59,225 nucleotides of DNA from a virus, in the IMG/VR virus record IMGVR_UViG_3300021437_000024, positions 1 through 59,225 of that record; one strand, written 5' to 3'. The notes beneath the pieces are model-generated. The model ran no database searches, was not told where the DNA came from, and worked only from the letters and a program-made list of their open reading frames with translations. Shown here in pieces: positions 1-59,225 of the stretch; the first letter of the stretch is position 1, and each line of letters begins with the position of its first letter. The position numbers were made by a program, and so were the translations under genes.

Positions 1-2031
1 TCCGAAAATACGCTAGTTCAGCGTTTCGGTAAACCAAACTCATCTAATGCTATGGGTTGGATCAATGCTGCAAACTTCCTGGCATACTCTAACAATCTTC
101 TAGTTGTTCGCACAGACACAACAAATCAACGTAATGCTGTATCTTCTGTTACTGGCACAATTGCAAATATTCCTGTCACATCTGGTGGTGTTGGTTATTC
201 CGGTACAGTTACAGTTAATATCCCTGCTCCAGTTACTGCTGGTGGTGTTCAAGCGACTGCTACAGCGACTGTTTCTGGCGGTGTTATTACTGGTATCGTA
301 ATTACAAATCCTGGTACAGGATATGATTCCGTTCCAACCGTAACTGTTTCTGGTACAAATACAACCCCTGCTGTTATTGGTACTGTTACAACTGCTGCCG
401 GTGGTATCAAGATTAACAATAGCTCGGTATATGCATCATCGTACGCAAACGGTGAAGGTATTGTTGGCGCATGGGCTGCAAAGTACCCAGGTACTCTTGG
501 TAATTCTATTACAGTTTCCATGGCAGACAGCGAGTCGTTTGCATCATGGGCGTACAAGGATCAATTTGATTCTGCACCAAATACTTCTACTTTTGCATCT
601 AGTTTTGGTGCAACAGACGATGAACTTCACGTCATCGTCATTGACAAGGATGGTCGTTGGACAGGTACGGCTGGTACAGTTCTTGAAAAGTATCCATTCT
701 GCTCTAAGGCTTCTAATGCCAAGAAAGAAGATGGTACATCTGCTTACTACAAGAACGTCGTAAACAATAACTCAAAGTACATCTACTGGATGGATCACAC
801 AACAAACGTTTCCATTATCAGTGGCCGTCTAGTCTTTGGTGTTGAACTGACTTCAGCAGGCGCATTCAACGTTTTGACAGCAACAGCAACTGGTACAGTA
901 ACATGTACAACTAGTGCTGCTACTCTGGCTGGTGTTGGTACAGCTTTCGACTCAACCATGGTTGGTAAGAAGGTTTACAATGCTTCTGGTGCTTTCGTCG
1001 GTACTATTTTGTCTGTCACATCTGCTACTTCGGCTACTCTGACCGCAAATGCTCTTGTTGCTATTACAGCAGCTGCATTCCGTATGTCTGGTGCTGATAC
1101 AAGCAGCTTCGTTGGTGGTGTTGATCACTATACATCGACAAATGCACAAAAGATGACAGCATTTGATTTGTTCAACAACGATGAACAGTTCGATGTTAAT
1201 CTAATTGCTGTTGGACCTGCCGATGCTACACTGGCAAACTATGTTATCCAGAATATTGCAGAAGTTCGTAAGGATTGTATCGCATTTGTGTCACCACAAG
1301 ATACAAGCACTGGCGCACCACTGATTGGTTCTACAAGTTCTATTACAGATAGTATCATCGCTTACCGTAATCTGATCACTTCTAGTTCTTATGGTGTTAT
1401 CGACTCTGGTTACAAGTATCAGTACGACAAATACAATGATCAGTACCGTTGGGTTCCTCTGAACGGTGACGTTGCTGGTTTGTGCGCTCGCACCGACCTG
1501 ACGGATGATCCATGGTACAGCCCTGCTGGTTTCAACCGTGGTCAGATTAAGAATGTTGTTAAGTTGGCATTCTCTCCTAAGCGTACCGATCGTGATAACC
1601 TGTACAAGAATGGTGTTAACCCAGTTGTATCGTTCCCAGGTCAAGGTACAGTTCTGTACGGTGACAAGACAGCTCTGAGCAAGCCAAGTGCATTTGATCG
1701 TATCAATGTTCGTCGTCTGTTCATTGTTCTGGAAAAGGCTATTGCAACTGCAAGTAAGTACCAGTTGTTCGAATTCAACGACGGTTTCACACGTGCTCAA
1801 TTCGTTGGTATGGTTTCTCCATTCCTACGTGATGTCCGTGGTCGCCGTGGTCTGACAGACTTCTTGGTTGTTTGTGACGAAACCAACAATACTGGTGAAG
1901 TTATTGATACTAACCGCTTCGTTGCTGATATCTATATCAAGCCAAACCGTGTTATCAACTTCATGCAGTTGAATTTCGTAGCAACTCGCTCTGGTGTTTC
2001 GTTTACCGAAATCGCTGGCGCTGCGGGTTAA
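1..2031 (+). CDS. 18: Tail sheath protein gp18 (5' end outside window)
   Basis: This is the contractile tail sheath subunit, which forms the outer tube that shortens to drive the inner tube through the host envelope. The frame is open from base 1, so the N-terminus is missing; 676 residues are visible. The C-terminal part has the conserved sheath core, for example NVRRLFIVLEKAI followed by YQLFEFND. The N-terminal part carries a Gly/Thr/Val-rich insert with repeats such as GVGYSGTVTVN and GTGYDSVPTVTV, likely a surface-exposed beta domain. Position directly before tail tube gp19 supports the call. A GC hairpin follows the stop. Confidence 0.93.
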   Translation, partial: SENTLVQRFGKPNSSNAMGWINAANFLAYSNNLLVVRTDTTNQRNAVSSVTGTIANIPVTSGGVGYSGTVTVNIPAPVTAGGVQATATATVSGGVITGIVITNPGTGYDSVPTVTVSGTNTTPAVIGTVTTAAGGIKINNSSVYASSYANGEGIVGAWAAKYPGTLGNSITVSMADSESFASWAYKDQFDSAPNTSTFASSFGATDDELHVIVIDKDGRWTGTAGTVLEKYPFCSKASNAKKEDGTSAYYKNVVNNNSKYIYWMDHTTNVSIISGRLVFGVELTSAGAFNVLTATATGTVTCTTSAATLAGVGTAFDSTMVGKKVYNASGAFVGTILSVTSATSATLTANALVAITAAAFRMSGADTSSFVGGVDHYTSTNAQKMTAFDLFNNDEQFDVNLIAVGPADATLANYVIQNIAEVRKDCIAFVSPQDTSTGAPLIGSTSSITDSIIAYRNLITSSSYGVIDSGYKYQYDKYNDQYRWVPLNGDVAGLCARTDLTDDPWYSPAGFNRGQIKNVVKLAFSPKRTDRDNLYKNGVNPVVSFPGQGTVLYGDKTALSKPSAFDRINVRRLFIVLEKAIATASKYQLFEFNDGFTRAQFVGMVSPFLRDVRGRRGLTDFLVVCDETNNTGEVIDTNRFVADIYIKPNRVINFMQLNFVATRSGVSFTEIAGAAG

Positions 2032-2037
2032 TAAATT

Positions 2038-2053
2038 GGGGGCTTCGGTCCCC
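2038..2053 (+). terminator. Hairpin after gp18
   Basis: GGGG and CCCC arms enclose a GCTTCGGT loop just after the gp18 stop. No T-run follows, so it may stabilise the mRNA end rather than terminate fully. Confidence 0.45.
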
Positions 2054-2072
2054 GACTAAAATGACAATACCA

Positions 2073-2080
2073 TATAAATA
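2073..2080 (+). promoter_or_regulatory. T4-type late promoter box TATAAATA
   Basis: This is an exact match to the T4 late promoter box, in the gp18-gp19 gap about 90 bases before the tail tube gene. The window also encodes gp55, the sigma factor that reads such boxes in T4. Confidence 0.6.
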
Positions 2081-2166
2081 AACAGGATATTTAAATATCT
2101 GAGCGCTCACCGGAAGGTCTCACTGCGCTATACAAATAAACATTTTAAAGAAAGTAGGAACCCAAA

Positions 2167-2712
2167 ATTGCTAGAATTTCAGACTTTAAAGCACAAATGA
2201 TTCAAGGCGGATTCCGCCCAAATCAATTCCAGTGCGCAATTGTATTCCCTGCAATTATCCCTGGTGGCTCTGCTGCTGGACAAAAGTTGCAATTCCTTGC
2301 CAAGTCGGCACAACTCCCAGCATCATCTGTTTCTAGTATTGGTGTTTCTTATCGTGGGCGCCCTGTCAAGTTTGCTGGTGAACGTGAATTCCAACCATGG
2401 ACAATTGAAGTTTATACAGATACCGATTTCGTTGTTCGTAATGCTTTTGAAGCATGGATTGACACAATTCAGAAGTCTACAAGCACCAACGGTGCGGTTC
2501 GCCCAGCTGATTATCAATCTGATCTAATGGCACAAGCACTGGATCGTAATGATAATGTTGTTAAGACTTACAACTTTGTAGATGCATTCCCAACAGAAAT
2601 TGGTGCTATCGCCATGGATTGGGAAAATAACAATCAAATTGCTACATTCTCTGTGACATTTGATTACAACTACTTCACCTCCGAGGGTGCAGAAGGCGTC
2701 AACATCGCTTAA
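2167..2712 (+). CDS. 19: Tail tube protein gp19
   Basis: This is the tail tube subunit that stacks inside the sheath. The protein has the family's RPNQF near the N-terminus, a YRGRPVKFAGER strand and an F(V)DAFPTEIG region. I start it at an ATT codon. The nearest ATG (2197) has no ribosome site and would drop ARISDFKAQ, a stretch I recall as conserved in tube proteins, where the usual first residues are MA(R/K)ISDFKAQ. An AGGA sits 8 bases before the ATT. With the ATT start the protein is 181 residues. The alternative start is ATG 2197, giving 171 residues. Confidence 0.9.
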   Translation: MARISDFKAQMIQGGFRPNQFQCAIVFPAIIPGGSAAGQKLQFLAKSAQLPASSVSSIGVSYRGRPVKFAGEREFQPWTIEVYTDTDFVVRNAFEAWIDTIQKSTSTNGAVRPADYQSDLMAQALDRNDNVVKTYNFVDAFPTEIGAIAMDWENNNQIATFSVTFDYNYFTSEGAEGVNIA

Positions 2713-2719
2713 GGCTTAA

Positions 2720-4444
2720 ATGGCAACAGCTAATTCATTATTACAACAGTTATTTGGTTTTCAATTTAAACGAAATAAATCTGACACTGAACAGATACCA
2801 TCGGTAATTGCCCCGCAAAACACCGATGGTGCCATTGTTATTGATGCAGGCACAGGTAGCCTAGGTCAACACTATGGTTTATCGTTTGATATTGAAGGTC
2901 AAGTAAAGACAGAAAACGAATTAATTTCTCGTTATCGTACAGTTGCACGATTCCAAGAAGTTGACTCAGCTATTGATGACATTATTAATGAATCACTAGT
3001 TACTGATCAGGAAGATTATCCTGTCAAACTACAACTTGATCTACTACAAGCACCGCAGAATATTAAAAAGAAGTTTCAAGATGAACTTCAAAATATTCTC
3101 AACATTCTTGATTTCAACGAGAAGGGACACGACATTTTTCGTCAGTGGTATGTCGATGGTCGCCTTTATGCCCACGTTCTATTTGAAAAAGAAAATACAA
3201 AAGACGGTATTGCAGAAATTCGTCTTATTGATCCACGTAAAATTAAACGTGTCAAACAAATCAATAAGGGTCGTAATGCACAAGGTTTAGAAGTTGTAAC
3301 TTCAATCGAAGAATACTACATCTATAACGAGAAGGGTATTACCGAACAAAATATCCAAGGTATCAAAATGTCCTTGGATTCTGTTATTCTATGTACATCT
3401 GGTAATGTAGATGGAAATAATGGTATGGTTATCGGTCATCTTGATAAAGCGGTTAAACCAGCAAATCAACTAAAGATGATCGAAGATGCTATTGTCATAT
3501 ACCGTCTGACTCGTGCTCCAGAACGTCGCGTTTTCTATATTGACGTTGGTAATATGCCAAAAATGAAAGCGGAGCAATATGTAACAGAAATGATGAACAA
3601 GTTCCGTAATAAACTTGTTTATGATGCTCATACTGGTGAAGTTGCAGATACAAAACGTCATCTGTCAATGATGGAAGATTTCTGGATGCCTCGCCGTGAA
3701 GGTGGCAAGGGTACAGAAATCACAACACTCCAAGGTGCACAGAATATGTCACAATTGGATGATTTGGAATACTTCCGTAAAAAGTTACAACAATCTCTTA
3801 ATGTTCCAGCTAGCCGTACTAAAGAAGATACTGGCTTTACTCTGGGTCAATCACAGACAATTACACGTGATGAAGTAAAATTTAGTAAGTTTGTCGGTAA
3901 GCTACGTATGAAATTTAGTAGCTTGTTCACAGATTTGTTAAAGGTACAATTAGTTGCTAAAGGTATTATTAGTCTTTCTGACTGGGAAAATATCAAGCAA
4001 AAGATTCGTTATGATTACATTCAAGATAATCATTTTGCAGAACTCAAAAAGATTGAAATCATCAACAGCAAGATGAGCGCACTTGTTCAGGTTGATCAGT
4101 ATTCTGGAAAATACTTCTCTAAGCAATGGATTCAACGCAATATTCTTGGTATGGATGATGAAGAAATCAAAGATATCCAAAAGGAAATTGAAGAAGAAGG
4201 TCCGGCAGCAAATCCAGTTGTCCCTGGAATGCCAACTGTGGACGGTGATGGTAATCCAGTTGATTCGTTTGCAATGCAACAAGATCAAATGGCTCAAGAT
4301 CAAATGGCTCAAGATCAGCAAATGCAACAGAGCGATGATCTGCACCAACAGAAACTTGATCAAAATGATGAAATGCACGCGGAACGCTTGAATCAGAAAA
4401 AGTCAGATTTTAAGAATAGAGGCAAAAAAGATGTCAAAAAATAA
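2720..4444 (+). CDS. 20: Portal vertex protein gp20
   Basis: This is the dodecameric portal through which DNA is packaged and leaves the head. At 574 residues it is close to T4 gp20 (524). Typical portal stretches are visible, such as YRLTRAPERRVFYIDVGNMPK and the MPRREGGKGTEI segment. The C-terminus is a Gln/Met/Asp-rich tail with a repeated DQMAQ motif. It starts 7 bases after gp19 and overlaps the next gene by 14 bases. Confidence 0.95.
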   Translation: MATANSLLQQLFGFQFKRNKSDTEQIPSVIAPQNTDGAIVIDAGTGSLGQHYGLSFDIEGQVKTENELISRYRTVARFQEVDSAIDDIINESLVTDQEDYPVKLQLDLLQAPQNIKKKFQDELQNILNILDFNEKGHDIFRQWYVDGRLYAHVLFEKENTKDGIAEIRLIDPRKIKRVKQINKGRNAQGLEVVTSIEEYYIYNEKGITEQNIQGIKMSLDSVILCTSGNVDGNNGMVIGHLDKAVKPANQLKMIEDAIVIYRLTRAPERRVFYIDVGNMPKMKAEQYVTEMMNKFRNKLVYDAHTGEVADTKRHLSMMEDFWMPRREGGKGTEITTLQGAQNMSQLDDLEYFRKKLQQSLNVPASRTKEDTGFTLGQSQTITRDEVKFSKFVGKLRMKFSSLFTDLLKVQLVAKGIISLSDWENIKQKIRYDYIQDNHFAELKKIEIINSKMSALVQVDQYSGKYFSKQWIQRNILGMDDEEIKDIQKEIEEEGPAANPVVPGMPTVDGDGNPVDSFAMQQDQMAQDQMAQDQQMQQSDDLHQQKLDQNDEMHAERLNQKKSDFKNRGKKDVKK

Positions 4445-4841
4445 AGAACTTGATGAAGCTTTAGGTCATGGGACCGAGCGTGCATCTGAACATTCATGGG
4501 CTTCTACTGGAAATGCAAGACCCGCGCAAAAAGCTAAATACTTGGTAAAACATCGCGAAACCGGTAAAGTACACTCTGTTCACACAGATGCACCTAGCGC
4601 AGTTCGTGCACGTAATAAAATTGGTGGAGCAGAAACTCACTCTATCGTTAAGGAAAGTGTGGAGGATATTATGGAACAAGTAAAAAGTTTAATTGACGCA
4701 ATCGAATCTGGTAAAACAGTCAGTATTGAGTCTACATTCAATGAAATCATGTCATCAAAATTGGCAGATGCAATTGAGTCTCGCCGTGGTGAAATTGCTA
4801 GCAATCTATTCACACAGACTGAAGCTACCACAGAGGAATAA
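4431..4841 (+). CDS. 67: Prohead core protein, gp67-like C-terminus with extension
   Basis: The last 56 residues (from MEQVKSLIDAIESG) resemble the small T4 prohead core protein gp67, which T4 needs for head assembly. About 80 extra residues precede this part; they include an EHSWASTGNARP stretch and look unrelated to gp67. An in-frame ATG at 4671 has a strong GGAGG five bases upstream, so a short gp67-sized product may be made as well. The gene lies in the usual gp67/gp68 slot between portal and protease. The family call is from pattern and place, not from a search. Confidence 0.7.
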   Translation: MSKNKELDEALGHGTERASEHSWASTGNARPAQKAKYLVKHRETGKVHSVHTDAPSAVRARNKIGGAETHSIVKESVEDIMEQVKSLIDAIESGKTVSIESTFNEIMSSKLADAIESRRGEIASNLFTQTEATTEE

Positions 4842-4844
4842 TAA

Positions 4845-5252
4845 ATGGCAATCACTATTCTAAAAAATACCCATAACTTGGCTGTTGTCAAGTTTGCGGG
4901 TACCACACTAAACGATACACTTACACTTAATACAGCTCTTCGTTTAGCAACTCAAATTGGTGGTACACCAGACTGTCCAATCATTGCAGCAACATGGGCA
5001 TGTACACCAGGTGCTTCTGATCTGATTACGATTACACGTGGAGGTACTACTGTACTTCAACTATATCGCAATGGTGTTATGGATTTTGGTCCACTGGGGT
5101 TTTATGACAATACGGGTTCGGCATCTGATATTGTAGTAACATCGGTTGGTACAGCACAGTTATATCTAACAATCCGTAAGACTGGCTATATTTCTTCAGT
5201 TGAGCCTGAGAAGTTTGGTTCTTATGATAACCCAGCAGTGGTGGGCAGCTAA
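4845..5252 (+). CDS. Probable virion protein of unknown function
   Basis: This 135-residue protein lies between the gp67-like gene and protease gp21 and is translationally tight with both neighbours. It is rich in Thr, Gly and short beta-like stretches (VVTSVGTAQLYLTIRKTG), with no motif I recognise. Its place in the head gene block suggests a structural role, but no function can be assigned from sequence alone. Confidence 0.75.
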   Translation: MAITILKNTHNLAVVKFAGTTLNDTLTLNTALRLATQIGGTPDCPIIAATWACTPGASDLITITRGGTTVLQLYRNGVMDFGPLGFYDNTGSASDIVVTSVGTAQLYLTIRKTGYISSVEPEKFGSYDNPAVVGS

Positions 5253-5253
5253 C

Positions 5254-5910
5254 ATGAAATTTCTACGTGAATCAATAGACTTTAATGATGTACAGATTAT
5301 CACCGAGGGTACTGGTGATAATAAAACTTTGTTTATTGAAGGTATCTTTGCTCAAGCAGAGAAAAAGAACCGTAATGGCCGCATTTATCCAAAACAAATT
5401 ATGGAGAGTGCAGTTAACAAATATGTGAACGAATTCGTTAATAGTCGCCGAGCTTTGGGTGAACTTAGCCACCCAGAAAGCCGCCCAACTGTTAAGCCAG
5501 AACTTGCTTCACACTTAATTACCACACTTCGTTTCGAGGGAAATGATGTTTATGGTAAAGCGAAAGTACTCAATACACCTCAGGGTAATGTTCTTAAAGG
5601 ACTTCTTGAGGGTGGTGTGCAAATGGGTGTCTCAACACGCGGTCTAGGTTCTATTGAAGAACGTGCGGGAACCGTATATGTTAAAGACGACTTTGCAATG
5701 ATGGCTATTGATGCAGTATCAGACCCAAGTGGTATTGATTGCTGGGTTAACGCTATCAACGAAAGCCGTGATTGGGTTTATATTGATGGACGTTACGAAG
5801 AACGTGAAATTGAAGCAGCAAAGGCAGCTATTAAAACAGCTACCACCAAGCAACTTGAAGAAACAGCACTGCGTCAGTTTCAAAAGTTCATGAAAACCAT
5901 CAAAAGTTAA
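5254..5910 (+). CDS. 21: Prohead core protease gp21
   Basis: This is the serine protease that cleaves the scaffold and capsid proteins during head maturation. The start is ATG 5254, two bases after the previous stop, rather than an upstream ATG inside the neighbour. Likely catalytic residues are His in ELSHPESRP and Ser in GVSTRGLG, the arrangement of the T4 gp21 (herpesvirus-type) fold. The 218-residue length matches T4 gp21 (212). It precedes scaffold gp22, as in T4. Confidence 0.93.
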   Translation: MKFLRESIDFNDVQIITEGTGDNKTLFIEGIFAQAEKKNRNGRIYPKQIMESAVNKYVNEFVNSRRALGELSHPESRPTVKPELASHLITTLRFEGNDVYGKAKVLNTPQGNVLKGLLEGGVQMGVSTRGLGSIEERAGTVYVKDDFAMMAIDAVSDPSGIDCWVNAINESRDWVYIDGRYEEREIEAAKAAIKTATTKQLEETALRQFQKFMKTIKS

Positions 5911-5921
5911 AAACCAATATT

Positions 5922-5929
5922 ACTAAATA
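5922..5929 (+). promoter_or_regulatory. Possible late promoter box ACTAAATA
   Basis: This resembles the T4 late box TATAAATA and lies in the gap before gp22. The same octamer recurs at 8307, 31564 and 33941, and GCTAAATA at 9947. Confidence 0.4.
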
Positions 5930-5947
5930 TTATTAAGGAGTTTCCAA

Positions 5948-7003
5948 ATGGCACTAGAAGATAAGATCAAAGCTTTGAAAGAAGCAGCTGCAAAACTAAA
6001 TGAAGCAAAGTCTAAAGAGGCTGACTTCAATAAAGATGCTGACGAAGATCAGGATAATGACATCACCAATGATAACGAGAAGGATGCATTGGTCGATGGT
6101 TCTGAAGATGAGACCAAAGGTAAAAAGGGTGATGCTGTGAAAGAAGCAACAGATCCAAATCAATCTCAAGCAGCTACTGGTCAAGACCAAGATAAGGTTG
6201 GTACTAGCAATGCAAAGATCAAGCGTAAGATGACAGGTCAAGACCCTAAGCCAACTGGTCCAAGCCCAGTTAAGGAAGCTATTGATCTAGGTGCCCTGTT
6301 TGATGGCACTGATTTGACAGAAGAATTTAAGACCAAGGCTATTACGATTTTCGAAGCAGCAGTGGCGGCACGTGTTTCCCAAATTCAGGAATCACTGGAA
6401 GAAGAATTGGCTCTTCGTGCTCTAACCGAGTCCGAAGAACTAAAAGAGGGGTTAGTTGAAAAAGTTGATGGATACCTTGACTTTATTGTCGAGCAGTGGA
6501 TGAATAAGAATGAAATCGCCCTTGACCGTGGTATCAAAGCGGAAATCTTTGAGAGCTTTATTAGCAAGATGCATGATGTGTTCGTAGAGCACAACATTAA
6601 TCTTCCTGATGAAGAATTTGATCTGGTAGAATCTCTACAAGATAAGAATGAAGCTCTGGAAGAATCCCTAGATGAACAGGTTGCTCAGAACGTCGAATTG
6701 ACAAAGACTATTAAGCAATATGCTAAGGATGCAGCAATCAATGAAGCTACCGAAGGTATGACTGATATTGATGCTGAAAAGTTCTCGCTATTGGCTGAAG
6801 AAATTGCTTTCGATGATGAAGTCTCGTTTAAGACAAAGTTGAACGTAATCCGTGAAAACTATGTTGGTAATAAGACAGCTAAGAAGGAAGAAAAGGTCCT
6901 GGAAGAAAATGTTACACTAGATGCTAACACACCAGCACCATTGAATGAAACAGTTAAGACTCTCGATCCAAATATGGCTCGTTACGTCAGCGCAATTAAG
7001 TAA
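5948..7003 (+). CDS. 22: Prohead scaffold protein gp22
   Basis: This is the internal scaffold on which the capsid shell forms; gp21 later degrades it. The protein has 351 residues, is highly acidic and helical, and has an N-terminal Lys/Glu/Ala-rich heptad-like stretch and a coiled-coil-like centre (SLQDKNEALEESLDEQVAQN). The T4 homologue is shorter (269). AAGGAG lies 6 bases before the ATG. Order gp21-gp22-gp23 is as in T4. Confidence 0.9.
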   Translation: MALEDKIKALKEAAAKLNEAKSKEADFNKDADEDQDNDITNDNEKDALVDGSEDETKGKKGDAVKEATDPNQSQAATGQDQDKVGTSNAKIKRKMTGQDPKPTGPSPVKEAIDLGALFDGTDLTEEFKTKAITIFEAAVAARVSQIQESLEEELALRALTESEELKEGLVEKVDGYLDFIVEQWMNKNEIALDRGIKAEIFESFISKMHDVFVEHNINLPDEEFDLVESLQDKNEALEESLDEQVAQNVELTKTIKQYAKDAAINEATEGMTDIDAEKFSLLAEEIAFDDEVSFKTKLNVIRENYVGNKTAKKEEKVLEENVTLDANTPAPLNETVKTLDPNMARYVSAIK

Positions 7004-7030
7004 AACGTCATCAACTATAAGGAAAATAAA

Positions 7031-8299
7031 ATGACAACTCGTGCAGATTTAGTTAAAAAGTGGGCTCCAGTTCTGGAAGCTGAAAATGCTCCAAAGATTA
7101 CCGATAACTACCGTAAGGAAGTTACAGCTGTTCTTTTGGAAAACCAAGAACGTAACAACATGGAAGAACGTGCAGCTCTGTTTGAAGCTGCTCCAACCAA
7201 CTCGGCTGGTGCAATGCCTGACACAGGTGGTGTAGCCAAGTTCGATCCAGTGTTGATCAGCTTGGTCCGTCGTGCAATGCCAGCAATGATTGCATACGAC
7301 ATGTGCGGTGTTCAACCAATGACTCAGCCAACAGGTCTGATCTTCGCTATGAAGAGCAAGTATGGTACACAAGGTGGTACTGAAGCTCTGTTTAACGAAG
7401 CTAACTCAGCATTCTCTGGTACTGGTACTCAAACCGACGGTACTATGGGTCCAGCTGGTGCAGGTGCTACAGCAGGTACTGCATACGCTACAGCAACAGC
7501 TGAAGCTCAAACCGGTTCTGGTACATCGCCAACAAACTTCGGTGAAATGGCGTTCACAATTGAAAAGACTTCTGTCACCGCTCAAAGCCGTGCTTTGAAG
7601 GCAGAGTACAGTGTTGAACTGGCTCAAGACTTGAAGGCTGTTCACGGTCTGGATGCAGAAGCTGAACTGAGCAATATCCTGTCTCAGGAAATCTTGAATG
7701 AAATTAACCGTGAAGTTATTCGTTCCATCTACATCGCTGCAAAGCCAGGTGCTCAAGTTGGTACCGCTACAGCTGGTGTATTTGACCTGGACGTTGACTC
7801 TAATGGTCGTTGGTCTGTTGAAAAGTTTAAGGGTCTGTTGTTCCAAATCGAGCGTGAAGCTAATGCGATTTATCAACAAACACGTCGTGGTCGCGGTAAC
7901 TTCATCGTTTGCTCTGCAGACGTAGCAAGTGCTCTGGCTATGGCTGGTGTTCTGGACTATGCTCCAGCACTGTCTACAGGTCTGAAGGTTGACGAAGCAT
8001 CTAGCACTTTCGCAGGTGTTTTGAATGGTAAGTACAAGGTTTATGTTGATCCGTTCGCAGCAAACCAAACTGCTTCTCAGTTCCTGATGGTTGGTTACAA
8101 AGGTTCTTCTTCGTTTGACGCTGGCGCATTCTACTGCCCATACGTTCCACTGAGCCTGTACCGTGCTGTTGATCCAGCAACCTTCCAACCAAAGATTGCT
8201 TTCCGTACCCGTTACGGTTTCGTAGCAAACCCATTCACGTCACTGACTTCTGGTCAGAACATTTACTACCGTAAGGTCACTGTAAATAACTTGATGTAA
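7031..8299 (+). CDS. 23: Major capsid protein gp23
   Basis: This is the main head shell subunit (422 residues; T4 gp23 has 521). Conserved stretches include YDMCGVQPMTQPTGLIFAMK near residue 90 and RTRYGFVANPF near the C-terminus. The T4 protease cleaves after L/I-x-E; ALFE followed by AAP at residues 49-55 fits such a site, so the mature form would lose about 52 residues (inferred). A Gly/Ala/Thr-rich stretch near residues 135-160 is likely a surface insert. A strong terminator follows. Confidence 0.97.
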   Translation: MTTRADLVKKWAPVLEAENAPKITDNYRKEVTAVLLENQERNNMEERAALFEAAPTNSAGAMPDTGGVAKFDPVLISLVRRAMPAMIAYDMCGVQPMTQPTGLIFAMKSKYGTQGGTEALFNEANSAFSGTGTQTDGTMGPAGAGATAGTAYATATAEAQTGSGTSPTNFGEMAFTIEKTSVTAQSRALKAEYSVELAQDLKAVHGLDAEAELSNILSQEILNEINREVIRSIYIAAKPGAQVGTATAGVFDLDVDSNGRWSVEKFKGLLFQIEREANAIYQQTRRGRGNFIVCSADVASALAMAGVLDYAPALSTGLKVDEASSTFAGVLNGKYKVYVDPFAANQTASQFLMVGYKGSSSFDAGAFYCPYVPLSLYRAVDPATFQPKIAFRTRYGFVANPFTSLTSGQNIYYRKVTVNNLM

Positions 8300-8306
8300 T
8301 CCATAT

Positions 8307-8314
8307 ACTAAATA
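8307..8314 (+). promoter_or_regulatory. Possible late promoter box ACTAAATA
   Basis: A TATAAATA-like octamer lies right after gp23 and before its terminator; it could serve the 8384-9414 gene group. Confidence 0.35.
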
Positions 8315-8342
8315 CTCGAAAGGGTGTTTAGTACTGATACTC

Positions 8343-8366
8343 AAAACCCGCTTCGGCGGGTTTTTT
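8343..8366 (+). terminator. Rho-independent terminator after gp23
   Basis: ACCCGC and GCGGGT arms flank a TTCG loop and are followed by six T. It would end the head gene transcript. Confidence 0.88.
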
Positions 8367-8383
8367 ATTGTCTGAGGAATATT

Positions 8384-8599
8384 ATGAACCGAGCAAAAAG
8401 AATTCAGCAAAAAGAAAATTATGCCAAAAAGCAAATGAAAATTGCAAAACGAATTGGCTCTACATTAAAATCAGAAAAGCATGTGGAACATGCTGCCATG
8501 GATTGTGGAACACCTAACTGTTTCTTGTGTGGTAATAGAAGACTTCATGATGGGTTAACATATCAAGAAAGAAAATTATTTCAGGATGTGGATAAATAA
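8384..8599 (+). CDS. Small basic Cys-containing protein, unknown
   Basis: 71 residues, very Lys-rich at the N-terminus. DCGTPNCFLCGNRRLH at about residues 42-57 could bind a metal ion. The start is ATG 8384 just after the terminator, with GAGG 6-9 bases upstream; an upstream in-frame ATG (8324) lies before the terminator and is unlikely. I do not recognise the family. Confidence 0.7.
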   Translation: MNRAKRIQQKENYAKKQMKIAKRIGSTLKSEKHVEHAAMDCGTPNCFLCGNRRLHDGLTYQERKLFQDVDK

Positions 8600-8602
8600 T
8601 TA

Positions 8603-9133
8603 ATGAAAACATTTAAAGACTATTTGATTGAATCCGCCGGTGGTAACTATGTCTGTATTGACGCACCGGATTTATCCGATTTTTGGTATCGCTTTGGATT
8701 ACAAGAGCCAATTAGCGGAGAAGCACCTCCAAACAAAGACTATCACTGTACACTGATTTTTAGCAAGGGTACAGATATTAATCCAAAACGTGTAAAGAGT
8801 TATATTGATACATATTTTCCAAAAACAGTATCAGCTGAAGTACATGGTTTTGAGTGTTTTGATTCAATACCAAAAGACGGAGAACGAGATATAGCGAAAT
8901 CTTGTATTGTTATGGAGCTTGATAGTACGGTACTACGTGAAATGCACAAAGAACTGAAGGATTTAGGACTGTCTCATTCGTACCCGGAATTCCGTGCACA
9001 CGTGACGATTAGATACAATATGAGCGTAGAAGAAGCGCATTTTTATAAAGATAAGCTGAATTCCATGCATATTTCGATGAAAATTCCGCTATCAAATTTT
9101 AAGTCAGAATCTATTAATACCAACTACGTCTAA
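8603..9133 (+). CDS. 2H phosphoesterase, possible anti-CBASS protein Acb1
   Basis: 176 residues with two HxT motifs, HCT in DYHCTLIF and HVT in FRAHVTIRY, the signature of the 2H phosphoesterase fold. In T4, a 2H protein (Acb1, gene 57B) degrades the cyclic nucleotide signals of CBASS immunity; size and motif spacing here are compatible, but the assignment is inference. The N-terminus MKTFKDYLIES looks like a T4 capsid-targeting sequence ending in an L-x-E protease site, so the protein may be packed in the head and injected. It overlaps the PAAR gene by one base. Confidence 0.75.
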   Translation: MKTFKDYLIESAGGNYVCIDAPDLSDFWYRFGLQEPISGEAPPNKDYHCTLIFSKGTDINPKRVKSYIDTYFPKTVSAEVHGFECFDSIPKDGERDIAKSCIVMELDSTVLREMHKELKDLGLSHSYPEFRAHVTIRYNMSVEEAHFYKDKLNSMHISMKIPLSNFKSESINTNYV

Positions 9134-9414
9134 TGCCAGCAATAGCTTTTAAAGGTTGTAAATGCACCGGTCATGGACCATATCCGCCACGCGCTAATGA
9201 TGCGGGTTCGGGTAATGTGTTTGTTGAGGGCATTCCAGTACACCGTGTTGGTGATCACTGGCCCGATCACACGTATCCCAAGCATGGTGATAGTTCACTG
9301 GCGGCCGGGTCTGGCACAGTGTTTGCTAATGGTATCGCCGTGGGTAGAATTGGTGACATGGTTGCTTGTGGTTCTGCAATTGCAGAGGGTTGTAGTACGG
9401 TTTTTGCAGGATAA
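9133..9414 (+). CDS. 5.4: PAAR-repeat tail spike tip protein (gp5.4-like)
   Basis: This is a sharp tip that caps the central tail spike. The 93-residue sequence has PAAR-type repeats: an N-terminal GCKCTGHGPYPP, then G-x-x-x-V-x-x-x-G-x-P-V-x-R-x-G-D-H, then a second copy ending AVGRIGDMVACG with His and Cys for metal binding. T4 gp5.4 is the same family and size. Confidence 0.9.
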   Translation: MPAIAFKGCKCTGHGPYPPRANDAGSGNVFVEGIPVHRVGDHWPDHTYPKHGDSSLAAGSGTVFANGIAVGRIGDMVACGSAIAEGCSTVFAG

Positions 9415-9417
9415 TAT

Positions 9418-9951
9418 ATGCCAATTTTAAGTTGCCCAGTGCCTTCAACAATTTCAACGTTGAATCCAAATTCATTTCAGTTCTCTATACAGAAGTATCC
9501 AGAGCTGAATTACTTCTTGCAAGAAGTATCTCTACCAACAGTTACACTGGGAACAGCAATTCAGACATCTAGTGTTCATGATGTCAAGCTGCCAGGTGAA
9601 ACAATGGAATTTGGAACACTTAATATCGAATTCTTAATTGACGAGAAGATGAGTAATTATCTAGCACTGTTCGGTTGGATTCAAGGACTTGGTTACCCCG
9701 AGGGGCATCAACAGTATACACAGTATATGAACGAGAATAGAAACTCTAATGGTTTCAGTGACAATTCAAAAATGGTTTCAGATTGTTTCCTGATGATTAT
9801 GGATAGCAATAACAAACCGCTACAGCGCTTTACATTTGTTGATGCTTTCCCGACTTCACTTGGTGCGCTGACGTTCCGCTCAAACAATACGGATGTACAG
9901 TATTTGGTTGCTTCATTGACAATGGAATACTCGTATTTTAAACTCAGCTAA
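9418..9951 (+). CDS. Tail tube-like protein (second gp19 family member)
   Basis: 177 residues that align by eye with the gp19 tail tube fold: an early F-x-F strand, EVSLPTVTLG, VKLPGETMEFG, and near the end RFTFVDAFPTSLGAL matching gp19's VDAFPTEIG. T4-like aquatic phages often have an extra tube-like gene just before uvsY. It may act at the tube end or baseplate (inference). Confidence 0.75.
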   Translation: MPILSCPVPSTISTLNPNSFQFSIQKYPELNYFLQEVSLPTVTLGTAIQTSSVHDVKLPGETMEFGTLNIEFLIDEKMSNYLALFGWIQGLGYPEGHQQYTQYMNENRNSNGFSDNSKMVSDCFLMIMDSNNKPLQRFTFVDAFPTSLGALTFRSNNTDVQYLVASLTMEYSYFKLS

Positions 9952-9954
9952 ATA
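9947..9954 (+). promoter_or_regulatory. Possible late promoter box GCTAAATA
   Basis: A TATAAATA-like octamer overlapping the stop of the tube-like gene, just before uvsY. Confidence 0.3.
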
Positions 9955-9976
9955 CAAATTTACACTCTGATATATT

Positions 9977-10411
9977 ATGGCAAAACTTGATGAATTAAAA
10001 GTAATGTGGGCAGAAGATTGCAAGGTTCCAGATGATCTGGGATATGCTGCTGTGACTTCTCCACTACTTCACTCCAAATATCTAAATGAACTGTCTAATG
10101 CTAGGCTCAAACTAACTAAGATTGAGCACGACCTAGCAGAACTAAAAGCAGTTAAGTCAAAGTATTTCCGTGGTGAAATGACAAAGTCAGAACTTGATGA
10201 ACGCGGGTGGGTCCAGTGGCAATACCGTTCATTGAAAGCTGATATTCCTGATTTACTAGAAGCAGATAAAGATATTCAAACTATTCTTGCAAGACTATCA
10301 TATATGAAGACTACTATCTATTTTTTAGAAAGTGTCATGGGTGAAATTAAGAATCGCTATTGGGCAATTCGTAGTGCTATTGATTGGCAGAAATTTAGAG
10401 CAGGTGGATAA
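9977..10411 (+). CDS. uvsY: Recombination mediator UvsY
   Basis: UvsY loads the UvsX recombinase onto single-stranded DNA covered by single-strand binding protein. The 144-residue sequence shares with T4 UvsY (137) the pattern LHSKYLN, a K-x-x-Y-F/Y-RGEM(T/S)K-x-EL stretch near residue 60, and an end of IKNRYWAIRSAIDWQKFRAGG type. Its stop overlaps the start of uvsW. Confidence 0.95.
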   Translation: MAKLDELKVMWAEDCKVPDDLGYAAVTSPLLHSKYLNELSNARLKLTKIEHDLAELKAVKSKYFRGEMTKSELDERGWVQWQYRSLKADIPDLLEADKDIQTILARLSYMKTTIYFLESVMGEIKNRYWAIRSAIDWQKFRAGG

Positions 10412-11910
10412 TGATTGAACTATTACCTTTTAACGAGACTCATATAAAGATTCGTTGTGATGATTGGGGTGTTGAACAAGAAATTTCTGAGTTCTTTACC
10501 TTTTTTGTTCCTGGCTACCGTTATATGCCTTCCTACAAAAATAAAATGTGGGACGGTAAGATTCGCCTATTTGATTCACGTAGAAAAACAATCTATAAAG
10601 GTCTTGTTAACGAGGTAATTAAATTTGCTCGCACACGTGATTATGAAGTTGTAGCCGATATATCTCTAAACAATAATAACAATATTGGATATGATGAAGT
10701 AAAAGACTTCGTAGATTCTCTCGATCTTCACGCGCGCGGCGAGAAACTAGATATCCGCGAATATCAATACGATGCAGTTTGGAAGGCAATAGGTAATAAA
10801 CGACAGCTTCTATTAAGCCCAACAGCTTCTGGTAAGTCCATGATTATCATGAGTGTCATTCGTTGGCACATTCAGAATAACAGAAACATTCTAATCGTTG
10901 TTCCTACTACAATGTTAGTAGAACAGCTATTAGCCGACTTTAAAGACTACAGTAGTGCTAATGGTTGGGATGCTGATGAGAACTGTACAACATTGTATAG
11001 TGGTAAAGAACGTATTTTTGATAAACACGTAGTTATCAGTACATGGCAATCTATTGCAGCCATGTATAAAAGTGACCCAAAGAATTTCAAAGATTTGGTT
11101 AACAGAACAGATGTTGGTATCTGGGACGAGGCACACACTTACAAAGCTGATGTGGTTTTGAAAGTCATGGAGCAGTTTACCATGACAGAATACAGAACTG
11201 GAACTACAGGTACTATTGACGATACCAAAATCAATGCACTTGTACTACAAGGATTGATGGGCCCAATTCACAAAGTTATTTCAACCAAGGAATTGATGGA
11301 TGCTGGTCAAGTTGTACAACTTAAGATCAAGTGTCTTGCTCTTGGTTACCCCGAACATATCCGCAAAACATATAAAGGTATGTCATATAAAGAGGAAATT
11401 CAGTTCTTGATTTCCTACGAGCCACGGAATAAACTACTAGCAAAGCTTGCTACCAGCACAGAAGGTAATACTTTACTGCTGTTTAATTTTGTGGCCAAGC
11501 ATGGTGCAGTTCTTGATAAAATGATCCGTGAGCGAACAGATCGCCCAGTGTACTTTATTCATGGTGGTGTTGACGTATCTGAACGTGAAGAAATTCGGAA
11601 TATCCTGTCAAAAGAAAACAACGCCATCATTGTGGCCAATTCTGCACTAATGAGTACCGGTGTAAATATCCCTAGTATTGAACACATTATATTTGCTTTC
11701 CCAAGCAAAAGTACAATCCGTATCCGTCAAAGTATTGGTCGGGGATTGAGACTAAATAAAGGTAAGAACAAATGTGTTCTGTATGACGTATCAGATGATC
11801 TTTCATATAAATCATATACTAACACCACGTGGAATCACATGGAAGATAGAATTGGGATTTATGAAAAAGAACAGTTTGATTGGAAATTAATAAAACTAGA
11901 ATTAAAATGA
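10411..11910 (+). CDS. uvsW: DNA/RNA helicase UvsW
   Basis: A superfamily 2 helicase (499 residues, T4 UvsW about 500) that unwinds branched recombination DNA and R-loops. The N-terminal DNA-binding part carries PSYKNKMWDGKIRLFD. Walker A is in SPTASGKSMI, the Walker B box is DEAH in GIWDEAHTYK, motif V lies near NSALMSTGVNIP, and motif VI is RQSIGRGLR. Gene order uvsY-uvsW-55 is T4-like. Confidence 0.96.
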   Translation: MIELLPFNETHIKIRCDDWGVEQEISEFFTFFVPGYRYMPSYKNKMWDGKIRLFDSRRKTIYKGLVNEVIKFARTRDYEVVADISLNNNNNIGYDEVKDFVDSLDLHARGEKLDIREYQYDAVWKAIGNKRQLLLSPTASGKSMIIMSVIRWHIQNNRNILIVVPTTMLVEQLLADFKDYSSANGWDADENCTTLYSGKERIFDKHVVISTWQSIAAMYKSDPKNFKDLVNRTDVGIWDEAHTYKADVVLKVMEQFTMTEYRTGTTGTIDDTKINALVLQGLMGPIHKVISTKELMDAGQVVQLKIKCLALGYPEHIRKTYKGMSYKEEIQFLISYEPRNKLLAKLATSTEGNTLLLFNFVAKHGAVLDKMIRERTDRPVYFIHGGVDVSEREEIRNILSKENNAIIVANSALMSTGVNIPSIEHIIFAFPSKSTIRIRQSIGRGLRLNKGKNKCVLYDVSDDLSYKSYTNTTWNHMEDRIGIYEKEQFDWKLIKLELK

Positions 11911-12275
11911 CAGAGAACATTGAAAATATTCCTCAAGCAAATGAGCTTCTATATACTATGAAACTCACATCGGGAGAGGAATTAATTTTCACCCTAGTAG
12001 ATGAAAAACAGTATGGGATTTATATTGAGAGCCCTATTGTGATAAGAACAATTCCTATTCTAGGGGATAATGGTTTGACTAATGAGTTAAATAGTCAATT
12101 GTTTATGCCATTCTCTGGTTCACGTACATTTTACATTCCTAATGAATCAATAATGATCCTTTCAAAAATGCATCCTGATTCCCATAAATTGTATACAAAG
12201 TTAGTAAACAAGTTAGAGAACTATAGTACAATGGACAGTCCTATTGCTCATCCAGAACATCATACAGTTCAGTAA
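11907..12275 (+). CDS. Conserved small phage protein, possibly Sm-like
   Basis: 122 residues from ATG 11907, overlapping the end of uvsW by 4 bases. The first half (YTMKLTSGEELIFTLVDEK, IYIESPIVIRTIP) and the following FYIPNESIMILSKMHP look like a small beta barrel of the Sm/LSm kind. Similar small proteins sit beside uvsW and gp55 in aquatic T4-like phages. Function unknown; the fold is a guess. Confidence 0.7.
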   Translation: MTENIENIPQANELLYTMKLTSGEELIFTLVDEKQYGIYIESPIVIRTIPILGDNGLTNELNSQLFMPFSGSRTFYIPNESIMILSKMHPDSHKLYTKLVNKLENYSTMDSPIAHPEHHTVQ

Positions 12276-12354
12276 TTCAGATTCCAATACTCATCAGGAA
12301 TCACAGGATAATTATATCCATCAATTCTCGGACACAGAAATAATCTTTGTATTA

Positions 12355-12383
12355 TTTTAGTCCTAAGACTTTTGTGATACTAT
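12355..12383 (+). promoter_or_regulatory. Possible promoter before gp55
   Basis: TTTTAG, then 17 nt, then TACTAT preceded by TG (extended -10), in the only gap between uvsW and gp46. AAGGAG and the gp55 start follow. Confidence 0.45.
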
Positions 12384-12400
12384 AGCACAAAGGAGTTTGA

Positions 12401-12919
12401 ATGAGCACATCCCATTACATTGACAATAAGGCATTCTATGCGGCATTAAAAGATTATCGAGCCGCTTGTGATGCGAATCCAGACGATATTCCCCGTGTTC
12501 CCGAGTACATTGGTGAGTGCATCGTTAAAATCGCGACTGGTTTAGCGAAAAGACCTAATTTTGCTGGTTATAGCTGGCGAGATGAAATGATTGGAGATGC
12601 AATCGAAACATGCTTGAAATACGTTAAGAGTTTTGATCCAGAACGATCTACATCACCATTTGGGTACTTTACTACAACATGTTGGTATAGTTTTATCGGT
12701 AGAATTGCAACAGAAAAGAAACAGAGTAAGATCAAACGGGCCTTAGTCAGCTCTGCTGGATTTGACACATTCTCACTTCAAGAACAAGATGAAGACGGTG
12801 AATATACATTACAGTTGAATGATTTCATCAATAGTCTTGGCGATGAAGAACCAATCAAAAAAGATCTGAAGCCTGGTAAGGTTGCAGCCCCTAGTCCATT
12901 TGAAGATTACATGGAATGA
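12401..12919 (+). CDS. 55: Late-transcription sigma factor gp55
   Basis: This divergent sigma factor lets host RNA polymerase read TATAAATA late promoters. The 172-residue protein (T4 gp55 has 185) keeps the sigma region 2 pattern: WRDEMIGDAIETCLKYVKSFDPER, then SPFGYFTTTCWYSFIGRI. An acidic tail ends in SPFEDYME; in T4 the gp55 C-terminus touches the sliding clamp. AAGGAG lies 8 bases before the start. It overlaps gp47. Confidence 0.95.
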   Translation: MSTSHYIDNKAFYAALKDYRAACDANPDDIPRVPEYIGECIVKIATGLAKRPNFAGYSWRDEMIGDAIETCLKYVKSFDPERSTSPFGYFTTTCWYSFIGRIATEKKQSKIKRALVSSAGFDTFSLQEQDEDGEYTLQLNDFINSLGDEEPIKKDLKPGKVAAPSPFEDYME

Positions 12920-13971
12920 AAATAGCTATAGTCGGTGATACACACCTTGGCGCACGCAACGCGTCTAATCATTACAGCCAATTTTTCAATAAGTTTTTTA
13001 GAGAAATATTTTATCCGTACTGCAAAGAACACGGGGTTAAGAATGTTATCCAACTTGGTGACTTGTTTGACAACAGAACATCGTTAAGTATTAAAGCTTA
13101 TCATGCGTGTAAATCAGAGTGGTTTGATCCTCTGGTTGAGAATGATATGCATATGTGGACGTTGCTTGGAAATCATGATATTTTCTATAAAAGCACTCTC
13201 AGTGTTAATACACCAGAGCTGTTGCTTGCCAATGAATATAAGAATAATATCACTATCATCAATAAACCATCTGTAGTTGAACTTGATGACACACAGTTCG
13301 CCTTGATCCCGTGGATATGTGATGATAACAAAGAGGACATTTTCAACTTCTTCTCTAATCCTCATATTGCTTCTGTTGATATTGTTTGCGGCCACTTTGA
13401 GATTGATGGTTTTGAAATGATGCGGGGTGTCCCAGGTCATGGTGGACTTCCTCGCACACTATTTGAAAACTTTGAGCTAACTCTTAGCGGTCACTATCAT
13501 ACGCGCAGTTATGACGAGTTCTATAGAATCCGTTATGTTGGTACTCCGTATGAAATTACATTTGCAGATATGCATGATCCACGTGGATTCCATATTTTTG
13601 ATACAGAAACTCGAGAACTAACTTTTGTTCAAAATCCATACACAATGTTTGAACGGATTATCTATAACGAGGGTTGGTCTGGTGATGTTTCAAGTCTAGC
13701 TGGTAAAGCGGTTAAACTTGTGGTTGAAAAGAAAACTGATTTGTATGCCTTCGACCGATTCGTTGATAGTATCAAACTCCACCAGCCATATGATCTGAAT
13801 ATCATTGAGAATTTTGCAGACCTACACGGTGTTGATGTAGATGGAAATATCAAGATAGAAGACTCACGTGAAATAATTAACCAGTATATTGATTCGTTAA
13901 CCACTAGTGTTGATAAACAAAGACTTAAAGACTATATGTCCGGACTATACACGGAAGCCCTTGCAGAATGA
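12916..13971 (+). CDS. 47: Recombination nuclease subunit gp47 (Mre11-like)
   Basis: The nuclease half of the gp46/gp47 complex, which resects DNA ends for recombination-dependent replication. Calcineurin-type metal motifs are clear: GDTHLGARN at residues 7-15, QLGDLFDNR, LLGNHDIFY, CGHFEIDG and LSGHYHTRS. It has 351 residues (T4 339) and overlaps gp46 by 4 bases, so the two are likely translated together. Confidence 0.96.
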   Translation: MKIAIVGDTHLGARNASNHYSQFFNKFFREIFYPYCKEHGVKNVIQLGDLFDNRTSLSIKAYHACKSEWFDPLVENDMHMWTLLGNHDIFYKSTLSVNTPELLLANEYKNNITIINKPSVVELDDTQFALIPWICDDNKEDIFNFFSNPHIASVDIVCGHFEIDGFEMMRGVPGHGGLPRTLFENFELTLSGHYHTRSYDEFYRIRYVGTPYEITFADMHDPRGFHIFDTETRELTFVQNPYTMFERIIYNEGWSGDVSSLAGKAVKLVVEKKTDLYAFDRFVDSIKLHQPYDLNIIENFADLHGVDVDGNIKIEDSREIINQYIDSLTTSVDKQRLKDYMSGLYTEALAE

Positions 13972-15671
13972 TTGTAATTAAAAGAGTAACATGTAAGAAT
14001 TTTCTGAGTTATGGTAACTCAGTGACTGTGTTTGATTTGAACAAGCACAAGACAACTCTAGTACGCGGGAAAAACGGTCACGGTAAATCTACTGTGATGG
14101 ACTTGATTCTCTATGCACTGTACGGAAAACCTTATCGTAATATCAATAAGAATCAACTGATCAACTCTATCAATAAAGGTGGAATGGTCGTAGAGATATT
14201 CTTTAACATAGGTAACACTGAATATCAAATTACACGTGGTATGAAGCCAAATGTGTTTGATATTTTCCGTGATGGTGTGTTAATTGAACAAAATGCTGCA
14301 ACACGTGACTATCAAGAAATTCTTGAATCACAAATTCTAAAAATCAGCGAGCGCACATTTAAACAAATCGCAGTTCTTGGTTCTGCTTCTTACATCCCGT
14401 TTATGCAGCTTGGAGCGGGTCAGCGCCGAGAGCTTGTTGAGTCTATTCTAGACATTGAAGTCTTTAGTAGAATGAATGTAGTTCTAAAGGAACGCATTGC
14501 ATCTACGAAGAACGAGTACACTGAAATCACCCATAAAGTTGAGTTAAAAAAGACTGAAGCTGCTGCACAACAGAAGTTAATTCGTGTTATGCAGGAGAAT
14601 ACAAAAGCACGCGTTGCGGATTATGAGACACAAAAAGACGTGGCAGTTAAGGAACTTTCTAAATGTGAAGTTGCTATTATTGACTCACAACATGAATTAG
14701 ATGTGTTACCGGTGGTCGAATTTGATATTAACGAGTTTGATACTATTGATTCTGATATAACGGGAAAACGTAGAAAGATTGATTCTCTAACCAAGAAAAT
14801 CAAGTCTGTTCATACTCTCGATGAATGCCCGACATGTCTGCAGAAGGTCGAAGAATCACATGTACACAATGTTACTACTGGAATTAAAAAGGAAATAGAA
14901 CAACTTGAAGCCGAATTAGCCCCACAAGTTGAAATGCTTACTGCTTTAGAAAGTGATCGTAAACTCTATAATGAATATCTAGAAGATCGAAAAACTATTC
15001 AAGATAAAATCATTGAGTTGATGCGTGAACAGTCTCGCATACAAACTACAATTTCAAATATTGATAGCACTATTAATTCTATCCTGAACAATACGAATGA
15101 TATTGAAGCGGAGACAGAAAAATTGCGCACAATTGGTAAGCAAGGTAATATGCTTCTCGAACGAAAGAATTCTTTGTCTGAAGAAAAACATCTTCAGGAA
15201 GTAGCTGCTCAGCTACTTAAGGATACTGGTATTAAAACTGCTGTGGTAAAAGAATACTTGCCGATCATGAATCAGTTGATCAATAAGTATCTTGCTATGT
15301 TTGATTTCTTTGTTGATTTTACTCTTGATGAAAGTTTTAATGAAGTGATTCGTAGCCGGGGTAGAGATGTTTTCTCTTATAGCAGTTTCAGCGAGGGTGA
15401 AAAGCGTCGTATCGACTTCGCTATTTTGATGGCATTTAGACAACTTGCTGCACTAAAGAATAGTGCAAAAACCAACGTCCTTATTCTGGATGAAATTGTT
15501 GATGGTGCGTTTGACTTGGACGCTCGTGTAGCATTCAATGATTTACTATCAACAATTCCAGATAGTAATGTGATCGTTATTAGCCACGCGGATGCTAGTA
15601 CCGAAGCATATGATCGTGTTATTCATGTAGAGAAACACGGTGATTTTTCTGTTTATAATATTGCGGAGTAA
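13968..15671 (+). CDS. 46: Recombination ATPase subunit gp46 (Rad50-like)
   Basis: The SMC-like ATPase partner of gp47 (567 residues; T4 560). Walker A is RGKNGHGKSTVMDL near residue 35, a zinc-hook-like CPTC sits mid-protein between coiled coils, the ABC signature is FSEGEKRRIDFAI, and Walker B is VLILDEIVDGAFD. It closes the recombination block. Confidence 0.96.
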   Translation: MIVIKRVTCKNFLSYGNSVTVFDLNKHKTTLVRGKNGHGKSTVMDLILYALYGKPYRNINKNQLINSINKGGMVVEIFFNIGNTEYQITRGMKPNVFDIFRDGVLIEQNAATRDYQEILESQILKISERTFKQIAVLGSASYIPFMQLGAGQRRELVESILDIEVFSRMNVVLKERIASTKNEYTEITHKVELKKTEAAAQQKLIRVMQENTKARVADYETQKDVAVKELSKCEVAIIDSQHELDVLPVVEFDINEFDTIDSDITGKRRKIDSLTKKIKSVHTLDECPTCLQKVEESHVHNVTTGIKKEIEQLEAELAPQVEMLTALESDRKLYNEYLEDRKTIQDKIIELMREQSRIQTTISNIDSTINSILNNTNDIEAETEKLRTIGKQGNMLLERKNSLSEEKHLQEVAAQLLKDTGIKTAVVKEYLPIMNQLINKYLAMFDFFVDFTLDESFNEVIRSRGRDVFSYSSFSEGEKRRIDFAILMAFRQLAALKNSAKTNVLILDEIVDGAFDLDARVAFNDLLSTIPDSNVIVISHADASTEAYDRVIHVEKHGDFSVYNIAE

Positions 15672-15673
15672 TT

Positions 15674-15850
15674 ATGGATTTAGATGAAGTTGAACGAATT
15701 CGTATGGAGTTATGGTGTAGAATTGCAGCAGAGTGTACGCGTGCTGAAAATTGTCGGTCAAAAACTGTACCAGCCGAGTGGGCAAATACTGTACTAGCAG
15801 CATTTGATAAAAGATTTGATATTAAGGAGACTCACAATGGGGTGGTCTAG
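15674..15850 (+). CDS. Small protein, unknown
   Basis: 58 residues, two bases after gp46, acidic, with three Cys (LWCRIAAEC and ENC). It ends in TAG, a stop seldom used here, and overlaps the next gene by 14 bases. No family recognised. Support is its tight spacing and plausible composition. Confidence 0.55.
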   Translation: MDLDEVERIRMELWCRIAAECTRAENCRSKTVPAEWANTVLAAFDKRFDIKETHNGVV

Positions 15851-16055
15851 TGGGACAGAAATTTTTGATGTGGCTGTTTGTGAATTACTAAAGACGAAAT
15901 GTACTACAGAAGAGAAAAAGAAAGTAATCAAGGCTCTGATTAAGGTCATGTGGGATCATGACTGGGACTGTGAGTATGATAGTAATTTTATTGATGTACC
16001 TTTGGTTCGACAAGTCTTTAAGGACCTAAACCCGCGGATGTTTGAAGACGACTGA
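15837..16055 (+). CDS. Small acidic protein, unknown
   Basis: 72 residues starting at ATG 15837 with AAGGAG 6 bases upstream. It has a KTKCTTEEKKKVIKALIKVMW helix and an acidic WDHDWDCEYD centre. No family recognised. A promoter overlaps its 3' side. Confidence 0.65.
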   Translation: MGWSSGTEIFDVAVCELLKTKCTTEEKKKVIKALIKVMWDHDWDCEYDSNFIDVPLVRQVFKDLNPRMFEDD

Positions 16056-16084
16056 TTTACTTTTATTCATCGATATGATAGAAT
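16056..16084 (+). promoter_or_regulatory. Early-type promoter
   Basis: TTTACT, 17-nt spacer beginning TTTATTC, TAGAAT. First member of the repeated promoter family; drives the 16108 gene. Confidence 0.75.
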
Positions 16085-16107
16085 AACACATCACAACAGG
16101 GATTCAT

Positions 16108-16296
16108 ATGTACTACGTTTTTGTAACCAATAAAGGTTGGATCATGGATTTTTCTATGACCGGAAACCAACTTCTGTACACAATGAATCCAGAACATGCT
16201 GCCGGGTTTGAAGTAGAATCTCTCATCTGGACCACAGCAGAGGAATTCAATATTCCTCGTGATGCAATTTCTATTTTTGAATCTTCGATGTTTTAA
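16108..16296 (+). CDS. Small protein, unknown
   Basis: 62 residues, with its own early-type promoter about 25 bases upstream and another right after its stop. It has an aromatic N-terminus (MYYVFVTNKGWIMDF) and no recognised domain. Confidence 0.65.
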   Translation: MYYVFVTNKGWIMDFSMTGNQLLYTMNPEHAAGFEVESLIWTTAEEFNIPRDAISIFESSMF

Positions 16297-16299
16297 CGA

Positions 16300-16328
16300 T
16301 TTACTTTTATTCTTTTTGATGATATAAT
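16300..16328 (+). promoter_or_regulatory. Early-type promoter
   Basis: TTTACT, 17-nt spacer beginning TTTATTC, TATAAT with upstream TGA. Drives the 16354 gene. Confidence 0.8.
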
Positions 16329-16353
16329 AACTTCCTTGAAACAAGGAATGAAA

Positions 16354-16674
16354 ATGACTAAGTTTGTTAAAGCCAATTTTGTTGGTACTGAATACGTTAC
16401 TTATGAAGGTCAGTTTATCGCCCGCTTTAAGCGCGGCAACCGTAGTTCGTTTCTCGCATTTCTAGTAAAGAATTTTACTGTAGAGGAATATCTACACGGT
16501 TTGCAGCTGGGTATCGCCCCCCTAACTATGTTGGAATCTAAAGGTTATTTGCTTCCTCATATTAAGCGTTGGCTCAAGGAAGGTGGCTATCCTGTGACCG
16601 TTGCTGGTTTTAAGATGATGGTTGCTGATAACATTGAAAAACGTATTGCTTATTCTCAACAAAAAGCTGCTTAA
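16354..16674 (+). CDS. Small basic protein, unknown
   Basis: 106 residues from ATG 16354 (AAGGA 6 bases upstream). Helical and basic, with FLAFLVKNFTVEEYLHGLQLG in the middle, which could be a helix-turn-helix. Own promoter upstream. No family recognised. Confidence 0.7.
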   Translation: MTKFVKANFVGTEYVTYEGQFIARFKRGNRSSFLAFLVKNFTVEEYLHGLQLGIAPLTMLESKGYLLPHIKRWLKEGGYPVTVAGFKMMVADNIEKRIAYSQQKAA

Positions 16675-16675
16675 A

Positions 16676-16879
16676 ATGGTCTCGCATATTATTCCTATCC
16701 AAGTCCGTCACGCAATGCAACGCGTATACCATGTTGGTTCTAATATGACAGATACTGATTTTCAAGTCTTGTTTGACTATTACACACAGAACAATCAAAT
16801 GCCCTATGGTGTAGCCAAGGCCCGTACAGGTGATCCTTACGAGTGGATTGCGCGCACAGTGCGTGAAGTTTTTCAGTGA
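16676..16879 (+). CDS. Small protein, unknown
   Basis: 67 residues, starting one base after the previous stop. The sequence DYYTQNNQMPYGVAKARTGDPYEWI suggests a compact fold, but I do not recognise it. Confidence 0.6.
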   Translation: MVSHIIPIQVRHAMQRVYHVGSNMTDTDFQVLFDYYTQNNQMPYGVAKARTGDPYEWIARTVREVFQ

Positions 16880-16908
16880 TTTACTTTTATTCATTGGCGT
16901 GATATAAT
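16880..16908 (+). promoter_or_regulatory. Early-type promoter
   Basis: TTTACT, 17 nt beginning TTTATTC, TATAAT with TGA before it. Among the best consensus members; drives the 16934 gene. Confidence 0.85.
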
Positions 16909-16933
16909 AACTCCATTGAAACAAGAGGTTAAT

Positions 16934-17482
16934 ATGGTTCTGACTAAAGATAGTATTATTCAGATGTTAATCAGCAACAATAAAGCTGTTGGTCGCGCAT
17001 TGATTGTTCTAAACGATCGTCAGACATCGGATGAGCAATACAACCAGAGTACGAATCGGAATAATGGTCGCGGATTCACTCCCGCGGATGCCCGAATGGG
17101 TACTTCAATGGCCAATTTCTTTACGAAATTTAATCGTCTATCTGATAAGCAGCTGGCGTACTGGCGCAAGCCTAATGTTCGCGGTGTACCCCGTATAGTG
17201 AAGTATGCGGGACAGCTGCTCGAGATTGCACAGATGAAGCAAATCGAAAAGACTACTGCACCCAAAGTTTCAGAAGACTTGGGTAATCTACTGGAAGTGC
17301 AAATGGCTCTGCAGGAACGGATTGGTGCTTTCAAGCTTGAAATTGAACTCTATCGCGATAGTGATGATATGGAAGGTATTGCTCAAATGGAGTTGCACCT
17401 TGATTCACTGTTCGATGCAATGATTTCGCTTAACGAGCGAATTGAGGAAGTAAAGCGTTGCGAATTTAAGATGAATCGCTAA
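16934..17482 (+). CDS. Helical protein, unknown
   Basis: 182 residues from ATG 16934 with AGAGG upstream. The N-terminal half has FFTKFNRLSDKQLAYWRKP; the C-terminal third is a long acidic helix (ERIGAFKLEIELYRDSDD). No family recognised. Flanked by early-type promoters on both sides. Confidence 0.7.
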   Translation: MVLTKDSIIQMLISNNKAVGRALIVLNDRQTSDEQYNQSTNRNNGRGFTPADARMGTSMANFFTKFNRLSDKQLAYWRKPNVRGVPRIVKYAGQLLEIAQMKQIEKTTAPKVSEDLGNLLEVQMALQERIGAFKLEIELYRDSDDMEGIAQMELHLDSLFDAMISLNERIEEVKRCEFKMNR

Positions 17483-17511
17483 TTTACTTTTATTCATGAA
17501 TGTGTTATACT
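17483..17511 (+). promoter_or_regulatory. Early-type promoter
   Basis: TTTACT, 17 nt beginning TTTATTC, TATACT preceded by TGT. Drives the DUF932 gene after a roughly 55-base leader. Confidence 0.8.
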
Positions 17512-17572
17512 TACATTTCCAAAACGAAGTATAACAAGTTTTGACTTTTCTTTTAACTAAGGACTTTATATT

Positions 17573-18550
17573 ATGGCACATGAATTGACGCAACGCGCAA
17601 ATGGTTTTACTGAAATGGCTTTCGTGGGTGATCGTTCCGAAATCTGGCACGGCCTGGGACAAGAACTGACCCGTGGTAGTTCGATTGAAACTTGGCAGCA
17701 ACAAGCTGGAATGGACTGGGAAATTCTTTCCACACCTCTGACCTTCCGAGATCAGGATAATCAAATTCAGGAATTTGAGGATCGTAGCATCCTGTTCCGT
17801 AGCGATACGCGACAAGGTCTGTCGGTTGTTAGCTCTAAGTATAAAGCTGTTCAACCGAAGGAAGTTTTGGAATTCTTCCGTAGTCTGACCGCAGATGCTG
17901 GTATGGAATTGTCTACTGCCGGAACTTTGTTCGGTGGCAAGAAATTCTGGGCACTGGCTGACACAAAACAAAAGCTGATCATGAATGGTGGTGACGCTAT
18001 CAATGGTTATCTGTTGCTGTCTACCTCTTGTGATGGTACTATGGCAACTTCTGCTCAGTTCACCTCAGTCCGTGTGGTCTGCAATAACACTCTGCGTGTC
18101 GCAGTGGCAGAAAAGAATAAATCCAAGGTTGCAACATCTCATAGCACTACGTTTAAGCCTAACCAGGTTAAATCTGAACTTGGTCTGTTTGAATCTTCTT
18201 GGGATAAATTCTCCCGTCAACTGGTTCAGATGCAAGCTCAGGCCGTTTCCACTAAGGATGCATGGCAAGACATTATGTCTCTGCTAGCCAACGACCCGAC
18301 TGATCCAACCAACGCAGAAGTCCGTAATGTTGACCAAGTTCATAACTTGTTCTTGGGTGGTGGTATGGGATCGGATGTTGCGGGACAAACTGTATACGGT
18401 CTGTTGAATGCTCTGACTGAGTACAACGATCACCATGTTGGTCGTGTGGCTGACCGCCGGCTGGATTCTACCTTCTGGGGTAACTCTAACAAGGCTAAGA
18501 ACGAAGCCTTTGAGTACCTGGTTAACACCTACGATATTGAAACTGTTTAA
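17573..18550 (+). CDS. DUF932 family protein
   Basis: 325 residues matching the DUF932 phage/plasmid family: early W-H-GLG (EIWHGLGQEL), later FRSDTRQGLSVVSSKYKAVQPKEV, a central VRVVCNNTLR and an end with STFWGNSNKAKNEAFEYL. The family is widespread on plasmids and phages; its molecular role is not settled. Strong early promoter upstream and terminator downstream make it a single-gene unit. Confidence 0.85.
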   Translation: MAHELTQRANGFTEMAFVGDRSEIWHGLGQELTRGSSIETWQQQAGMDWEILSTPLTFRDQDNQIQEFEDRSILFRSDTRQGLSVVSSKYKAVQPKEVLEFFRSLTADAGMELSTAGTLFGGKKFWALADTKQKLIMNGGDAINGYLLLSTSCDGTMATSAQFTSVRVVCNNTLRVAVAEKNKSKVATSHSTTFKPNQVKSELGLFESSWDKFSRQLVQMQAQAVSTKDAWQDIMSLLANDPTDPTNAEVRNVDQVHNLFLGGGMGSDVAGQTVYGLLNALTEYNDHHVGRVADRRLDSTFWGNSNKAKNEAFEYLVNTYDIETV

Positions 18551-18554
18551 TTCT

Positions 18555-18576
18555 GGGGACTTCGGTCCCCTCTTTT
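18555..18576 (+). terminator. Rho-independent terminator after DUF932 gene
   Basis: GGGGAC and GTCCCC arms, TTCG loop, then TCTTTT. Confidence 0.85.
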
Positions 18577-18577
18577 C

Positions 18578-18901
18578 ATGATTACATTCCAAAAATTAAC
18601 ACCCAAGCAAGCCAAGTGGCTCTCGCTAATCAAAGATTATTTCAGTGATTGGTATTCCTCTGGTACAATAACTCATAAGCAATTAGTTGAAGCACACGAA
18701 AAATTCATGAGTCTTAGAAAAGAAGACCCATCGAATAAGGTTGGATGGCCAATTTGGCTTATCATGGGAAACAATATTGGCCGCGGGCTGTACCAATTAC
18801 CCGTTCCAAAATTCAAAGAAGTAGATGAAGTTGATCCTGATTCTACTCACGAATTTTATCCCGAATATGTTGCTGAACTAAAAGAGTTTGGTGTTGTGTG
18901 A
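18578..18901 (+). CDS. Hypothetical protein
   Basis: 107 residues starting two bases after the terminator tail. It contains GWPIWLIMGNNIGRGLYQLP and an acidic C-terminus. No recognised domain. The start so close to a terminator is odd and could mean an internal promoter or read-through. Confidence 0.6.
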   Translation: MITFQKLTPKQAKWLSLIKDYFSDWYSSGTITHKQLVEAHEKFMSLRKEDPSNKVGWPIWLIMGNNIGRGLYQLPVPKFKEVDEVDPDSTHEFYPEYVAELKEFGVV

Positions 18902-18948
18902 TAGTGGTAGCACAATATCAATTTTAAGTACCACATGGAGTATTGATT

Positions 18949-19194
18949 ATGAAGAAGAAAATTTCTAAGACTGAGCGCCTGATTCAAACTTTGCGCACCG
19001 GCAAGGAACTGACATCTGCGCAAGTAGAGAAGTTTGGTTTTGCATCGGCAGACGCTATTGTTGGTGGTCTGCGCAACTGGCGCCGTATTGCTGTTTATGC
19101 AAACCAGCGCACACTGCGTGATGGTAGCCGTGTTGTGAAGTACCGCATTGGTATGCCGACACAAGCTATGCAAGAACAAGGTTTCACAGCGTAA
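18949..19194 (+). CDS. Small basic, likely DNA-binding protein
   Basis: 81 residues (ATG 18949). KTERLIQTLRTGKELTSAQVEKFG followed by a predicted second helix looks like a winged helix of the kind found in phage regulators. No specific family recognised. It is followed by a TAAATA box and the next gene. Confidence 0.6.
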   Translation: MKKKISKTERLIQTLRTGKELTSAQVEKFGFASADAIVGGLRNWRRIAVYANQRTLRDGSRVVKYRIGMPTQAMQEQGFTA

Positions 19195-19205
19195 ATAAAA
19201 GCCTC

Positions 19206-19649
19206 ATGACGAAAACTCTAGGAATGAAATTCGACCAAGAGAAAGCACGCATGGGGCTTTTGCCTCCGCGTGCTCTTCGTCTTGTTTCGGAAGTTTTGAC
19301 ATTTGGTGCAAAGAAGTATTTGCCAAATAATTGGAAGTATGTAGAAAACGGGCCCGAGCGTTATCTAGATGCTGCACTACGTCATATTACATCATATATG
19401 ACCGGTGAAAAGAATGATCCAGAAACCGGTTTACCTCATATGGCTCACGCGTTGTGTTGCCTGATGTTCATTGCTGATCTGGAAGCAGAGGCAGAAGAAA
19501 CTGCTGACAAAAATAAAAAGTTTGGTACAGAGTCTATCAAGTTAGACGGAGCACCAGGCTGGCCATTTCAGCCACCAGAAGAAGATGTTTATGTTACACT
19601 CGGATCGGTTCTCGACTACATGGTTCGACAATCACAATTAGGAAAATAA
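19206..19649 (+). CDS. dATP/dGTP diphosphohydrolase-like protein (DUF5664)
   Basis: 147 residues with the family pattern K-F-D-Q-x-K-x-R-x-x-L-L-P, FGAKKYLPNNWK, RYLDAALRHI and a DPETGLPHMAHALCCLMF helix. This all-alpha NTP-pyrophosphatase family is linked to hydrolysis of purine dNTPs in phages with altered nucleotide pools. No partner purine-modification genes are visible here. It sits just before the sliding clamp gene. Confidence 0.7.
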   Translation: MTKTLGMKFDQEKARMGLLPPRALRLVSEVLTFGAKKYLPNNWKYVENGPERYLDAALRHITSYMTGEKNDPETGLPHMAHALCCLMFIADLEAEAEETADKNKKFGTESIKLDGAPGWPFQPPEEDVYVTLGSVLDYMVRQSQLGK

Positions 19650-19652
19650 AAA

Positions 19653-20312
19653 ATGAAACTATCAAAAGAAACATTGGCTGTTATTCGTAACTTTGCCGGT
19701 ATTAATCAAAACCTTCTGATTAAGAAGGGTAATCAACTCGATACTATCAATGTTCAGAAGAACGTAATTGCTAGTGCTTCGGTTGATGAAACATTCGACA
19801 CACAATTCGGTATCTATGACGCAGGTGAATTCCTCGGTGTTATTGGATTGTTTAGCAATCCTGATATTGAATTCAAGGAAAAGTTTGCTGTCATCAAGGA
19901 AGGCGGTTCCAGTGTCAAGTTCTACGCGGCGGATGAATCTGTATTGACTGTTCCAACTAAATCTGTCAAGTTCCCTGATGCTGATATTCACTTTGAGTTG
20001 TCCGAAGAACAATTGGCAACAATTCAAAAGACTGCAAGTGTATTGCGTGCTTTGGATGTATCGGTAATCGGTAAGGATGGAAAACTGGTTGTTTGTGTTG
20101 GAGACTTGAAGAACACCACCGCAAATACATTCAATTTGGAATTGGGTGATACCGATGCAGCAGATTTTACGGCCAATATCAAGATTGAAAACTTGAAGCT
20201 GATGCCACGTAAGTACACTGTGTCTATTTCTCGTAAGAAGATTAGCCGCTTTGTTTCTGAAGATGGTAAACTGACCGTTTACGTTGCTTTGGAATCTACA
20301 TCTGAACTATAA
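19653..20312 (+). CDS. 45: Sliding clamp gp45
   Basis: The trimeric clamp that tethers polymerase gp43 and, in T4, activates late transcription through gp55/gp33. The 219-residue sequence (T4 228) starts MKLSKETLAVIRNFAGINQ, a close match in pattern to T4 gp45, with IYDAGEFLGVIGLF near residue 50. It is three bases after the previous gene and leads into the clamp loader block. Confidence 0.95.
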   Translation: MKLSKETLAVIRNFAGINQNLLIKKGNQLDTINVQKNVIASASVDETFDTQFGIYDAGEFLGVIGLFSNPDIEFKEKFAVIKEGGSSVKFYAADESVLTVPTKSVKFPDADIHFELSEEQLATIQKTASVLRALDVSVIGKDGKLVVCVGDLKNTTANTFNLELGDTDAADFTANIKIENLKLMPRKYTVSISRKKISRFVSEDGKLTVYVALESTSEL

Positions 20313-20321
20313 GGAATAATT

Positions 20322-20507
20322 ATGGAAGACAAGTATATTAGTATTCAATCCGTCGAAGGCGGATATATTGTTCAAAAACATGAAGGTGGACAGACAGTAC
20401 ACACTTCGTTGAATAACGCCGTGAAGCAAGTTAAAGAATTGCTAAAGCCGACTGAATCGACTGACGAATCTGTTGGTACTACTGGCCAGCAACAACTCAA
20501 CGGTTAA
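20322..20507 (+). CDS. Small protein, unknown
   Basis: 61 residues, SD AAGGA before the ATG. It has a beta-like N-terminus (YISIQSVEGGYIVQK) and a polar tail. It follows gp45 directly; function unknown. Confidence 0.65.
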   Translation: MEDKYISIQSVEGGYIVQKHEGGQTVHTSLNNAVKQVKELLKPTESTDESVGTTGQQQLNG

Positions 20508-20513
20508 TTATTT

Positions 20514-20614
20514 TGGCTCTAAGCGGGCTAGTAATTGAGACAACCCGCCGAATCTTATTAAACTGCTGGCAAGCCGATAAATTCTTTCTCAGGATGTGCA
20601 GTTAAGAAGAGCCA
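20514..20614 (+). ncRNA. Possible structured RNA (three-way junction)
   Basis: A 7-bp closing stem (TGGCTCT at 20514 with AGAGCCA at 20608) holds two further stems: GCGGG/CCCGC (20523-20548) and AACTGC/GCAGTT (20561-20603). It abuts the tRNA-Met by one base and lies upstream of the tmRNA. No known family recognised; it could be a processing element or a separate small RNA. Confidence 0.45.
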
Positions 20615-20615
20615 T

Positions 20616-20691
20616 TGCGACTCTAGCATAATGGTAGTGCCGAGAACTCATAATTCTTAAGGTCTGGGTTCGACTCCCGGGGGTCGCACCA
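20616..20691 (+). tRNA. tRNA-Met (CAT)
   Basis: A full cloverleaf with 7-bp acceptor stem, anticodon loop CTCATAA, canonical TTCGACT T-loop and encoded CCA. U1-A72 pairs, so it is an elongator Met or an Ile(CAU), not an initiator. Confidence 0.92.
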
Positions 20692-20702
20692 AAAGGATTT
20701 AT

Positions 20703-21029
20703 ATGACACCAGGACAGATAAAACAGAAAATTGAAGATTTAGAAAAGACTGTGACGTTATTGCAAAATACAGTAACACTTCTACAGACCTCGGTCATCAA
20801 TTTGCAACAACAGGTGAATAATATTTCACGGAACAATATGAATAATATTCCAATTTGGCCGGGTTATTATCCGCCAAATTGGACACCGGCTCCAGTGACT
20901 TGGCCGACATTTAAGCCATATGAAGTGACTTGTCAAGATGGTTCTACTATCAAGATTAATTCACCAATTGTGGCCCAAGGTCGATGGGAGCCAGGTGCAA
21001 CAGCTAATGAATGGAAACCAATTCCATAA
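20703..21029 (+). CDS. Coiled-coil protein, unknown
   Basis: 108 residues. Residues 5-45 are a heptad coiled coil (LEKTVTLLQNTVTLLQTSV), followed by a Pro/Trp-rich linker and a C-terminal YEVTCQDGSTIKI strand. It might be a trimeric virion or accessory protein; no family recognised. It lies between tRNA-Met and the tmRNA gene. Confidence 0.65.
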   Translation: MTPGQIKQKIEDLEKTVTLLQNTVTLLQTSVINLQQQVNNISRNNMNNIPIWPGYYPPNWTPAPVTWPTFKPYEVTCQDGSTIKINSPIVAQGRWEPGATANEWKPIP

Positions 21030-21103
21030 ATAGAAGTAATGGTAGTCAACTGACTTTCAGAAACGATTGGAACACCCCGGTTCGATTCCGGGCAGTTCCA
21101 CCA

Positions 21104-21192
21104 CAAGTGTTCTAGAAGATGAAATACTCTCAGGGCTCGTACACCGCATACCTCTCGTGGAAAGTATGTATAGACGTTAGAACACTTCTGAT
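21104..21192 (+). other. tmRNA intervening segment closed by inverted repeat
   Basis: AAGTGTTCTA just after the CCA and TAGAACACTT just before the coding piece form a 10-bp stem that holds the two acceptor strands together. In known permuted tmRNAs this segment is cut out to give two RNA pieces. Confidence 0.8.
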
Positions 21193-21279
21193 GGGACTGA
21201 ACAGGTTTTCGACTCCGAAAGAAGTAAGATAGATTAGCTACTCGTCAGTGATAGACGTAAAAACTAAATGTAAGTAAAT

Positions 21280-21324
21280 GCAAATATTGCACAAAACGAT
21301 GAGGTCTTCGCTCTTGTAGCGTGA
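21280..21324 (+). other. tmRNA proteolysis tag frame
   Basis: The frame reads ANIAQNDEVFALVA followed by TGA. An AN...NDE...FAL-x-A pattern matches bacterial tags, which end in an AL-A-type degradation signal. The resume codon is likely GCA at 21280, or GTA two codons earlier. Confidence 0.75.
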
Positions 21325-21409
21325 TCGACTCTGAGGTAACATAGCCTTATAACCGAATAATGTCTAGCAGTGGGAGGGAAGGCTAGTAAAACATTCCTCT
21401 CGCCATTAT

Positions 21410-21438
21410 TTCTTTCTATTGTGTCCGTGTGATACAAT
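21410..21438 (+). promoter_or_regulatory. Early-type promoter before gp44
   Basis: TTCTTT, 17 nt, TACAAT with TGA upstream; a divergent member of the repeated family, 29 bases before the gp44 start. Confidence 0.6.
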
Positions 21439-21466
21439 AGCATATCTACATTATGAAAGTCATACA

Positions 21467-22417
21467 ATGAGCATTGACAACGACAAGCTGAATTCATTAG
21501 TTTGGGCAGAGAAGTATCGCCCCAAGAAACTTGAAGATGCTATTCTCCCAGAATCAACTAAGAAAATGATCCGTGATCTTTTGGATAGTGGAAATATCCC
21601 GCACTTCTTGTTCACTGGTACAGCTGGTACAGGTAAAACTACACTGGCAAGAATCATCGCAAACGAACTCGATGCCGACCTGATGTACATCAATGCTTCG
21701 TTAGAAGGCATTGATGCAGTTCGTCTGAATGTGATTCAGTTCTCGTCGTCTGTGTCATTTGGTGATGGAATTAAGATTGTTCTTCTTGACGAGTTCGATG
21801 GAGCCAGTGCTCAGCAACAACAATCGTTGCGTGGTGTTATTGAACAATTTCCGAACACGCGATTTATTTTCACGTGTAATTTCAAGAATAAGGTTATGGA
21901 TGCTATTCATAGCCGATGCCAAGTAATTGACTTTAAAGTCCCTAAGACAGAAATTCCAAAACTCCAGGCTGCATTTTTCAAGCGTGTTATTACAATTCTC
22001 GAGACAGAAAATATCGAGTACGATAAGCCGGCGGTTGCCGAGTTGGTCAAAAAGTTCTACCCCGATTTCCGTAGCACTCTGAACGCTTTGCAGAGTTATA
22101 GTTCAAGTGGTAAGATTGACACAGGTATTCTTGTTAACCAAACCGATGCTTTAATTGAAGAACTGGCCAAACATTTGAAGGTAAAAAACTTCACCGAGAT
22201 GCGCAAGTGGGTTGGTAATTATAATGATATGGAACCGGAAGTCGTGTTCCGCGGTCTGTATGATAAGGTAATTCCACAGCTTGATCCGCGTTGTGTACCA
22301 AGTGTTATTGTTACCCTCGGTGATTATATGTATAAGTGTAGTCAAGTAGCGGACACAGAAGTTCTTGTTGCTGCAGCACTAACTCACTTCATGTCGGAGG
22401 CTGTGTGGAATTCGTAA
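21467..22417 (+). CDS. 44: Clamp loader large subunit gp44
   Basis: The AAA+ ATPase that, with gp62, opens and loads the gp45 clamp. Start ATG 21467; 316 residues (T4 319). Walker A FTGTAGTGKTTLARI near residue 45, Walker B IVLLDEFDG, and the SRC box in AIHSRCQVI are visible. Its own early-type promoter precedes it, and the end overlaps the next gene by 13 bases. Confidence 0.95.
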   Translation: MSIDNDKLNSLVWAEKYRPKKLEDAILPESTKKMIRDLLDSGNIPHFLFTGTAGTGKTTLARIIANELDADLMYINASLEGIDAVRLNVIQFSSSVSFGDGIKIVLLDEFDGASAQQQQSLRGVIEQFPNTRFIFTCNFKNKVMDAIHSRCQVIDFKVPKTEIPKLQAAFFKRVITILETENIEYDKPAVAELVKKFYPDFRSTLNALQSYSSSGKIDTGILVNQTDALIEELAKHLKVKNFTEMRKWVGNYNDMEPEVVFRGLYDKVIPQLDPRCVPSVIVTLGDYMYKCSQVADTEVLVAAALTHFMSEAVWNS

Positions 22418-22701
22418 GCACATATTTCTGGGAACTTTTGGCGTGTGGTTTTGTTTTATCAATGGTTTACAAAATTGGACTGTTCAGTGGAATGCAGATG
22501 AATATTTCATCTCCCGTCCGCGTAATTTCACATGAAAATATTGACGGTTCATTTTACTGGCATGATATTGTAAACTCTGCATTTCTATTTCAGACCAAAA
22601 CATTTGCAGAAGGTGAGAAAAAACTCATTGAATCTCTTGAGCCACGTCAGCGTATCTTCTTGATTGAAGCTGGTAATATTTCATTACAAAAAGTTGAATA
22701 A
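22405..22701 (+). CDS. Small membrane-associated protein, unknown
   Basis: 98 residues with one hydrophobic segment near the N-terminus (FWELLACGFVLSMVYKIGLF) and a soluble C-terminal part. It overlaps gp44 and touches gp62, so it is translated with the clamp loader, though nothing links it to that role. Confidence 0.6.
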   Translation: MEFVSTYFWELLACGFVLSMVYKIGLFSGMQMNISSPVRVISHENIDGSFYWHDIVNSAFLFQTKTFAEGEKKLIESLEPRQRIFLIEAGNISLQKVE

Positions 22702-23078
22702 TGTCTGGACTATTTGATATTATTGGACAGCTGTCCACATCAACGATAGATAATTGGTCTGACATAGAAGAGAAGGATTACGTTTCGTTCATGGTGAATC
22801 GGAACTTCAGCTTGTTTGTTGATACAGTAATGTTGGCCAACGAGATGAATAAAATTCATACAATTCCCAAAAAGTGGCAGTATGATTTCTATAGATTGGC
22901 TGTTCAACCTAAAAAGAAGAGGTTCGCCAAGTGGCACAAACCAGAGAAGGATGAAACCGTAGAACTTATCATGAACACGTATAAAGTCAATCGACAACGT
23001 GCCAAATCCATCTACAATTTGTTAAATGAAGAAAGTATAAATACTTTACGAACATTGACAAATTGTGGTGGAAAATAA
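22701..23078 (+). CDS. 62: Clamp loader small subunit gp62
   Basis: 125 residues. T4 gp62 is longer (187), but short forms occur in aquatic T4-like phages. IPKKWQYDFYRLAVQPKKKRFAKW matches the gp62 pattern of an aromatic-rich strand then a basic stretch. The position gp44-gp62-regA-43 is diagnostic. Its stop overlaps the regA start (TAATG). Confidence 0.85.
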   Translation: MSGLFDIIGQLSTSTIDNWSDIEEKDYVSFMVNRNFSLFVDTVMLANEMNKIHTIPKKWQYDFYRLAVQPKKKRFAKWHKPEKDETVELIMNTYKVNRQRAKSIYNLLNEESINTLRTLTNCGGK

Positions 23079-23512
23079 TGATAACAACAAATACAATTGA
23101 CCTATATCCATGGACTTCAGAATCGCTATTGGAAATTGAATTATCAACTCCCGATGACTTTCTAAAAATCAAGGAAACTTTGACACGTATTGGGGTTGCA
23201 TCAAAACGCGATGATACACTGTATCAGACGTGTCACATTCTGCACAAACGTGGTAAATATTACTGTGCCATGTTTAAGGAACTATTTCAGTTGGATGGAA
23301 GACCATCCGATATTTCTCATGAAGACATTTCGCGCCGAAACACCATTGCTGCTTTATTGGAACAATGGGGCCTATGTAAAGTTGTTTCTTCTGACGAATA
23401 TATTGATATGCGGGTACCTTTGAGCTCAATCAAGGTAGTAGCATATCGAGATAAAAAGAATTGGAACTTGCAGTCAAAATACGCTATGCGTAGTGAACGC
23501 AAACCAAAGTAA
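23078..23512 (+). CDS. regA: Translational repressor RegA
   Basis: This RNA-binding protein shuts off translation of early mRNAs, including clamp and clamp loader genes. LSTPDDFLKIKETLTRIGVA, LYQTCHILHKRGKYY and FKELFQLDGR follow T4 RegA closely. Start ATG 23078 gives 144 residues (T4 122, extra at both ends). Its place between gp62 and gp43 matches T4. Confidence 0.96.
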   Translation: MITTNTIDLYPWTSESLLEIELSTPDDFLKIKETLTRIGVASKRDDTLYQTCHILHKRGKYYCAMFKELFQLDGRPSDISHEDISRRNTIAALLEQWGLCKVVSSDEYIDMRVPLSSIKVVAYRDKKNWNLQSKYAMRSERKPK

Positions 23513-23514
23513 TT

Positions 23515-23579
23515 CGGGAGTAGTTCCCGGATAGTATCGCCGCAAGGGATACTCAATTTTAATAGGACGAAAGTCTATT
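23515..23579 (+). promoter_or_regulatory. Three hairpins in the 5' leader of hsp20
   Basis: CGGGA/TCCCG, AGTATC/GATACT and AATAG(G)AC-GAAA-GTCTATT follow one another, ending just before AAGGAG. They may set mRNA stability or bind a regulator such as RegA (inference). Confidence 0.45.
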
Positions 23580-23590
23580 AAGGAGAACTT

Positions 23591-24067
23591 ATGTTTGAAA
23601 ATATCTACACACCTCGTAGTTTTATTGGTTTTGATACTATGACAAAAACGCGAGAAAATCTGTTTAAGCTGATCGAACAGCAACGACAGTATGTTTATCC
23701 GCCATATAATATTCGCAAGACTAGTGAAAATTCTTACGTGATTGAACTAGCAGTGGCGGGGTATTCAATTAGTGATTTTGAAATTACTATTGAAGATGAC
23801 GCTCTTAATATTAAGTGCGAACCGCCTGTTATGACACAGGTTGAGCGTGATTCTATCATTCACTGCGGCTTGACTAATAAAAATTGGGCCCGCACTTTCA
23901 TTCTTGGTGAATACGTGAGGGTCAAAACTTCATCTTATGTAAATGGTATGCTTCGTATTTTCTTGGAGCAACAACTTCCAGAAGAAAAGAAACCTATCCG
24001 TATCAATATCGAGGAACCTTCAGAGAAGACACATCCTCAGCTCTTGAATGAAAATTCAGACTTCTAA
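23591..24067 (+). CDS. Small heat-shock protein (Hsp20 family)
   Basis: 158 residues with an alpha-crystallin domain: YNIRKTSENSYVIELAVAGYS, FEITIEDDALNIKC, and a late strand MLRIFLEQQLPEEKKP close to the family's G-x-L pattern. It is an ATP-independent holdase. Aquatic T4-like phages often carry an hsp20 gene beside regA. AAGGAG before the start; a terminator follows. Confidence 0.9.
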   Translation: MFENIYTPRSFIGFDTMTKTRENLFKLIEQQRQYVYPPYNIRKTSENSYVIELAVAGYSISDFEITIEDDALNIKCEPPVMTQVERDSIIHCGLTNKNWARTFILGEYVRVKTSSYVNGMLRIFLEQQLPEEKKPIRINIEEPSEKTHPQLLNENSDF

Positions 24068-24069
24068 TG

Positions 24070-24090
24070 AAAGGGGCTTTGCCCCTTTTC
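24070..24090 (+). terminator. Rho-independent terminator after hsp20
   Basis: AAGGGGC and GCCCCTT arms around a TTT loop, ending TTTTC. Confidence 0.75.
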
Positions 24091-24093
24091 TAT

Positions 24094-24285
24094 ATGGATA
24101 TAAAAGTATTTCCGTTGCTTAAAATAGATCAATGGGTCTTCCGTGCTTCTATTTACGGACACGAGCAGATAATGCTTTTTGCATTCGGGCCTGATAGTAC
24201 ATTTTTATTCAGATTTTTTACGAAAGAATTAGATGCCATGGCGTTTATTGAGGAGTGTAGTATGGGTAAGCATTGCGACGAATAA
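24094..24285 (+). CDS. Small protein, unknown
   Basis: 63 residues. I prefer ATG 24094 after the terminator over the in-frame ATG 24067, which would put the hairpin inside the gene. Aromatic-rich (FLFRFFTKELDAMAF); no family recognised and no clear ribosome site. Confidence 0.5.
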   Translation: MDIKVFPLLKIDQWVFRASIYGHEQIMLFAFGPDSTFLFRFFTKELDAMAFIEECSMGKHCDE

Positions 24286-24288
24286 TTA

Positions 24289-24317
24289 TTTCAGTTTTCT
24301 CTGTAAGATTATATAAT
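24289..24317 (+). promoter_or_regulatory. Possible promoter before dexA
   Basis: TTTCAG, 17 nt, TATAAT. The -10 is perfect; the -35 and spacer deviate from the family. Confidence 0.6.
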
Positions 24318-24337
24318 GTTATTTTTGGAGTATTATT

Positions 24338-24940
24338 ATGAGTGGATTTTTCATCCTCGACCTAGAGACACTAGGTATTGAATCAAATTGTGTTTGTCTT
24401 TCCGCTGCAATGCTTTGGGTTGATCCTGAGCAACTTCCCGAGGATAATCAAGAGGCATATGAATATCTCCTAAAGCAGGGTGTATTCGTAAAACTAAATG
24501 CAAAACAACAAGTCACTGAGTTATTCAAAGGACGCACTGTTGCCAAAAATGTTCTTGAGTGGTGGGAAAAGCAAGCAGAAGTTGTTCAGCGAGCATCGTT
24601 CATTCCAGATAAGGAAAGAGACCTAGACTGCTTGGTTGCTATCAATAAAATTAAAGGGTTTTTTGAATCAAAACCAGATCATAAAAAGGCTTGTGTTTGG
24701 GTACGAGGGTCTCTTGATCAACCTGTTTTAGAATCTTTACTAAGATCATATGATGTTGAGCCATTTATCGGTTATAATAATTATCGGGATGTCCGGACTG
24801 CTATTGATTTGATTTATCCTGATACTTCAAATGCAGGATATGTTGATGTTCCAGATTTTGAAGTCGGTAGTGTTATTAAACATCACCCGACACATGATTG
24901 TGCTTATGATGGTCTGATGCTCTTGAGAGGAAAACAGTGA
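24338..24940 (+). CDS. dexA: Exonuclease DexA
   Basis: A 3'-5' exonuclease of the DnaQ-like fold (200 residues; T4 DexA 227). ExoI is FILDLETLG, ExoII is near RGSLDQPVLESLL, and ExoIII is HDCAYDGLML. In T4 it digests single-stranded DNA. It overlaps the polymerase start by 4 bases, with GTG inside CAGTGAG. Confidence 0.85.
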   Translation: MSGFFILDLETLGIESNCVCLSAAMLWVDPEQLPEDNQEAYEYLLKQGVFVKLNAKQQVTELFKGRTVAKNVLEWWEKQAEVVQRASFIPDKERDLDCLVAINKIKGFFESKPDHKKACVWVRGSLDQPVLESLLRSYDVEPFIGYNNYRDVRTAIDLIYPDTSNAGYVDVPDFEVGSVIKHHPTHDCAYDGLMLLRGKQ

Positions 24941-27432
24941 GTCGATTTTATACAAATGTTACTATTGTAGGTTCCAATGTTTTGGTACGGGAAATTGTAG
25001 ATGGTATTCCAAATATGCGCAAGGATGCATGGGAGCCAACTCTATATGTGAAGCGGTCTGGTGAAACTCCATTTAAAACACTATACGGTGATGCTATTCA
25101 TGCACACCGACCGGGCTCGATTGTAGAAACCCGTGATTATGTAAAACAATACGACGGTGTATCTGGTTTTGAAATTTTCGGCCAGTTGAATTACTCGCTT
25201 CAATATATGAATGAGTATAAGCCGACGGGGTGGATGTACAAACTACTATCGGCATGGTCCTTGGATATTGAAACCAAAGTTCCAGAGGATGAAGATGGTA
25301 AGACATATTTTCCTACCCCGCAGAATGTTGATGGTGAAGTTATTGCCATCACTATGGTTAATATGCATACCGGAGAGGCCTTCACATGGGGATTGAATCC
25401 TTACAACGGAAAGGACACTAATTATCTACATTGTCCTGATGAATACACCCTGCTGAAGTTGTTTATTCAGTTCCTCGAGCAGAAGAAACCTGATCTGATC
25501 ACTGGTTGGAATATTGCACAGTTCGACGTACCGTATTTGCACAATCGTATTAAGCGAATTATGGGTGATGAGTCTGTGAAACGTCTTAGCCCATGGTATC
25601 GTGTTTCTTACCGTGAAAAGACTTTCATGGGAAATCTAGAGTATGAAGTCACTATTACAGGTATTTCTATTCTTGATTACATTGATTTGTACAAGAAGTA
25701 TATGCTAGTGAAACAGGAGTCTTACTCATTGGGGCATATTGCTCAAGAGGAATTGGGACACACTAAAGTTGACCACAGTGAGTTTGGTACATTTAATGAA
25801 TTCTGGCAGAAGGCTTGGGAAAAGTTCATCTACTATAACGTAATTGATACACAGTTGGTTCGACAGCTGGATAATAAACTCCGTCTGATTGAACTCGTGC
25901 TTACTCTGGCATATGAAGCAAATGTTAATTATGAGGACGTTGCATCTCCAGTTAAACTATGGGATGCAATTATTGCTAATTACTGTTTGGAAAAGAATAT
26001 TGTCCTCCCACAACAACAGCGTGAACAATCTCAATCCCTTGAAGGAGCTTATGTCAAGGACCCGGTACCGGGTTGGTACCACTCGGTAGTGTCTCTGGAT
26101 GCTACAAGTTTGTATCCGTCAATCATTATGACTAACAATATCAGCCCTGAAACTTGGATTGGTAATTGTGGTGCCAATATCGAGGAATTTCTTGCCGATA
26201 AAAATATTGATGTAGATGAAAATTTCATTGTGACACCTGCTGGTGCTGTTTACTCAAAAGAGAAACGCGGTATTCTACCTGAGTTGGTCGAACACTTCAT
26301 GTCGCTTCGTAAGGCAACTAAACGAGAAATGTTGGACCTTGAACAGGTGTATGAAAATACAAAGGATAAAACACTTCCAAATAAAATTGCTGCACTGGAT
26401 TCAAAGCAAAACGCAATTAAAACTCTTATGAATTCTTTGTACGGTGCTACAGCTAATGAGTATTTCCGATTCTTTAAACATGATCACGCTGCGTCGATTA
26501 CTCTAACTGGTCAATATGTTCTTCGTACTATTGAAAATAATATTGATGAAGCATTGAACAAAGCATTTAAGACAGATGGTATTAAGTATTTGATTTATAT
26601 TGATACCGACTCTTTGTACTTCACTCTAGAAGGTGTTTTCAAGAAATATGGTGTGACCGATGATAAGCAAATCAAAGCATTGGAAAAAACCGCTAAGGAA
26701 CGTATCACACCCATTGTTAACAAATATTGTGATGCTTGCTGTGTTAAGATGCGGTCGTTCGATAACAAGCTTAGTTTCAAGCTGGAAGTTGCTGCAGATA
26801 AGGCTATTTGGTTGGGCAAGAAAAAGTATGCAGTCCGTGTACACTCTTCCGAGGGTGTTACATATGCCAAGCCTAAGTTCAAGGTTAAGGGTTTTGAAAT
26901 GGTTCGCAGTTCAACACCACGCTTTGTTCGCGATAAACTGAAGATTGCACTGGATATTATTTTTGATAGCAACGAGAAGGGTGTGCAGAAATATATCTCG
27001 GAAGTTCGCGATGAATTCATGAAACTCCCATATCAACAGGTTGCATTCCCGCGTGGTGCTAATAATTTGTTCGAGTATTCTGATAGTAACAATATCTACA
27101 AGAAGGGTAGGGGTGAATCTACACCAATTCAAGTTCGTGCAACGTTGCTATATAATCATTACCTAAAGCATTACAAAATTGATGGTGTTTATCCCTCAAT
27201 CGGCGAGGGTGAAAAAATTAAATTCCTATATTTGAAACTCCCTAATAAAATGCGTGAGAATGTTGTTGCATTCCCTGCCGAGGGAAAACTCCCAGACGAG
27301 TTTGGAGTTATTTCTGCTATTGACTACGAAGAACAATTTAATAAGACCTTCTTAGCTAGTATGCAGATTATTTTGGATGCTATTAAATGGAATGCGGTTG
27401 AAACGAGTTCACTGGAGGACTTTTTTGGATAA
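24937..27432 (+). CDS. 43: DNA polymerase gp43 (family B)
   Basis: The replicative polymerase with proofreading (831 residues; T4 898). ExoI SLDIETKVPED, ExoII TGWNIAQFDVPYLHNR, ExoIII YNVIDTQLVRQ; polymerase motif A DATSLYPSIIM, motif B KQNAIKTLMNSLYGA, motif C YIDTDSLYF. The start is GTG, overlapping the DexA stop. The C-terminal SSLEDFFG looks like a clamp-binding tail. Confidence 0.97.
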   Translation: MSRFYTNVTIVGSNVLVREIVDGIPNMRKDAWEPTLYVKRSGETPFKTLYGDAIHAHRPGSIVETRDYVKQYDGVSGFEIFGQLNYSLQYMNEYKPTGWMYKLLSAWSLDIETKVPEDEDGKTYFPTPQNVDGEVIAITMVNMHTGEAFTWGLNPYNGKDTNYLHCPDEYTLLKLFIQFLEQKKPDLITGWNIAQFDVPYLHNRIKRIMGDESVKRLSPWYRVSYREKTFMGNLEYEVTITGISILDYIDLYKKYMLVKQESYSLGHIAQEELGHTKVDHSEFGTFNEFWQKAWEKFIYYNVIDTQLVRQLDNKLRLIELVLTLAYEANVNYEDVASPVKLWDAIIANYCLEKNIVLPQQQREQSQSLEGAYVKDPVPGWYHSVVSLDATSLYPSIIMTNNISPETWIGNCGANIEEFLADKNIDVDENFIVTPAGAVYSKEKRGILPELVEHFMSLRKATKREMLDLEQVYENTKDKTLPNKIAALDSKQNAIKTLMNSLYGATANEYFRFFKHDHAASITLTGQYVLRTIENNIDEALNKAFKTDGIKYLIYIDTDSLYFTLEGVFKKYGVTDDKQIKALEKTAKERITPIVNKYCDACCVKMRSFDNKLSFKLEVAADKAIWLGKKKYAVRVHSSEGVTYAKPKFKVKGFEMVRSSTPRFVRDKLKIALDIIFDSNEKGVQKYISEVRDEFMKLPYQQVAFPRGANNLFEYSDSNNIYKKGRGESTPIQVRATLLYNHYLKHYKIDGVYPSIGEGEKIKFLYLKLPNKMRENVVAFPAEGKLPDEFGVISAIDYEEQFNKTFLASMQIILDAIKWNAVETSSLEDFFG

Positions 27433-27461
27433 TTTCTTGTCCTTGAAAGTTACGATATAAT
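27433..27461 (+). promoter_or_regulatory. Early-type promoter before uvsX
   Basis: TTTCTT, 17 nt, TATAAT, right after the gp43 stop and 28 bases before the UvsX start. Confidence 0.65.
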
Positions 27462-27488
27462 TAACAATATGTTTAAATGGAGAATCAC

Positions 27489-28547
27489 ATGGGATTAATG
27501 GACAGACTTAAGGCGGCCAGTACAATCAAGGAAACTGCTATTCTTGATGAAAGTAAATTTTTCAGTGATGTAGAATTTACTACTACATCCGTACCTGCTA
27601 TCAATATTGCATTTTCTGGTCGCCTTGATGGTGGATTTACTTCTGGTCTACACGTTTTCGCTGGACCTAGTAAGCACTTTAAAACCAGCTTCGCTTTGCT
27701 ATCGGCAAAGGCTTATATGGATAAACACAAGGATAGTGTGTGTTTGTTTTATGACTCTGAGTTTGGTACACCACAATCTTACTTCGATTCGTTTGGGATT
27801 GATAAGAGTCGTGTTTTGCATACTCCAATCACAGATATCGAGCAGTTGAAGTTTGATATTATGAAGCAGCTTGATGGTATTAAGCGTGGTGATAAGGTTA
27901 TTTTTGTTATTGACTCTATCGGTAATCTGGCTTCAAAGAAGGAAGTTGAAGACGCACTGAGTGAAAAATCAGTGGCAGATATGAGCCGTGCTAAACAACT
28001 GAAGTCTCTGTTCCGTATGGTAACACCACACTTGAGTCTAAAGGACCTACCTATGATTGTGGTTAATCACATTTATATGGAACAGGGTTTGTATCCAAAG
28101 GCTATTGTATCAGGTGGCACAGGTATCTACTATTCTGCAAATACAATTTGGATTATTGGTCGTTCTCAAGAGAAGGATGGTACTGAAGTCGCTGGCTATA
28201 ACTTCAACGTCACTGTAGAGAAGTCTCGTTTCGCCCGCGAAAAATCTCGTATCCCTGTTACTGTTATGCATGGTGGAGGATTACAGAAATACTCGGGTCT
28301 ACTTGATATTGCTCTTGAATCTGGTCATGTGATCAAGCCGAGCAATGGTTGGTACCAATCTGTTGACAAGGAAACAGGCGAGATTTCTGAAAAGAAATAC
28401 CGCATCGCAGATACAAATGTTGCTGCATTCTGGGAGCCAATTCTCTCTAGTACATCCTTTAAGGAATATGTTGAGACACAATACAGTGTTGCAAATGGCT
28501 CTATTATGAGTGATTCAGAAATTGATGATGAAATGGAAGCAGCATGA
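27489..28547 (+). CDS. uvsX: Recombinase UvsX (RecA-like)
   Basis: The strand-exchange protein. Start ATG 27489, with GGAG 6 bases upstream, gives 352 residues (T4 391). Walker A is GPSKHFKTSFAL, Walker B VIFVIDSIGNLAS; MIVVNHIYMEQG and an acidic C-terminus ([10 protein letters not shown]) are typical. It works with UvsY. Confidence 0.96.
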   Translation: MGLMDRLKAASTIKETAILDESKFFSDVEFTTTSVPAINIAFSGRLDGGFTSGLHVFAGPSKHFKTSFALLSAKAYMDKHKDSVCLFYDSEFGTPQSYFDSFGIDKSRVLHTPITDIEQLKFDIMKQLDGIKRGDKVIFVIDSIGNLASKKEVEDALSEKSVADMSRAKQLKSLFRMVTPHLSLKDLPMIVVNHIYMEQGLYPKAIVSGGTGIYYSANTIWIIGRSQEKDGTEVAGYNFNVTVEKSRFAREKSRIPVTVMHGGGLQKYSGLLDIALESGHVIKPSNGWYQSVDKETGEISEKKYRIADTNVAAFWEPILSSTSFKEYVETQYSVANGSIMSDSEIDDEMEAA

Positions 28548-29011
28548 AATTTCAGGATGTGATCGAGGGGTTGACCCTTGCTAATCATGGTGATAATGAG
28601 ACTGCTATCACTATTAACCATGGTGACTTTAAGGGTGTAGTCTTTAAGTTTGGGCGTGTTTGGTTTCCCGATCCCGAACAGCCAATTTTGTCTTTTGAAT
28701 ACGATTTGATTTCTACGGATAAGAAAATCGTATCACTGACAAAAGATAATCCGGATTTCCGTTTACTATTGGGTAATATCCTACAACAGATGTTGGTCAA
28801 AGCCATGGGTGACGGTACTGCTGTTTATTCTGGCGGAGTTGAAGAAGTCATTGAAGGTGATGGCGGAGAATATATGTCAACACATGTAGTACCTGAGAGA
28901 CCAAGTATTTTTACTGCTATTCAAGAATCAAATAAGATCATGCTCCCAGAGGATTATAAGGTCCCGGAACCAGAGTATGGCACATCAATGTCACGTAATC
29001 TCCTAGCTTGA
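28544..29011 (+). CDS. Conserved phage protein between uvsX and gp41, unknown
   Basis: 155 residues overlapping the uvsX stop by 4 bases. [25 protein letters not shown] suggests a beta-rich fold. A gene of this kind sits between uvsX and the helicase in related phages, but no role is known to me. Confidence 0.7.
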
Positions 29012-29641
29012 CTTTTTGCGTTCGTGTGCTAATCTTCTTTGTCCCGACCACGGCTTTCCGCGTCTAGAGTTTGCTATTCTGTCGCGTAATTCTTGTGGTC
29101 GATTTTTATTCATTTCTGAAATTTTGGCTCGTGTTTCAGCTGATCTAATTTTCCCTTTGTTTGCAGCAGAAATTTTAGCTTTTGTTTCATCGGAGACATT
29201 GTGCCCAATCATTCCCTCTACCATTTTGGCTCTTGTTTCTGGCGTACGATTGTAAAGAGACTCGGACATTTTATTTTTAGTTTCGGGTGAAAGCTTTCTA
29301 CCTTTACCCATATCCGATAATTTCTTTTTAGTTTCGGGTGTATGTTTAAGACCAGAAACACCTTCACCGCCATTCGTACGGTTTAATAAAATTCCGGTTT
29401 GAATATCCTTGCGACCATACCATGAAATATATCTTCTTTCAAGAGCAAGTGCTCCAATTTCTGATAGATTCGATTCTAAAATAATGATATTTGATATATC
29501 AGGTGGGATTTGTAATTTGCTATGATCTTCAATCATTCTCTTACCAGAACCTTTACCGATATAGTATGGTGTTCCGGCTTTTGCAGTAATTGAATCTTTC
29601 GAACGTAGATATGCGTACACATAGAATTTATAAATAGACAT
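29003..29641 (-). CDS. GIY-YIG homing endonuclease with NUMOD3 repeats
   Basis: A site-specific endonuclease that spreads its own gene. On the - strand, 212 residues from the ATG at 29641, with AAGG 8 bases upstream. GIY-YIG core YVYAYLRS...[12 protein letters not shown], a catalytic-type [11 protein letters not shown] stretch with N in [10 protein letters not shown], then several S/T-x-E-T-x-x-K/R repeats (NUMOD3) that bind DNA. It overlaps the end of the 28544 gene tail-to-tail by 9 bases and ends in TAG. Confidence 0.92.
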
Positions 29642-29701
29642 AGCTGGCATCCTTCCCGATGTTAGAGTCTATGGGTATTTCCAGTACCGCGATAGACATT
29701 A

Positions 29702-29730
29702 TTTTTGACTTGTAGTTTTTATGCTACAAT
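29702..29730 (+). promoter_or_regulatory. Possible promoter before zinc-finger gene and gp41
   Basis: TACAAT 8 bases before ATG 29738; -35 like bases TTTTTG 17 nt upstream (TTGACT three bases later gives a 14-nt spacer). Confidence 0.45.
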
Positions 29731-29737
29731 AATATTT

Positions 29738-29908
29738 ATGGAAAATCAATTTCAAGAATTTCTTTGTCCGATATGTAGGGAATTCACACCTAAATCTACA
29801 TTTGAACAGCATAAAATATCACATTGGAATGATCCCGTTGACTACCCAGAAACACTTGAGAAACTTAAACAACGGTTTGAACCGTTAGGAATTTATGATG
29901 AAAGATGA
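29738..29908 (+). CDS. Small zinc-finger protein
   Basis: 56 residues. CPICREFTPKSTFEQHKISH has C-x2-C-x12-H-x3-H spacing, a C2H2 finger. It lies nine bases before gp41 and likely shares its transcript. The mRNA leader would be very short. Function unknown; DNA or protein binding is likely. Confidence 0.75.
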   Translation: MENQFQEFLCPICREFTPKSTFEQHKISHWNDPVDYPETLEKLKQRFEPLGIYDER

Positions 29909-29917
29909 AGGACTTTA

Positions 29918-31357
29918 ATGCGCGTAGAAGATCAGATTTTATCCAATCTGCTAACAAATGAGGACTTTGCACGTAAGTGCATTCCTTTTTTAGAAACATC
30001 ATATTTTGCTGAAAAGACAGACCAAGCAATCTTGCAAGAGTCTGTCAATTTTTTCACGAAGTATAACAAACCAATCACTAAGGATATTCTAAAGATTGAA
30101 CTTGGTAATAGGAAGGATGTTTCTCATACAGTCCTAGAAAAAGCCGTAGAACAAATCGATACACTACCGTCGGAAGTAACTTCTGTTGATTGGCTGGTAC
30201 CACAGACAGAAAAGTTCTGTAAGGACCGAGCTATCTATAATGCAATTCTTAAAAGCATTAAGATCATCGAAGGTGAAGACCCGAATAAAACACAGGATGC
30301 AATCCCTGGTTTATTGACGGACGCATTATCGGTTTGCTTTGATACTGCGGTTGGACACAGTTATACTACGGATGCAGCAAGTCGTTGGGAATTTTACAAC
30401 CGTAAGGAAGAAAAGATTCCATTTGACTTGAAGATGCTGAACAAAATCACCAAAGGTGGTTTAGCACGCAAGGCTCTTTATGGAGTTGCTGCAGAATCCG
30501 GTGGCGGTAAGAGTTTGTTTATGACACACGTCGCCGCCGCCACTCTACGCCAAGGTCGTAATGTTCTCTATATCTCCATGGAAATGGCCGAAGAGAAAAT
30601 TGCAGAACGCATCGATGCTAATATGCTTCGCGTAGATATTAATAAACTGGCCGAAATGGGTAAGGATGAGTTTGTCACAAAGATTGATAAGATTCAAGCC
30701 AAGACTCAAGGTAAGTTGTTTATTAAGGAATATCCGACTGGTAGTGCTCACGTAGGACACTTCCGTGCTTTATTGGAAGAACTTAAGATCAAGCAGGGAT
30801 TTGTTCCTGAACTTATCATTGTTGACTATTTGGGTATCTGCGCAAGTAGTCGTATGAAGATGGGTGGCTCTGTTAATACCTATTCTTATATCAAATCTGT
30901 AGCAGAAGAACTGCGTGGCTTGGCTGTAGAGTATAATGTTCCAATCTTGACTGGTGTTCAGTTGAACCGCAGCGGCTTTGGTAATAGCGAAGTTGAAAGT
31001 TCTAACACAGCAGATTCTATGGGTCTTGTTATGACACTTGATATGTTGTTTGCATTAATCCGTAGTGAAGAGCTGGATGAACAGAATAGCATTATGGTTA
31101 AGCAGTTAAAAAATCGATATAGTGATCCAGGTGAGGATAAGAGATTCTTGATTGGAATTAACAGACCTAAGATGACATTCTATGATTTGGAAGATTCTGC
31201 TCAGGGAGCAATCTTGCCAGAAGCAACATCAGGAAAAACATATGCCCCAAGAAAGCAAGCAGAAAGTAAAGAAGAGTCGAAGTGGGAAAAAGCCACAGGT
31301 ACACCAGCATGGGAAGTCAAAACCAAGGGTCTCGATCCGTCCGGTTTCACCTTCTGA
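29918..31357 (+). CDS. 41: Replicative helicase gp41 (DnaB-like)
   Basis: The hexameric 5'-3' helicase of the replisome. 479 residues (T4 475). Walker A AAESGGGKSLFM, Walker B LIIVDYLGI, and the RecA-like ILTGVQLNRSGFG stretch are clear; the C-terminus has a basic/acid linker. The following reading frame overlaps its 3' end. Confidence 0.96.
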   Translation: MRVEDQILSNLLTNEDFARKCIPFLETSYFAEKTDQAILQESVNFFTKYNKPITKDILKIELGNRKDVSHTVLEKAVEQIDTLPSEVTSVDWLVPQTEKFCKDRAIYNAILKSIKIIEGEDPNKTQDAIPGLLTDALSVCFDTAVGHSYTTDAASRWEFYNRKEEKIPFDLKMLNKITKGGLARKALYGVAAESGGGKSLFMTHVAAATLRQGRNVLYISMEMAEEKIAERIDANMLRVDINKLAEMGKDEFVTKIDKIQAKTQGKLFIKEYPTGSAHVGHFRALLEELKIKQGFVPELIIVDYLGICASSRMKMGGSVNTYSYIKSVAEELRGLAVEYNVPILTGVQLNRSGFGNSEVESSNTADSMGLVMTLDMLFALIRSEELDEQNSIMVKQLKNRYSDPGEDKRFLIGINRPKMTFYDLEDSAQGAILPEATSGKTYAPRKQAESKEESKWEKATGTPAWEVKTKGLDPSGFTF

Positions 31358-31559
31358 GCTTAAGGAAATTTTTTCCCAACAAATTAGAGAATCTTATAGT
31401 AAAGACAGACTTTTTAATTATTTTACTTTTAATGGTAAAGATGTTATACTAGAAACAGTAAAACTCTGGGAGATTGGAAGTCTGTGTTCAAAATTTTATT
31501 TTGAAAAAGATGATCAAATTGGTAGATTTTTACCGGTTTTTCGTTATCTTAAAGATTAA
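31242..31559 (+). CDS. Possible small gene overlapping gp41 end
   Basis: An open frame whose last 65 residues (ELKEIFSQQIRESYSKDRLF and YFEKDDQIGRFLPVF) look protein-like. The only ATG choices lie far inside gp41; a weak or non-ATG start near 31360, after AAGGA at 31363, is possible. An early-type promoter lies inside it. Weak call. Confidence 0.4.
   Translation: MPQESKQKVKKSRSGKKPQVHQHGKSKPRVSIRPVSPSELKEIFSQQIRESYSKDRLFNYFTFNGKDVILETVKLWEIGSLCSKFYFEKDDQIGRFLPVFRYLKD
31422..31450 (+). promoter_or_regulatory. Early-type promoter upstream of HNH gene
   Basis: TTTACT, 17 nt beginning TTTAATG, TATACT after TGT. It would transcribe the leader 31578-31746 and the HNH gene. Confidence 0.65.
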
Positions 31560-31563
31560 GAAC

Positions 31564-31571
31564 ACTAAATA
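31564..31571 (+). promoter_or_regulatory. Possible late promoter box ACTAAATA
   Basis: A TATAAATA-like octamer 14 bases before the short leader frame. Confidence 0.3.
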
Positions 31572-31577
31572 AAATAT

Positions 31578-31682
31578 ATGTTAAAATTTAAACTTTCATC
31601 GCTAACACTCCGCCACGAATGCTCTTTTGAGCAGATCGACGGCTATACACCTGCGAGCATTAATGCGGGATGGGATTGTTAA
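31578..31682 (+). CDS. Short leader frame (34 aa), possible attenuator peptide
   Basis: MLKFKLSSLT... ending NAGWDC, stopping two bases before a 12-bp hairpin that excludes the next terminator. It has no clear ribosome site. It could be a leader peptide or simply chance. Confidence 0.35.
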   Translation: MLKFKLSSLTLRHECSFEQIDGYTPASINAGWDC

Positions 31683-31683
31683 T

Positions 31684-31746
31684 GGGCTTTTTGTAATCGG
31701 TTTCTAATTTCTACAAAAAGCCCTCTAGAAATAGTAGGGCTTTTTT
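31684..31746 (+). terminator. Terminator with an overlapping alternative hairpin
   Basis: AAAAAGCCCT/AGGGCTTTTT (31715-31746) ends in six T. The left arm is also the right arm of a 12-bp stem, GGGCTTTTTGTA (31684) with TACAAAAAGCCC (31712), so the two folds cannot coexist. This is the layout of a transcription attenuator. Confidence 0.7.
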
Positions 31747-31759
31747 ATTGGGGTTAATT

Positions 31760-32320
31760 ATGACAAGAATTTTGGCATTGGACGTAGGCGGAACGCCTCG
31801 GAGTTGGATTAGTTTAGAACAAGCGGCATGTTATCATGCTACAAACTCTGTTGCATGGCAATGGGGCGAAGAAAAATTTGTGCTACGTGGTGGATACCAA
31901 AACGATGGTACTCAATCTGTGATTGAAACATCTAGTATTATCGCCGTCAAGTCACAGAGTGGCTTCAGTATGGATAAGATTCATAAGGAAGTTGTTTTGA
32001 GTAACCGAACACTGTTCGGTCGTGACCGTAACACTTGTGCTTACTGTGGTCGTGAATTCGGTCCTAGTAAGCTCAGTCGGGATCATATTCACCCGCGTAG
32101 TCGTGGTGGATTGGATGTGTGGACGAACGTTGTAACTGCTTGCCGTGATTGTAACTGCGACAAGGATGACCAAACGTTGAAGGAAGCAGGTATGGAACTT
32201 TTGTACCTACCTTATGTTCCCAGCCACGCTGAAAAGTTACTTTTGGAAGGACATAAGATATTAAATGACCAGATGATATTTCTTAAGGAAAGATTACCTA
32301 AGAATTCAAGACTCAATTAA
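31760..32320 (+). CDS. HNH endonuclease
   Basis: 186 residues from ATG 31760. The C-terminal half has the HNH zinc-type core: [20 protein letters not shown], then [13 protein letters not shown]. The N-terminal half ([19 protein letters not shown]) is common to phage HNH proteins. It may be a free-standing homing endonuclease. It lies downstream of an attenuator-like leader, and its 3' end overlaps the - strand GIY-YIG gene. Confidence 0.88.
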
Positions 32321-32935
32321 TTGATAACCTTTTCCAGAACCTCTAGATATTGGGGTTCTATTTAATGAATTGTAAAGAGAATTATAAGAAATTTTATTCT
32401 CTTTACAAAAACCTGGTAGATCGTGTACGTATATTTTTTGTGAGGAAGGAGTTAATACATACCAACGCTTTGCTGTATAGTTATTACCATTGCTTCTGTC
32501 TATAGACATTTTTTCTTTAGTTTCAGACGAATGTGTTTTATCTTTACGTGATATTTTTAGTTTGGTGGCATCTGTGTGAGTTTTACCATACATACCATTA
32601 AGTGGCCCGGGTCTCGAAATTTTTTTTCTGTGTTCTATAGAAGGATTTGATGAGCCATCCCCACCGTCTGTTTGGTTTAATAAAATTCCAGTATTATTGT
32701 CTTTTCTGCCCCACCAAGATATAAGTCTTCGTTCTATAGCACAAGCACCAATGTCAGACAGATTAGTTTCTAGAAACACTATTTTAGATTTATCTTTTGG
32801 TATAGGAAATGAATGTTTAGCGTGAGCTCTGTTATTTTTACCTTTACCTATATAATATGGTGTTCCAGCTTTAGCTGTTAGGGAATCTTCTGATCGTATG
32901 TATGCGTATACATAATAAATATTTTGGCTGGTCAT
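32306..32935 (-). CDS. GIY-YIG homing endonuclease
   Basis: 209 residues on the - strand. Core YYVYAYIRS...[12 protein letters not shown], then [12 protein letters not shown] with [10 protein letters not shown]; the C-terminal part has a NUMOD-type helix-turn-helix ([19 protein letters not shown]). It is a paralogue of the 29003 gene, sharing the [15 protein letters not shown] block. It overlaps the HNH gene end by 15 bases. Confidence 0.92.
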
Positions 32936-33016
32936 ACAAGTCTTCTGAGGTTTGTTAAGATTATGGCTAGAGATAGCAGAACCTGCAAGTTCGTGGCTAT
33001 CAAGTATTTAGTGGGA

Positions 33017-33034
33017 TTTGATTTTTAGATCAAA
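33017..33034 (+). repeat. Short hairpin in gene-free stretch
   Basis: An ATTTGAT/ATCAAAT inverted repeat. The rest of 32936-33093 holds no gene that I can support. Confidence 0.4.
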
Positions 33035-33093
33035 TGGAATTCCTACGTGAACGGTTGCCAAAGAACAGTCGTTTACTATAGATAAAGTGATTA

Positions 33094-33122
33094 TTTACTT
33101 TTATTCGTGAGTGTGTTACAAT
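33094..33122 (+). promoter_or_regulatory. Early-type promoter 1 of tandem set
   Basis: TTTACT, 17 nt beginning TTATTC, TACAAT. First of three spaced about 105 bases apart ahead of the tRNA region. Confidence 0.75.
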
Positions 33123-33196
33123 ACTCACATGCAACGGGGAAACAGATAAGGACACCCTGTATAGTTGCAGAAGTTGTAAGTTGGATAATTTGATTA

Positions 33197-33225
33197 TTTT
33201 CTTTTATTCAACAATGTGATACAAT
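33197..33225 (+). promoter_or_regulatory. Early-type promoter 2 of tandem set
   Basis: TTTTCT, 17 nt beginning TTTATTC, TACAAT with TGA upstream. Between promoters 1 and 2 the bases TGCAAC/GTTGCA can form a hairpin. Confidence 0.75.
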
Positions 33226-33311
33226 AACTCACATAACGGCGATAAATGATAGAGTTAATCGCTTAGTGTTCATTAAAAACAAGTTCTGAATTAAATTGAT
33301 TAAATTGATTA

Positions 33312-33340
33312 TTTTCTTTTATTCAAAACTGTGTTATAAT
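33312..33340 (+). promoter_or_regulatory. Early-type promoter 3 of tandem set
   Basis: TTTTCT, 17 nt beginning TTTATTC, TATAAT. Bases 33331-33354 (-10 region plus start of transcript) are identical to 36114-36137. Confidence 0.8.
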
Positions 33341-33560
33341 AAACACTTCAACAAGCATAAGCCATCGAGCTAGTTTGTAAAATGTTTCTTTAAAAATTAG
33401 TTCGATAGTATTCCTCTACATCGATTGCAACGCGATCCTATGTCGGGAGACAACTGGTGGTGTAATAACCCGGTTGGAGGAATCATTTCAAATGTAGTTG
33501 ACAGCGTCGTACCGGTAGCCGGACTTGAGTTGAATTCTCAACAGCAGCATTTGAAATGAT
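33341..33560 (+). ncRNA. Possible structured RNA leading the tRNA array
   Basis: Helices: ATCGAGCTA/TAGTTCGAT (33364/33398), ATTCCTC/GAGGAAT (33410/33477) enclosing CAACTGG/CCGGTTG (33451/33470), and a 12-bp TCATTTCAAATG/CATTTGAAATGA (33483/33548). It is transcribed from promoter 3. No known family recognised; no convincing reading frame. Confidence 0.5.
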
Positions 33561-33587
33561 AAACAAACAATAAAAATAAGAATTTAT

Positions 33588-33661
33588 AGGGTGTTGGTGT
33601 AATGGCAACACGGCGGTCTCCAAAACCGTTGTTAAAGGTTCGAGTCCTTTACGCCCTGCCA
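33588..33661 (+). tRNA. tRNA-Trp (CCA)
   Basis: 7-bp acceptor, anticodon loop CTCCAAA, T-loop TTCGAGT, encoded CCA. First gene of the array. Confidence 0.95.
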
Positions 33662-33673
33662 AATATGAATTAT

Positions 33674-33748
33674 GCCCCGGTCGTCTAGTGGCTAGGATAT
33701 CTGCCCTTCAAGCAGAGGAAGTGGGATCGAAACCCATTCGGGGTACCA
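33674..33748 (+). tRNA. tRNA-Glu (TTC)
   Basis: Anticodon loop CCTTCAA; GTCTAGTGGC D-arm as in bacterial tRNA-Glu; T-loop ATCGAAA (A54 in place of T); CCA encoded. Confidence 0.93.
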
Positions 33749-33845
33749 GTTAATTTCAAGCACAATGTGCTTGCCGTAGCTACCTCCTTACAAAGAAGTA
33801 AGGCGTTTAGAAATGCTACTCCGTAAATGGTAAGCGGGGAAATAT

Positions 33846-33925
33846 GGAGATGGAAAGCCAGTGGCTCTGGCACCGAGTCTGTAAAACTCGTCCTTCGGGG
33901 AGTGGATCGAAACCACACGTCTCCA
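33846..33925 (+). tRNA. tRNA-Tyr (GTA), no encoded CCA
   Basis: Anticodon loop CTGTAAA, class II variable arm TCC-TTCG-GGA, T-loop ATCGAAA. The acceptor GGAGATG/CGTCTCC is followed by A then CAC, so CCA must be added. The 33749-33845 spacer before it has hairpins AAGCACA/TGTGCTT and CCTTAC/GTAAGG. Confidence 0.9.
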
Positions 33926-33940
33926 CACAATCTTGATTTC

Positions 33941-33948
33941 ACTAAATA
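33941..33948 (+). promoter_or_regulatory. Possible late promoter box ACTAAATA
   Basis: A TATAAATA-like octamer 16 bases before the GIY-YIG start. Confidence 0.35.
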
Positions 33949-33963
33949 GATATAGGAGGCTTT

Positions 33964-34530
33964 ATGCACTATTATCTATACGAAATTAAGAACAACATCA
34001 ACGGAATGAAGTACGTTGGTGTCCATAAGACCAAAGTGTTAGACGATGGATATATGGGAAGCGGAAAGGTTATTAAACATGCAATAGAAAAGCATGGAAT
34101 TGAAAACTTTACCAAAACGATTTTAGAGCGATTTACCTCCGCGGGCGAGATGTTTGCTAGAGAGAAAGAAATCGTAAACGAAGAATTTCTATCTAGAGAT
34201 GACGTTTATAATTTGCGTAGAGGTGGATTTGGTGGATTTGACCATATCAATAAAATGGGTGGTCAAGGCGCTAGGCTAAATGCAATTGTGACGCAAGAAA
34301 TGCGTTCACGCGGTGGTAAGAAAGGTTCTAAAATCACTAATGCTACTATTGAGCATAAGGAACACATGAGAAAATTGTGGAATGAGATTCAAGGAAAGGC
34401 AACATCTGCTGCTAGAGATGCTAATGCAGGTACCATTATTATTAATGATGGAACTATTAATAAACGATTGAAAAAAGAAATACCAATACCTACTGGATGG
34501 TATAAAGGACGAATAAAGATTAACAGTTAG
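33964..34530 (+). CDS. GIY-YIG endonuclease (Seg-like) inside tRNA array
   Basis: 188 residues. The core YLYEIKNNINGMKYVGVHKT replaces GIY with YLY and YIG with YVG; then GSGKVIKHAIEKHGIENF and ERFTSAGEMFAREKEIVNEEF typical of Seg enzymes. The C-terminal IINDGTINKRLKK...PTGWYKGR is a DNA-binding tail seen in such proteins. AGGAGG before the start; stop is TAG. It interrupts the array between tRNA-Tyr and tRNA-Ala. Confidence 0.92.
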   Translation: MHYYLYEIKNNINGMKYVGVHKTKVLDDGYMGSGKVIKHAIEKHGIENFTKTILERFTSAGEMFAREKEIVNEEFLSRDDVYNLRRGGFGGFDHINKMGGQGARLNAIVTQEMRSRGGKKGSKITNATIEHKEHMRKLWNEIQGKATSAARDANAGTIIINDGTINKRLKKEIPIPTGWYKGRIKINS

Positions 34531-34595
34531 CAAAGTCTGTAGTAAGGACAAAATCAACCCGTAACGGGAATGGTCCACTAAGCAATTTTTATAAT

Positions 34596-34667
34596 GGGCT
34601 TAGCGTATGGGACGCGAAGGACACTTGCAATGTCTTGCTTGGGGATCGTTACCCCATAGGTCCACCA
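34596..34667 (+). tRNA. tRNA-Ala (TGC), altered T-loop
   Basis: Acceptor GGGCTTA/TAGGTCC (two G-U), short D-arm GCGT-ATGGG-ACGC, anticodon loop CTTGCAA, T-loop ATCGTTA instead of TTCRANN, CCA encoded. 72 nt. Confidence 0.8.
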
Positions 34668-34741
34668 AAACTAAAGCATGTGAATCATGTCGGTTAACAT
34701 TGCCGTACCAAGAATGTCGCTGGTTACCGGGACCCGTATAA

Positions 34742-34846
34742 ATCATCGGAGGTATTGATGCAGAACTATTGACCAGAACAAATGTTCCGTAAATGAATCC
34801 ATGGATTCTAAAGTCATCCAAGTCTGGTAAATTTGGGTGCATTAAT
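34742..34846 (+). repeat. Hairpin-rich spacer between tRNA-Ala and tRNA-Leu
   Basis: ATTGATGCA pairs with TGCATTAAT around ACCAGA/TCTGGT, and the palindrome GAATCCATGGATTC lies inside. No tRNA or frame supported in 34668-34850. Confidence 0.45.
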
Positions 34847-34850
34847 AATT

Positions 34851-34934
34851 GCGCTGGTGGCTAGTGGAAATTTGGTACACCTAACGGTCTTAGAAGCCGT
34901 GCTTTTGAGGGTTCGAGTCCCTCCCGGCGCACCA
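34851..34934 (+). tRNA. tRNA-Leu (TAG)
   Basis: Acceptor GCGCTGG/CCGGCGC, anticodon loop CTTAGAA, T-loop TTCGAGT, CCA encoded. Confidence 0.93.
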
Positions 34935-34940
34935 CTTGAT

Positions 34941-35014
34941 GGGGTTGAAGCTTTAAAGTGAAGCAACTGGCTTTTAACCAGTAGAAGAGGGGCCAGTACC
35001 CTCCAGCCCTACCA
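34941..35014 (+). tRNA. tRNA-Lys (TTT), altered D- and T-loops
   Basis: Acceptor GGGGTTG/CAGCCCT, anticodon loop CTTTTAA, T-stem GAGGG/CCCTC with loop GCCAGTA, D-loop without GG, CCA encoded. Confidence 0.82.
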
Positions 35015-35111
35015 ATTAGTAGAATGCATGGTTGCCATCACCACAATGCGAATTGGCCTACAGCACTGTTTGATGTTTTAGTGTAGAATAAGAAAACATC
35101 AAGAATTTAAT

Positions 35112-35185
35112 GCCGCTTTAGTTAAAAAGTATAACATCGTGCTGATAACGCGAAGTCGGAGGAGCGTTACCTCCCGGCGGTACCA
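35112..35185 (+). tRNA. tRNA-Ile (GAT), altered D- and T-loops
   Basis: Anticodon loop CTGATAA, T-stem GGAGG/CCTCC with loop AGCGTTA, D-loop lacking GG, one mismatch in the acceptor, CCA encoded. The 35015-35111 spacer has CTACAGCACT/AGTGTAG and TGGT/ACCA hairpins. Confidence 0.78.
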
Positions 35186-35191
35186 AATAAT

Positions 35192-35286
35192 GGAGTTAGT
35201 TTCCCGGAATGTGCCCGGGACCCGCATGTTGAGCGGTGACCTAAGACGTTGGGTAGCATAGGTTAAAGTCCTTTCAAACTCCACCA
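35192..35286 (+). tRNA. tRNA-like, possible Asn (GTT)
   Basis: Acceptor GGAGTTA/AAACTCC (6 pairs) with CCA, but an enlarged D-region hairpin TCCCGG/CCGGGA, loop ATGTTGA and poor T-arm. 95 nt. Could be a decayed class II tRNA; isotype unsure. Confidence 0.45.
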
Positions 35287-35293
35287 ATAGTTT

Positions 35294-35370
35294 CTGGCAT
35301 TCATAATAACTGGATAATTGACAAGGCTACGAACCTTGGGATGGGAGTTCGAATCTCTCATGCCGGACCA
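35294..35370 (+). tRNA. tRNA-Arg (ACG)
   Basis: Acceptor CTGGCAT/ATGCCGG, anticodon loop CTACGAA, T-loop TTCGAAT, CCA encoded. Confidence 0.92.
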
Positions 35371-35376
35371 TGATGC

Positions 35377-35460
35377 ACAGCATCGCTTTATGCTGTGGTA
35401 GAATAGCCTCTGGATACATGTTAACAAGCTTCTCAAACTACAACCAGAGTCCTCGCAAAA
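35377..35460 (+). repeat. Hairpin spacer before tRNA-Asp
   Basis: ACAGCAT/ATGCTGT, CTCTGG/CCAGAG and TCCT/AGGA stems follow one another. No gene seen. Confidence 0.45.
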
Positions 35461-35478
35461 GGACATAGCAAGAATTTT

Positions 35479-35553
35479 GGTCTCAAAGTGTTCATGGACG
35501 CACACGACACTGTCACTGTCGAAGAGGGGGATCGTTACCCCCTGGGACCGCCA
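35479..35553 (+). tRNA. tRNA-Asp (GTC), altered T-loop
   Basis: Acceptor GGTCTCA/TGGGACC, anticodon stem CGACA/TGTCG with loop CTGTCAC, D-loop keeps GG, T-stem GGGGG/CCCCC with loop ATCGTTA, GCCA end. Confidence 0.82.
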
Positions 35554-35560
35554 ATTTTAT

Positions 35561-35639
35561 TCCGTAAAACCCGAGCATGGTGCATGGGCGTGACTGTTAA
35601 TCACTGGTTAGGCTGGTTCGATCCCAGCATGCGGAGCCA
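35561..35639 (+). tRNA. tRNA-Asn (GTT)
   Basis: Anticodon loop CTGTTAA, T-arm GCTGG-TTCGATC-CCAGC, acceptor TCCGTAA/ATGCGGA with one mismatch, CCA encoded. Confidence 0.85.
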
Positions 35640-35645
35640 ATATTT

Positions 35646-35719
35646 CAGGGATAAGCGTTACGGTAGCGTACATCGTCTGGAGCGATGTGGCGGTGGTTCA
35701 ACTCCACCATCCCTGACCA
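35646..35719 (+). tRNA. tRNA-Pro (TGG) with C33
   Basis: Perfect acceptor CAGGGAT/ATCCCTG, anticodon loop TCTGGAG with C at position 33 instead of T, T-loop TTCAACT, CCA encoded. A second, canonical tRNA-Pro lies at 39265. Confidence 0.85.
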
Positions 35720-35846
35720 AGAATGAATCGGTTAGCAAGAGCCGAAGAGTAATCGTCGACTGTGTGGTACGCGCAGTGTAAACAAGACCGATCATCTTGT
35801 CAACAACGACGGGGTAAAAGACCCAAGCAGTGCCACCGAATTTTAT
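35720..35846 (+). other. Spacer without supported gene
   Basis: ATCGGTT...GACCGAT-type complementary bits and GACTGTG/CGCAGTG are present, but I see no tRNA or frame that I can support. Confidence 0.3.
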
Positions 35847-35920
35847 GGTGTCGTTAGTTCAGTGGCAGAATACTCGTCTGTGAAACGAGTGACCAGGGTT
35901 CGATTCCCGGCTTCACCCCA
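35847..35920 (+). tRNA. tRNA-His (GTG)
   Basis: G-1 start, anticodon loop CTGTGAA, discriminator C and CCA as in bacterial tRNA-His. Two acceptor mismatches and one in the T-stem. Confidence 0.85.
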
Positions 35921-35927
35921 ATATTAT

Positions 35928-36003
35928 GCACCTTTAGCTGATGTGGTCATAGCGCCGGCGTGAAGTACCGGTGAAGTAGGTTCGATTCCTACAGGGTGCA
36001 CCA
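35928..36003 (+). tRNA. tRNA-Phe (GAA)
   Basis: Acceptor GCACCTT/AGGGTGC, loop GTGAAGT with anticodon GAA, T-arm GTAGG-TTCGATT-CCTAC, CCA encoded. One C-A mismatch next to the anticodon loop. Confidence 0.85.
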
Positions 36004-36017
36004 AAATGCAAAAAATT

Positions 36018-36093
36018 GCTCGCGAAGTATTAGCTGGTGGTATGCTTGTTTCGTAATCAAGAGGATCGAGTTCGAGGCTCGACGTGAGCTCCA
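36018..36093 (+). tRNA. tRNA-Thr (CGT)
   Basis: Acceptor GCTCGCG/CGTGAGC, anticodon loop TTCGTAA, T-arm TCGAG-TTCGAGG-CTCGA, TCCA end. A promoter -35 starts two bases later. Confidence 0.88.
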
Positions 36094-36094
36094 G

Positions 36095-36123
36095 TTTACT
36101 TTTATTTGTGGGTGTGTTATAAT
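36095..36123 (+). promoter_or_regulatory. Early-type promoter of the large structured RNA
   Basis: TTTACT, 17 nt beginning TTTATTTG, TATAAT after TGT. It directly precedes the gene-free 36.1-37.1 kb region. Confidence 0.85.
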
Positions 36124-36142
36124 AAACACTTCAACAAATTAC

Positions 36143-36178
36143 TAACATTAAAGATTATTTTGTGATTTTTAATGTTAG
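36143..36178 (+). repeat. 12-bp hairpin at the 5' end of the large RNA
   Basis: ACTAACATTAAA pairs perfectly with TTTAATGTTAGT across a 12-base loop; possible 5' stabiliser. Confidence 0.7.
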
Positions 36179-36679
36179 TATAAAATAAGATTTAACGAGG
36201 CGTAGCTCGTGGCATTGACGAAAGTCAGTGTTGTGTGATAAGTGTAGTGATACACCCAAAGATGTGATGCTTACATAGCATCGCCTAGCAATAGGTCACT
36301 CTACGCAAGCCTGCTCAGACTCGTGAGGGTCCCATCATGGATAAGACCTGTGGTGGTAACAGTGAAGCAAGTGTAATGGAAAGAACATTGGCTTAGACGC
36401 CCGCAAGGGGAACGTCAGTCGATGGAGAGTAACAGGTGGTGCTGACCTCATTACAAACCAACTTGGCAACTGGTATGAGAAAAGGTAGTCAGAGTAATCC
36501 GAGGAGTCGCATCCAAGGGTGGCTGGCAGTTTGAATGGTTTATGGTGGTACGCGAAAGCCGAGACCCAACATGAATCGTGAAAGACGACTGAGTAGCTCG
36601 CGAGGCAAAAGGTACGTGGTGTGTTGTATTTCGTGGAACAAAATTTTGCGAAGCAACTGAGACTGCACATCACAGTAAG

Positions 36680-36750
36680 TTATTTGTAGCATAATGGTAA
36701 TGCAATTTCCTGTTAAGAAATACACTGTTGGTTCAAATCCAACCAAAATT
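36680..36750 (+). tRNA. tRNA-Asn-like element (GTT) inside the large RNA
   Basis: Anticodon stem ATTTC/GAAAT with loop CTGTTAA, D-arm GCAT...ATGC with GG, T-arm GTTGG-TTCAAAT-CCAAC. The acceptor has only about four pairs and no CCA, and the whole sits in a 10-bp helix. It may be a structural mimic rather than a working tRNA. Confidence 0.6.
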
Positions 36751-37167
36751 TAAAACGCAAAGACAGTCTCGGTAGTATGTGAAAGACATCTAAAACTTTG
36801 ATCCGTAAGGATAACGAAGTCTAGTGAAACTCGCAAGGTGACATTAGTTTATGGTGGAAACTTCATAGATGGTTAGCGCCGTCGAACAGCTCGCAAGGTT
36901 GGTGGGGAATGATACTGTAGAATAGCATATTACGATAAGTCTACTGCCTGACTTTCAAAACGGCGATGTTAACGGTTTACGGATACGCGAAAGCTGAGAC
37001 CCCGTGGAAGAGGAGCGAAGTGTGACTCGCAAGGTTACATTATAATGCACGAAGAACCGTTGTAACGACTGTATTCTCAGGTCGCTAAAGTGTTTATTAT
37101 ATTGAGCAAATTATAAGCAAGTGTTTAATATATTGTACATTTTAATGTTTTTTAACTGGAGTTTATT

Positions 37168-37383
37168 ATGAGTTTTAAGCGTGATGAAAATAACCGTTTT
37201 GTTCCAACGAAACATTTCAAGATGACTAAGTCGGCAAAGCGATTGGTAGCTGCAATTCAAAGTAAAGAATTGCGTGATCACTTTAAGGGTATGATGCAAC
37301 AAGCAATTATGCAGTCATTTGAAGTGATTGAAAAGAAGAAAAAGAATCCGTTGACCGGCAAGGTTGAGGCGGAAGCCGTGTAA
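37168..37383 (+). CDS. Small basic protein, unknown
   Basis: 71 residues, Lys-rich (FKMTKSAKRLVAAIQSKELRD; EKKKKNPLTGK). TGGAG upstream of ATG. It lies just after the large RNA; a nucleic-acid-binding role is possible. No family recognised. Confidence 0.7.
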   Translation: MSFKRDENNRFVPTKHFKMTKSAKRLVAAIQSKELRDHFKGMMQQAIMQSFEVIEKKKKNPLTGKVEAEAV

Positions 37384-37390
37384 ATATTAC

Positions 37391-37473
37391 AGCGGGCGAG
37401 TGGAACAGATATATAAACCATTCCGGTCTCATAAGCCGGCGATACTAGGTGCGACTCCTAGGCTCCGCATCCA
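37391..37473 (+). tRNA. tRNA-Met (CAT), initiator-like 1-72 mismatch
   Basis: Anticodon loop CTCATAA, T-loop TGCGACT, TCCA end. A1-A72 mismatch at the top of the acceptor recalls initiator tRNA, but positions 29-31 are GGT, not GGG. D-stem of six pairs with a long GG-less loop. Confidence 0.72.
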
Positions 37474-37478
37474 ATAAT

Positions 37479-37552
37479 TCTCGTTTAGCTCAATGGTGGA
37501 GCACCTCCTCTATGGAGAGCGGCCAGTGGATCGGTACCACTAACGGGAGCCA
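37479..37552 (+). tRNA. tRNA with short anticodon loop (TCT or CTA)
   Basis: Acceptor TCTCGTT/AACGGGA, D-arm GCTC-AATGGTG-GAGC, T-stem with loop ATCGGTA, GCCA end. The anticodon stem CTCC/GGAG leaves a 5-base loop TCTAT; a 7-base loop with T33 gives CTA (amber). Isotype unsettled (Arg or suppressor). Confidence 0.65.
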
Positions 37553-37557
37553 AATTT

Positions 37558-37633
37558 GGTCATATAGTGTAGAAGTTCTGCACAAGAGATTCATAACCTC
37601 TAAGTCTAGGAGCGTTACCTAGTATGACCACCA
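37558..37633 (+). tRNA. tRNA-Met (CAT), altered D- and T-loops
   Basis: Perfect acceptor GGTCATA/TATGACC, loop TTCATAA, T-stem CTAGG/CCTAG with loop AGCGTTA, D-loop without GG, CCA encoded. Elongator Met or Ile(CAU). Confidence 0.8.
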
Positions 37634-37771
37634 CCGAGTATAACTCGAAGACTTGAGTGCTAATCTACACACTCTGAGGAATGTTCACCGAGAAACAGAA
37701 CGAACAGTCTTCCAAAACTTTATTTGGCCGCGAAAGCGTCACCGGCTTAGCATAAGATCACAGGTGAATAT
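37634..37771 (+). repeat. Hairpin spacer
   Basis: CGAG/CTCG, GAAGACT/AGTCTTC (37651/37708 area) and GAGTG/CACTC stems; no gene seen. Confidence 0.4.
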
Positions 37772-37846
37772 GCGGGATAAGTGTTGGTGATTACATTTCT
37801 GACTTCCAATCAGACGTATGGGGTTTGACTCCCCAATCCCGCTCCA
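37772..37846 (+). tRNA. tRNA-Gly (TCC)
   Basis: Perfect acceptor GCGGGAT/ATCCCGC, anticodon loop CTTCCAA, T-loop TTTGACT, TCCA end. Confidence 0.93.
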
Positions 37847-37945
37847 TTTTCAATGTACATACAAACCTCGAATAATTAGAGTCACAATCTGATTTAATTT
37901 GAGTAAATGTAGTTCATTGTTGTTTGTTTAAATGTACATCGAAAA
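37847..37945 (+). repeat. Inverted repeat enclosing a spacer
   Basis: TTTTCAATGTACAT at the left and ATGTACATCGAAAA at the right pair at 13 of 14 positions, enclosing about 70 bases with no frame. Confidence 0.6.
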
Positions 37946-37959
37946 TGGATAAATAATAG

Positions 37960-38166
37960 ATGCTTGATACAGAAAACAATAGACGTCTTGCTAGTAAATT
38001 ATCGGATGCAGTTGATGAATGCATTCTGATGTATGAACGCGGCAATGATAAACTTGCTATTGAAACACTATCCCGTCTTGGGTTTAGCGCAATGAGTATC
38101 CATCGAATATTAATGAATCCCGATCATCGTAGAAGATATATTAACGCGATGATCGAAGGTAATTAG
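37960..38166 (+). CDS. Small helical protein, unknown
   Basis: 68 residues, all helical by eye (RRLASKLSDAVDECILMYERG; ETLSRLGFSAMSIHRILMNP looks like a helix-turn-helix). A GATAAATA box lies just before. The stop TAG overlaps the first base of the next tRNA. Confidence 0.65.
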   Translation: MLDTENNRRLASKLSDAVDECILMYERGNDKLAIETLSRLGFSAMSIHRILMNPDHRRRYINAMIEGN

Positions 38167-38248
38167 CTGAAGTCGCATAGCGGCAATTGCAACGCTCTTG
38201 TAAGGCGTCGGGAAACCTACGTGAGTTCGAGTCTCACCTTCAGCACCA
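38166..38248 (+). tRNA. tRNA-Thr (TGT)
   Basis: Perfect acceptor GCTGAAG/CTTCAGC, loop CTTGTAA, 12-nt variable region, T-loop TTCGAGT, CCA encoded. Confidence 0.92.
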
Positions 38249-38253
38249 AATAT

Positions 38254-38342
38254 GGAGTTATGCGACGATGGCGTCAAGCGGTCTTGAAAACCGTGCTACT
38301 GTTGATGAAACGGTAAGGGTTCGATTCCTTGTAGCTCCGCCA
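38254..38342 (+). tRNA. tRNA-Ser (TGA)
   Basis: Class II, loop CTTGAAA, acceptor GGAGTTA/TAGCTCC, long variable arm, T-loop TTCGATT, GCCA end. Confidence 0.92.
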
Positions 38343-38344
38343 GA

Positions 38345-38440
38345 ATATCAGTAGTTTAAAGAGGTGCAAAAGTTAAATCCTCGTGGCAAAACAAAGTTAG
38401 AGCTCACTCGTTGATGGTTCAAGCCCATCCTGGTATGCCA
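38345..38440 (+). tRNA. tRNA-like gene, isotype unresolved
   Basis: Acceptor ATATCAG/CTGGTAT, D-stem TTTAA/TTAAA with GG in the loop, T-arm GATGG-TTCAAGC-CCATC, GCCA end; 96 nt. I cannot place a standard anticodon stem; CAA or GTT triplets occur in the centre. Confidence 0.5.
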
Positions 38441-38446
38441 ATATAA

Positions 38447-38520
38447 GCCCTTTTATTTCAATAGAAGAATAGATCTTTGGTAAGGATCAGACAGAGGAGC
38501 GTAACCTCTAAAGGGCACCA
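38447..38520 (+). tRNA. tRNA-Thr (GGT), altered D- and T-loops
   Basis: Perfect acceptor GCCCTTT/AAAGGGC, loop TTGGTAA, T-stem AGAGG/CCTCT with loop AGCGTAA, D-loop AATAGAA without GG, CCA encoded. Confidence 0.8.
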
Positions 38521-38526
38521 GAATAT

Positions 38527-38615
38527 GCGGATGTGGCGGGAATTGGAAGACCCGGCTGCCTCAAAAGTAGTTGATCGCGAAAGCGTTGTGAGTTCGAGTC
38601 TCACCATCCGCACCA
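38527..38615 (+). tRNA. tRNA-Leu (CAA)
   Basis: Perfect acceptor GCGGATG/CATCCGC, loop CTCAAAA, variable arm CGC-GAAA-GCG, T-loop TTCGAGT, CCA encoded. Confidence 0.93.
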
Positions 38616-38673
38616 AGATAATCCATATCTGGTTTAAGGTAAAGTCACAACCAGAAAGTTTCAATAACTGCGA

Positions 38674-38742
38674 TATTAACTTCGGTTAGTATAACAGGTT
38701 GATTCAAAACCTTAAGTGAACGAGTTTGGTAGTGGAAGCCAA
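38674..38742 (+). other. Possible tRNA remnant
   Basis: Stem AGGTT/AACCT with an anticodon-like loop and a CTTC/GAAG outer pairing ending GCCA, but no T-arm can be drawn. Also a TTTGG/CCAAA hairpin. Confidence 0.25.
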
Positions 38743-38747
38743 ACAAG

Positions 38748-38851
38748 ATGTATTTGGAGACACGTTGACTGAGAGGGCGAAGGTAACGGTCTGCAAAACC
38801 GATGTAGAGATACCACATGGGTTCGAATCCCATACGTGTCTCCAAATACAT
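38748..38851 (+). repeat. 18-bp perfect inverted repeat around tRNA-Cys
   Basis: Bases 38748-38765 and 38834-38851 are exact reverse complements, extending the tRNA-Cys acceptor stem by eight pairs outward and three inward. Confidence 0.9.
38756..38844 (+). tRNA. tRNA-Cys (GCA), no encoded CCA
   Basis: Acceptor GGAGACA/TGTCTCC, anticodon loop CTGCAAA, T-arm ATGGG-TTCGAAT-CCCAT, 15-nt variable region, discriminator A followed by AAT. Needs CCA addition. Confidence 0.88.
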
Positions 38852-38980
38852 TTATTGCGTGTGCACGCGGATACCGCCCTGACGAGTTAGTCAACCAAGA
38901 CACAGTTCGTCGTACCGTTGCGCGTGGCAGTCGAAAGATCAGTTCATAACTTGGATATTATGGGCGGCAATAAGTAATAT
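38845..38980 (+). other. Spacer without supported gene
   Basis: It contains the palindrome GCGTGTGCACGC and several short stems; no tRNA or frame that I can support. Confidence 0.3.
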
Positions 38981-39068
38981 GGAAGGTTGGGTGAGCGGTT
39001 AAACCAGCGGTTTGCTAAACCGTGGCTCTGAAAGGGGCCCATCAGTTCGAATCTGATACCTTCCGCCA
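38981..39068 (+). tRNA. tRNA-Ser (GCT)
   Basis: Class II, acceptor GGAAGGT/ACCTTCC, loop TTGCTAA, T-arm ATCAG-TTCGAAT-CTGAT, GCCA end. Confidence 0.93.
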
Positions 39069-39072
39069 ATAT

Positions 39073-39164
39073 GCGAGTGAGACTTGATAGTCAGAGAGGT
39101 CTTATAAACCTTTTAGCGCCAGATTAGCGTTCTTGAGTGGGTTTGATTCCCACCACTCGTACCA
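39073..39164 (+). tRNA. tRNA-Ile (TAT) with long variable region
   Basis: Acceptor GCGAGTG/CACTCGT, loop CTTATAA, D-arm GACT-TGAT-AGTC with only four loop bases, variable region about 25 nt, T-arm GTGGG-TTTGATT-CCCAC, CCA encoded. The long variable region is unusual for Ile. Confidence 0.75.
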
Positions 39165-39180
39165 AGTTAAATAGTTTTAT

Positions 39181-39256
39181 TCCTCGGATGCGGAAAAGTG
39201 ACGCAACTGGCTTTGAACCAGTCCAAAAGTAGGGGCAGTACCTACCCGGGGTGCCA
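39181..39256 (+). tRNA. tRNA-Gln (TTG), altered D- and T-loops
   Basis: Anticodon stem ACTGG/CCAGT with loop CTTTGAA, D-arm TGCG-GAAAAGTGA-CGCA, T-stem GTAGG/CCTAC with loop GGCAGTA, GCCA end. Confidence 0.8.
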
Positions 39257-39264
39257 ATTATAAT

Positions 39265-39341
39265 CCGTGTGTAGCGCAGTCTGGTAGCGCATCTGCTTTG
39301 GGAGCAGAGGGTCGCAGGTTCGAATCCTGCTACACGGACCA
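39265..39341 (+). tRNA. tRNA-Pro (TGG)
   Basis: Very bacterial-like: GCGCAGTCTGGTAGCGC D-arm, loop TTTGGGA, T-arm GCAGG-TTCGAAT-CCTGC, ACCA end. Confidence 0.95.
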
Positions 39342-39349
39342 GTTTAAAT

Positions 39350-39490
39350 ATGCAATATAAGTTTTGTTGGTGTGGTCAGATTATTTGGAATGATACCAAT
39401 GTTTGCCCATGCTGCGGTAGAAAAGTGTTTTGGAAACAAAGATTCTTTAGTCCCGCCAGACAGTTCGATTCTGTTGGCTCTTCTGGGTGA
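39350..39490 (+). CDS. Small zinc-ribbon-like protein
   Basis: 46 residues; CWCG then CPCCGRK about 10 residues on make a zinc-ribbon pattern. It lies between tRNA-Pro and tRNA-Gly and its 3' third overlaps a strong RNA hairpin, so the last residues may be read-through. No ribosome site seen. Confidence 0.5.
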   Translation: MQYKFCWCGQIIWNDTNVCPCCGRKVFWKQRFFSPARQFDSVGSSG

Positions 39491-39504
39491 GAGGGCGGGA
39501 CTAA
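39447..39504 (+). repeat. Hairpin with T-arm-like tip
   Basis: An 11-bp perfect stem (39447-39457 with 39494-39504) encloses ACAG-TTCGATT-CTGT, a tRNA T-arm look-alike. Confidence 0.65.
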
Positions 39505-39507
39505 GGG

Positions 39508-39582
39508 ATTTTAACACCCATGATCTAGGTTCGATTCCTGGCTGTCGCGAGGTCCGATGGGTTCGGGCATGGGTGTTAAAAT
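39508..39582 (+). ncRNA. Y-shaped RNA with T-arm-like hairpin
   Basis: A 15-bp perfect stem (39508-39522 with 39568-39582) encloses CTAGG-TTCGATT-CCTGG and CCGA/TCGG hairpins. No tRNA can be completed from it. Confidence 0.6.
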
Positions 39583-39589
39583 TCTTTAT

Positions 39590-39663
39590 GCGTGCTTAGT
39601 TTAATGGTAGAACCAGACGTTGCCAACGTTTAAGCAGGAGTTCGATTCTCCTAGCCCGCACCA
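39590..39663 (+). tRNA. tRNA-Gly (GCC)
   Basis: Loop TTGCCAA, T-arm AGGAG-TTCGATT-CTCCT, acceptor GCGTGCT/AGCCCGC (one mismatch), CCA encoded. Confidence 0.9.
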
Positions 39664-39670
39664 GTTAAAG

Positions 39671-39745
39671 GTTCACATAGGCATCAGACCATGTCCCAGT
39701 GCCTTGAATATGTGTTAACATTGTGTAGCTTGGTCTAATGACTAC
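39671..39745 (+). repeat. Hairpin spacer
   Basis: CACATA/TATGTG around GGCA/TGCC, then GTGTAG/CTACAC. No gene seen. Confidence 0.4.
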
Positions 39746-39766
39746 ACAGAGCCCTAGTAGATATTT

Positions 39767-39841
39767 GCGATGTTAGCTTAGTGGTAAAGCAGATGCCTCT
39801 AAAACATTTGATCGAGGGTTCGATCCCCTCACATCGCGCCA
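39767..39841 (+). tRNA. tRNA with 9-base anticodon loop (TCT or CTA)
   Basis: Perfect acceptor GCGATGT/ACATCGC, D-loop with GG, T-loop TTCGATC, GCCA end. The best anticodon stem AGATG/CATTT leaves loop CCTCTAAAA. Arg(TCT) with C33 or, read after T33, CTA. Confidence 0.7.
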
Positions 39842-39956
39842 GATTTATAACCCTAATTGAAAGGACGTGTCATGTTGTAGATGCCGAACAAAGATCCTCC
39901 ATAATAAACCTGCAGGTTTAATTAAATGTGCACGTTTATTATTTTTGGAGAATCAA

Positions 39957-40271
39957 ATGGAAAAGACTTTTTATATCAGTAAAGAACAATTTAATGCGGT
40001 AACAGCCGCTTGGAAAAATAGTAAAGATCACACCGCGTCTGAGCATATCGTTTATAACGTATTGCGCAACAAACCGGTTGATAATGGCTTTACGGAGAAA
40101 CACAAAAACATTCAAGGGTGTGATTCTTGGTATGGTTTTAATCAGGCATTAAATGATGCACGATGGATGTGTAAGCTCCAAAATGATAGTAAGAAGCAAC
40201 ACTTTAAACAACGCTTCGGTATTAATATGCCTGAAGATATTGTTTCAAAGTTTGAGGGAGTTCAGAAATGA
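39957..40271 (+). CDS. Hypothetical protein
   Basis: 104 residues from ATG 39957, with TTGGAG 6 bases upstream. FNAVTAAWKNSKDHTASEHIVYNVLRNKP suggests a helical fold. It overlaps the PTH2-like gene by 4 bases, so the two form an operon. A stem ATAATAAAC/GTTTATTAT lies in its leader. No family recognised. Confidence 0.7.
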   Translation: MEKTFYISKEQFNAVTAAWKNSKDHTASEHIVYNVLRNKPVDNGFTEKHKNIQGCDSWYGFNQALNDARWMCKLQNDSKKQHFKQRFGINMPEDIVSKFEGVQK

Positions 40272-40570
40272 ATCCCTACATTTATATGTTCGTGCGACGG
40301 GACTTGAGTGTCCCTCAACAAATAGTACAGACTGCTCACGCGGTCGATGAAATAGGAAAACGGTATCAATCCGGTAATGAAAATTATATGGTTTTGATAG
40401 ATGTTAAAAATGAACAATCATTAGTTGAAGTATCAGAATCCCTTAATGAAAAGGATATAGAACATGAGATGTTCTTTGAACCCGATATAGACTCATATAC
40501 AGCAATCGCAACACGTCCATTAATTGGTGATGAGCGTATGAGTTTGAAAGGTTATAGGTTAATGCGTTAA
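40268..40570 (+). CDS. Peptidyl-tRNA hydrolase 2-like protein
   Basis: 100 residues. YMFVRRDLSVPQQIVQTAHAVDEIGKRY follows the PTH2 pattern (hydrophobic strand, R-x-D-L, then Q-x-x-H-A helix), and the late FFEPDIDSYTAIAT resembles the PTH2 E-P/D-x-x-x-T-AI end. PTH2 frees tRNA from stalled peptidyl-tRNA. The tRNA-array setting supports it. Conserved Lys after the first strand is not evident, so activity is unsure. Confidence 0.7.
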   Translation: MNPYIYMFVRRDLSVPQQIVQTAHAVDEIGKRYQSGNENYMVLIDVKNEQSLVEVSESLNEKDIEHEMFFEPDIDSYTAIATRPLIGDERMSLKGYRLMR

Positions 40571-40595
40571 CTTTTATTTGCCACTGTGTTATAAT
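40567..40595 (+). promoter_or_regulatory. Early-type promoter before tRNA-Lys
   Basis: TTAACT, 17 nt beginning TTTATTTG, TATAAT after TGT; starts within the PTH2-like stop region and drives tRNA-Lys 10 bases after the -10. Confidence 0.75.
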
Positions 40596-40604
40596 AGTGG
40601 CTAT

Positions 40605-40678
40605 GGGCTTCAAACATTGTGGCGATGTAATCGGCTCTTAACCGATAAAGCAGAGTTCAATTCTCTGGAGGCCTACCA
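40605..40678 (+). tRNA. tRNA-Lys (CTT)
   Basis: Acceptor GGGCTTC/GAGGCCT, anticodon stem ATCGG/CCGAT with loop CTCTTAA, T-arm CAGAG-TTCAATT-CTCTG, ACCA end. Has its own promoter. Confidence 0.92.
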
Positions 40679-40680
40679 AG

Positions 40681-40709
40681 TTTACTTTTATTATTCTTTG
40701 TGGTATAAT
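40681..40709 (+). promoter_or_regulatory. Early-type promoter, leaderless transcript
   Basis: TTTACT, 17 nt beginning TTTATTATTC, TATAAT. The next gene's ATG is 7 bases after the -10, about where transcription starts. Confidence 0.8.
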
Positions 40710-40715
40710 TATATC

Positions 40716-41051
40716 ATGAAAAAATTGATCTCAATCCTCACTTTAATGCTAACAGCTTGCGCTAGCGTACAAAAAATTGATACTGTCGAACTTGTGAAAC
40801 CTACACGTTTCACTGAAGAATTCACTATGGTCGTTAAGGTCGTAGAATTCAGAAAAATGGAACAACTGTGTTCTAAACTCGGTACGGGTTATAGCTCTAA
40901 TGGTTGTTCTGTAACAAATCTGGATACCAAAACGTGTACGATTTATGTTCCTGAAGTATTGCAGATGGATGATACTAAAGGTATGAAAATCTGGGGTCAT
41001 GAATTAATGCACTGTGTTTATGGTAAATACCATCACACTGAGGATATGTAA
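40716..41051 (+). CDS. Lipoprotein with HExxH motif
   Basis: 111 residues. A Lys-rich start, a hydrophobic stretch and lipobox L-T-A-C at residues 12-15 mark a lipoprotein. Near the C-terminus, WGHELMHCVYGKYHH has the HExxH zinc-protease motif. It could act on envelope proteins or only bind zinc; the small size is unusual for a protease. Start ATG 40716 sits at the expected transcription start, with no ribosome site. Confidence 0.75.
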   Translation: MKKLISILTLMLTACASVQKIDTVELVKPTRFTEEFTMVVKVVEFRKMEQLCSKLGTGYSSNGCSVTNLDTKTCTIYVPEVLQMDDTKGMKIWGHELMHCVYGKYHHTEDM

Positions 41052-41058
41052 AATTAAT

Positions 41059-41141
41059 GCGGGTTTGGGGGAATTGGTAGTCCCAGCAGACTTAAAATCT
41101 GCCGTTAATTCGTATCGGTTCGAGTCCGATAACCCGCACCA
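41059..41141 (+). tRNA. tRNA-Leu (TAA)
   Basis: Perfect acceptor GCGGGTT/AACCCGC, loop CTTAAAA, T-loop TTCGAGT, ACCA end. Confidence 0.94.
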
Positions 41142-41147
41142 AATAAT

Positions 41148-41223
41148 CTGGCGTTCGTATAATGGATCAATACATTAGGCTTCTACCCTTTTGATGGGGG
41201 TTCGATTCCCTCACGCCGGACCA
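41148..41223 (+). tRNA. tRNA-Arg (TCT)
   Basis: Acceptor CTGGCGT/ACGCCGG, loop CTTCTAC, T-arm GGGGG-TTCGATT-CCCTC, ACCA end. The anticodon stem has two T-T mismatches at the base. Confidence 0.85.
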
Positions 41224-41356
41224 ATTGTTTTATAAGAATATCTCTGTTACGGTCACGTCTGCCGCCATAGGCAGAGACGGATCGGTAGCTGGCACTGCGA
41301 AAGTCTAGTCCTGCCAGGGATGAAGATGATATTTCAGAGCATTCTTATAAAACAAT
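41224..41356 (+). ncRNA. Spacer RNA closed by a 16-bp stem
   Basis: ATTGTTTTATAAGAAT and ATTCTTATAAAACAAT pair perfectly and enclose CGTCTGCC/GGCAGAGACG and TGGCA/TGCCA hairpins. It lies between tRNA-Arg and tRNA-Val. Confidence 0.65.
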
Positions 41357-41360
41357 TTAT

Positions 41361-41435
41361 GCCTCGTTAGCTCAGAAGTAGAGCAACACCCTTACAAGGT
41401 GAAGGTCGGGATTGCAAAATTCTCACGAGGTACCA
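41361..41435 (+). tRNA. tRNA-Val (TAC)
   Basis: Acceptor GCCTCGT/ACGAGGT, D-arm GCTC...GAGC, loop CTTACAA, T-loop TGCAAAA, ACCA end. Confidence 0.9.
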
Positions 41436-41437
41436 AT

Positions 41438-41596
41438 TTAGAAGCAGCTGGTAGAACAGCAACGGGTTCGGAGGTCTAGGGTCCGTGTCGTATGATGAGG
41501 TGAACGGTAGACGCAAGTCACACATCTAAAAGCCCATGAAGGCGATGACAATTTGGTTATGAGCACAGCGCAATGTCTCAGAATCCAAACTTCTAA
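41438..41596 (+). ncRNA. Possible structured spacer RNA
   Basis: TTAGAAG/CTTCTAA (7 bp) encloses GCTG/CAGC and CGGA/TCCG stems over about 145 bases; no frame. Weaker than the 41224 element. Confidence 0.35.
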
Positions 41597-41602
41597 TTAA
41601 TT

Positions 41603-41677
41603 GCTCGGGTAGCTCAGAGGAAGAGCACTTGGTCGACATCCAAGAGGTCGGGATTTCAAAATTCCCACCGAGCACCA
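41603..41677 (+). tRNA. tRNA-Val (GAC) with C33
   Basis: Acceptor GCTCGGG/ACCGAGC (6 pairs), anticodon stem CTTGG/CCAAG with loop TCGACAT (C at 33), ACCA end. Confidence 0.85.
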
Positions 41678-41682
41678 ATTAA

Positions 41683-41779
41683 TGGCATGATTCTAGATGG
41701 GCGATGTCCCGCGTGTTCGCAGGTTTGCAAGCCTAAACACAACACGAGAGAGGTGGTGAAACTCCGCCCTTGCCGACCA
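41683..41779 (+). tRNA. Class II tRNA-like gene, isotype unresolved
   Basis: Acceptor TGGCATG/CTTGCCG (6 pairs), T-arm GGTGG-TGAAACT-CCGCC, ACCA end, 97 nt. AGG/CCT around TTTGCAAG may be the anticodon arm (GCA, TGC or CAA possible). Last gene of the array. Confidence 0.5.
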
Positions 41780-41810
41780 AATAAATACTATCGAACTAAT
41801 TGGAGATTGT

Positions 41811-42170
41811 ATGAAAAAAGATACCTATATTTTTAATGCCGTTATCAATAACGTAGTTGATGGCGATACCGTAGATGCTACTGTTGATCTTGGTTTCTAT
41901 GTGAACTACAATACTCGACTTCGCCTCTACGGCATTAATACACCAGAACTTCATGCTACTGATGCAGTAGTCCGCGCAAAGGCACTAGAAGCAAAGAACT
42001 ATGTAATTAGTAAACTTCCAGTTGGTACTGCTGTAACACTACAGACATTTGGACAAGAGAAGTATGGCCGCTTTCTTGCCAAAGTATTCATTAGTGACTA
42101 TAATCTAAACGATGATCTGGTGGCTCAAGGACTTGCTACCATTTACTTCGGTAGCGGCCCCAAAACTTAA
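41811..42170 (+). CDS. Thermonuclease-like protein (SNase family)
   Basis: 119 residues with the staphylococcal nuclease core: VVDGDTVDATVDLGF, RLRLYGINTPEL and EKYGRFLAKVF, i.e. the Arg/Asp/Glu positions of the active site. Probably degrades nucleic acid; no signal peptide, so it acts in the cell. First gene after the tRNA region. Confidence 0.88.
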   Translation: MKKDTYIFNAVINNVVDGDTVDATVDLGFYVNYNTRLRLYGINTPELHATDAVVRAKALEAKNYVISKLPVGTAVTLQTFGQEKYGRFLAKVFISDYNLNDDLVAQGLATIYFGSGPKT

Positions 42171-42171
42171 G

Positions 42172-42200
42172 TTTTCTTTTATTCATTTCCGTGTTATAAT
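42172..42200 (+). promoter_or_regulatory. Early-type promoter, leaderless transcript
   Basis: TTTTCT, 17 nt beginning TTTATTC, TATAAT; the ATG of the toprim gene is 7 bases after the -10. Confidence 0.8.
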
Positions 42201-42206
42201 AATAAC

Positions 42207-42731
42207 ATGGAAACATTAGTTCATCATCTAAAGTCAAGGCATTGTGATCTAACGTTACACCGCCCTTGGCTTGACGAAGAAAATAATGTGGCCACGTTCC
42301 CACTCTGGAATCTCAGTGGCCAGATGGTCGGATACCAACAGTATCGACCCGATGCATCTAAGACACAAAATAATGATCCTAAGTTGGGTCGTTATTTCAC
42401 ACTCCGCAAGCAACCTACGCTTGCTTTATTCGGAGTTGAGTCTCTTCACCTAACACCCAAAGTTGTATTCTTGACGGAAGGTGTTTTTGACGCTTGTCGA
42501 TTAACCGAACGTGGGGTTAGTGCTCTGGCTGTTCTGTCGTGTGATGTGAACCGTGAGTACAGGGGTTGGCTCCGTGCTCTGAATCGCCGAGTTGTTGCTG
42601 TATGCGATAACGACGAGGCGGGGCGGAAATTGGCTAAGTTTGGTGATGAAGCAGTTTTCATGGCAGAAAAGGACTTGGGTGATTCTAGTGACGAAGAAGT
42701 CACAGAACTTTTGAGAAAGTATGGATTATGA
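42207..42731 (+). CDS. Toprim-domain primase-like protein
   Basis: 174 residues. The toprim motifs are VVFLTEGVFDACRL (Glu) and VVAVCDNDEAGRKLAKFG (DxD). An N-terminal LGRYFTLRKQPTLALFG resembles DnaG-type partial primases. It lacks a zinc-binding domain. It may be a short primase replacing gp61, or an accessory. Starts at the transcription start and overlaps the next gene by 4 bases. Confidence 0.82.
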   Translation: METLVHHLKSRHCDLTLHRPWLDEENNVATFPLWNLSGQMVGYQQYRPDASKTQNNDPKLGRYFTLRKQPTLALFGVESLHLTPKVVFLTEGVFDACRLTERGVSALAVLSCDVNREYRGWLRALNRRVVAVCDNDEAGRKLAKFGDEAVFMAEKDLGDSSDEEVTELLRKYGL

Positions 42732-42976
42732 AAAAGCCTTATTGGATTAAAGTTGGTCTTACAGATGAAACAAACGAGTTTGAGGGTCACCAAGGACATT
42801 GGGCGGATTGTTATTTCAGTAATTCCACATATAAAGCAATCATGTGGTATCTGCGTGGACCACTCATGGAAAATACTGGATGGGAAATTCGTGAGATGAC
42901 AGATGAAGAATTGAAGCAGTATCCAGAAGCATTGGAATTTCAAAAATTTTTGATTGAAGAATACGGTGAATTCTGA
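42728..42976 (+). CDS. Hypothetical protein
   Basis: 82 residues, acidic, Trp-rich (GHWADCYFSNSTYKAIMWYLRG). Start overlaps the toprim stop and its stop overlaps the HNH start. No family recognised. Confidence 0.65.
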   Translation: MKKPYWIKVGLTDETNEFEGHQGHWADCYFSNSTYKAIMWYLRGPLMENTGWEIREMTDEELKQYPEALEFQKFLIEEYGEF

Positions 42977-43341
42977 TGGCCAACATTGTTCTGAAAATGC
43001 TCTCAAGGAAGCAGTCCGGTAAATGTTACTATTGCGATTGTAGTATGGTTTTCTATAACCGTGTGGGCGGTTCTAATCTTGATAATTCTGCTACGATAGA
43101 ACATCTCCGTGACAAATGGGATACAAAAGGTAAGAAGGATTGGTCAGAAACTAATCTAGTAGCAGCTTGCAATAAATGTAATAGTCACCGCGGTTCGGTT
43201 CGCAATCGAATTGCACGGGCCTATTACCAAAAGAAAATGATGGAGGGCGGTGTTAAAGGTAAAGCCGCTAATATTAAAAGCTCTATTCTTTACGACCGTT
43301 ATGGCCCAATTCCACAAGAATTATTTGGGGTCTCGTTATGA
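42976..43341 (+). CDS. HNH endonuclease
   Basis: 121 residues. CYYCDCSM, then ATIEHLRDKWDTKG and NLVAACNKCNSHRG give the Cys4 zinc-type HNH core. Small phage HNH genes of this kind can be homing or packaging nucleases. Translationally coupled to its neighbours. Confidence 0.85.
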   Translation: MANIVLKMLSRKQSGKCYYCDCSMVFYNRVGGSNLDNSATIEHLRDKWDTKGKKDWSETNLVAACNKCNSHRGSVRNRIARAYYQKKMMEGGVKGKAANIKSSILYDRYGPIPQELFGVSL

Positions 43342-43409
43342 TTGCAGCTAGAGAAGTACGTTTGGGTTCTATGGGCGAAGAGGGGCCGTACATTCACGTT
43401 TCTTGGTAA
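43338..43409 (+). CDS. Very short frame (23 aa)
   Basis: Overlaps the HNH stop as ATGA and ends one base before the next promoter's -35. Coupled translation is possible; weak. Confidence 0.3.
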   Translation: MIAAREVRLGSMGEEGPYIHVSW

Positions 43410-43438
43410 TTTACTTTTATTCCTTTCCGTAGTATAAT
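43410..43438 (+). promoter_or_regulatory. Early-type promoter
   Basis: TTTACT, 17 nt beginning TTTATTCC, TATAAT. Drives 43462 onward. Confidence 0.85.
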
Positions 43439-43461
43439 TATTCCATTAACAAGGAAGCATC

Positions 43462-43737
43462 ATGGCACGCGGTAAATATTCTCCAACTGTAAATCACGCA
43501 TACTGGAAAGACCAGGAATGGTGGCACAAGTATAGCCGTGAAGCAGAAGAATTTACTCTCTATGATCCAGAAGGTTATGATAGCTACGGCTATAATGAAG
43601 CCGGTCTTGATCGTGCCGGAAATAGTGAATTTGCTTACTACGGCAATGATAATGATTCGGGTGAGAACTATCTGTACGATTCTGTTGCAGATGCCTGGGG
43701 ATTTGATGGTGAAAAACCTGTAAAGGGAGTTTGGTAA
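43462..43737 (+). CDS. Acidic Tyr-rich protein, unknown
   Basis: 91 residues. EEFTLYDPEGYDSYGYNEAG and YGNDNDSGENYLYDSVADAWG are strongly acidic and aromatic; it could be a DNA mimic or a scaffold-like peptide, but this is only from composition. AAGGAAG before the start. Confidence 0.65.
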   Translation: MARGKYSPTVNHAYWKDQEWWHKYSREAEEFTLYDPEGYDSYGYNEAGLDRAGNSEFAYYGNDNDSGENYLYDSVADAWGFDGEKPVKGVW

Positions 43738-44132
43738 TGGACGCAAAACAATTTGCATGGACATATATGGTGGCTATGGGTACAGCAAATGCCACCCCAT
43801 CGTATTATGGTGGATGGGACCCGGTTGATAAAAAGATTAAGACTTCACGCGGTCATCATGGTATTACATCATATCATGATGCTTTTCTAAAAATGATTCG
43901 TGAAATCGGCGTTGACTGGGATAAAACCGATGTACCAATGACGGATACACATGCGCAGTTCGAGGGCACATTTGCTGATTCTTCTACGAAAGAATATCTC
44001 GATGGTTGTTTGGTATTGAAGAATGGATACGAACAACACTGGATTGCAGAACCATATATTTCGAATGTGTTTGAAATAATGGCTGATATTGATAATTTTA
44101 AACAAAAATTTTATGATTATTTTGGAGAATAA
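43737..44132 (+). CDS. Hypothetical protein
   Basis: 131 residues, start overlapping the previous stop (TAATG). Contains RGHHGITSYHDAFLKMIREIG and EGTFADSSTKEYLDGCLVLKNG. No family recognised. Confidence 0.65.
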   Translation: MDAKQFAWTYMVAMGTANATPSYYGGWDPVDKKIKTSRGHHGITSYHDAFLKMIREIGVDWDKTDVPMTDTHAQFEGTFADSSTKEYLDGCLVLKNGYEQHWIAEPYISNVFEIMADIDNFKQKFYDYFGE

Positions 44133-44133
44133 T

Positions 44134-44580
44134 ATGGATAATCAAGCAATGTTTGCATTTACACAAGATGATTTGAATAAATTTGTTGATCTTTTGATCA
44201 CTGGCGAATACAAAAACGATAAATTGGCAGCCAGGTTGGCCAAGGTTGAACCTATTTTGTTCATGGATTTGGCAAAAGGTGATTCAGCTTCTGACCGTCA
44301 CATTGAAACAATTGATCCGGATCATATCACAATTTTTACTAATATTGTTGCGGGAAATCAAGTTGGCGCAATCAAGTTGATCCGCGAACATTTCAAAAAC
44401 TGTGGCTTGAAAGAAGCGAAGGACGTTGCGGATAATCTGCGCTTGTTTATGCGGAATCAACATATTGTTACTGACGATAATGTGTATGGAATTCAAATCA
44501 ACGGGATTATGTCGTATACAGATACTCACAAGTATTACCAGAAACTGCTAGATTCTTGCCGCTCATACTACGGAGTTTAA
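44134..44580 (+). CDS. Protein with ribosomal L7/L12-like C-terminal domain
   Basis: 148 residues from ATG 44134. GNQVGAIKLIREHFKNCGLKEAKDVAD matches the L7/L12 C-terminal pattern K-x-x-x-I-K-x-x-R-x-x-x-x-L-G-L-K-E-A-K-x-x-V. In L7/L12 that surface recruits translation factors. The N-terminal half is unlike L7/L12. It may tune host translation (inference). Confidence 0.7.
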   Translation: MDNQAMFAFTQDDLNKFVDLLITGEYKNDKLAARLAKVEPILFMDLAKGDSASDRHIETIDPDHITIFTNIVAGNQVGAIKLIREHFKNCGLKEAKDVADNLRLFMRNQHIVTDDNVYGIQINGIMSYTDTHKYYQKLLDSCRSYYGV

Positions 44581-44581
44581 T

Positions 44582-45190
44582 ATGCGGTTGATTCCTCAGA
44601 TTGTAGCAAAAGCCCGGTTTCGTTATGAAGTTGACGCTGAGGTGCGGGCTTATCATAATTTCGAGCATGCAACACGCGTAGCTCAAAATTGCTTGACACT
44701 GAATGAAAACGCAGCTGATGAACTTCTATATGCGGCGTTGTATCATGATGCTGTGTATATTCCCGGTTCCGGTGAAGATGCCAACGAACGATGCTCGGCG
44801 GCTGCATTTAAGAAGGATTGGAACACGTATTGTAAAAATTCTCTTCACAGAGTATCAGTTCTCGATGTTGAATCTGTGTGCCAGTTAATTAGAAATACAA
44901 GCATTGATATGCATTTAACGCATATGCGTCTGCAAGGCAATCTGGCCACATTGCTGGATGCTGATCTAGAATCTCTGGCAACTAATTATTATAAGTTTAC
45001 TTTAAATCAAGAAGCGATTATAATTGAACAAGGTGGTGAAGTTAATAAAGAGAATTTGCGCAAATGTGCAGAATTCCTGAGACAATTCCTTCAGGTACGA
45101 CCATCAATCTACCACACAGATAAAGCACGTGAGCTTTGGGAAAAACAAGCTCGTGAAAATATTTTGAAATTATTGGACGAAACTAAATGA
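44582..45190 (+). CDS. HD-domain phosphohydrolase
   Basis: 202 residues. YHNFEHATRV, then ALYHDAVYIPGSGEDANER and a late LLDADLESL give the H...HD...D metal set. Similar proteins hydrolyse nucleotides. Overlaps the next gene by 4 bases. Confidence 0.82.
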   Translation: MRLIPQIVAKARFRYEVDAEVRAYHNFEHATRVAQNCLTLNENAADELLYAALYHDAVYIPGSGEDANERCSAAAFKKDWNTYCKNSLHRVSVLDVESVCQLIRNTSIDMHLTHMRLQGNLATLLDADLESLATNYYKFTLNQEAIIIEQGGEVNKENLRKCAEFLRQFLQVRPSIYHTDKARELWEKQARENILKLLDETK

Positions 45191-45768
45191 CAACTTTTGT
45201 AGCAAGTGATATTCACTTTAACCACCTGAACATTCTGAAGTACTGCCCGCACCGGGGTGGGCCTGATACCGACTGGGATAAGGTTGCTAAGATGAATGAA
45301 CTGATTATCAGCAACTGGAACTCGCTGGTTAAACCAGAGGATGATATTTTTATTATCGGTGATGTTGCTATGGGACAAATCGAAAAAGCACCGGCCCTGA
45401 TTTCTCGACTGAACGGTCTGAAGTATCTGATCAAGGGTAATCACGACAAGACGCTGACAAAGAAACAAGCCGACGGAACTCGTTATAGTGATGGTCTGTT
45501 CGCATCGGTTCATGATTATCTAGAGACCTTTCATAAAGTAGACGGAAAGAAGCACTTCCTGTGTATGAGCCATTTTCCTATGTCACATTGGAACGGTATG
45601 AATCAAGGTTCTATGATGATTCATGGACACCTGCACGGTTCTCCATCTGGTCTGACGGGTCGTATTAAGGACGTTGGTATTGATACTAACAATCTGTTCC
45701 CGTATGTTCTGGATGATGTGGTCCGTGAATTACTGAAAATCGAGGTAATCCGAGATCACCATGAATGA
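45187..45768 (+). CDS. Metallophosphoesterase
   Basis: 193 residues with calcineurin-type motifs SDIHFNHLNIL, IIGDVAMGQ, IKGNHDKT, MSHFPMSHW and HGHLHGSP. Small phage and bacterial members act on nucleotides or unknown phosphodiesters. Coupled to the HD gene, so the two may work together. Confidence 0.88.
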   Translation: MTTFVASDIHFNHLNILKYCPHRGGPDTDWDKVAKMNELIISNWNSLVKPEDDIFIIGDVAMGQIEKAPALISRLNGLKYLIKGNHDKTLTKKQADGTRYSDGLFASVHDYLETFHKVDGKKHFLCMSHFPMSHWNGMNQGSMMIHGHLHGSPSGLTGRIKDVGIDTNNLFPYVLDDVVRELLKIEVIRDHHE

Positions 45769-45777
45769 CGATGAATT

Positions 45778-46845
45778 ATGAAAATTTATCTAGTTGGCGG
45801 TGCTGTCCGCGATATGCTGATGGGGCTGGAACCTAATGACCGAGATTATGTGGTTGTTGGTTCCTCACCAAACGAAATGTTAGACTTGGGATATACCCAA
45901 GTCGGCGCGGATTTTCCTGTATTCCTACACCCAGATACTGGAGAAGAATACGCTCTCGCCCGTAGTGAACGTAAGATCGGACCGGGGTATCTTGGCTTCG
46001 AGACTCAATTCGACTCGACGGTTACTCTTGAGCAAGATTTGGAGCGGCGCGATTTCACAATGAATGCGATTGCAATGGATATTGAATCTAAAGAGATCAT
46101 TGATCCATTCTGCGGCCAACTGGATATTAAAAATAAAATCATTAGACATACAAGCCCCGCTTTTGATGAAGACCCACTACGAGTCATTAGAGCTGCTAGA
46201 TTTTACACAAAATATAATGGTTTTAGAATAGATACAAACACATTTAGATTGTGTAAATCTATAGCCGAATCCCGCTCACTTAACGAAATTAGTGATGAGC
46301 GATTTTGGGCAGAATTTAAAAAGGTTAATTCAAAAAACTTGGTTAATTTCTTTTCTGTGCTTTTTGCATTTGGAGTTTTCGACCACTGTGATATGTTCAA
46401 AGATACATTTGGTGAAACAGATTTGTATGTTTTTGATGATATGTCTCATAATTTGTCACACATTAATAGACTGAACATTTTTGTGGCGAGAATTGCTTAC
46501 AGATGTAATGCAAAACTAACACGGCCTTCAGTACCATCAGATGTCCGTTGGTTGATGAGTATCTTAAAATCTAACTATAATCTTTTATATAATGCGGATG
46601 AAGCAGTTGATTTTATCTCACATGCAAGAGGTTGGTTTGATATTGAGCGTTTAGTTATTGCTAGACTAGCTTTGCCTTACTGTGCTTTTTCATTAGAAGA
46701 ACTTATGATCATTGTTGCAAGAACTTCAAAAATTGATACCTCGTGTGCAATTGATTCTTCATTGAGAAAACTAGAAGGTAAAGAAATTGGTGATTGGATT
46801 AGAAATGAACGCATTAAAATTACCGAAAATATTTTGAAAGGTTAA
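45778..46845 (+). CDS. cca: CCA-adding tRNA nucleotidyltransferase
   Basis: 355 residues. The N-terminal class II nucleotidyltransferase is clear: YLVGGAVRDMLMG, NDRDYVVVG (catalytic D-x-D), EYALARSERKIG, then the neck RRDFTMNAIAM, DPLRVIRAARF and ERFWAEFKK. It repairs or adds the tRNA 3' CCA. At least two phage tRNAs (Tyr, Cys) lack an encoded CCA, giving it work to do. The C-terminal part is diverged. Confidence 0.92.
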   Translation: MKIYLVGGAVRDMLMGLEPNDRDYVVVGSSPNEMLDLGYTQVGADFPVFLHPDTGEEYALARSERKIGPGYLGFETQFDSTVTLEQDLERRDFTMNAIAMDIESKEIIDPFCGQLDIKNKIIRHTSPAFDEDPLRVIRAARFYTKYNGFRIDTNTFRLCKSIAESRSLNEISDERFWAEFKKVNSKNLVNFFSVLFAFGVFDHCDMFKDTFGETDLYVFDDMSHNLSHINRLNIFVARIAYRCNAKLTRPSVPSDVRWLMSILKSNYNLLYNADEAVDFISHARGWFDIERLVIARLALPYCAFSLEELMIIVARTSKIDTSCAIDSSLRKLEGKEIGDWIRNERIKITENILKG

Positions 46846-46847
46846 TT

Positions 46848-47246
46848 ATGAATACTGAAAAAATTCTAGTTGGTTCTCGTCGTATTTTTCTGAGTGTTCA
46901 AGAAGGTACTGACTATGATTATATGATGGCCAATAATGAAGCTAATCTTAAAACACTTGCTGAAGCTGGATACAAAGAGAAACGGATGTACGAATATCTC
47001 GATGAATTCACTGAAGGTGTTTTTGAGAAAATTATTTTCTCCGAAAATCCCAATATTCCGGATAAGAAAATCCAAGTTACCATTAAAAATCCAGAATATT
47101 TTGAGGGTTTGAAAATCTTCTGGGATTTTATGGCCGCCAATCCAGAGTTATTTGATCGAAAGGTTTGGAAATCATCTAAGGAATATCCAAAGGATTCAGC
47201 ACAGATTCAGGCCTATATTGAAAATTTTGTCCACACTGTACTATAA
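46848..47246 (+). CDS. Hypothetical, possible degenerate nucleotidyltransferase
   Basis: 132 residues, two bases after cca. VGSRRIFLSVQEGTDYDYMM recalls the G-S-R...D-x-D start of small nucleotidyltransferases, but the rest is too short for a full domain. Acidic helical C-terminus. The link to tRNA is only by position. Confidence 0.55.
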   Translation: MNTEKILVGSRRIFLSVQEGTDYDYMMANNEANLKTLAEAGYKEKRMYEYLDEFTEGVFEKIIFSENPNIPDKKIQVTIKNPEYFEGLKIFWDFMAANPELFDRKVWKSSKEYPKDSAQIQAYIENFVHTVL

Positions 47247-47581
47247 TGTTTGAAATTCTATCCACAATTCGTGAAGCTCGAAAGATTGCAATAGTTAAAG
47301 GCATCGAGAAAAAGGAAGCTGCTCAAAAGAAAAAGATCGCTAAACTCTTCAATGATCGCTATACATATAATAAAGAGTACCTTGGTAAAGGTGAGTGGAT
47401 GCCATCTGAAGGTAATTCATTTTATGGTCTCGGTGTGAAAAAAGACTATGCTTGGATGTGTCCCGATTGTAATAAGATTCATCGCCCTACTGGGTGTACG
47501 GTCTTTACGGGACTACAATACCCGGCTTGTTGCTCGTATTATCAAGGTGATAGGCTGTACGCGGGAATCAAAACTCCCTGA
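47246..47581 (+). CDS. Zinc-ribbon-like protein, unknown
   Basis: 111 residues. A basic helical N-terminus (KGIEKKEAAQKKKIAKLF) is followed by CPDCNKIHRPTGC and later CC, a likely zinc site. No family recognised. Stop-start overlap with the previous gene. Confidence 0.65.
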   Translation: MFEILSTIREARKIAIVKGIEKKEAAQKKKIAKLFNDRYTYNKEYLGKGEWMPSEGNSFYGLGVKKDYAWMCPDCNKIHRPTGCTVFTGLQYPACCSYYQGDRLYAGIKTP

Positions 47582-47610
47582 TTTACTTTTATTATTTTCC
47601 GTGGTATAAT
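47582..47610 (+). promoter_or_regulatory. Early-type promoter
   Basis: TTTACT, 17 nt beginning TTTATTATT, TATAAT. Drives 47637 onward. Confidence 0.85.
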
Positions 47611-47636
47611 TATTCCATAGTAACACGGGGTAGTAA

Positions 47637-47909
47637 ATGTTTACAGCTTATTTGATCGGTTTTTTTGCAATTTTGGTCGTAGCAGCCATTCGCAATCTTC
47701 AAGAAAATATCCGTGTTATTTTGGCACTGGCTATTTTCTGGCCACTGACCGTATTGTTTACTATTTTTGATTTATCTCTGACCGCAATTGGTTGGGATTT
47801 TGATTTCAAAACTAGCACTAATTTCTTTGGTTTTCGTAAACCATTAAATAAAACCGGTTTTGCCATTACCATCATGAAGATTGAGTTTCAATTCTGGAGC
47901 AAGAAATGA
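47637..47909 (+). CDS. Small membrane protein, unknown
   Basis: 90 residues with two hydrophobic segments (residues 2-17 and about 27-55). Could be an inner membrane protein such as a holin-like or exclusion factor; nothing decides this. Overlaps the P-loop gene. Confidence 0.65.
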   Translation: MFTAYLIGFFAILVVAAIRNLQENIRVILALAIFWPLTVLFTIFDLSLTAIGWDFDFKTSTNFFGFRKPLNKTGFAITIMKIEFQFWSKK

Positions 47910-48325
47910 CATCATTGACTATTATCCGCGGTGTACCTGGTTCTGGTAAGTCTACCCTTGCCAAAAAGTTGCAAAAGGCAATGGGTACTATGACTACTGA
48001 TCACTTTGAAGCAGACCAGTTCTTCATTGTTGATGGCGTTTATAAGTATGACGGTATGAAAATAGGTGCTGCGCACGAGTGGTGCCAAAAGCAGGTTGAT
48101 GATGCTCTATTCTATAAGCGCGATGTAATTGTGTCTAACACTTTCACCACCATTAAGGAAATGAAGGCATATTTTGAAATGGCCAAGACCCACGGTGTTG
48201 TGCCACAAGTTATTCACTGCCAGAATGAGTACGGTTCTGTTCATGGTGTTCCGGAAGCAGTAATGGGTAAAATGCGCGAACGTTTCACATATGATCTGTC
48301 TTCACTTTACGGAATTTTAAAATGA
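47906..48325 (+). CDS. P-loop kinase-like ATPase
   Basis: 139 residues. Walker A RGVPGSGKSTLAKKLQ at residues 6-21, DHFEADQFF next, and VIVSNTFTTIKEMKAYF as the second strand: the AAA_33 / polynucleotide-kinase-like group. Substrate unknown; RNA or DNA 5'-OH ends or nucleosides are options. Confidence 0.85.
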   Translation: MTSLTIIRGVPGSGKSTLAKKLQKAMGTMTTDHFEADQFFIVDGVYKYDGMKIGAAHEWCQKQVDDALFYKRDVIVSNTFTTIKEMKAYFEMAKTHGVVPQVIHCQNEYGSVHGVPEAVMGKMRERFTYDLSSLYGILK

Positions 48326-48507
48326 ACACAGTATTGGTCTGGCTGCTTGTGAGTCTTCCAACCAGCGCTAGTCTCACACCAGTAACATTGGTTGAGCGAT
48401 TTGCTTCAGTAGAAGAATGTCAACGTGTTTCTAAAGTATTAATCGAATCAGATTCTTATAATAGAGTAAAACTGCGCTGCATTCAGGCCATGGTGGTAAA
48501 ATCATGA
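48322..48507 (+). CDS. Small secreted or membrane peptide
   Basis: 61 residues with a hydrophobic start (VLVWLLVSLPTSASL) like a signal peptide. Two Cys later may form a bond. No family recognised. Confidence 0.6.
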   Translation: MNTVLVWLLVSLPTSASLTPVTLVERFASVEECQRVSKVLIESDSYNRVKLRCIQAMVVKS

Positions 48508-49166
48508 AAGTAAATATTGGACAACACGTTAACTGGCTTGGTCCATATCAAATCGCAGAGAAACTTCTATTCTGGATTCCTAAATATGATGAAAATTATA
48601 AACGGAATAAAACAGTCTGGAATTTTGGTGAATGGCTAGCAGAGAATAAAGATGGAACATCAACATATCTTGCAAGACTATGTGAGTGGTATCACTCTAA
48701 AAAGAAAAGAAAAATCAAAGTCCGGATTGACAACTATGATGTTTGGAATTTGGATTCTACTCTTGCGTTCATTATTCTTCCCGCGCTCCAAAGACTGAAG
48801 GAAGTCAAATCTGGTGGACCATTTACAGATGATGCAGATGTCCCAGAGAATCTTCGTAGCACTGCTGCAAAACCTAAAGAAAATGAATACGATACCGATG
48901 AATTTCATTTTGCTCGATGGGAGTGGATTCTCGACGAAATGATCTGGGCGTTTTCTCAGATTAATAGTAACTGGGAAGATCAATATCGTATTGGTGAAAT
49001 TGATCATGTTTTTGTTGACTCTGAAGATCATCCAGGTTGTAGTAAATTAACACACGGCCCAAATCACACATATCAATGTGATTATGATGGAATACGAAAA
49101 CATCAAGACCGTATTAGTAATGGAACTCGACTTTTTGGAAAATATTATCTTAACTTGTGGGATTAA
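48504..49166 (+). CDS. Conserved phage protein, unknown
   Basis: 220 residues. KVRIDNYDVWNLDSTLAFIILPALQRLKEV and FTDDADVPENLRS are a pattern I have seen in hypothetical proteins of T4-like phages; WILDEMIWAFSQI follows. No function known to me. Confidence 0.75.
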   Translation: MKVNIGQHVNWLGPYQIAEKLLFWIPKYDENYKRNKTVWNFGEWLAENKDGTSTYLARLCEWYHSKKKRKIKVRIDNYDVWNLDSTLAFIILPALQRLKEVKSGGPFTDDADVPENLRSTAAKPKENEYDTDEFHFARWEWILDEMIWAFSQINSNWEDQYRIGEIDHVFVDSEDHPGCSKLTHGPNHTYQCDYDGIRKHQDRISNGTRLFGKYYLNLWD

Positions 49167-49168
49167 TT

Positions 49169-49480
49169 ATGGGATACTATACTGATTTTAAACTGTCGTC
49201 TAAAGATACAGATATTGAAAGTTTCATTGATCTTATTAAAGACGCCACAGATTATACGTTTTATATTCACAATGGTTCTTTAACCCTAAATGGTAAATGG
49301 TATGAGTGGAAAGAACACATGATATCATTTTCCAAACGATTTCCGAATTATCTCTTTAAACTTGAGGGTGAAGGGGAAGAATCCGGTGATATTTGGGTTG
49401 CATATTTTAAAAATGGTAAAATACAACTATGTCGAGCCATGATTACATTTGAAGATTTTGATGAGGCTAAATTGAAATGA
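49169..49480 (+). CDS. Hypothetical protein
   Basis: 103 residues from ATG 49169. DFKLSSKDTDIESFIDLI and WYEWKEHMISFSKRFPNYLFKLEGEGEESGD-type strands suggest an alpha/beta fold. Unknown. Confidence 0.7.
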   Translation: MGYYTDFKLSSKDTDIESFIDLIKDATDYTFYIHNGSLTLNGKWYEWKEHMISFSKRFPNYLFKLEGEGEESGDIWVAYFKNGKIQLCRAMITFEDFDEAKLK

Positions 49481-49905
49481 GTGATAAACTAACACCACTG
49501 CAACAACAGTTGCTAGATCGAGCAGATGCAATTTTTGATGCTGTTAAAAACGCAACAGAGAAAGCAGTTGATTTTGCTGCAACACAACTTCCTGATATTG
49601 CAATTCAGTATATTACTTTCTATCGAACAGTTTATACGGTACAATTAGCAATTGGATTGATTTTATTCATCTTTGGTTTGTATTGTATCTTCCGTGTTGG
49701 TATATTTGATTCATGGAAACGCGGTAAAGACAAATGGGGTTATTGGGCTGACTTCCGCCAGGGTGCTATGGGGATGGGTGTTATTTCAACACTGGTTGGT
49801 TTTTTGATCACTATTTTTAACTTTAGAGACACAGTGATGGTATGGTTTGCACCAAAGATTTTTCTGATCAACACTATTAGCGAACTAATTAAAAAGGTAA
49901 CATAA
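49477..49905 (+). CDS. Membrane protein, unknown
   Basis: 142 residues. An amphipathic helical start, then two hydrophobic segments (about residues 54-76 and 96-115). Two-segment topology would suit a holin, but no lysis genes lie nearby. Overlaps its upstream neighbour by 4 bases. Confidence 0.68.
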   Translation: MSDKLTPLQQQLLDRADAIFDAVKNATEKAVDFAATQLPDIAIQYITFYRTVYTVQLAIGLILFIFGLYCIFRVGIFDSWKRGKDKWGYWADFRQGAMGMGVISTLVGFLITIFNFRDTVMVWFAPKIFLINTISELIKKVT

Positions 49906-50811
49906 ATGGGAATTGTGACAGGTAAGGAAGGTATTAGCGCGAAGGTTATTCTGGATTCTATTTCTCGGGATAATGTACGTATTACAACCTTGGAGTTGGA
50001 ATATCCTCGCTTTATTCACAGTGAGTTGATGACTCACCGAATGTTGAGTAAGAATTGTGCTTCAAGTCGTGCTATTCCAGTCGAGCGTGTACTAGAACAA
50101 ATTAGAGATAATCCTGCAATGCCAGTTTGGTGGGGTAAAAATCAACCTGGTATGTCTGCTAAGGAAGAACTAACCGGCGGTGAATTGGAACTCGCCCGCC
50201 AAGGTTGGATCGAATCTGCAAAACAGGCAGCATGGTTTGCAAAATCTCTAATGGATAATGGTTTGCATAAACAAATCACTAACCGGATCACAGAACCGTG
50301 GCAACGGATGAAAACTGTTATAACTGGAACCGAGTGGACTAATCTGCTGTGGCTACGTGATCATGAGGACGCGCAACCAGAATTTGGTGAACTTGCTAAG
50401 TGTATTACAAAGGCGTTTAATTATTCGGAACCGCGACACACTTTTGCCGGGTCATGGCATCTTCCATATGTCGAGTCAATTCCAACTTGCGATGATACAT
50501 TCTTGTATTACAACGGGCCCGATCTTATTTCACTTGAAGATGCAAAGAAGGTATCTGCCTCGTGTTGCGCACAGGTATCTTATCGCCGTCTAGATGATAC
50601 TCTCGAAAAGGCTAAATTAGTTTACGATCGTTTAGTATCAGCTTCACGTGTACACGCCAGTCCATTTGAACACCAGGCAACACCAATACTTCCCAGTGAT
50701 AAACTAGGAACACCCGGTGTAACACATATAACGGAAAATTCTGTTTGGTCAGGTAATTTCCGTGGATGGATTCAACATCGTCAGCTGATCAAGGGTCATT
50801 CAGTCTGGTAA
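49906..50811 (+). CDS. thyX: FAD-dependent thymidylate synthase ThyX
   Basis: 301 residues. The ThyX signature R-H-R-x-x-S-x-N-x-x-S-x-R appears as THRMLSKNCASSRAIPVER (Thr for the first Arg). Makes dTMP from dUMP with folate and FAD. It starts directly after the previous stop. The C-terminal RGWIQHRQLIKGHSVW is also ThyX-like. Confidence 0.9.
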   Translation: MGIVTGKEGISAKVILDSISRDNVRITTLELEYPRFIHSELMTHRMLSKNCASSRAIPVERVLEQIRDNPAMPVWWGKNQPGMSAKEELTGGELELARQGWIESAKQAAWFAKSLMDNGLHKQITNRITEPWQRMKTVITGTEWTNLLWLRDHEDAQPEFGELAKCITKAFNYSEPRHTFAGSWHLPYVESIPTCDDTFLYYNGPDLISLEDAKKVSASCCAQVSYRRLDDTLEKAKLVYDRLVSASRVHASPFEHQATPILPSDKLGTPGVTHITENSVWSGNFRGWIQHRQLIKGHSVW

Positions 50812-50821
50812 TAAATAGTAG

Positions 50822-51130
50822 ATGCACAATAAAATCCCGGCGATGTCATTTGAAAATTTGACATCATTGGTTGAACTGCATGCCTATCCACAGATTGTGA
50901 AATACGTTGAAGATAATTGGGGTACAGTTCGACTAAAAAATTATTTTGAAGAACTAATGCAAGATACAAGAGGTGGAACTCGTAAAGGTTTTCCCGCCCA
51001 AGTGTCAGCGGCTATTCTGTCTCTGTCTCTTGCTAATCTCTTTGTGCTAGAATGTGAAGGTATTACATTCGACGACCCAGATGATACTGGGTTTGCTAAT
51101 ACAAAATGGGAATTACCTAAAAACTTCTGA
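50822..51130 (+). CDS. Hypothetical protein
   Basis: 102 residues after an AATAAATA box. Contains QDTRGGTRKGFPAQVSAAILSL and an acidic DDPDDTG turn. No family recognised. Confidence 0.68.
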   Translation: MHNKIPAMSFENLTSLVELHAYPQIVKYVEDNWGTVRLKNYFEELMQDTRGGTRKGFPAQVSAAILSLSLANLFVLECEGITFDDPDDTGFANTKWELPKNF

Positions 51131-51159
51131 TTTACTTTTATTCCAAGTTGGTATATAAT
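51131..51159 (+). promoter_or_regulatory. Early-type promoter
   Basis: TTTACT, 17 nt beginning TTTATTCC, TATAAT. Drives the small-gene run from 51185. Confidence 0.82.
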
Positions 51160-51184
51160 TACTCTATATTAACAAGGAGCTGAA

Positions 51185-51334
51185 ATGGAAACGATTTTTG
51201 CTGTGGTATTTGAAACTGGCTATGTGACCAAAATCCTTTTCGAGGGTACTAAGACCGAGTGCCAAGCGTTTATTAACGATAATCCCGAAATGTGCTCCAC
51301 CTATACATTTGTACAGGAACTTGAACTGGTATGA
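51185..51334 (+). CDS. Small protein (49 aa), unknown
   Basis: AAGGAG before the ATG, right after an early-type promoter. FAVVFETGYVTKILFEGTKTE is a beta-type start. Overlaps the next frame by 4 bases. Confidence 0.6.
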   Translation: METIFAVVFETGYVTKILFEGTKTECQAFINDNPEMCSTYTFVQELELV

Positions 51335-51429
51335 ACCACCCACTTGAATTGATCGACTATATCGCCATTGCTGGCGGTGTAATTTTATCTGTGTATTTGA
51401 TTTATCGTTCTTTGAAGGAAATGAAATGA
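51331..51429 (+). CDS. Single-pass membrane peptide (32 aa)
   Basis: Start overlaps the previous stop (ATGA) and its stop overlaps the next start. AIAGGVILSVYLIY is a membrane segment. Confidence 0.5.
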   Translation: MNHPLELIDYIAIAGGVILSVYLIYRSLKEMK

Positions 51430-51632
51430 GTGATGATTCTGTTGCAACTGTTTTTGCTGGTAGTATTGTACTTGCTGTGGTTATTTTACTACAAGTGTGG
51501 GCAGAGTCTGCATCTTGCACTTCAAAATATTCCACGTACGGTGAAACCAGTTACGGTCCAATCCAGGGTTGTATGGTTAAACTGAAAAAGGATGGCCGCA
51601 TGGTTCCCGCAGAAACTATTCGCGAGATTTAA
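51426..51632 (+). CDS. Small membrane-anchored peptide, unknown
   Basis: 68 residues: hydrophobic VFAGSIVLAVVILLQVW near the N-terminus, then a Cys-containing soluble part. Coupled to its neighbours by 4-base overlap. Confidence 0.6.
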   Translation: MSDDSVATVFAGSIVLAVVILLQVWAESASCTSKYSTYGETSYGPIQGCMVKLKKDGRMVPAETIREI

Positions 51633-51633
51633 A

Positions 51634-52383
51634 ATGGGACACGGCACACATTGTAACCAAGGTGAATATCTTGGTGGTTGTAAGTATGGTGAGGCATCTA
51701 CATGCCCTGAATTGAATAAGAAAGATGATATGAATATTCCTGAAAATACCCCGATTTCTGTATTCTTTTGGCCTAATCTACCAAATAAAAAGACTCTCGA
51801 TGAGTTTACTTTTGGCAAAACACCGGCGGCCCGCTATTTGGTTCGTGAGCTGAATAGCCGTGGTCAAGAATCACTAAATCGTTCTATCGGCAAGCGAATT
51901 ACTACGACTGCTGCTATGGTACAGGATTTGCTAGCGTCTTATTACGAAGGTACTTTGTCAGCAAAAACAGTTGCGAACACTTTGCGCTTGATGCGTGAGG
52001 AAATCGTGCGTGAAAATGCAGATGTACTGCCGGGTTATGACGACACTCTACTTGAACACCTGCGCTCCAATGTTCAGATTGGTTATATCAAACAAGGTAT
52101 CCGTCTGTGTACTGTAGCACGTAAAGCAGAACGCGTTATGCAAAGTCCCCTGAAGCGAGCAAGCAACACACGCAAGGTTGGAAACAGTGTTCAGTTTAAA
52201 TTCAAGGATTCAAATACGAATTCTGAATATGTAGCTGGTGCCATGTTCAACGTGAATGGTGAATATCACTTTGCACCAAAGATTTTTAGCACAAATGAAA
52301 TTGCAGATGTGACTCCGGAGATTCTGGAAGCACGGAGTCAAAAGCGTTGTAAACGTCTGAATAAACCTCACACACGAGTATGA
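51634..52383 (+). CDS. Hypothetical protein with Cys-rich start
   Basis: 249 residues from ATG 51634. The N-terminus has HCNQGEYLGGCKYGEASTC, a possible zinc site; the centre is helical (TVANTLRLMREEIVRENADV). An internal ATG at 51730 (MNIPENTP) is an alternative. No family recognised. Confidence 0.7.
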   Translation: MGHGTHCNQGEYLGGCKYGEASTCPELNKKDDMNIPENTPISVFFWPNLPNKKTLDEFTFGKTPAARYLVRELNSRGQESLNRSIGKRITTTAAMVQDLLASYYEGTLSAKTVANTLRLMREEIVRENADVLPGYDDTLLEHLRSNVQIGYIKQGIRLCTVARKAERVMQSPLKRASNTRKVGNSVQFKFKDSNTNSEYVAGAMFNVNGEYHFAPKIFSTNEIADVTPEILEARSQKRCKRLNKPHTRV

Positions 52384-52547
52384 TACTCCGATTTATTCTA
52401 GCTTTAGCATTTTTTAGTGTTTTTGTATACGGTTTTGCTGTATTTCTAAAAACACTAACACCTTCAACCGCTTTGAATTTGTTGAAGGTTGTATCGTGTT
52501 TATTTGTGGGTCTTTTGATCCTTGGTGGTTTGACAGTTATTTTTTAA
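52380..52547 (+). CDS. Small two-segment membrane protein (55 aa)
   Basis: Overlaps the previous stop as ATGA. Almost wholly hydrophobic: residues 4-23 and 33-55 form two membrane segments. Precedes the SPFH lipoprotein by 10 bases and may be its membrane partner (inference). Confidence 0.55.
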   Translation: MILRFILALAFFSVFVYGFAVFLKTLTPSTALNLLKVVSCLFVGLLILGGLTVIF

Positions 52548-52557
52548 TGGAGTTTTT

Positions 52558-53361
52558 ATGCGTAAATTTTTGAGTGGTTTGTCTTTGGTCATTGCTACTA
52601 TTGCTTTGACAGGTTGTATGCGAGTTATCCCGACCGGTGAAGTTGGTTTGCGGGTTGATATGAGCAATCAGGTTCAAGCAACTGAGTTGTCTCCTGGTTC
52701 TTGGAACCAAATTCTCGTTGGTAAGGTTTTGACTTTTCCTGTACGTGAAATCCCAGTTGCAGTAAATGATCGTCACCCGCTGACGGCAGACAATTCTGCT
52801 ATGGGTGATTTTGATGTCACAGTGGTTTATAGTGTTAATCCGTCAAGTGTCTCGGATTTGTACTCTACTAAGAGTAAGGCATTTCACTCGGTTGATCATG
52901 ATGGCGATATTCAGTTGATGCATAATTACATTGAAACACTAATTGTCAATGCAGAAAACGTTGCAGTACGTGAGTATAAATCTCTTGAAATTGCAGATAA
53001 TCGAGAAAAGATTGAACAGAGTATCCGTGCTCATATCGAAAAGGAATTGGTCAACGAAAAACTTGGAAATTCACTGACTATTAACGCTGTACAGATTCGA
53101 TCTGCTATTCCCAATCAAGCAATTTTGGATAGTGCTACTACATACGTCAAGTCTCAGAACGAACTGAAAATTAAGGAAAACGAAGTCAAGTTGGCTAAGT
53201 TGGAATCTGAACGTATGGCGGCTCTAGCAGCAAACAGTACACAATCCATTGCGTATATGAATGCTCAAGCAAATCTGAAGGTAGCCGAAGGTATTGCAGC
53301 TGGTAAGGTGAATACAATTGTTGTCCCGATGGACTTCCGTGGTCAAGTAGTGGTTAAGTGA
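52558..53361 (+). CDS. SPFH/prohibitin-like lipoprotein
   Basis: 267 residues. Signal peptide with lipobox L-T-G-C at 17-20, then an SPFH domain (VIPTGEVGLRVDMSN, FPVREIPVAVNDRHPLTADN, DVTVVYSVNP) and a C-terminal coiled coil rich in Ala/Glu. SPFH proteins form ring-like membrane cages. A lipid anchor instead of a membrane segment is unusual. It might guard the envelope or block superinfection (inference). Confidence 0.85.
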   Translation: MRKFLSGLSLVIATIALTGCMRVIPTGEVGLRVDMSNQVQATELSPGSWNQILVGKVLTFPVREIPVAVNDRHPLTADNSAMGDFDVTVVYSVNPSSVSDLYSTKSKAFHSVDHDGDIQLMHNYIETLIVNAENVAVREYKSLEIADNREKIEQSIRAHIEKELVNEKLGNSLTINAVQIRSAIPNQAILDSATTYVKSQNELKIKENEVKLAKLESERMAALAANSTQSIAYMNAQANLKVAEGIAAGKVNTIVVPMDFRGQVVVK

Positions 53362-53364
53362 TTA

Positions 53365-53393
53365 TTTCGTAATATGCTCAATAGTGATATACT
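53365..53393 (+). promoter_or_regulatory. Possible promoter
   Basis: TTTCGT, 17 nt, TATACT after TGA; before the 53446 gene. Its -10 lies in a near-palindrome CAATAGTGAT. Confidence 0.45.
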
Positions 53394-53445
53394 AGATGAT
53401 AGTGATTTCACTATTGAGTTTTGGTATAAACAAGAAGGAAATAAT

Positions 53446-53802
53446 ATGAGAACAGTAACAATTGCAGTAAGTGATTTGCTTCGTAAGTTGAAAGAGAACC
53501 GCGAGCAACACGTAAAGGACTATAACGAAGCACTTGATGGTTGGAAAATCTTGGTGGCCAAAGAGTTGAAGGAAAAACAAAAGACTCTACAAAAAACCGG
53601 AGATATTTCATTCCAGTTTAAGAGTAACAAACCAACTTCATACGAATCTGAATTTGATGACATCATTGCTATGATGGAATGGACTACGGATAAGGAAGTC
53701 GAACTGGAACAGTCTGATTTTAAGCGTTACGTGCAGAACCAGTGGTCTTGGATGAATTCGTTTACAGCAACAACAATGGCATATAAGGGTATTAAGGGAT
53801 GA
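53446..53802 (+). CDS. Hypothetical helical protein
   Basis: 118 residues from ATG 53446 (AAGGA 6 bases before). Basic helical start (LLRKLKENREQHVKDYNEALD) and Trp-containing end (QNQWSWMNSF). No family recognised. Confidence 0.7.
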   Translation: MRTVTIAVSDLLRKLKENREQHVKDYNEALDGWKILVAKELKEKQKTLQKTGDISFQFKSNKPTSYESEFDDIIAMMEWTTDKEVELEQSDFKRYVQNQWSWMNSFTATTMAYKGIKG

Positions 53803-54197
53803 TTGAACAAATTAAACTGTGGATTTCTAAGGCTGTTCCAGCTCCCACTGAAAAGAATATGAGTGTACAAATTGGTGTACACTTTGAGGAAGTTGCCGAG
53901 ATGATGGAAGCACTTGGGCTCGATGCAACACAAATGCACGAAGTTGCTATGGCGTTTAAAGAAAATCGGAAGACATATGCAGTTAATCGTCAAGAACTTT
54001 TGGATTCTTTGGCTGACCAAGTAGTAACGGCCACCGGCGTTGCGCACATGTTCAATATGGATATTGTAGGTGCATGTGGTGAGGTTAATGCAAGTAACTG
54101 GTCTAAGTTTGTTGATGGCCAACCTATTTTTGACGCAAATGGTAAAATTGCCAAGGGACCATCTTACTTCAAGCCTGATCTAACCAAATTTGTATGA
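53799..54197 (+). CDS. MazG-like nucleotide pyrophosphohydrolase
   Basis: 132 residues. HFEEVAEMMEALGL carries the E-E-x-x-E metal motif, and ELLDSLADQVVTATGVAHMF then GEVNASNWSKF match phage MazG-like all-alpha NTPases. Likely cleans or reshapes nucleotide pools. Overlaps both neighbours by 4 bases. Confidence 0.82.
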   Translation: MIEQIKLWISKAVPAPTEKNMSVQIGVHFEEVAEMMEALGLDATQMHEVAMAFKENRKTYAVNRQELLDSLADQVVTATGVAHMFNMDIVGACGEVNASNWSKFVDGQPIFDANGKIAKGPSYFKPDLTKFV

Positions 54198-54490
54198 GTG
54201 ATGAATTATCTCCCGGCGACCTGGCGCGAATTATCGAATCCACTGACGGAGCGTCTATTGGCGCTATTGTCCAGTGTAGAAACGTGGTTGGCACCCATTC
54301 CCTATTCGGGGTCGTCTGGAGAGTTACTTCACGACAAAAACTTGCAACGGAACACGGTGGAGTTGGATACGAAGCCGATGTTCCAGCAAAATGGTTAAAG
54401 AAAATCAAACCTGGTGAACTTGATTTGGAAAATGAAATAACACACCTAAGGAAATCAGATAAAATATTAGATTTACTAAAGAATATATGA
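54194..54490 (+). CDS. Hypothetical protein
   Basis: 98 residues: LSPGDLARIIESTDGASIGAIVQC looks like an SH3/KOW-type barrel start; helical end. Unknown. Confidence 0.65.
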   Translation: MSDELSPGDLARIIESTDGASIGAIVQCRNVVGTHSLFGVVWRVTSRQKLATEHGGVGYEADVPAKWLKKIKPGELDLENEITHLRKSDKILDLLKNI

Positions 54491-54684
54491 GTAAGAAGTA
54501 CAGTGAAGCGGGTAAAGGCAGTGGACCAAGAAAATCCCGCAATGATGATGCATATCGCGATAATTATGATAAAATATTTGGCTCTCGTAAGGCGCGACAT
54601 GAAAGGTTAGAATTGGAAGAAACTGTACGTCTCTCTGAAGCATTGGACTTATATGAAGACGATTTTGAAGACGATGACGAGTAA
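54487..54684 (+). CDS. Small charged protein, unknown
   Basis: 65 residues, basic start (GKGSGPRKSRNDDAYRDNYDK) and acidic end (YEDDFEDDDE). Probably disordered. Overlaps the next frame. Confidence 0.6.
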   Translation: MSKKYSEAGKGSGPRKSRNDDAYRDNYDKIFGSRKARHERLELEETVRLSEALDLYEDDFEDDDE

Positions 54685-54793
54685 AGTTATAGCAGTAATC
54701 ACACTGCCAGTATTTGCTGCTATAGCACTTGTGCGGGTTATTGGTGGTGATTGCCCGTTTTACGAAAAAGAAACCGAGGAAGTAGACCTATGA
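54674..54793 (+). CDS. Small membrane peptide (39 aa)
   Basis: A hydrophobic segment (VIAVITLPVFAAIALV) then an acidic tail. It overlaps 11 bases of the previous gene and 4 of the next, fitting the local style of coupled small genes. Confidence 0.5.
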   Translation: MTSKVIAVITLPVFAAIALVRVIGGDCPFYEKETEEVDL

Positions 54794-55026
54794 CAGTCCG
54801 CCGCGTGTTGGTTGCGAAAAATATTGGTGAAGCCCGTTTGAAGAAAATTATGCGATACACCCGAAAAATGTCTAAGTATGGTGTATTTGTTGAAGTAGAA
54901 GACACGGGTACTCAAAAAGTTCAAGGTTCTCGTAAAGGTCAAATTGAAAATACATTTAATGTAGAAATGTTTGCACCAAAACTTCATACTGATATTCTTG
55001 GTAATACAGCTATCCGTTCACTGTGA
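54790..55026 (+). CDS. Small basic protein, unknown
   Basis: 78 residues from ATG 54790. VRRVLVAKNIGEARLKKIMRYTRKM is strongly basic and may bind nucleic acid. Unknown family. Confidence 0.62.
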   Translation: MTVRRVLVAKNIGEARLKKIMRYTRKMSKYGVFVEVEDTGTQKVQGSRKGQIENTFNVEMFAPKLHTDILGNTAIRSL

Positions 55027-55238
55027 GTTATCCAACCATAATCTATTTCTTTGTCCCACATGATCGTGATTACAGTGTGTGGACCGATGGGTGTGAAATA
55101 GAAAGTGGTATCCCGGCCATGGTTAAGAAGGCTCTAGATGAAAACGAAATCCCAGAGCATTGGTTCTCTGTTAAAGTGTACGGGAAAATGTACACTAGAA
55201 CGGATTTGAACCGTATTGTACAGGAAAATGTACACTGA
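55023..55238 (+). CDS. Hypothetical protein (GTG start)
   Basis: 71 residues; GTG overlaps the previous stop. DRDYSVWTDGCEIESGIPAMVKKAL. Unknown. Stop lies at the next promoter. Confidence 0.6.
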   Translation: MSYPTIIYFFVPHDRDYSVWTDGCEIESGIPAMVKKALDENEIPEHWFSVKVYGKMYTRTDLNRIVQENVH

Positions 55239-55267
55239 TTTACTTTTATTCTTTACTATGATATAAT
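55239..55267 (+). promoter_or_regulatory. Early-type promoter
   Basis: TTTACT, 17 nt beginning TTTATTC, TATAAT after TGA. Confidence 0.85.
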
Positions 55268-55295
55268 AATCCCATAGCAACGAAGGAGTAATAAA

Positions 55296-55649
55296 ATGCC
55301 CTGTTATAGTGGTGGATATGAAACAGCAAGTCGTAGTAGCGAAATCGCTGATTTGAAGGATACCATTGACCGCCGCAACGCAATGTTGTGTGCAATTTTC
55401 AATGCAGCTAGTAAAATCCCCGGTGGTGTTGAGGGTATGCTGGATAATTTGGATTATAACGAATGTGGTGTCCCCCGCGCATATATGCGTATGTGGTGGA
55501 ACGAACATCAAGAAGCTGATCGTATCCGTAAGGAACGTGAACTCACAGAAAGTATCCGCCGTGCAGAAGAAAAGGCACGTAAGGAAGCACGCAAGGCTCT
55601 GATCTCAACCCTCACACCAGAACAAGTCAAACTGCTTGGGGTAAAGTAA
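55296..55649 (+). CDS. Hypothetical protein, charged helix at C-terminus
   Basis: 117 residues. CYSGGYETASRSSEIADLKDT at the start and a long charged helix (RIRKERELTESIRRAEEKAR) at the end. The CYSGGYE start recurs in hypothetical phage proteins. AAGGAG before ATG. Confidence 0.7.
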   Translation: MPCYSGGYETASRSSEIADLKDTIDRRNAMLCAIFNAASKIPGGVEGMLDNLDYNECGVPRAYMRMWWNEHQEADRIRKERELTESIRRAEEKARKEARKALISTLTPEQVKLLGVK

Positions 55650-55650
55650 T

Positions 55651-55926
55651 ATGAACACTCCGTCGATTATCGTTTATCGTAACCCCATTGAACAAATGTT
55701 TTGGGAGAGTGAATATACACCGAAGGTTTTTGGTGTGTTGATTCTCTTTATGGTTATCTTGATCGCCAGTGTTCACATGTGGGACTGGATTTTGGTTAAA
55801 ACAAATCGAAAGTTTATCAGTAAGTCTTGGTTGTCATATGTTCCAATTTGGTTTTCTGGGTTGTCATATGTTCCAATTTGGTTTTCTGTATTGGCAACTT
55901 ATCTTCTGATTCGGTTTGTATTTTAA
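55651..55926 (+). CDS. Membrane protein with duplicated segment
   Basis: 91 residues. A hydrophobic segment (VFGVLILFMVILIASVHMW) and a second one built from two copies of LSYVPIWFS, made by a 30-base in-frame tandem duplication. Function unknown. Confidence 0.65.
   Translation: MNTPSIIVYRNPIEQMFWESEYTPKVFGVLILFMVILIASVHMWDWILVKTNRKFISKSWLSYVPIWFSGLSYVPIWFSVLATYLLIRFVF
55831..55888 (+). repeat. 30-base tandem duplication
   Basis: A block from 55831 recurs at 55861 with 28 identical bases in a row; period exactly 30, so the frame is kept. Confidence 0.9.
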
Positions 55927-55955
55927 TTTACATTTATTCCTTTTTGTGTTATACT
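55927..55955 (+). promoter_or_regulatory. Early-type promoter
   Basis: TTTACA, 17 nt beginning TTTATTCC, TATACT after TGT. Confidence 0.78.
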
Positions 55956-55983
55956 GAAAGTGTAGGAAATAAGGAGTAGCAAA

Positions 55984-56175
55984 ATGGCCGAAGTTAAAAT
56001 TGGTGGTCTCTATAAAGTAGTCGTCACTGAATATGAAGCCGGTTGGGGCCAACGTGTTGATCCCAATGATACAAAGTATTTCACTACAATAGAGGAAGCA
56101 GAGGCTTATAAGGCTCACTGGGAAGAAGGTGGTTCTTATGAATGCTACTGGAGAGCTCAAATCTCGAAGCTATAA
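55984..56175 (+). CDS. Small protein, unknown
   Basis: 63 residues, AAGGAG upstream. VKIGGLYKVVVTEYEAGWG then an acidic helix. Unknown. Confidence 0.65.
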   Translation: MAEVKIGGLYKVVVTEYEAGWGQRVDPNDTKYFTTIEEAEAYKAHWEEGGSYECYWRAQISKL

Positions 56176-56178
56176 ATA
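56171..56178 (+). promoter_or_regulatory. T4-type late promoter box TATAAATA
   Basis: Exact octamer, overlapping the stop of the 55984 gene and 53 bases before the next start. Confidence 0.45.
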
Positions 56179-56230
56179 ACAATAGGAAAGCGATAGACGC
56201 GATCCGATCAACAATACAAAGGATTTTTGT

Positions 56231-56551
56231 ATGTCAACTGTAAAATCAATTGAGCAAGAAATTGCCAAAACTAAAAAGACTCTTGAAAATTTAGAGGAAC
56301 AACTTCTAAATGCAAAGTCAGAATCCCCCGATCAACAACTCGCCAAGGTATTACATAGTAAACTATGTCATTGGAATCACACAGACGGGTGCGGTTGGTA
56401 CTATGAAATGAATAATGGTATTGATGACTGGACGCGTTCTGAGCATGGGAACTACCTTACTAAGGCACGCAAGATGATTGGAATGTGTGAAAAACGGCAT
56501 ATTTCGGTCAATGACGCAATTGAAATTTTTGATATGGTGAACAAGGTATGA
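56231..56551 (+). CDS. Coiled-coil protein, unknown
   Basis: 106 residues. Residues 4-35 are a coiled coil (KSIEQEIAKTKKTLENLEEQ); then CHWNHTDGCGWYYE with two Cys and two His may hold zinc. Overlaps nadM by 4 bases, so the two are co-translated. Confidence 0.68.
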   Translation: MSTVKSIEQEIAKTKKTLENLEEQLLNAKSESPDQQLAKVLHSKLCHWNHTDGCGWYYEMNNGIDDWTRSEHGNYLTKARKMIGMCEKRHISVNDAIEIFDMVNKV

Positions 56552-57582
56552 AAAAGTACACTAATATCGTGCTGATTGGTCGTTTTCAACCAATTCACAA
56601 TGCACACGTTGCTATCATCGAGAAAGCAATGTCCCTGGCAAAAAATCTGATCATCATTATCGGATCAGCAAACAAGCCACGTAAGTACAAAGACCCGTTC
56701 ACTGTTCTTGAACGGAAACATCTGATTCAGCAAGCGATCAACGAAGCTGATCTACGTACTCGCTACGATTGTTCGGTTGAAATTTCATCTGTAGAAGATA
56801 CATTCTACAATGATGACGCATGGGCAACCCGCGTGCAGGCTATTGTGGATGCGAACAAGGTTTTTCCTGGTAACACTGCTATCATTGGACACAAAAAAGA
56901 TGAAAGTTCATTCTATTTGGATATGTTCCCCCAATGGGAATTTGTGGAGTTTCCATTCTCTAATGTTTTGCATGCCACTGATATTCGTGATCTGTATTTC
57001 CGTGATCCGACGAATTTTGACTTCCTCGAAAATGTAGTTCCCCCAATAACTATGTTGTTCATGCGGCAGTTTGCAACAAGCCCCGCATTTAAGCAAATTA
57101 TCGAAGAACGAAAGTTCATTGCAGAATACCGCAAACAGTTTGATGGGTTGAAGTATGCTCCAGTCTTTGTCACAGCTGATGCCGTGGTTACTTGTGCGGG
57201 ACATATTCTCCTAGTTGAACGCGGAGCTCTTCCCGGCAAAGGACTGTGGGCACTTCCTGGTGGATTCTTGAATGCAAATACTGATCGTAGTATGCGAGAT
57301 TGTATGATCCGCGAACTACGTGAGGAAACTAAACTCAAAGTTCCTGCACCAGTTCTTCTTGGTAACATTGTAAACGAAAAGGTATTTGATGCTATCACAC
57401 GAAGTGACCGCGGTCGGATTGTAACACACGCATTTCACATTGCTCTTCCGCCTGGTCCACTACCAAAGGTCAAAGGTAGCGATGATGCTCGTCATGCAGA
57501 GTGGGTACCAATTGCAAGTCTAAAATCTGAAGACTTCTTTGATGATCACATTGAAATTATACGTTATTTCACAGGAACTTGA
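56548..57582 (+). CDS. nadM: Bifunctional NMN adenylyltransferase / Nudix hydrolase (NadM-type)
   Basis: 344 residues. The N-terminal nucleotidyltransferase has LIGRFQPIHNAHVAII (the HxGH-like N-x-H) and a later AIIGHKKDESSFYLDMF. The C-terminal Nudix box is GGFLNANTDRSMRDCMIRELREET, i.e. G-x5-E-type with the R-E-x-x-E-E core (ELREET). It makes NAD+ from NMN and may hydrolyse ADP-ribose-like compounds. Works with NadV next door. Confidence 0.93.
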   Translation: MKKYTNIVLIGRFQPIHNAHVAIIEKAMSLAKNLIIIIGSANKPRKYKDPFTVLERKHLIQQAINEADLRTRYDCSVEISSVEDTFYNDDAWATRVQAIVDANKVFPGNTAIIGHKKDESSFYLDMFPQWEFVEFPFSNVLHATDIRDLYFRDPTNFDFLENVVPPITMLFMRQFATSPAFKQIIEERKFIAEYRKQFDGLKYAPVFVTADAVVTCAGHILLVERGALPGKGLWALPGGFLNANTDRSMRDCMIRELREETKLKVPAPVLLGNIVNEKVFDAITRSDRGRIVTHAFHIALPPGPLPKVKGSDDARHAEWVPIASLKSEDFFDDHIEIIRYFTGT

Positions 57583-57586
57583 TATT

Positions 57587-57823
57587 ATGCTAAAATTGGA
57601 TTTGGAAATCAAAACATTCACTATTGAAGGCTCTGAGATTGAGCGGTTTGTGAAACAACAAATTGAATCTCAAACCGGTCGTAAGGTAAAATCACTGACA
57701 TTTAATATCGGAAACAAGAGTTCTGGTTATGGTCGTGATGAATACGATATTGCCTATATGAGTGGATGTACGGTAGAATTTCACCCAACCGGTTTTAACG
57801 ACTCCGGTATCTATAGTCGTTAA
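57587..57823 (+). CDS. Small protein, unknown
   Basis: 78 residues from ATG 57587, 4 bases after nadM. EIERFVKQQIESQTGRKVKSLTFNIGN suggests a helix-strand fold. It lies between the two NAD genes; link unknown. Confidence 0.65.
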   Translation: MLKLDLEIKTFTIEGSEIERFVKQQIESQTGRKVKSLTFNIGNKSSGYGRDEYDIAYMSGCTVEFHPTGFNDSGIYSR

Positions 57824-57869
57824 TTAAGTCCTAGCGATAGAGCAAGGCAATTTTTAAAGGAACTTTAAA

Positions 57870-59225
57870 ATGAACAATTCAATTCTACTTAACACTGACA
57901 GCTATAAGGCTAGCATGTTTTCTCAGTACCCAGAAGGAACCGAGTATGTCTACTCATACATTGAGTCCCGAGGAGGCAAGTACGATCGTACAGAGTTTCT
58001 CGGCGTTCAAGCAATTGCCAAAGAGCTATCAGTCCCAATTACTCAATCGGATATTGACTTGGCAGAAAAAATCTGGGCCGCTCACGGAGAACCTTTTAAC
58101 CGTGCTGGTTGGCAGTACATCCTTGATGCACATGGTGGATACCTCCCTGTTAGAATCCGTGCAGCTCGAGAAGGACTTATCATCCCAACAAAGAATGTAC
58201 TGTGTACCATCGAGAACACCGATCCAAAATGCTATTGGCTTACAACTTGGATTGAAACCGCACTCCTTCGAGCTATCTGGTATCCAACCACAGTCGGTAC
58301 AACCAGCTGGCACATTAAGCAAGAGATTCTAGCTTACTTGGAGAAATCTGGTGATCCTACTAGTATCGGTTTTAAACTGCACGACTTTGGTGCTCGTGGT
58401 GTAAGTTCTCTGGAAAGCGCGGCAGTAGGTGGAGCAGCACACCTAGTCAATTTCATGGGTACAGATACTATGTCTGGCATCCTGCATGTTATGGATGTTT
58501 ATGGTGGTGATGTTTGTGGATTCTCTATTCCAGCAGCCGAACACAGTACCATTACCAGCTGGGGTCGTGAAAACGAAGTAGCAGCTTACCGTAATATGTT
58601 GAAGCAATTTGCAAAGCCTGGTGCTATCGTTGCAGTTGTATCTGATTCATATGACATTTATGCTGCTTGTGAAAAGTGGGGAACGGAGCTAAAAGATGAT
58701 GTTGTCAATTCTGGTGCAACTGTTGTTATTCGTCCTGATAGTGGTGATCCTGTTGTGGTTCTTCCTAAAATGTTATCCATTCTGGCTAAACACTTTGGAT
58801 TTTCTGTTAACGAAAAGGGATACAAAGTCCTTAATAATGTTCGCATTATCTGGGGCGACGGTATTAACTCTGTGTCTCTTAGCAGTATCTTGCGCTGTGT
58901 TGTGGATGTTTGCGGCTACTCAGCAGATAATCTAGCATTCGGTATGGGTGGTGGTCTGTTGCAACAATGTGACCGTGATACTCTGAAGTTTGCTATGAAG
59001 TGTAGTGCAGTTGGTGTCCGCGTTGAAATCGATGGTCTAGAAGGACTCGAATGGCGTGACGTGTTCAAGGACCCAGCAACCGATCCGGGCAAGACTTCTA
59101 AGAAGGGTCGTGTGCAACTTTGGACTAGCGGTGGTGAATATCAAACTTCAGTAAACCGCCCCGCAAACTGGTCTGATAAGGGATTTGATTGGAAGGATGC
59201 AATGGTGACTTATTTTGAAAACGGT
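57870..59225 (+). CDS. nadV: Nicotinamide phosphoribosyltransferase NadV (3' end outside window)
   Basis: 452 codons visible, no stop before the window ends. NTDSYKASMFSQYPEGTEYVYSY, the SRGG that follows, then FKLHDFGARGVSS, SDSYDIY, VIRPDSGDP and IIWGDGIN are hallmarks of the NAMPT/NadV family. It makes NMN from nicotinamide and PRPP; NadM then makes NAD+. AAGGA lies 7 bases before the ATG. Confidence 0.95.
   Translation, partial: MNNSILLNTDSYKASMFSQYPEGTEYVYSYIESRGGKYDRTEFLGVQAIAKELSVPITQSDIDLAEKIWAAHGEPFNRAGWQYILDAHGGYLPVRIRAAREGLIIPTKNVLCTIENTDPKCYWLTTWIETALLRAIWYPTTVGTTSWHIKQEILAYLEKSGDPTSIGFKLHDFGARGVSSLESAAVGGAAHLVNFMGTDTMSGILHVMDVYGGDVCGFSIPAAEHSTITSWGRENEVAAYRNMLKQFAKPGAIVAVVSDSYDIYAACEKWGTELKDDVVNSGATVVIRPDSGDPVVVLPKMLSILAKHFGFSVNEKGYKVLNNVRIIWGDGINSVSLSSILRCVVDVCGYSADNLAFGMGGGLLQQCDRDTLKFAMKCSAVGVRVEIDGLEGLEWRDVFKDPATDPGKTSKKGRVQLWTSGGEYQTSVNRPANWSDKGFDWKDAMVTYFENG

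Follow-up and report, generated by a model that had tools for sequence, protein, structure and literature searches.

Genomic Setting of the tmRNA Locus

The stretch of DNA analysed here, referred to as the window, is a 59-kb virus record of 59,225 nucleotides. Its T4-like genes encode a tail sheath, a capsid scaffold, a gp45 clamp and a gp44 clamp loader (Pfam), as well as a family B polymerase, UvsX and a DnaB-type helicase. By DNA polymerase, the nearest annotated phages were cyanophages and marine viruses, about 42% identical. Between an ORF of unknown product (20703-21029) and gp44, which starts at 21467, lies a gene that is very likely a phage permuted tmRNA. A nucleotide search of annotated phages with this gene as query gave no match. 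The features of the locus are as follows.

19653-20312: gp45-like clamp (Pfam gp45-slide_C)
20617-20691, plus strand: tRNA with CAT anticodon, upstream of the tmRNA, a neighbour kept in three of three phages
21041-21103, plus strand: acceptor (3' tRNA-like) piece, beginning with P2 strand GGTAGT and closing with an encoded CCA; start from the RF04321 match at 21041
21076-21092, plus strand: T-arm, stem CCCGG/CCGGG and loop TTCGATT (sequence, script)
21093-21103, plus strand: 3' acceptor strand CAGTTCC (21093-21099), A73 (21100) and CCA (21101-21103)
21104-21192, plus strand: intervening sequence of 89 nt, predicted to be removed, with CTGAT before the 5' GGG
21193-21405, plus strand: coding piece (5' tRNA-like and mRNA-like); RF01850 match ends at 21405, 3' end approximate
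21193-21199, plus strand: 5' acceptor strand GGGACTG (script; compensatory changes in the relative L004)
21206-21213, plus strand: tmRNA 5' signature TTTTCGAC, D-loop region (sequence; aligned to RF04321)
21280-21324, plus strand: tag reading frame with resume codon GCA at 21280, tag ANIAQNDEVFALVA and stop TGA at 21322-21324 (ARAGORN at 95%)
21467-22417, plus strand: gp44-like sliding-clamp loader, downstream neighbour (Pfam Gp44_lid, AAA)

Just 5' of gp44, a hairpin was seen at 21419-21441 (TATTGT...ACAATA). Its counterpart in L004 lies at about 5947-5975 (TTGTAAT...ATTACAA), conserved in shape and not in sequence. The hairpin could be a translational operator or a processing signal.

Anatomy of the Permuted Gene

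An earlier reading of the sequence alone had proposed that an acceptor piece precedes a coding piece. This order was found, with the CCA ending at 21103 and the coding piece starting at G21193. The span given at that time, 21045-21403, started slightly late, as the acceptor piece begins at 21041 or earlier, while its other coordinates held. The mature 5' end of the acceptor piece may lie upstream of 21041, since the beta model reaches 20998. At the other end of the gene, a terminal stem (21370-21377/21396-21403) precedes the approximate 3' end of the coding piece.

The acceptor strands CAGTTCC (21093-21099) and GGGACTG (21193-21199) pair at seven of seven positions across the spacer. The third pair is G3·U70, formed by G21195 with U21097, and A73 and the CCA end are also present. 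The combination of G3·U70 and A73 constitutes the signals for alanyl-tRNA synthetase. The spacer itself is closed by a stem between AAGTGTTCTAG (21105-21115) and TTAGAACACTT (21177-21187), which opens one base after the CCA and closes five bases before the GGG. This stem had been described as 10 bp long and consists of 11 pairs, and shuffling the spacer 300 times never produced one as good. The fold of the whole transcript was weakly better than that of shuffled sequences (z -1.87); such an uninformative result is expected because the RNA is pseudoknotted. No clear sigma-70 promoter was found in front of the tmRNA gene, which counts against a functional reading.

The proposed tag of 14 residues ending in TGA was recovered exactly, with codons at 21280-21321 followed by the stop at 21322-21324. 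This mRNA-like part bears on the question of whether the RNA might be a decoy or inhibitor of host trans-translation. Mycobacteriophage DS6A likewise carries a tmRNA relative, consisting of a tRNA-like domain without the tag part, and a DS6A-like molecule strongly inhibits tmRNA, perhaps via SmpB titration (PMC4131195). The window tmRNA is by comparison complete and permuted, with a resume signal, an open tag of 14 codons and a stop, and the decoy explanation is therefore regarded as most unlikely.

Detection by Covariance Models and ARAGORN

The whole window was searched with the RF04321 model (tmRNA_permuted), which matched 21041-21324 with 84 bits (E = 1.2e-14), above the curated cut-off of 47. 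The match covers the full model (positions 1-213 of 213) and showed no difference that matters, although this model pairs the tRNA-like domain only. The RF01850 model (beta_tmRNA) aligned end to end with 20998-21405 and scored 78.5 bits (E = 7.1e-24 in a 791-nt search), below its curated gathering cut-off of 84. The gene is therefore called beta-like and is not assigned to RF01850. The permuted tmRNA proposed in the sequence-only reading was thus recovered by one family model above its cut-off and by the other at full length but below it.

ARAGORN missed the gene at default settings. At the 95% threshold it called a permuted tmRNA with exactly the tag ANIAQNDEVFALVA, so that the proposal found support from this program only at the relaxed setting; thresholds of 70% or 50% led to many false calls.

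Relatives Carrying the Gene at the Same Locus

Relatives were retrieved from viral contigs with gp44 as the query. A sister phage (L003, 164,769 bp) has a gp44 that is 99% identical, and a more distant phage (L004, a 75,996-bp contig) has one that is 79% identical. Both carry a permuted tmRNA at the same gp45-gp44 locus, scoring above the cut-off with 82.7 and 96.7 bits, respectively. Among the other 48 gp44 records tested (gp44 about 35-48% identical, many of them fragments), a permuted tmRNA was found in none. When the acceptor end or the 5' signature was used as an exact pattern, the sister phage alone was retrieved, or nothing.

Comparison of L003 with the window revealed that 74 of 74 bases are identical in the leader and acceptor piece (21030-21103) and 217 of 220 in the coding piece (21193-21412). 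In the flanks, 300 of 327 bases of the upstream ORF and 972 of 1005 of the gp44 region are identical. Three bases of the coding piece differ in L003. Two of them lie in helices whose pairing is kept: through A21196G, acceptor pair 4 is G·U where the window has A-U, and through T21400C the 3' terminal stem gains a G-C in place of a G·U. The third, T21249C, lies within a hairpin loop. In L004 the acceptor stem again forms seven of seven pairs and keeps G3·U70, with two double compensatory changes (pair 4 from A-U to C-G, pair 6 from U-A to A-U), so that the pairing of the two acceptor strands holds in related phages. The T-loop of L004 is unusual (GGCAGTA).

The spacers of the two sister phages (89 nt in the window, 78 nt in L003) agree in no more than 39 of 90 alignment columns and are unrelated in sequence. 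The L003 spacer is nevertheless stem-closed too, with TAACTAT/ATAGTTA directly 3' of the CCA; this stem is shorter and not significant alone (p 0.07). The absence of spacer homology between sister phages lends indirect support to the predicted cutting of the RNA into two stable pieces. The covariance models, the three syntenic phage loci and the conserved mature pieces around an unrelated, still stem-closed spacer together bear out the proposal of a phage-encoded permuted tmRNA. Judged by sequence comparison, the conserved pieces and the synteny indicate that the split tmRNA has been maintained and probably works, with SmpB that the host would supply.

Two other origins of the gene were weighed against these data. 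A host ssrA gene that was recently captured and is decaying without function in the phage could account for the four-residue insertion in the tag and for the score below the beta cut-off, both of which could mean drift. Conservation of the mature pieces, however, exceeds that of the flanking ORFs while the spacers cannot be aligned, compensatory changes maintain the acceptor stem, and the gene occupies the same locus in L004, whose gp44 is only 79% identical; a decaying captured gene is thus very unlikely. Since ssrA genes are frequent integration sites (PMC11915505), the contig might alternatively be a chimera, with the locus coming from a bacterium or an attachment site. The same gp45/gp44 position within a T4-like replication cluster on three separate contigs refutes this in practice, and none of the proteins examined stood out as an integrase; the chance of a chimera is minimal. 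The gene is accordingly regarded, with high confidence, as a complete and probably functional circularly permuted ssrA of betaproteobacterial type in a T4-like phage.

As a separate observation, GGGTTCGACTCCCACC in the L003 spacer (L003:5673-5750) looks like the relic of a T-arm. Over 16-17 bases it matches other loci, some of the matches lying in tmRNA T-arms, which hints that this spacer was exchanged by recombination at a tRNA-like sequence.

Permuted tmRNAs in Other Viruses and Burkholderiales

A script collected 43 distinct permuted genes from the listed viral matches and Burkholderiales loci, at least about 30 of them viral (IMG/VR). G3·U70 and A73 were present in all 43, and in most of them the spacer stem is positioned as in the window. 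Because the script was conditioned on seven of seven acceptor pairs and did not require G3·U70 or A73, only these two features and the spacer stem count as independent. The cut-off of the beta model was exceeded by three of 60 sampled Burkholderiales genomes; the permuted form therefore appears to be a minority in Burkholderiales, and the cellular comparison of LAA and LVA endings is small.

In viral permuted tmRNAs, a U55 to G change was seen, giving T-loops TGCGAAT, TGCGATT or TGCAAAT and not TTCGA.. (contigs L102, L106, L108, L111, L118, L123, L124, L131, L132, L150, L157, L179 and L187). Such T-loops were not seen in the Burkholderiales genes examined, and two of these contigs also carry phage-type SSB and exonuclease genes. 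In Cupriavidus pinatubonensis HN-2 (L224, L220, L226, L228), five permuted tmRNA genes score highly; they are distributed among chromosomes and a plasmid.

The LVA-Ended Tag

Compared with beta-type tags of the ANDExFALAA form, the window tag ANIAQNDEVFALVA keeps the NDE.FAL core, carries an insertion of four residues (NIAQ) and has LVA in place of LAA at its end. The tag of L004, ANDERFSLVA, has no insertion and is also LVA-ended. The exact window tag rests on two very close phages. A search of viral contigs for the ANDExF-type pattern gave at least 120 matches; among the matches listed, the complete tags were nearly all ANDExFALAA, and none of about 115 ended in LVA. A viral search for LVA-ended beta tags retrieved the L004 contig only, and one for the tag start ANIAQND the sister phage only. 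Among 399 Burkholderiales genomes, an LVA-ended tag of the searched form occurred in none and the LAA form in 10. A pattern scan of the genome collection likewise gave zero LVA-ended matches; it carries no weight here, since the corresponding LAA control gave only 12, a low number partly explained by most Burkholderiales genes not being permuted (see the three of 60 above). Within these viral and Burkholderiales searches, LVA-ended tags appeared in the small phage clade only, and the sequence comparisons support a window tag that differs from other beta-type tags.

This restriction of beta-type LVA endings to one clade in the searches made would fit a full tmRNA whose altered tag was selected to change the fate of tagged proteins, for example by slower degradation or by avoidance of host adaptors. 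Such selection would refine the reading as a functional tmRNA and does not exclude it. In E. coli, LacI-LVA had a half-life of about 13 min and LacI-LAA of 8 min at 37 C, and of 41 and 38 min, respectively, at 25 C (PMC3511798). LVA thus remains a degron there, degraded almost as fast as LAA, which argues against the altered-tag explanation. The L004 tag is moreover LVA-ended without the insertion, and shared descent explains LVA equally well. Selection for an altered fate is for these reasons considered unlikely. The suggestion in the sequence-only reading that the tag alters the fate of tagged proteins has so far found no support. It is equally doubtful that the small T4-like phage clade evolved a tag of its own, LVA-ended and in one lineage extended by four residues, such that host- and phage-tagged chains differ in degradation or adaptor recognition during infection.

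Other RNA and tRNA-Related Genes of the Phage

The phage has about 25-30 tRNA genes. A GOLLD giant RNA (36616-37083, 175 bits, Rfam) lies inside a large tRNA array, with a tRNA-Asn (36679-36752) embedded in it; an embedded predicted tRNA in GOLLD is already known (PMC6582537). GOLLD was also found in the sister phage L003 and on another viral contig with a permuted tmRNA (L118, G457). A tRNA with a CTA (amber) anticodon at 39767-39841, named tRNA-Pyl by ARAGORN, may be an amber suppressor. This tRNA raised the possibility that TAG is recoded, which was dismissed since TAG still serves as a stop, albeit rarely (4 of 71 ORFs in the window, 5 of 175 in a relative). The tmRNA tags of these phages stop at TGA or TAA, not TAG.

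A protein resembling CCA-adding tRNA nucleotidyltransferase (45778-46845) matches over its N-terminal ~200 residues (E 2e-81) and scores below the equivalog cut-offs. A protein resembling bifunctional NMN adenylyltransferase/Nudix enzymes (56548-57582, E 8e-108) was also found, suggesting phage NAD metabolism genes.

Proposed Mechanism and Use

Neither the window nor its two relatives (164.8 kb and 76 kb) gave an SmpB match. Because no recognisable phage SmpB is present in the sequence searched, host SmpB would be required. Transcription, cutting, charging, the use of host SmpB and the benefit to the phage are steps that we infer, as follows. The gene would be transcribed within the gp45-gp44 region, and host tRNA-processing enzymes would cut the precursor: RNase P would act at 21193, and trimming would bring the 3' end back to the CCA at 21103. 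With the spacer (21104-21192) gone, the two pieces would be held together by the acceptor and P2 helices. With G3·U70 and A73 present, host alanyl-tRNA synthetase would presumably charge the RNA with alanine, and host SmpB and EF-Tu would carry the charged RNA to ribosomes that have stalled. From GCA 21280 onward, translation would continue on the tmRNA and append (A)ANIAQNDEVFALVA, after which the ribosome would be released at TGA and the tagged peptide passed to host proteases. The likely benefit would be that ribosomes are kept free and amino acids recycled during host gene shut-off and mRNA cleavage; ribosomes would probably stay available once host ssrA transcription stops. For Melnitz, an OM43 phage, tagging has been proposed to serve amino-acid recycling (PMC9004378).

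Comparison with Known Systems and Significance

Phage-borne permuted tmRNAs have already been published, and the window gene adds a clear further example. In the 2022 report with Melnitz, two-piece candidates made up 53 of 133 unique phage tmRNAs, and 50 of the 53 came from marine or aquatic samples (PMC9004378). The 2025 tmRNA database, which is the source of RF04321, holds 79 phage sequences (PMC11915505). Melnitz resembles the window phage as a T4-like aquatic myophage with a permuted ssrA (PMC9004378). Its tmRNA is of alphaproteobacterial type, whereas the window gene is of betaproteobacterial type and lies between gp45 and gp44. Alongside the Melnitz tmRNA, the presence of a glutamine riboswitch and of a transcription coactivator was reported (PMC9004378), and the Rfam search of the window found no riboswitch family.

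The RF01850 genes, for example of Cupriavidus, share with the window gene the full-length alignment, the gene order, the tag core NDE.F, a spacer stem running from 0-1 nt after the CCA to 4-5 nt before the GGG, and TGAT before the GGG. The window gene differs in its 89-nt spacer, as against about 30 nt in the Burkholderiales genes examined, in its score under the gathering cut-off and in its tag with the NIAQ insert and LVA end. What sets the present case apart is that a beta-like gene adjoins gp44, that its tag is extended and LVA-ended, and that the spacer has been exchanged between the two sister phages.

ARAGORN at default overlooks such genes, and counts of phage tmRNAs are likely too low because permuted genes are missed at this setting. 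The locus provides an evolutionarily supported case of a phage with its own split ribosome-rescue RNA, without SmpB, adjoining its replication genes. The near-invariant mature pieces set against a fully exchanged spacer provide evidence from nature that what counts is the two-piece form, and with its extended, LVA-ended tag the gene offers a way to test why phages carry tmRNA.
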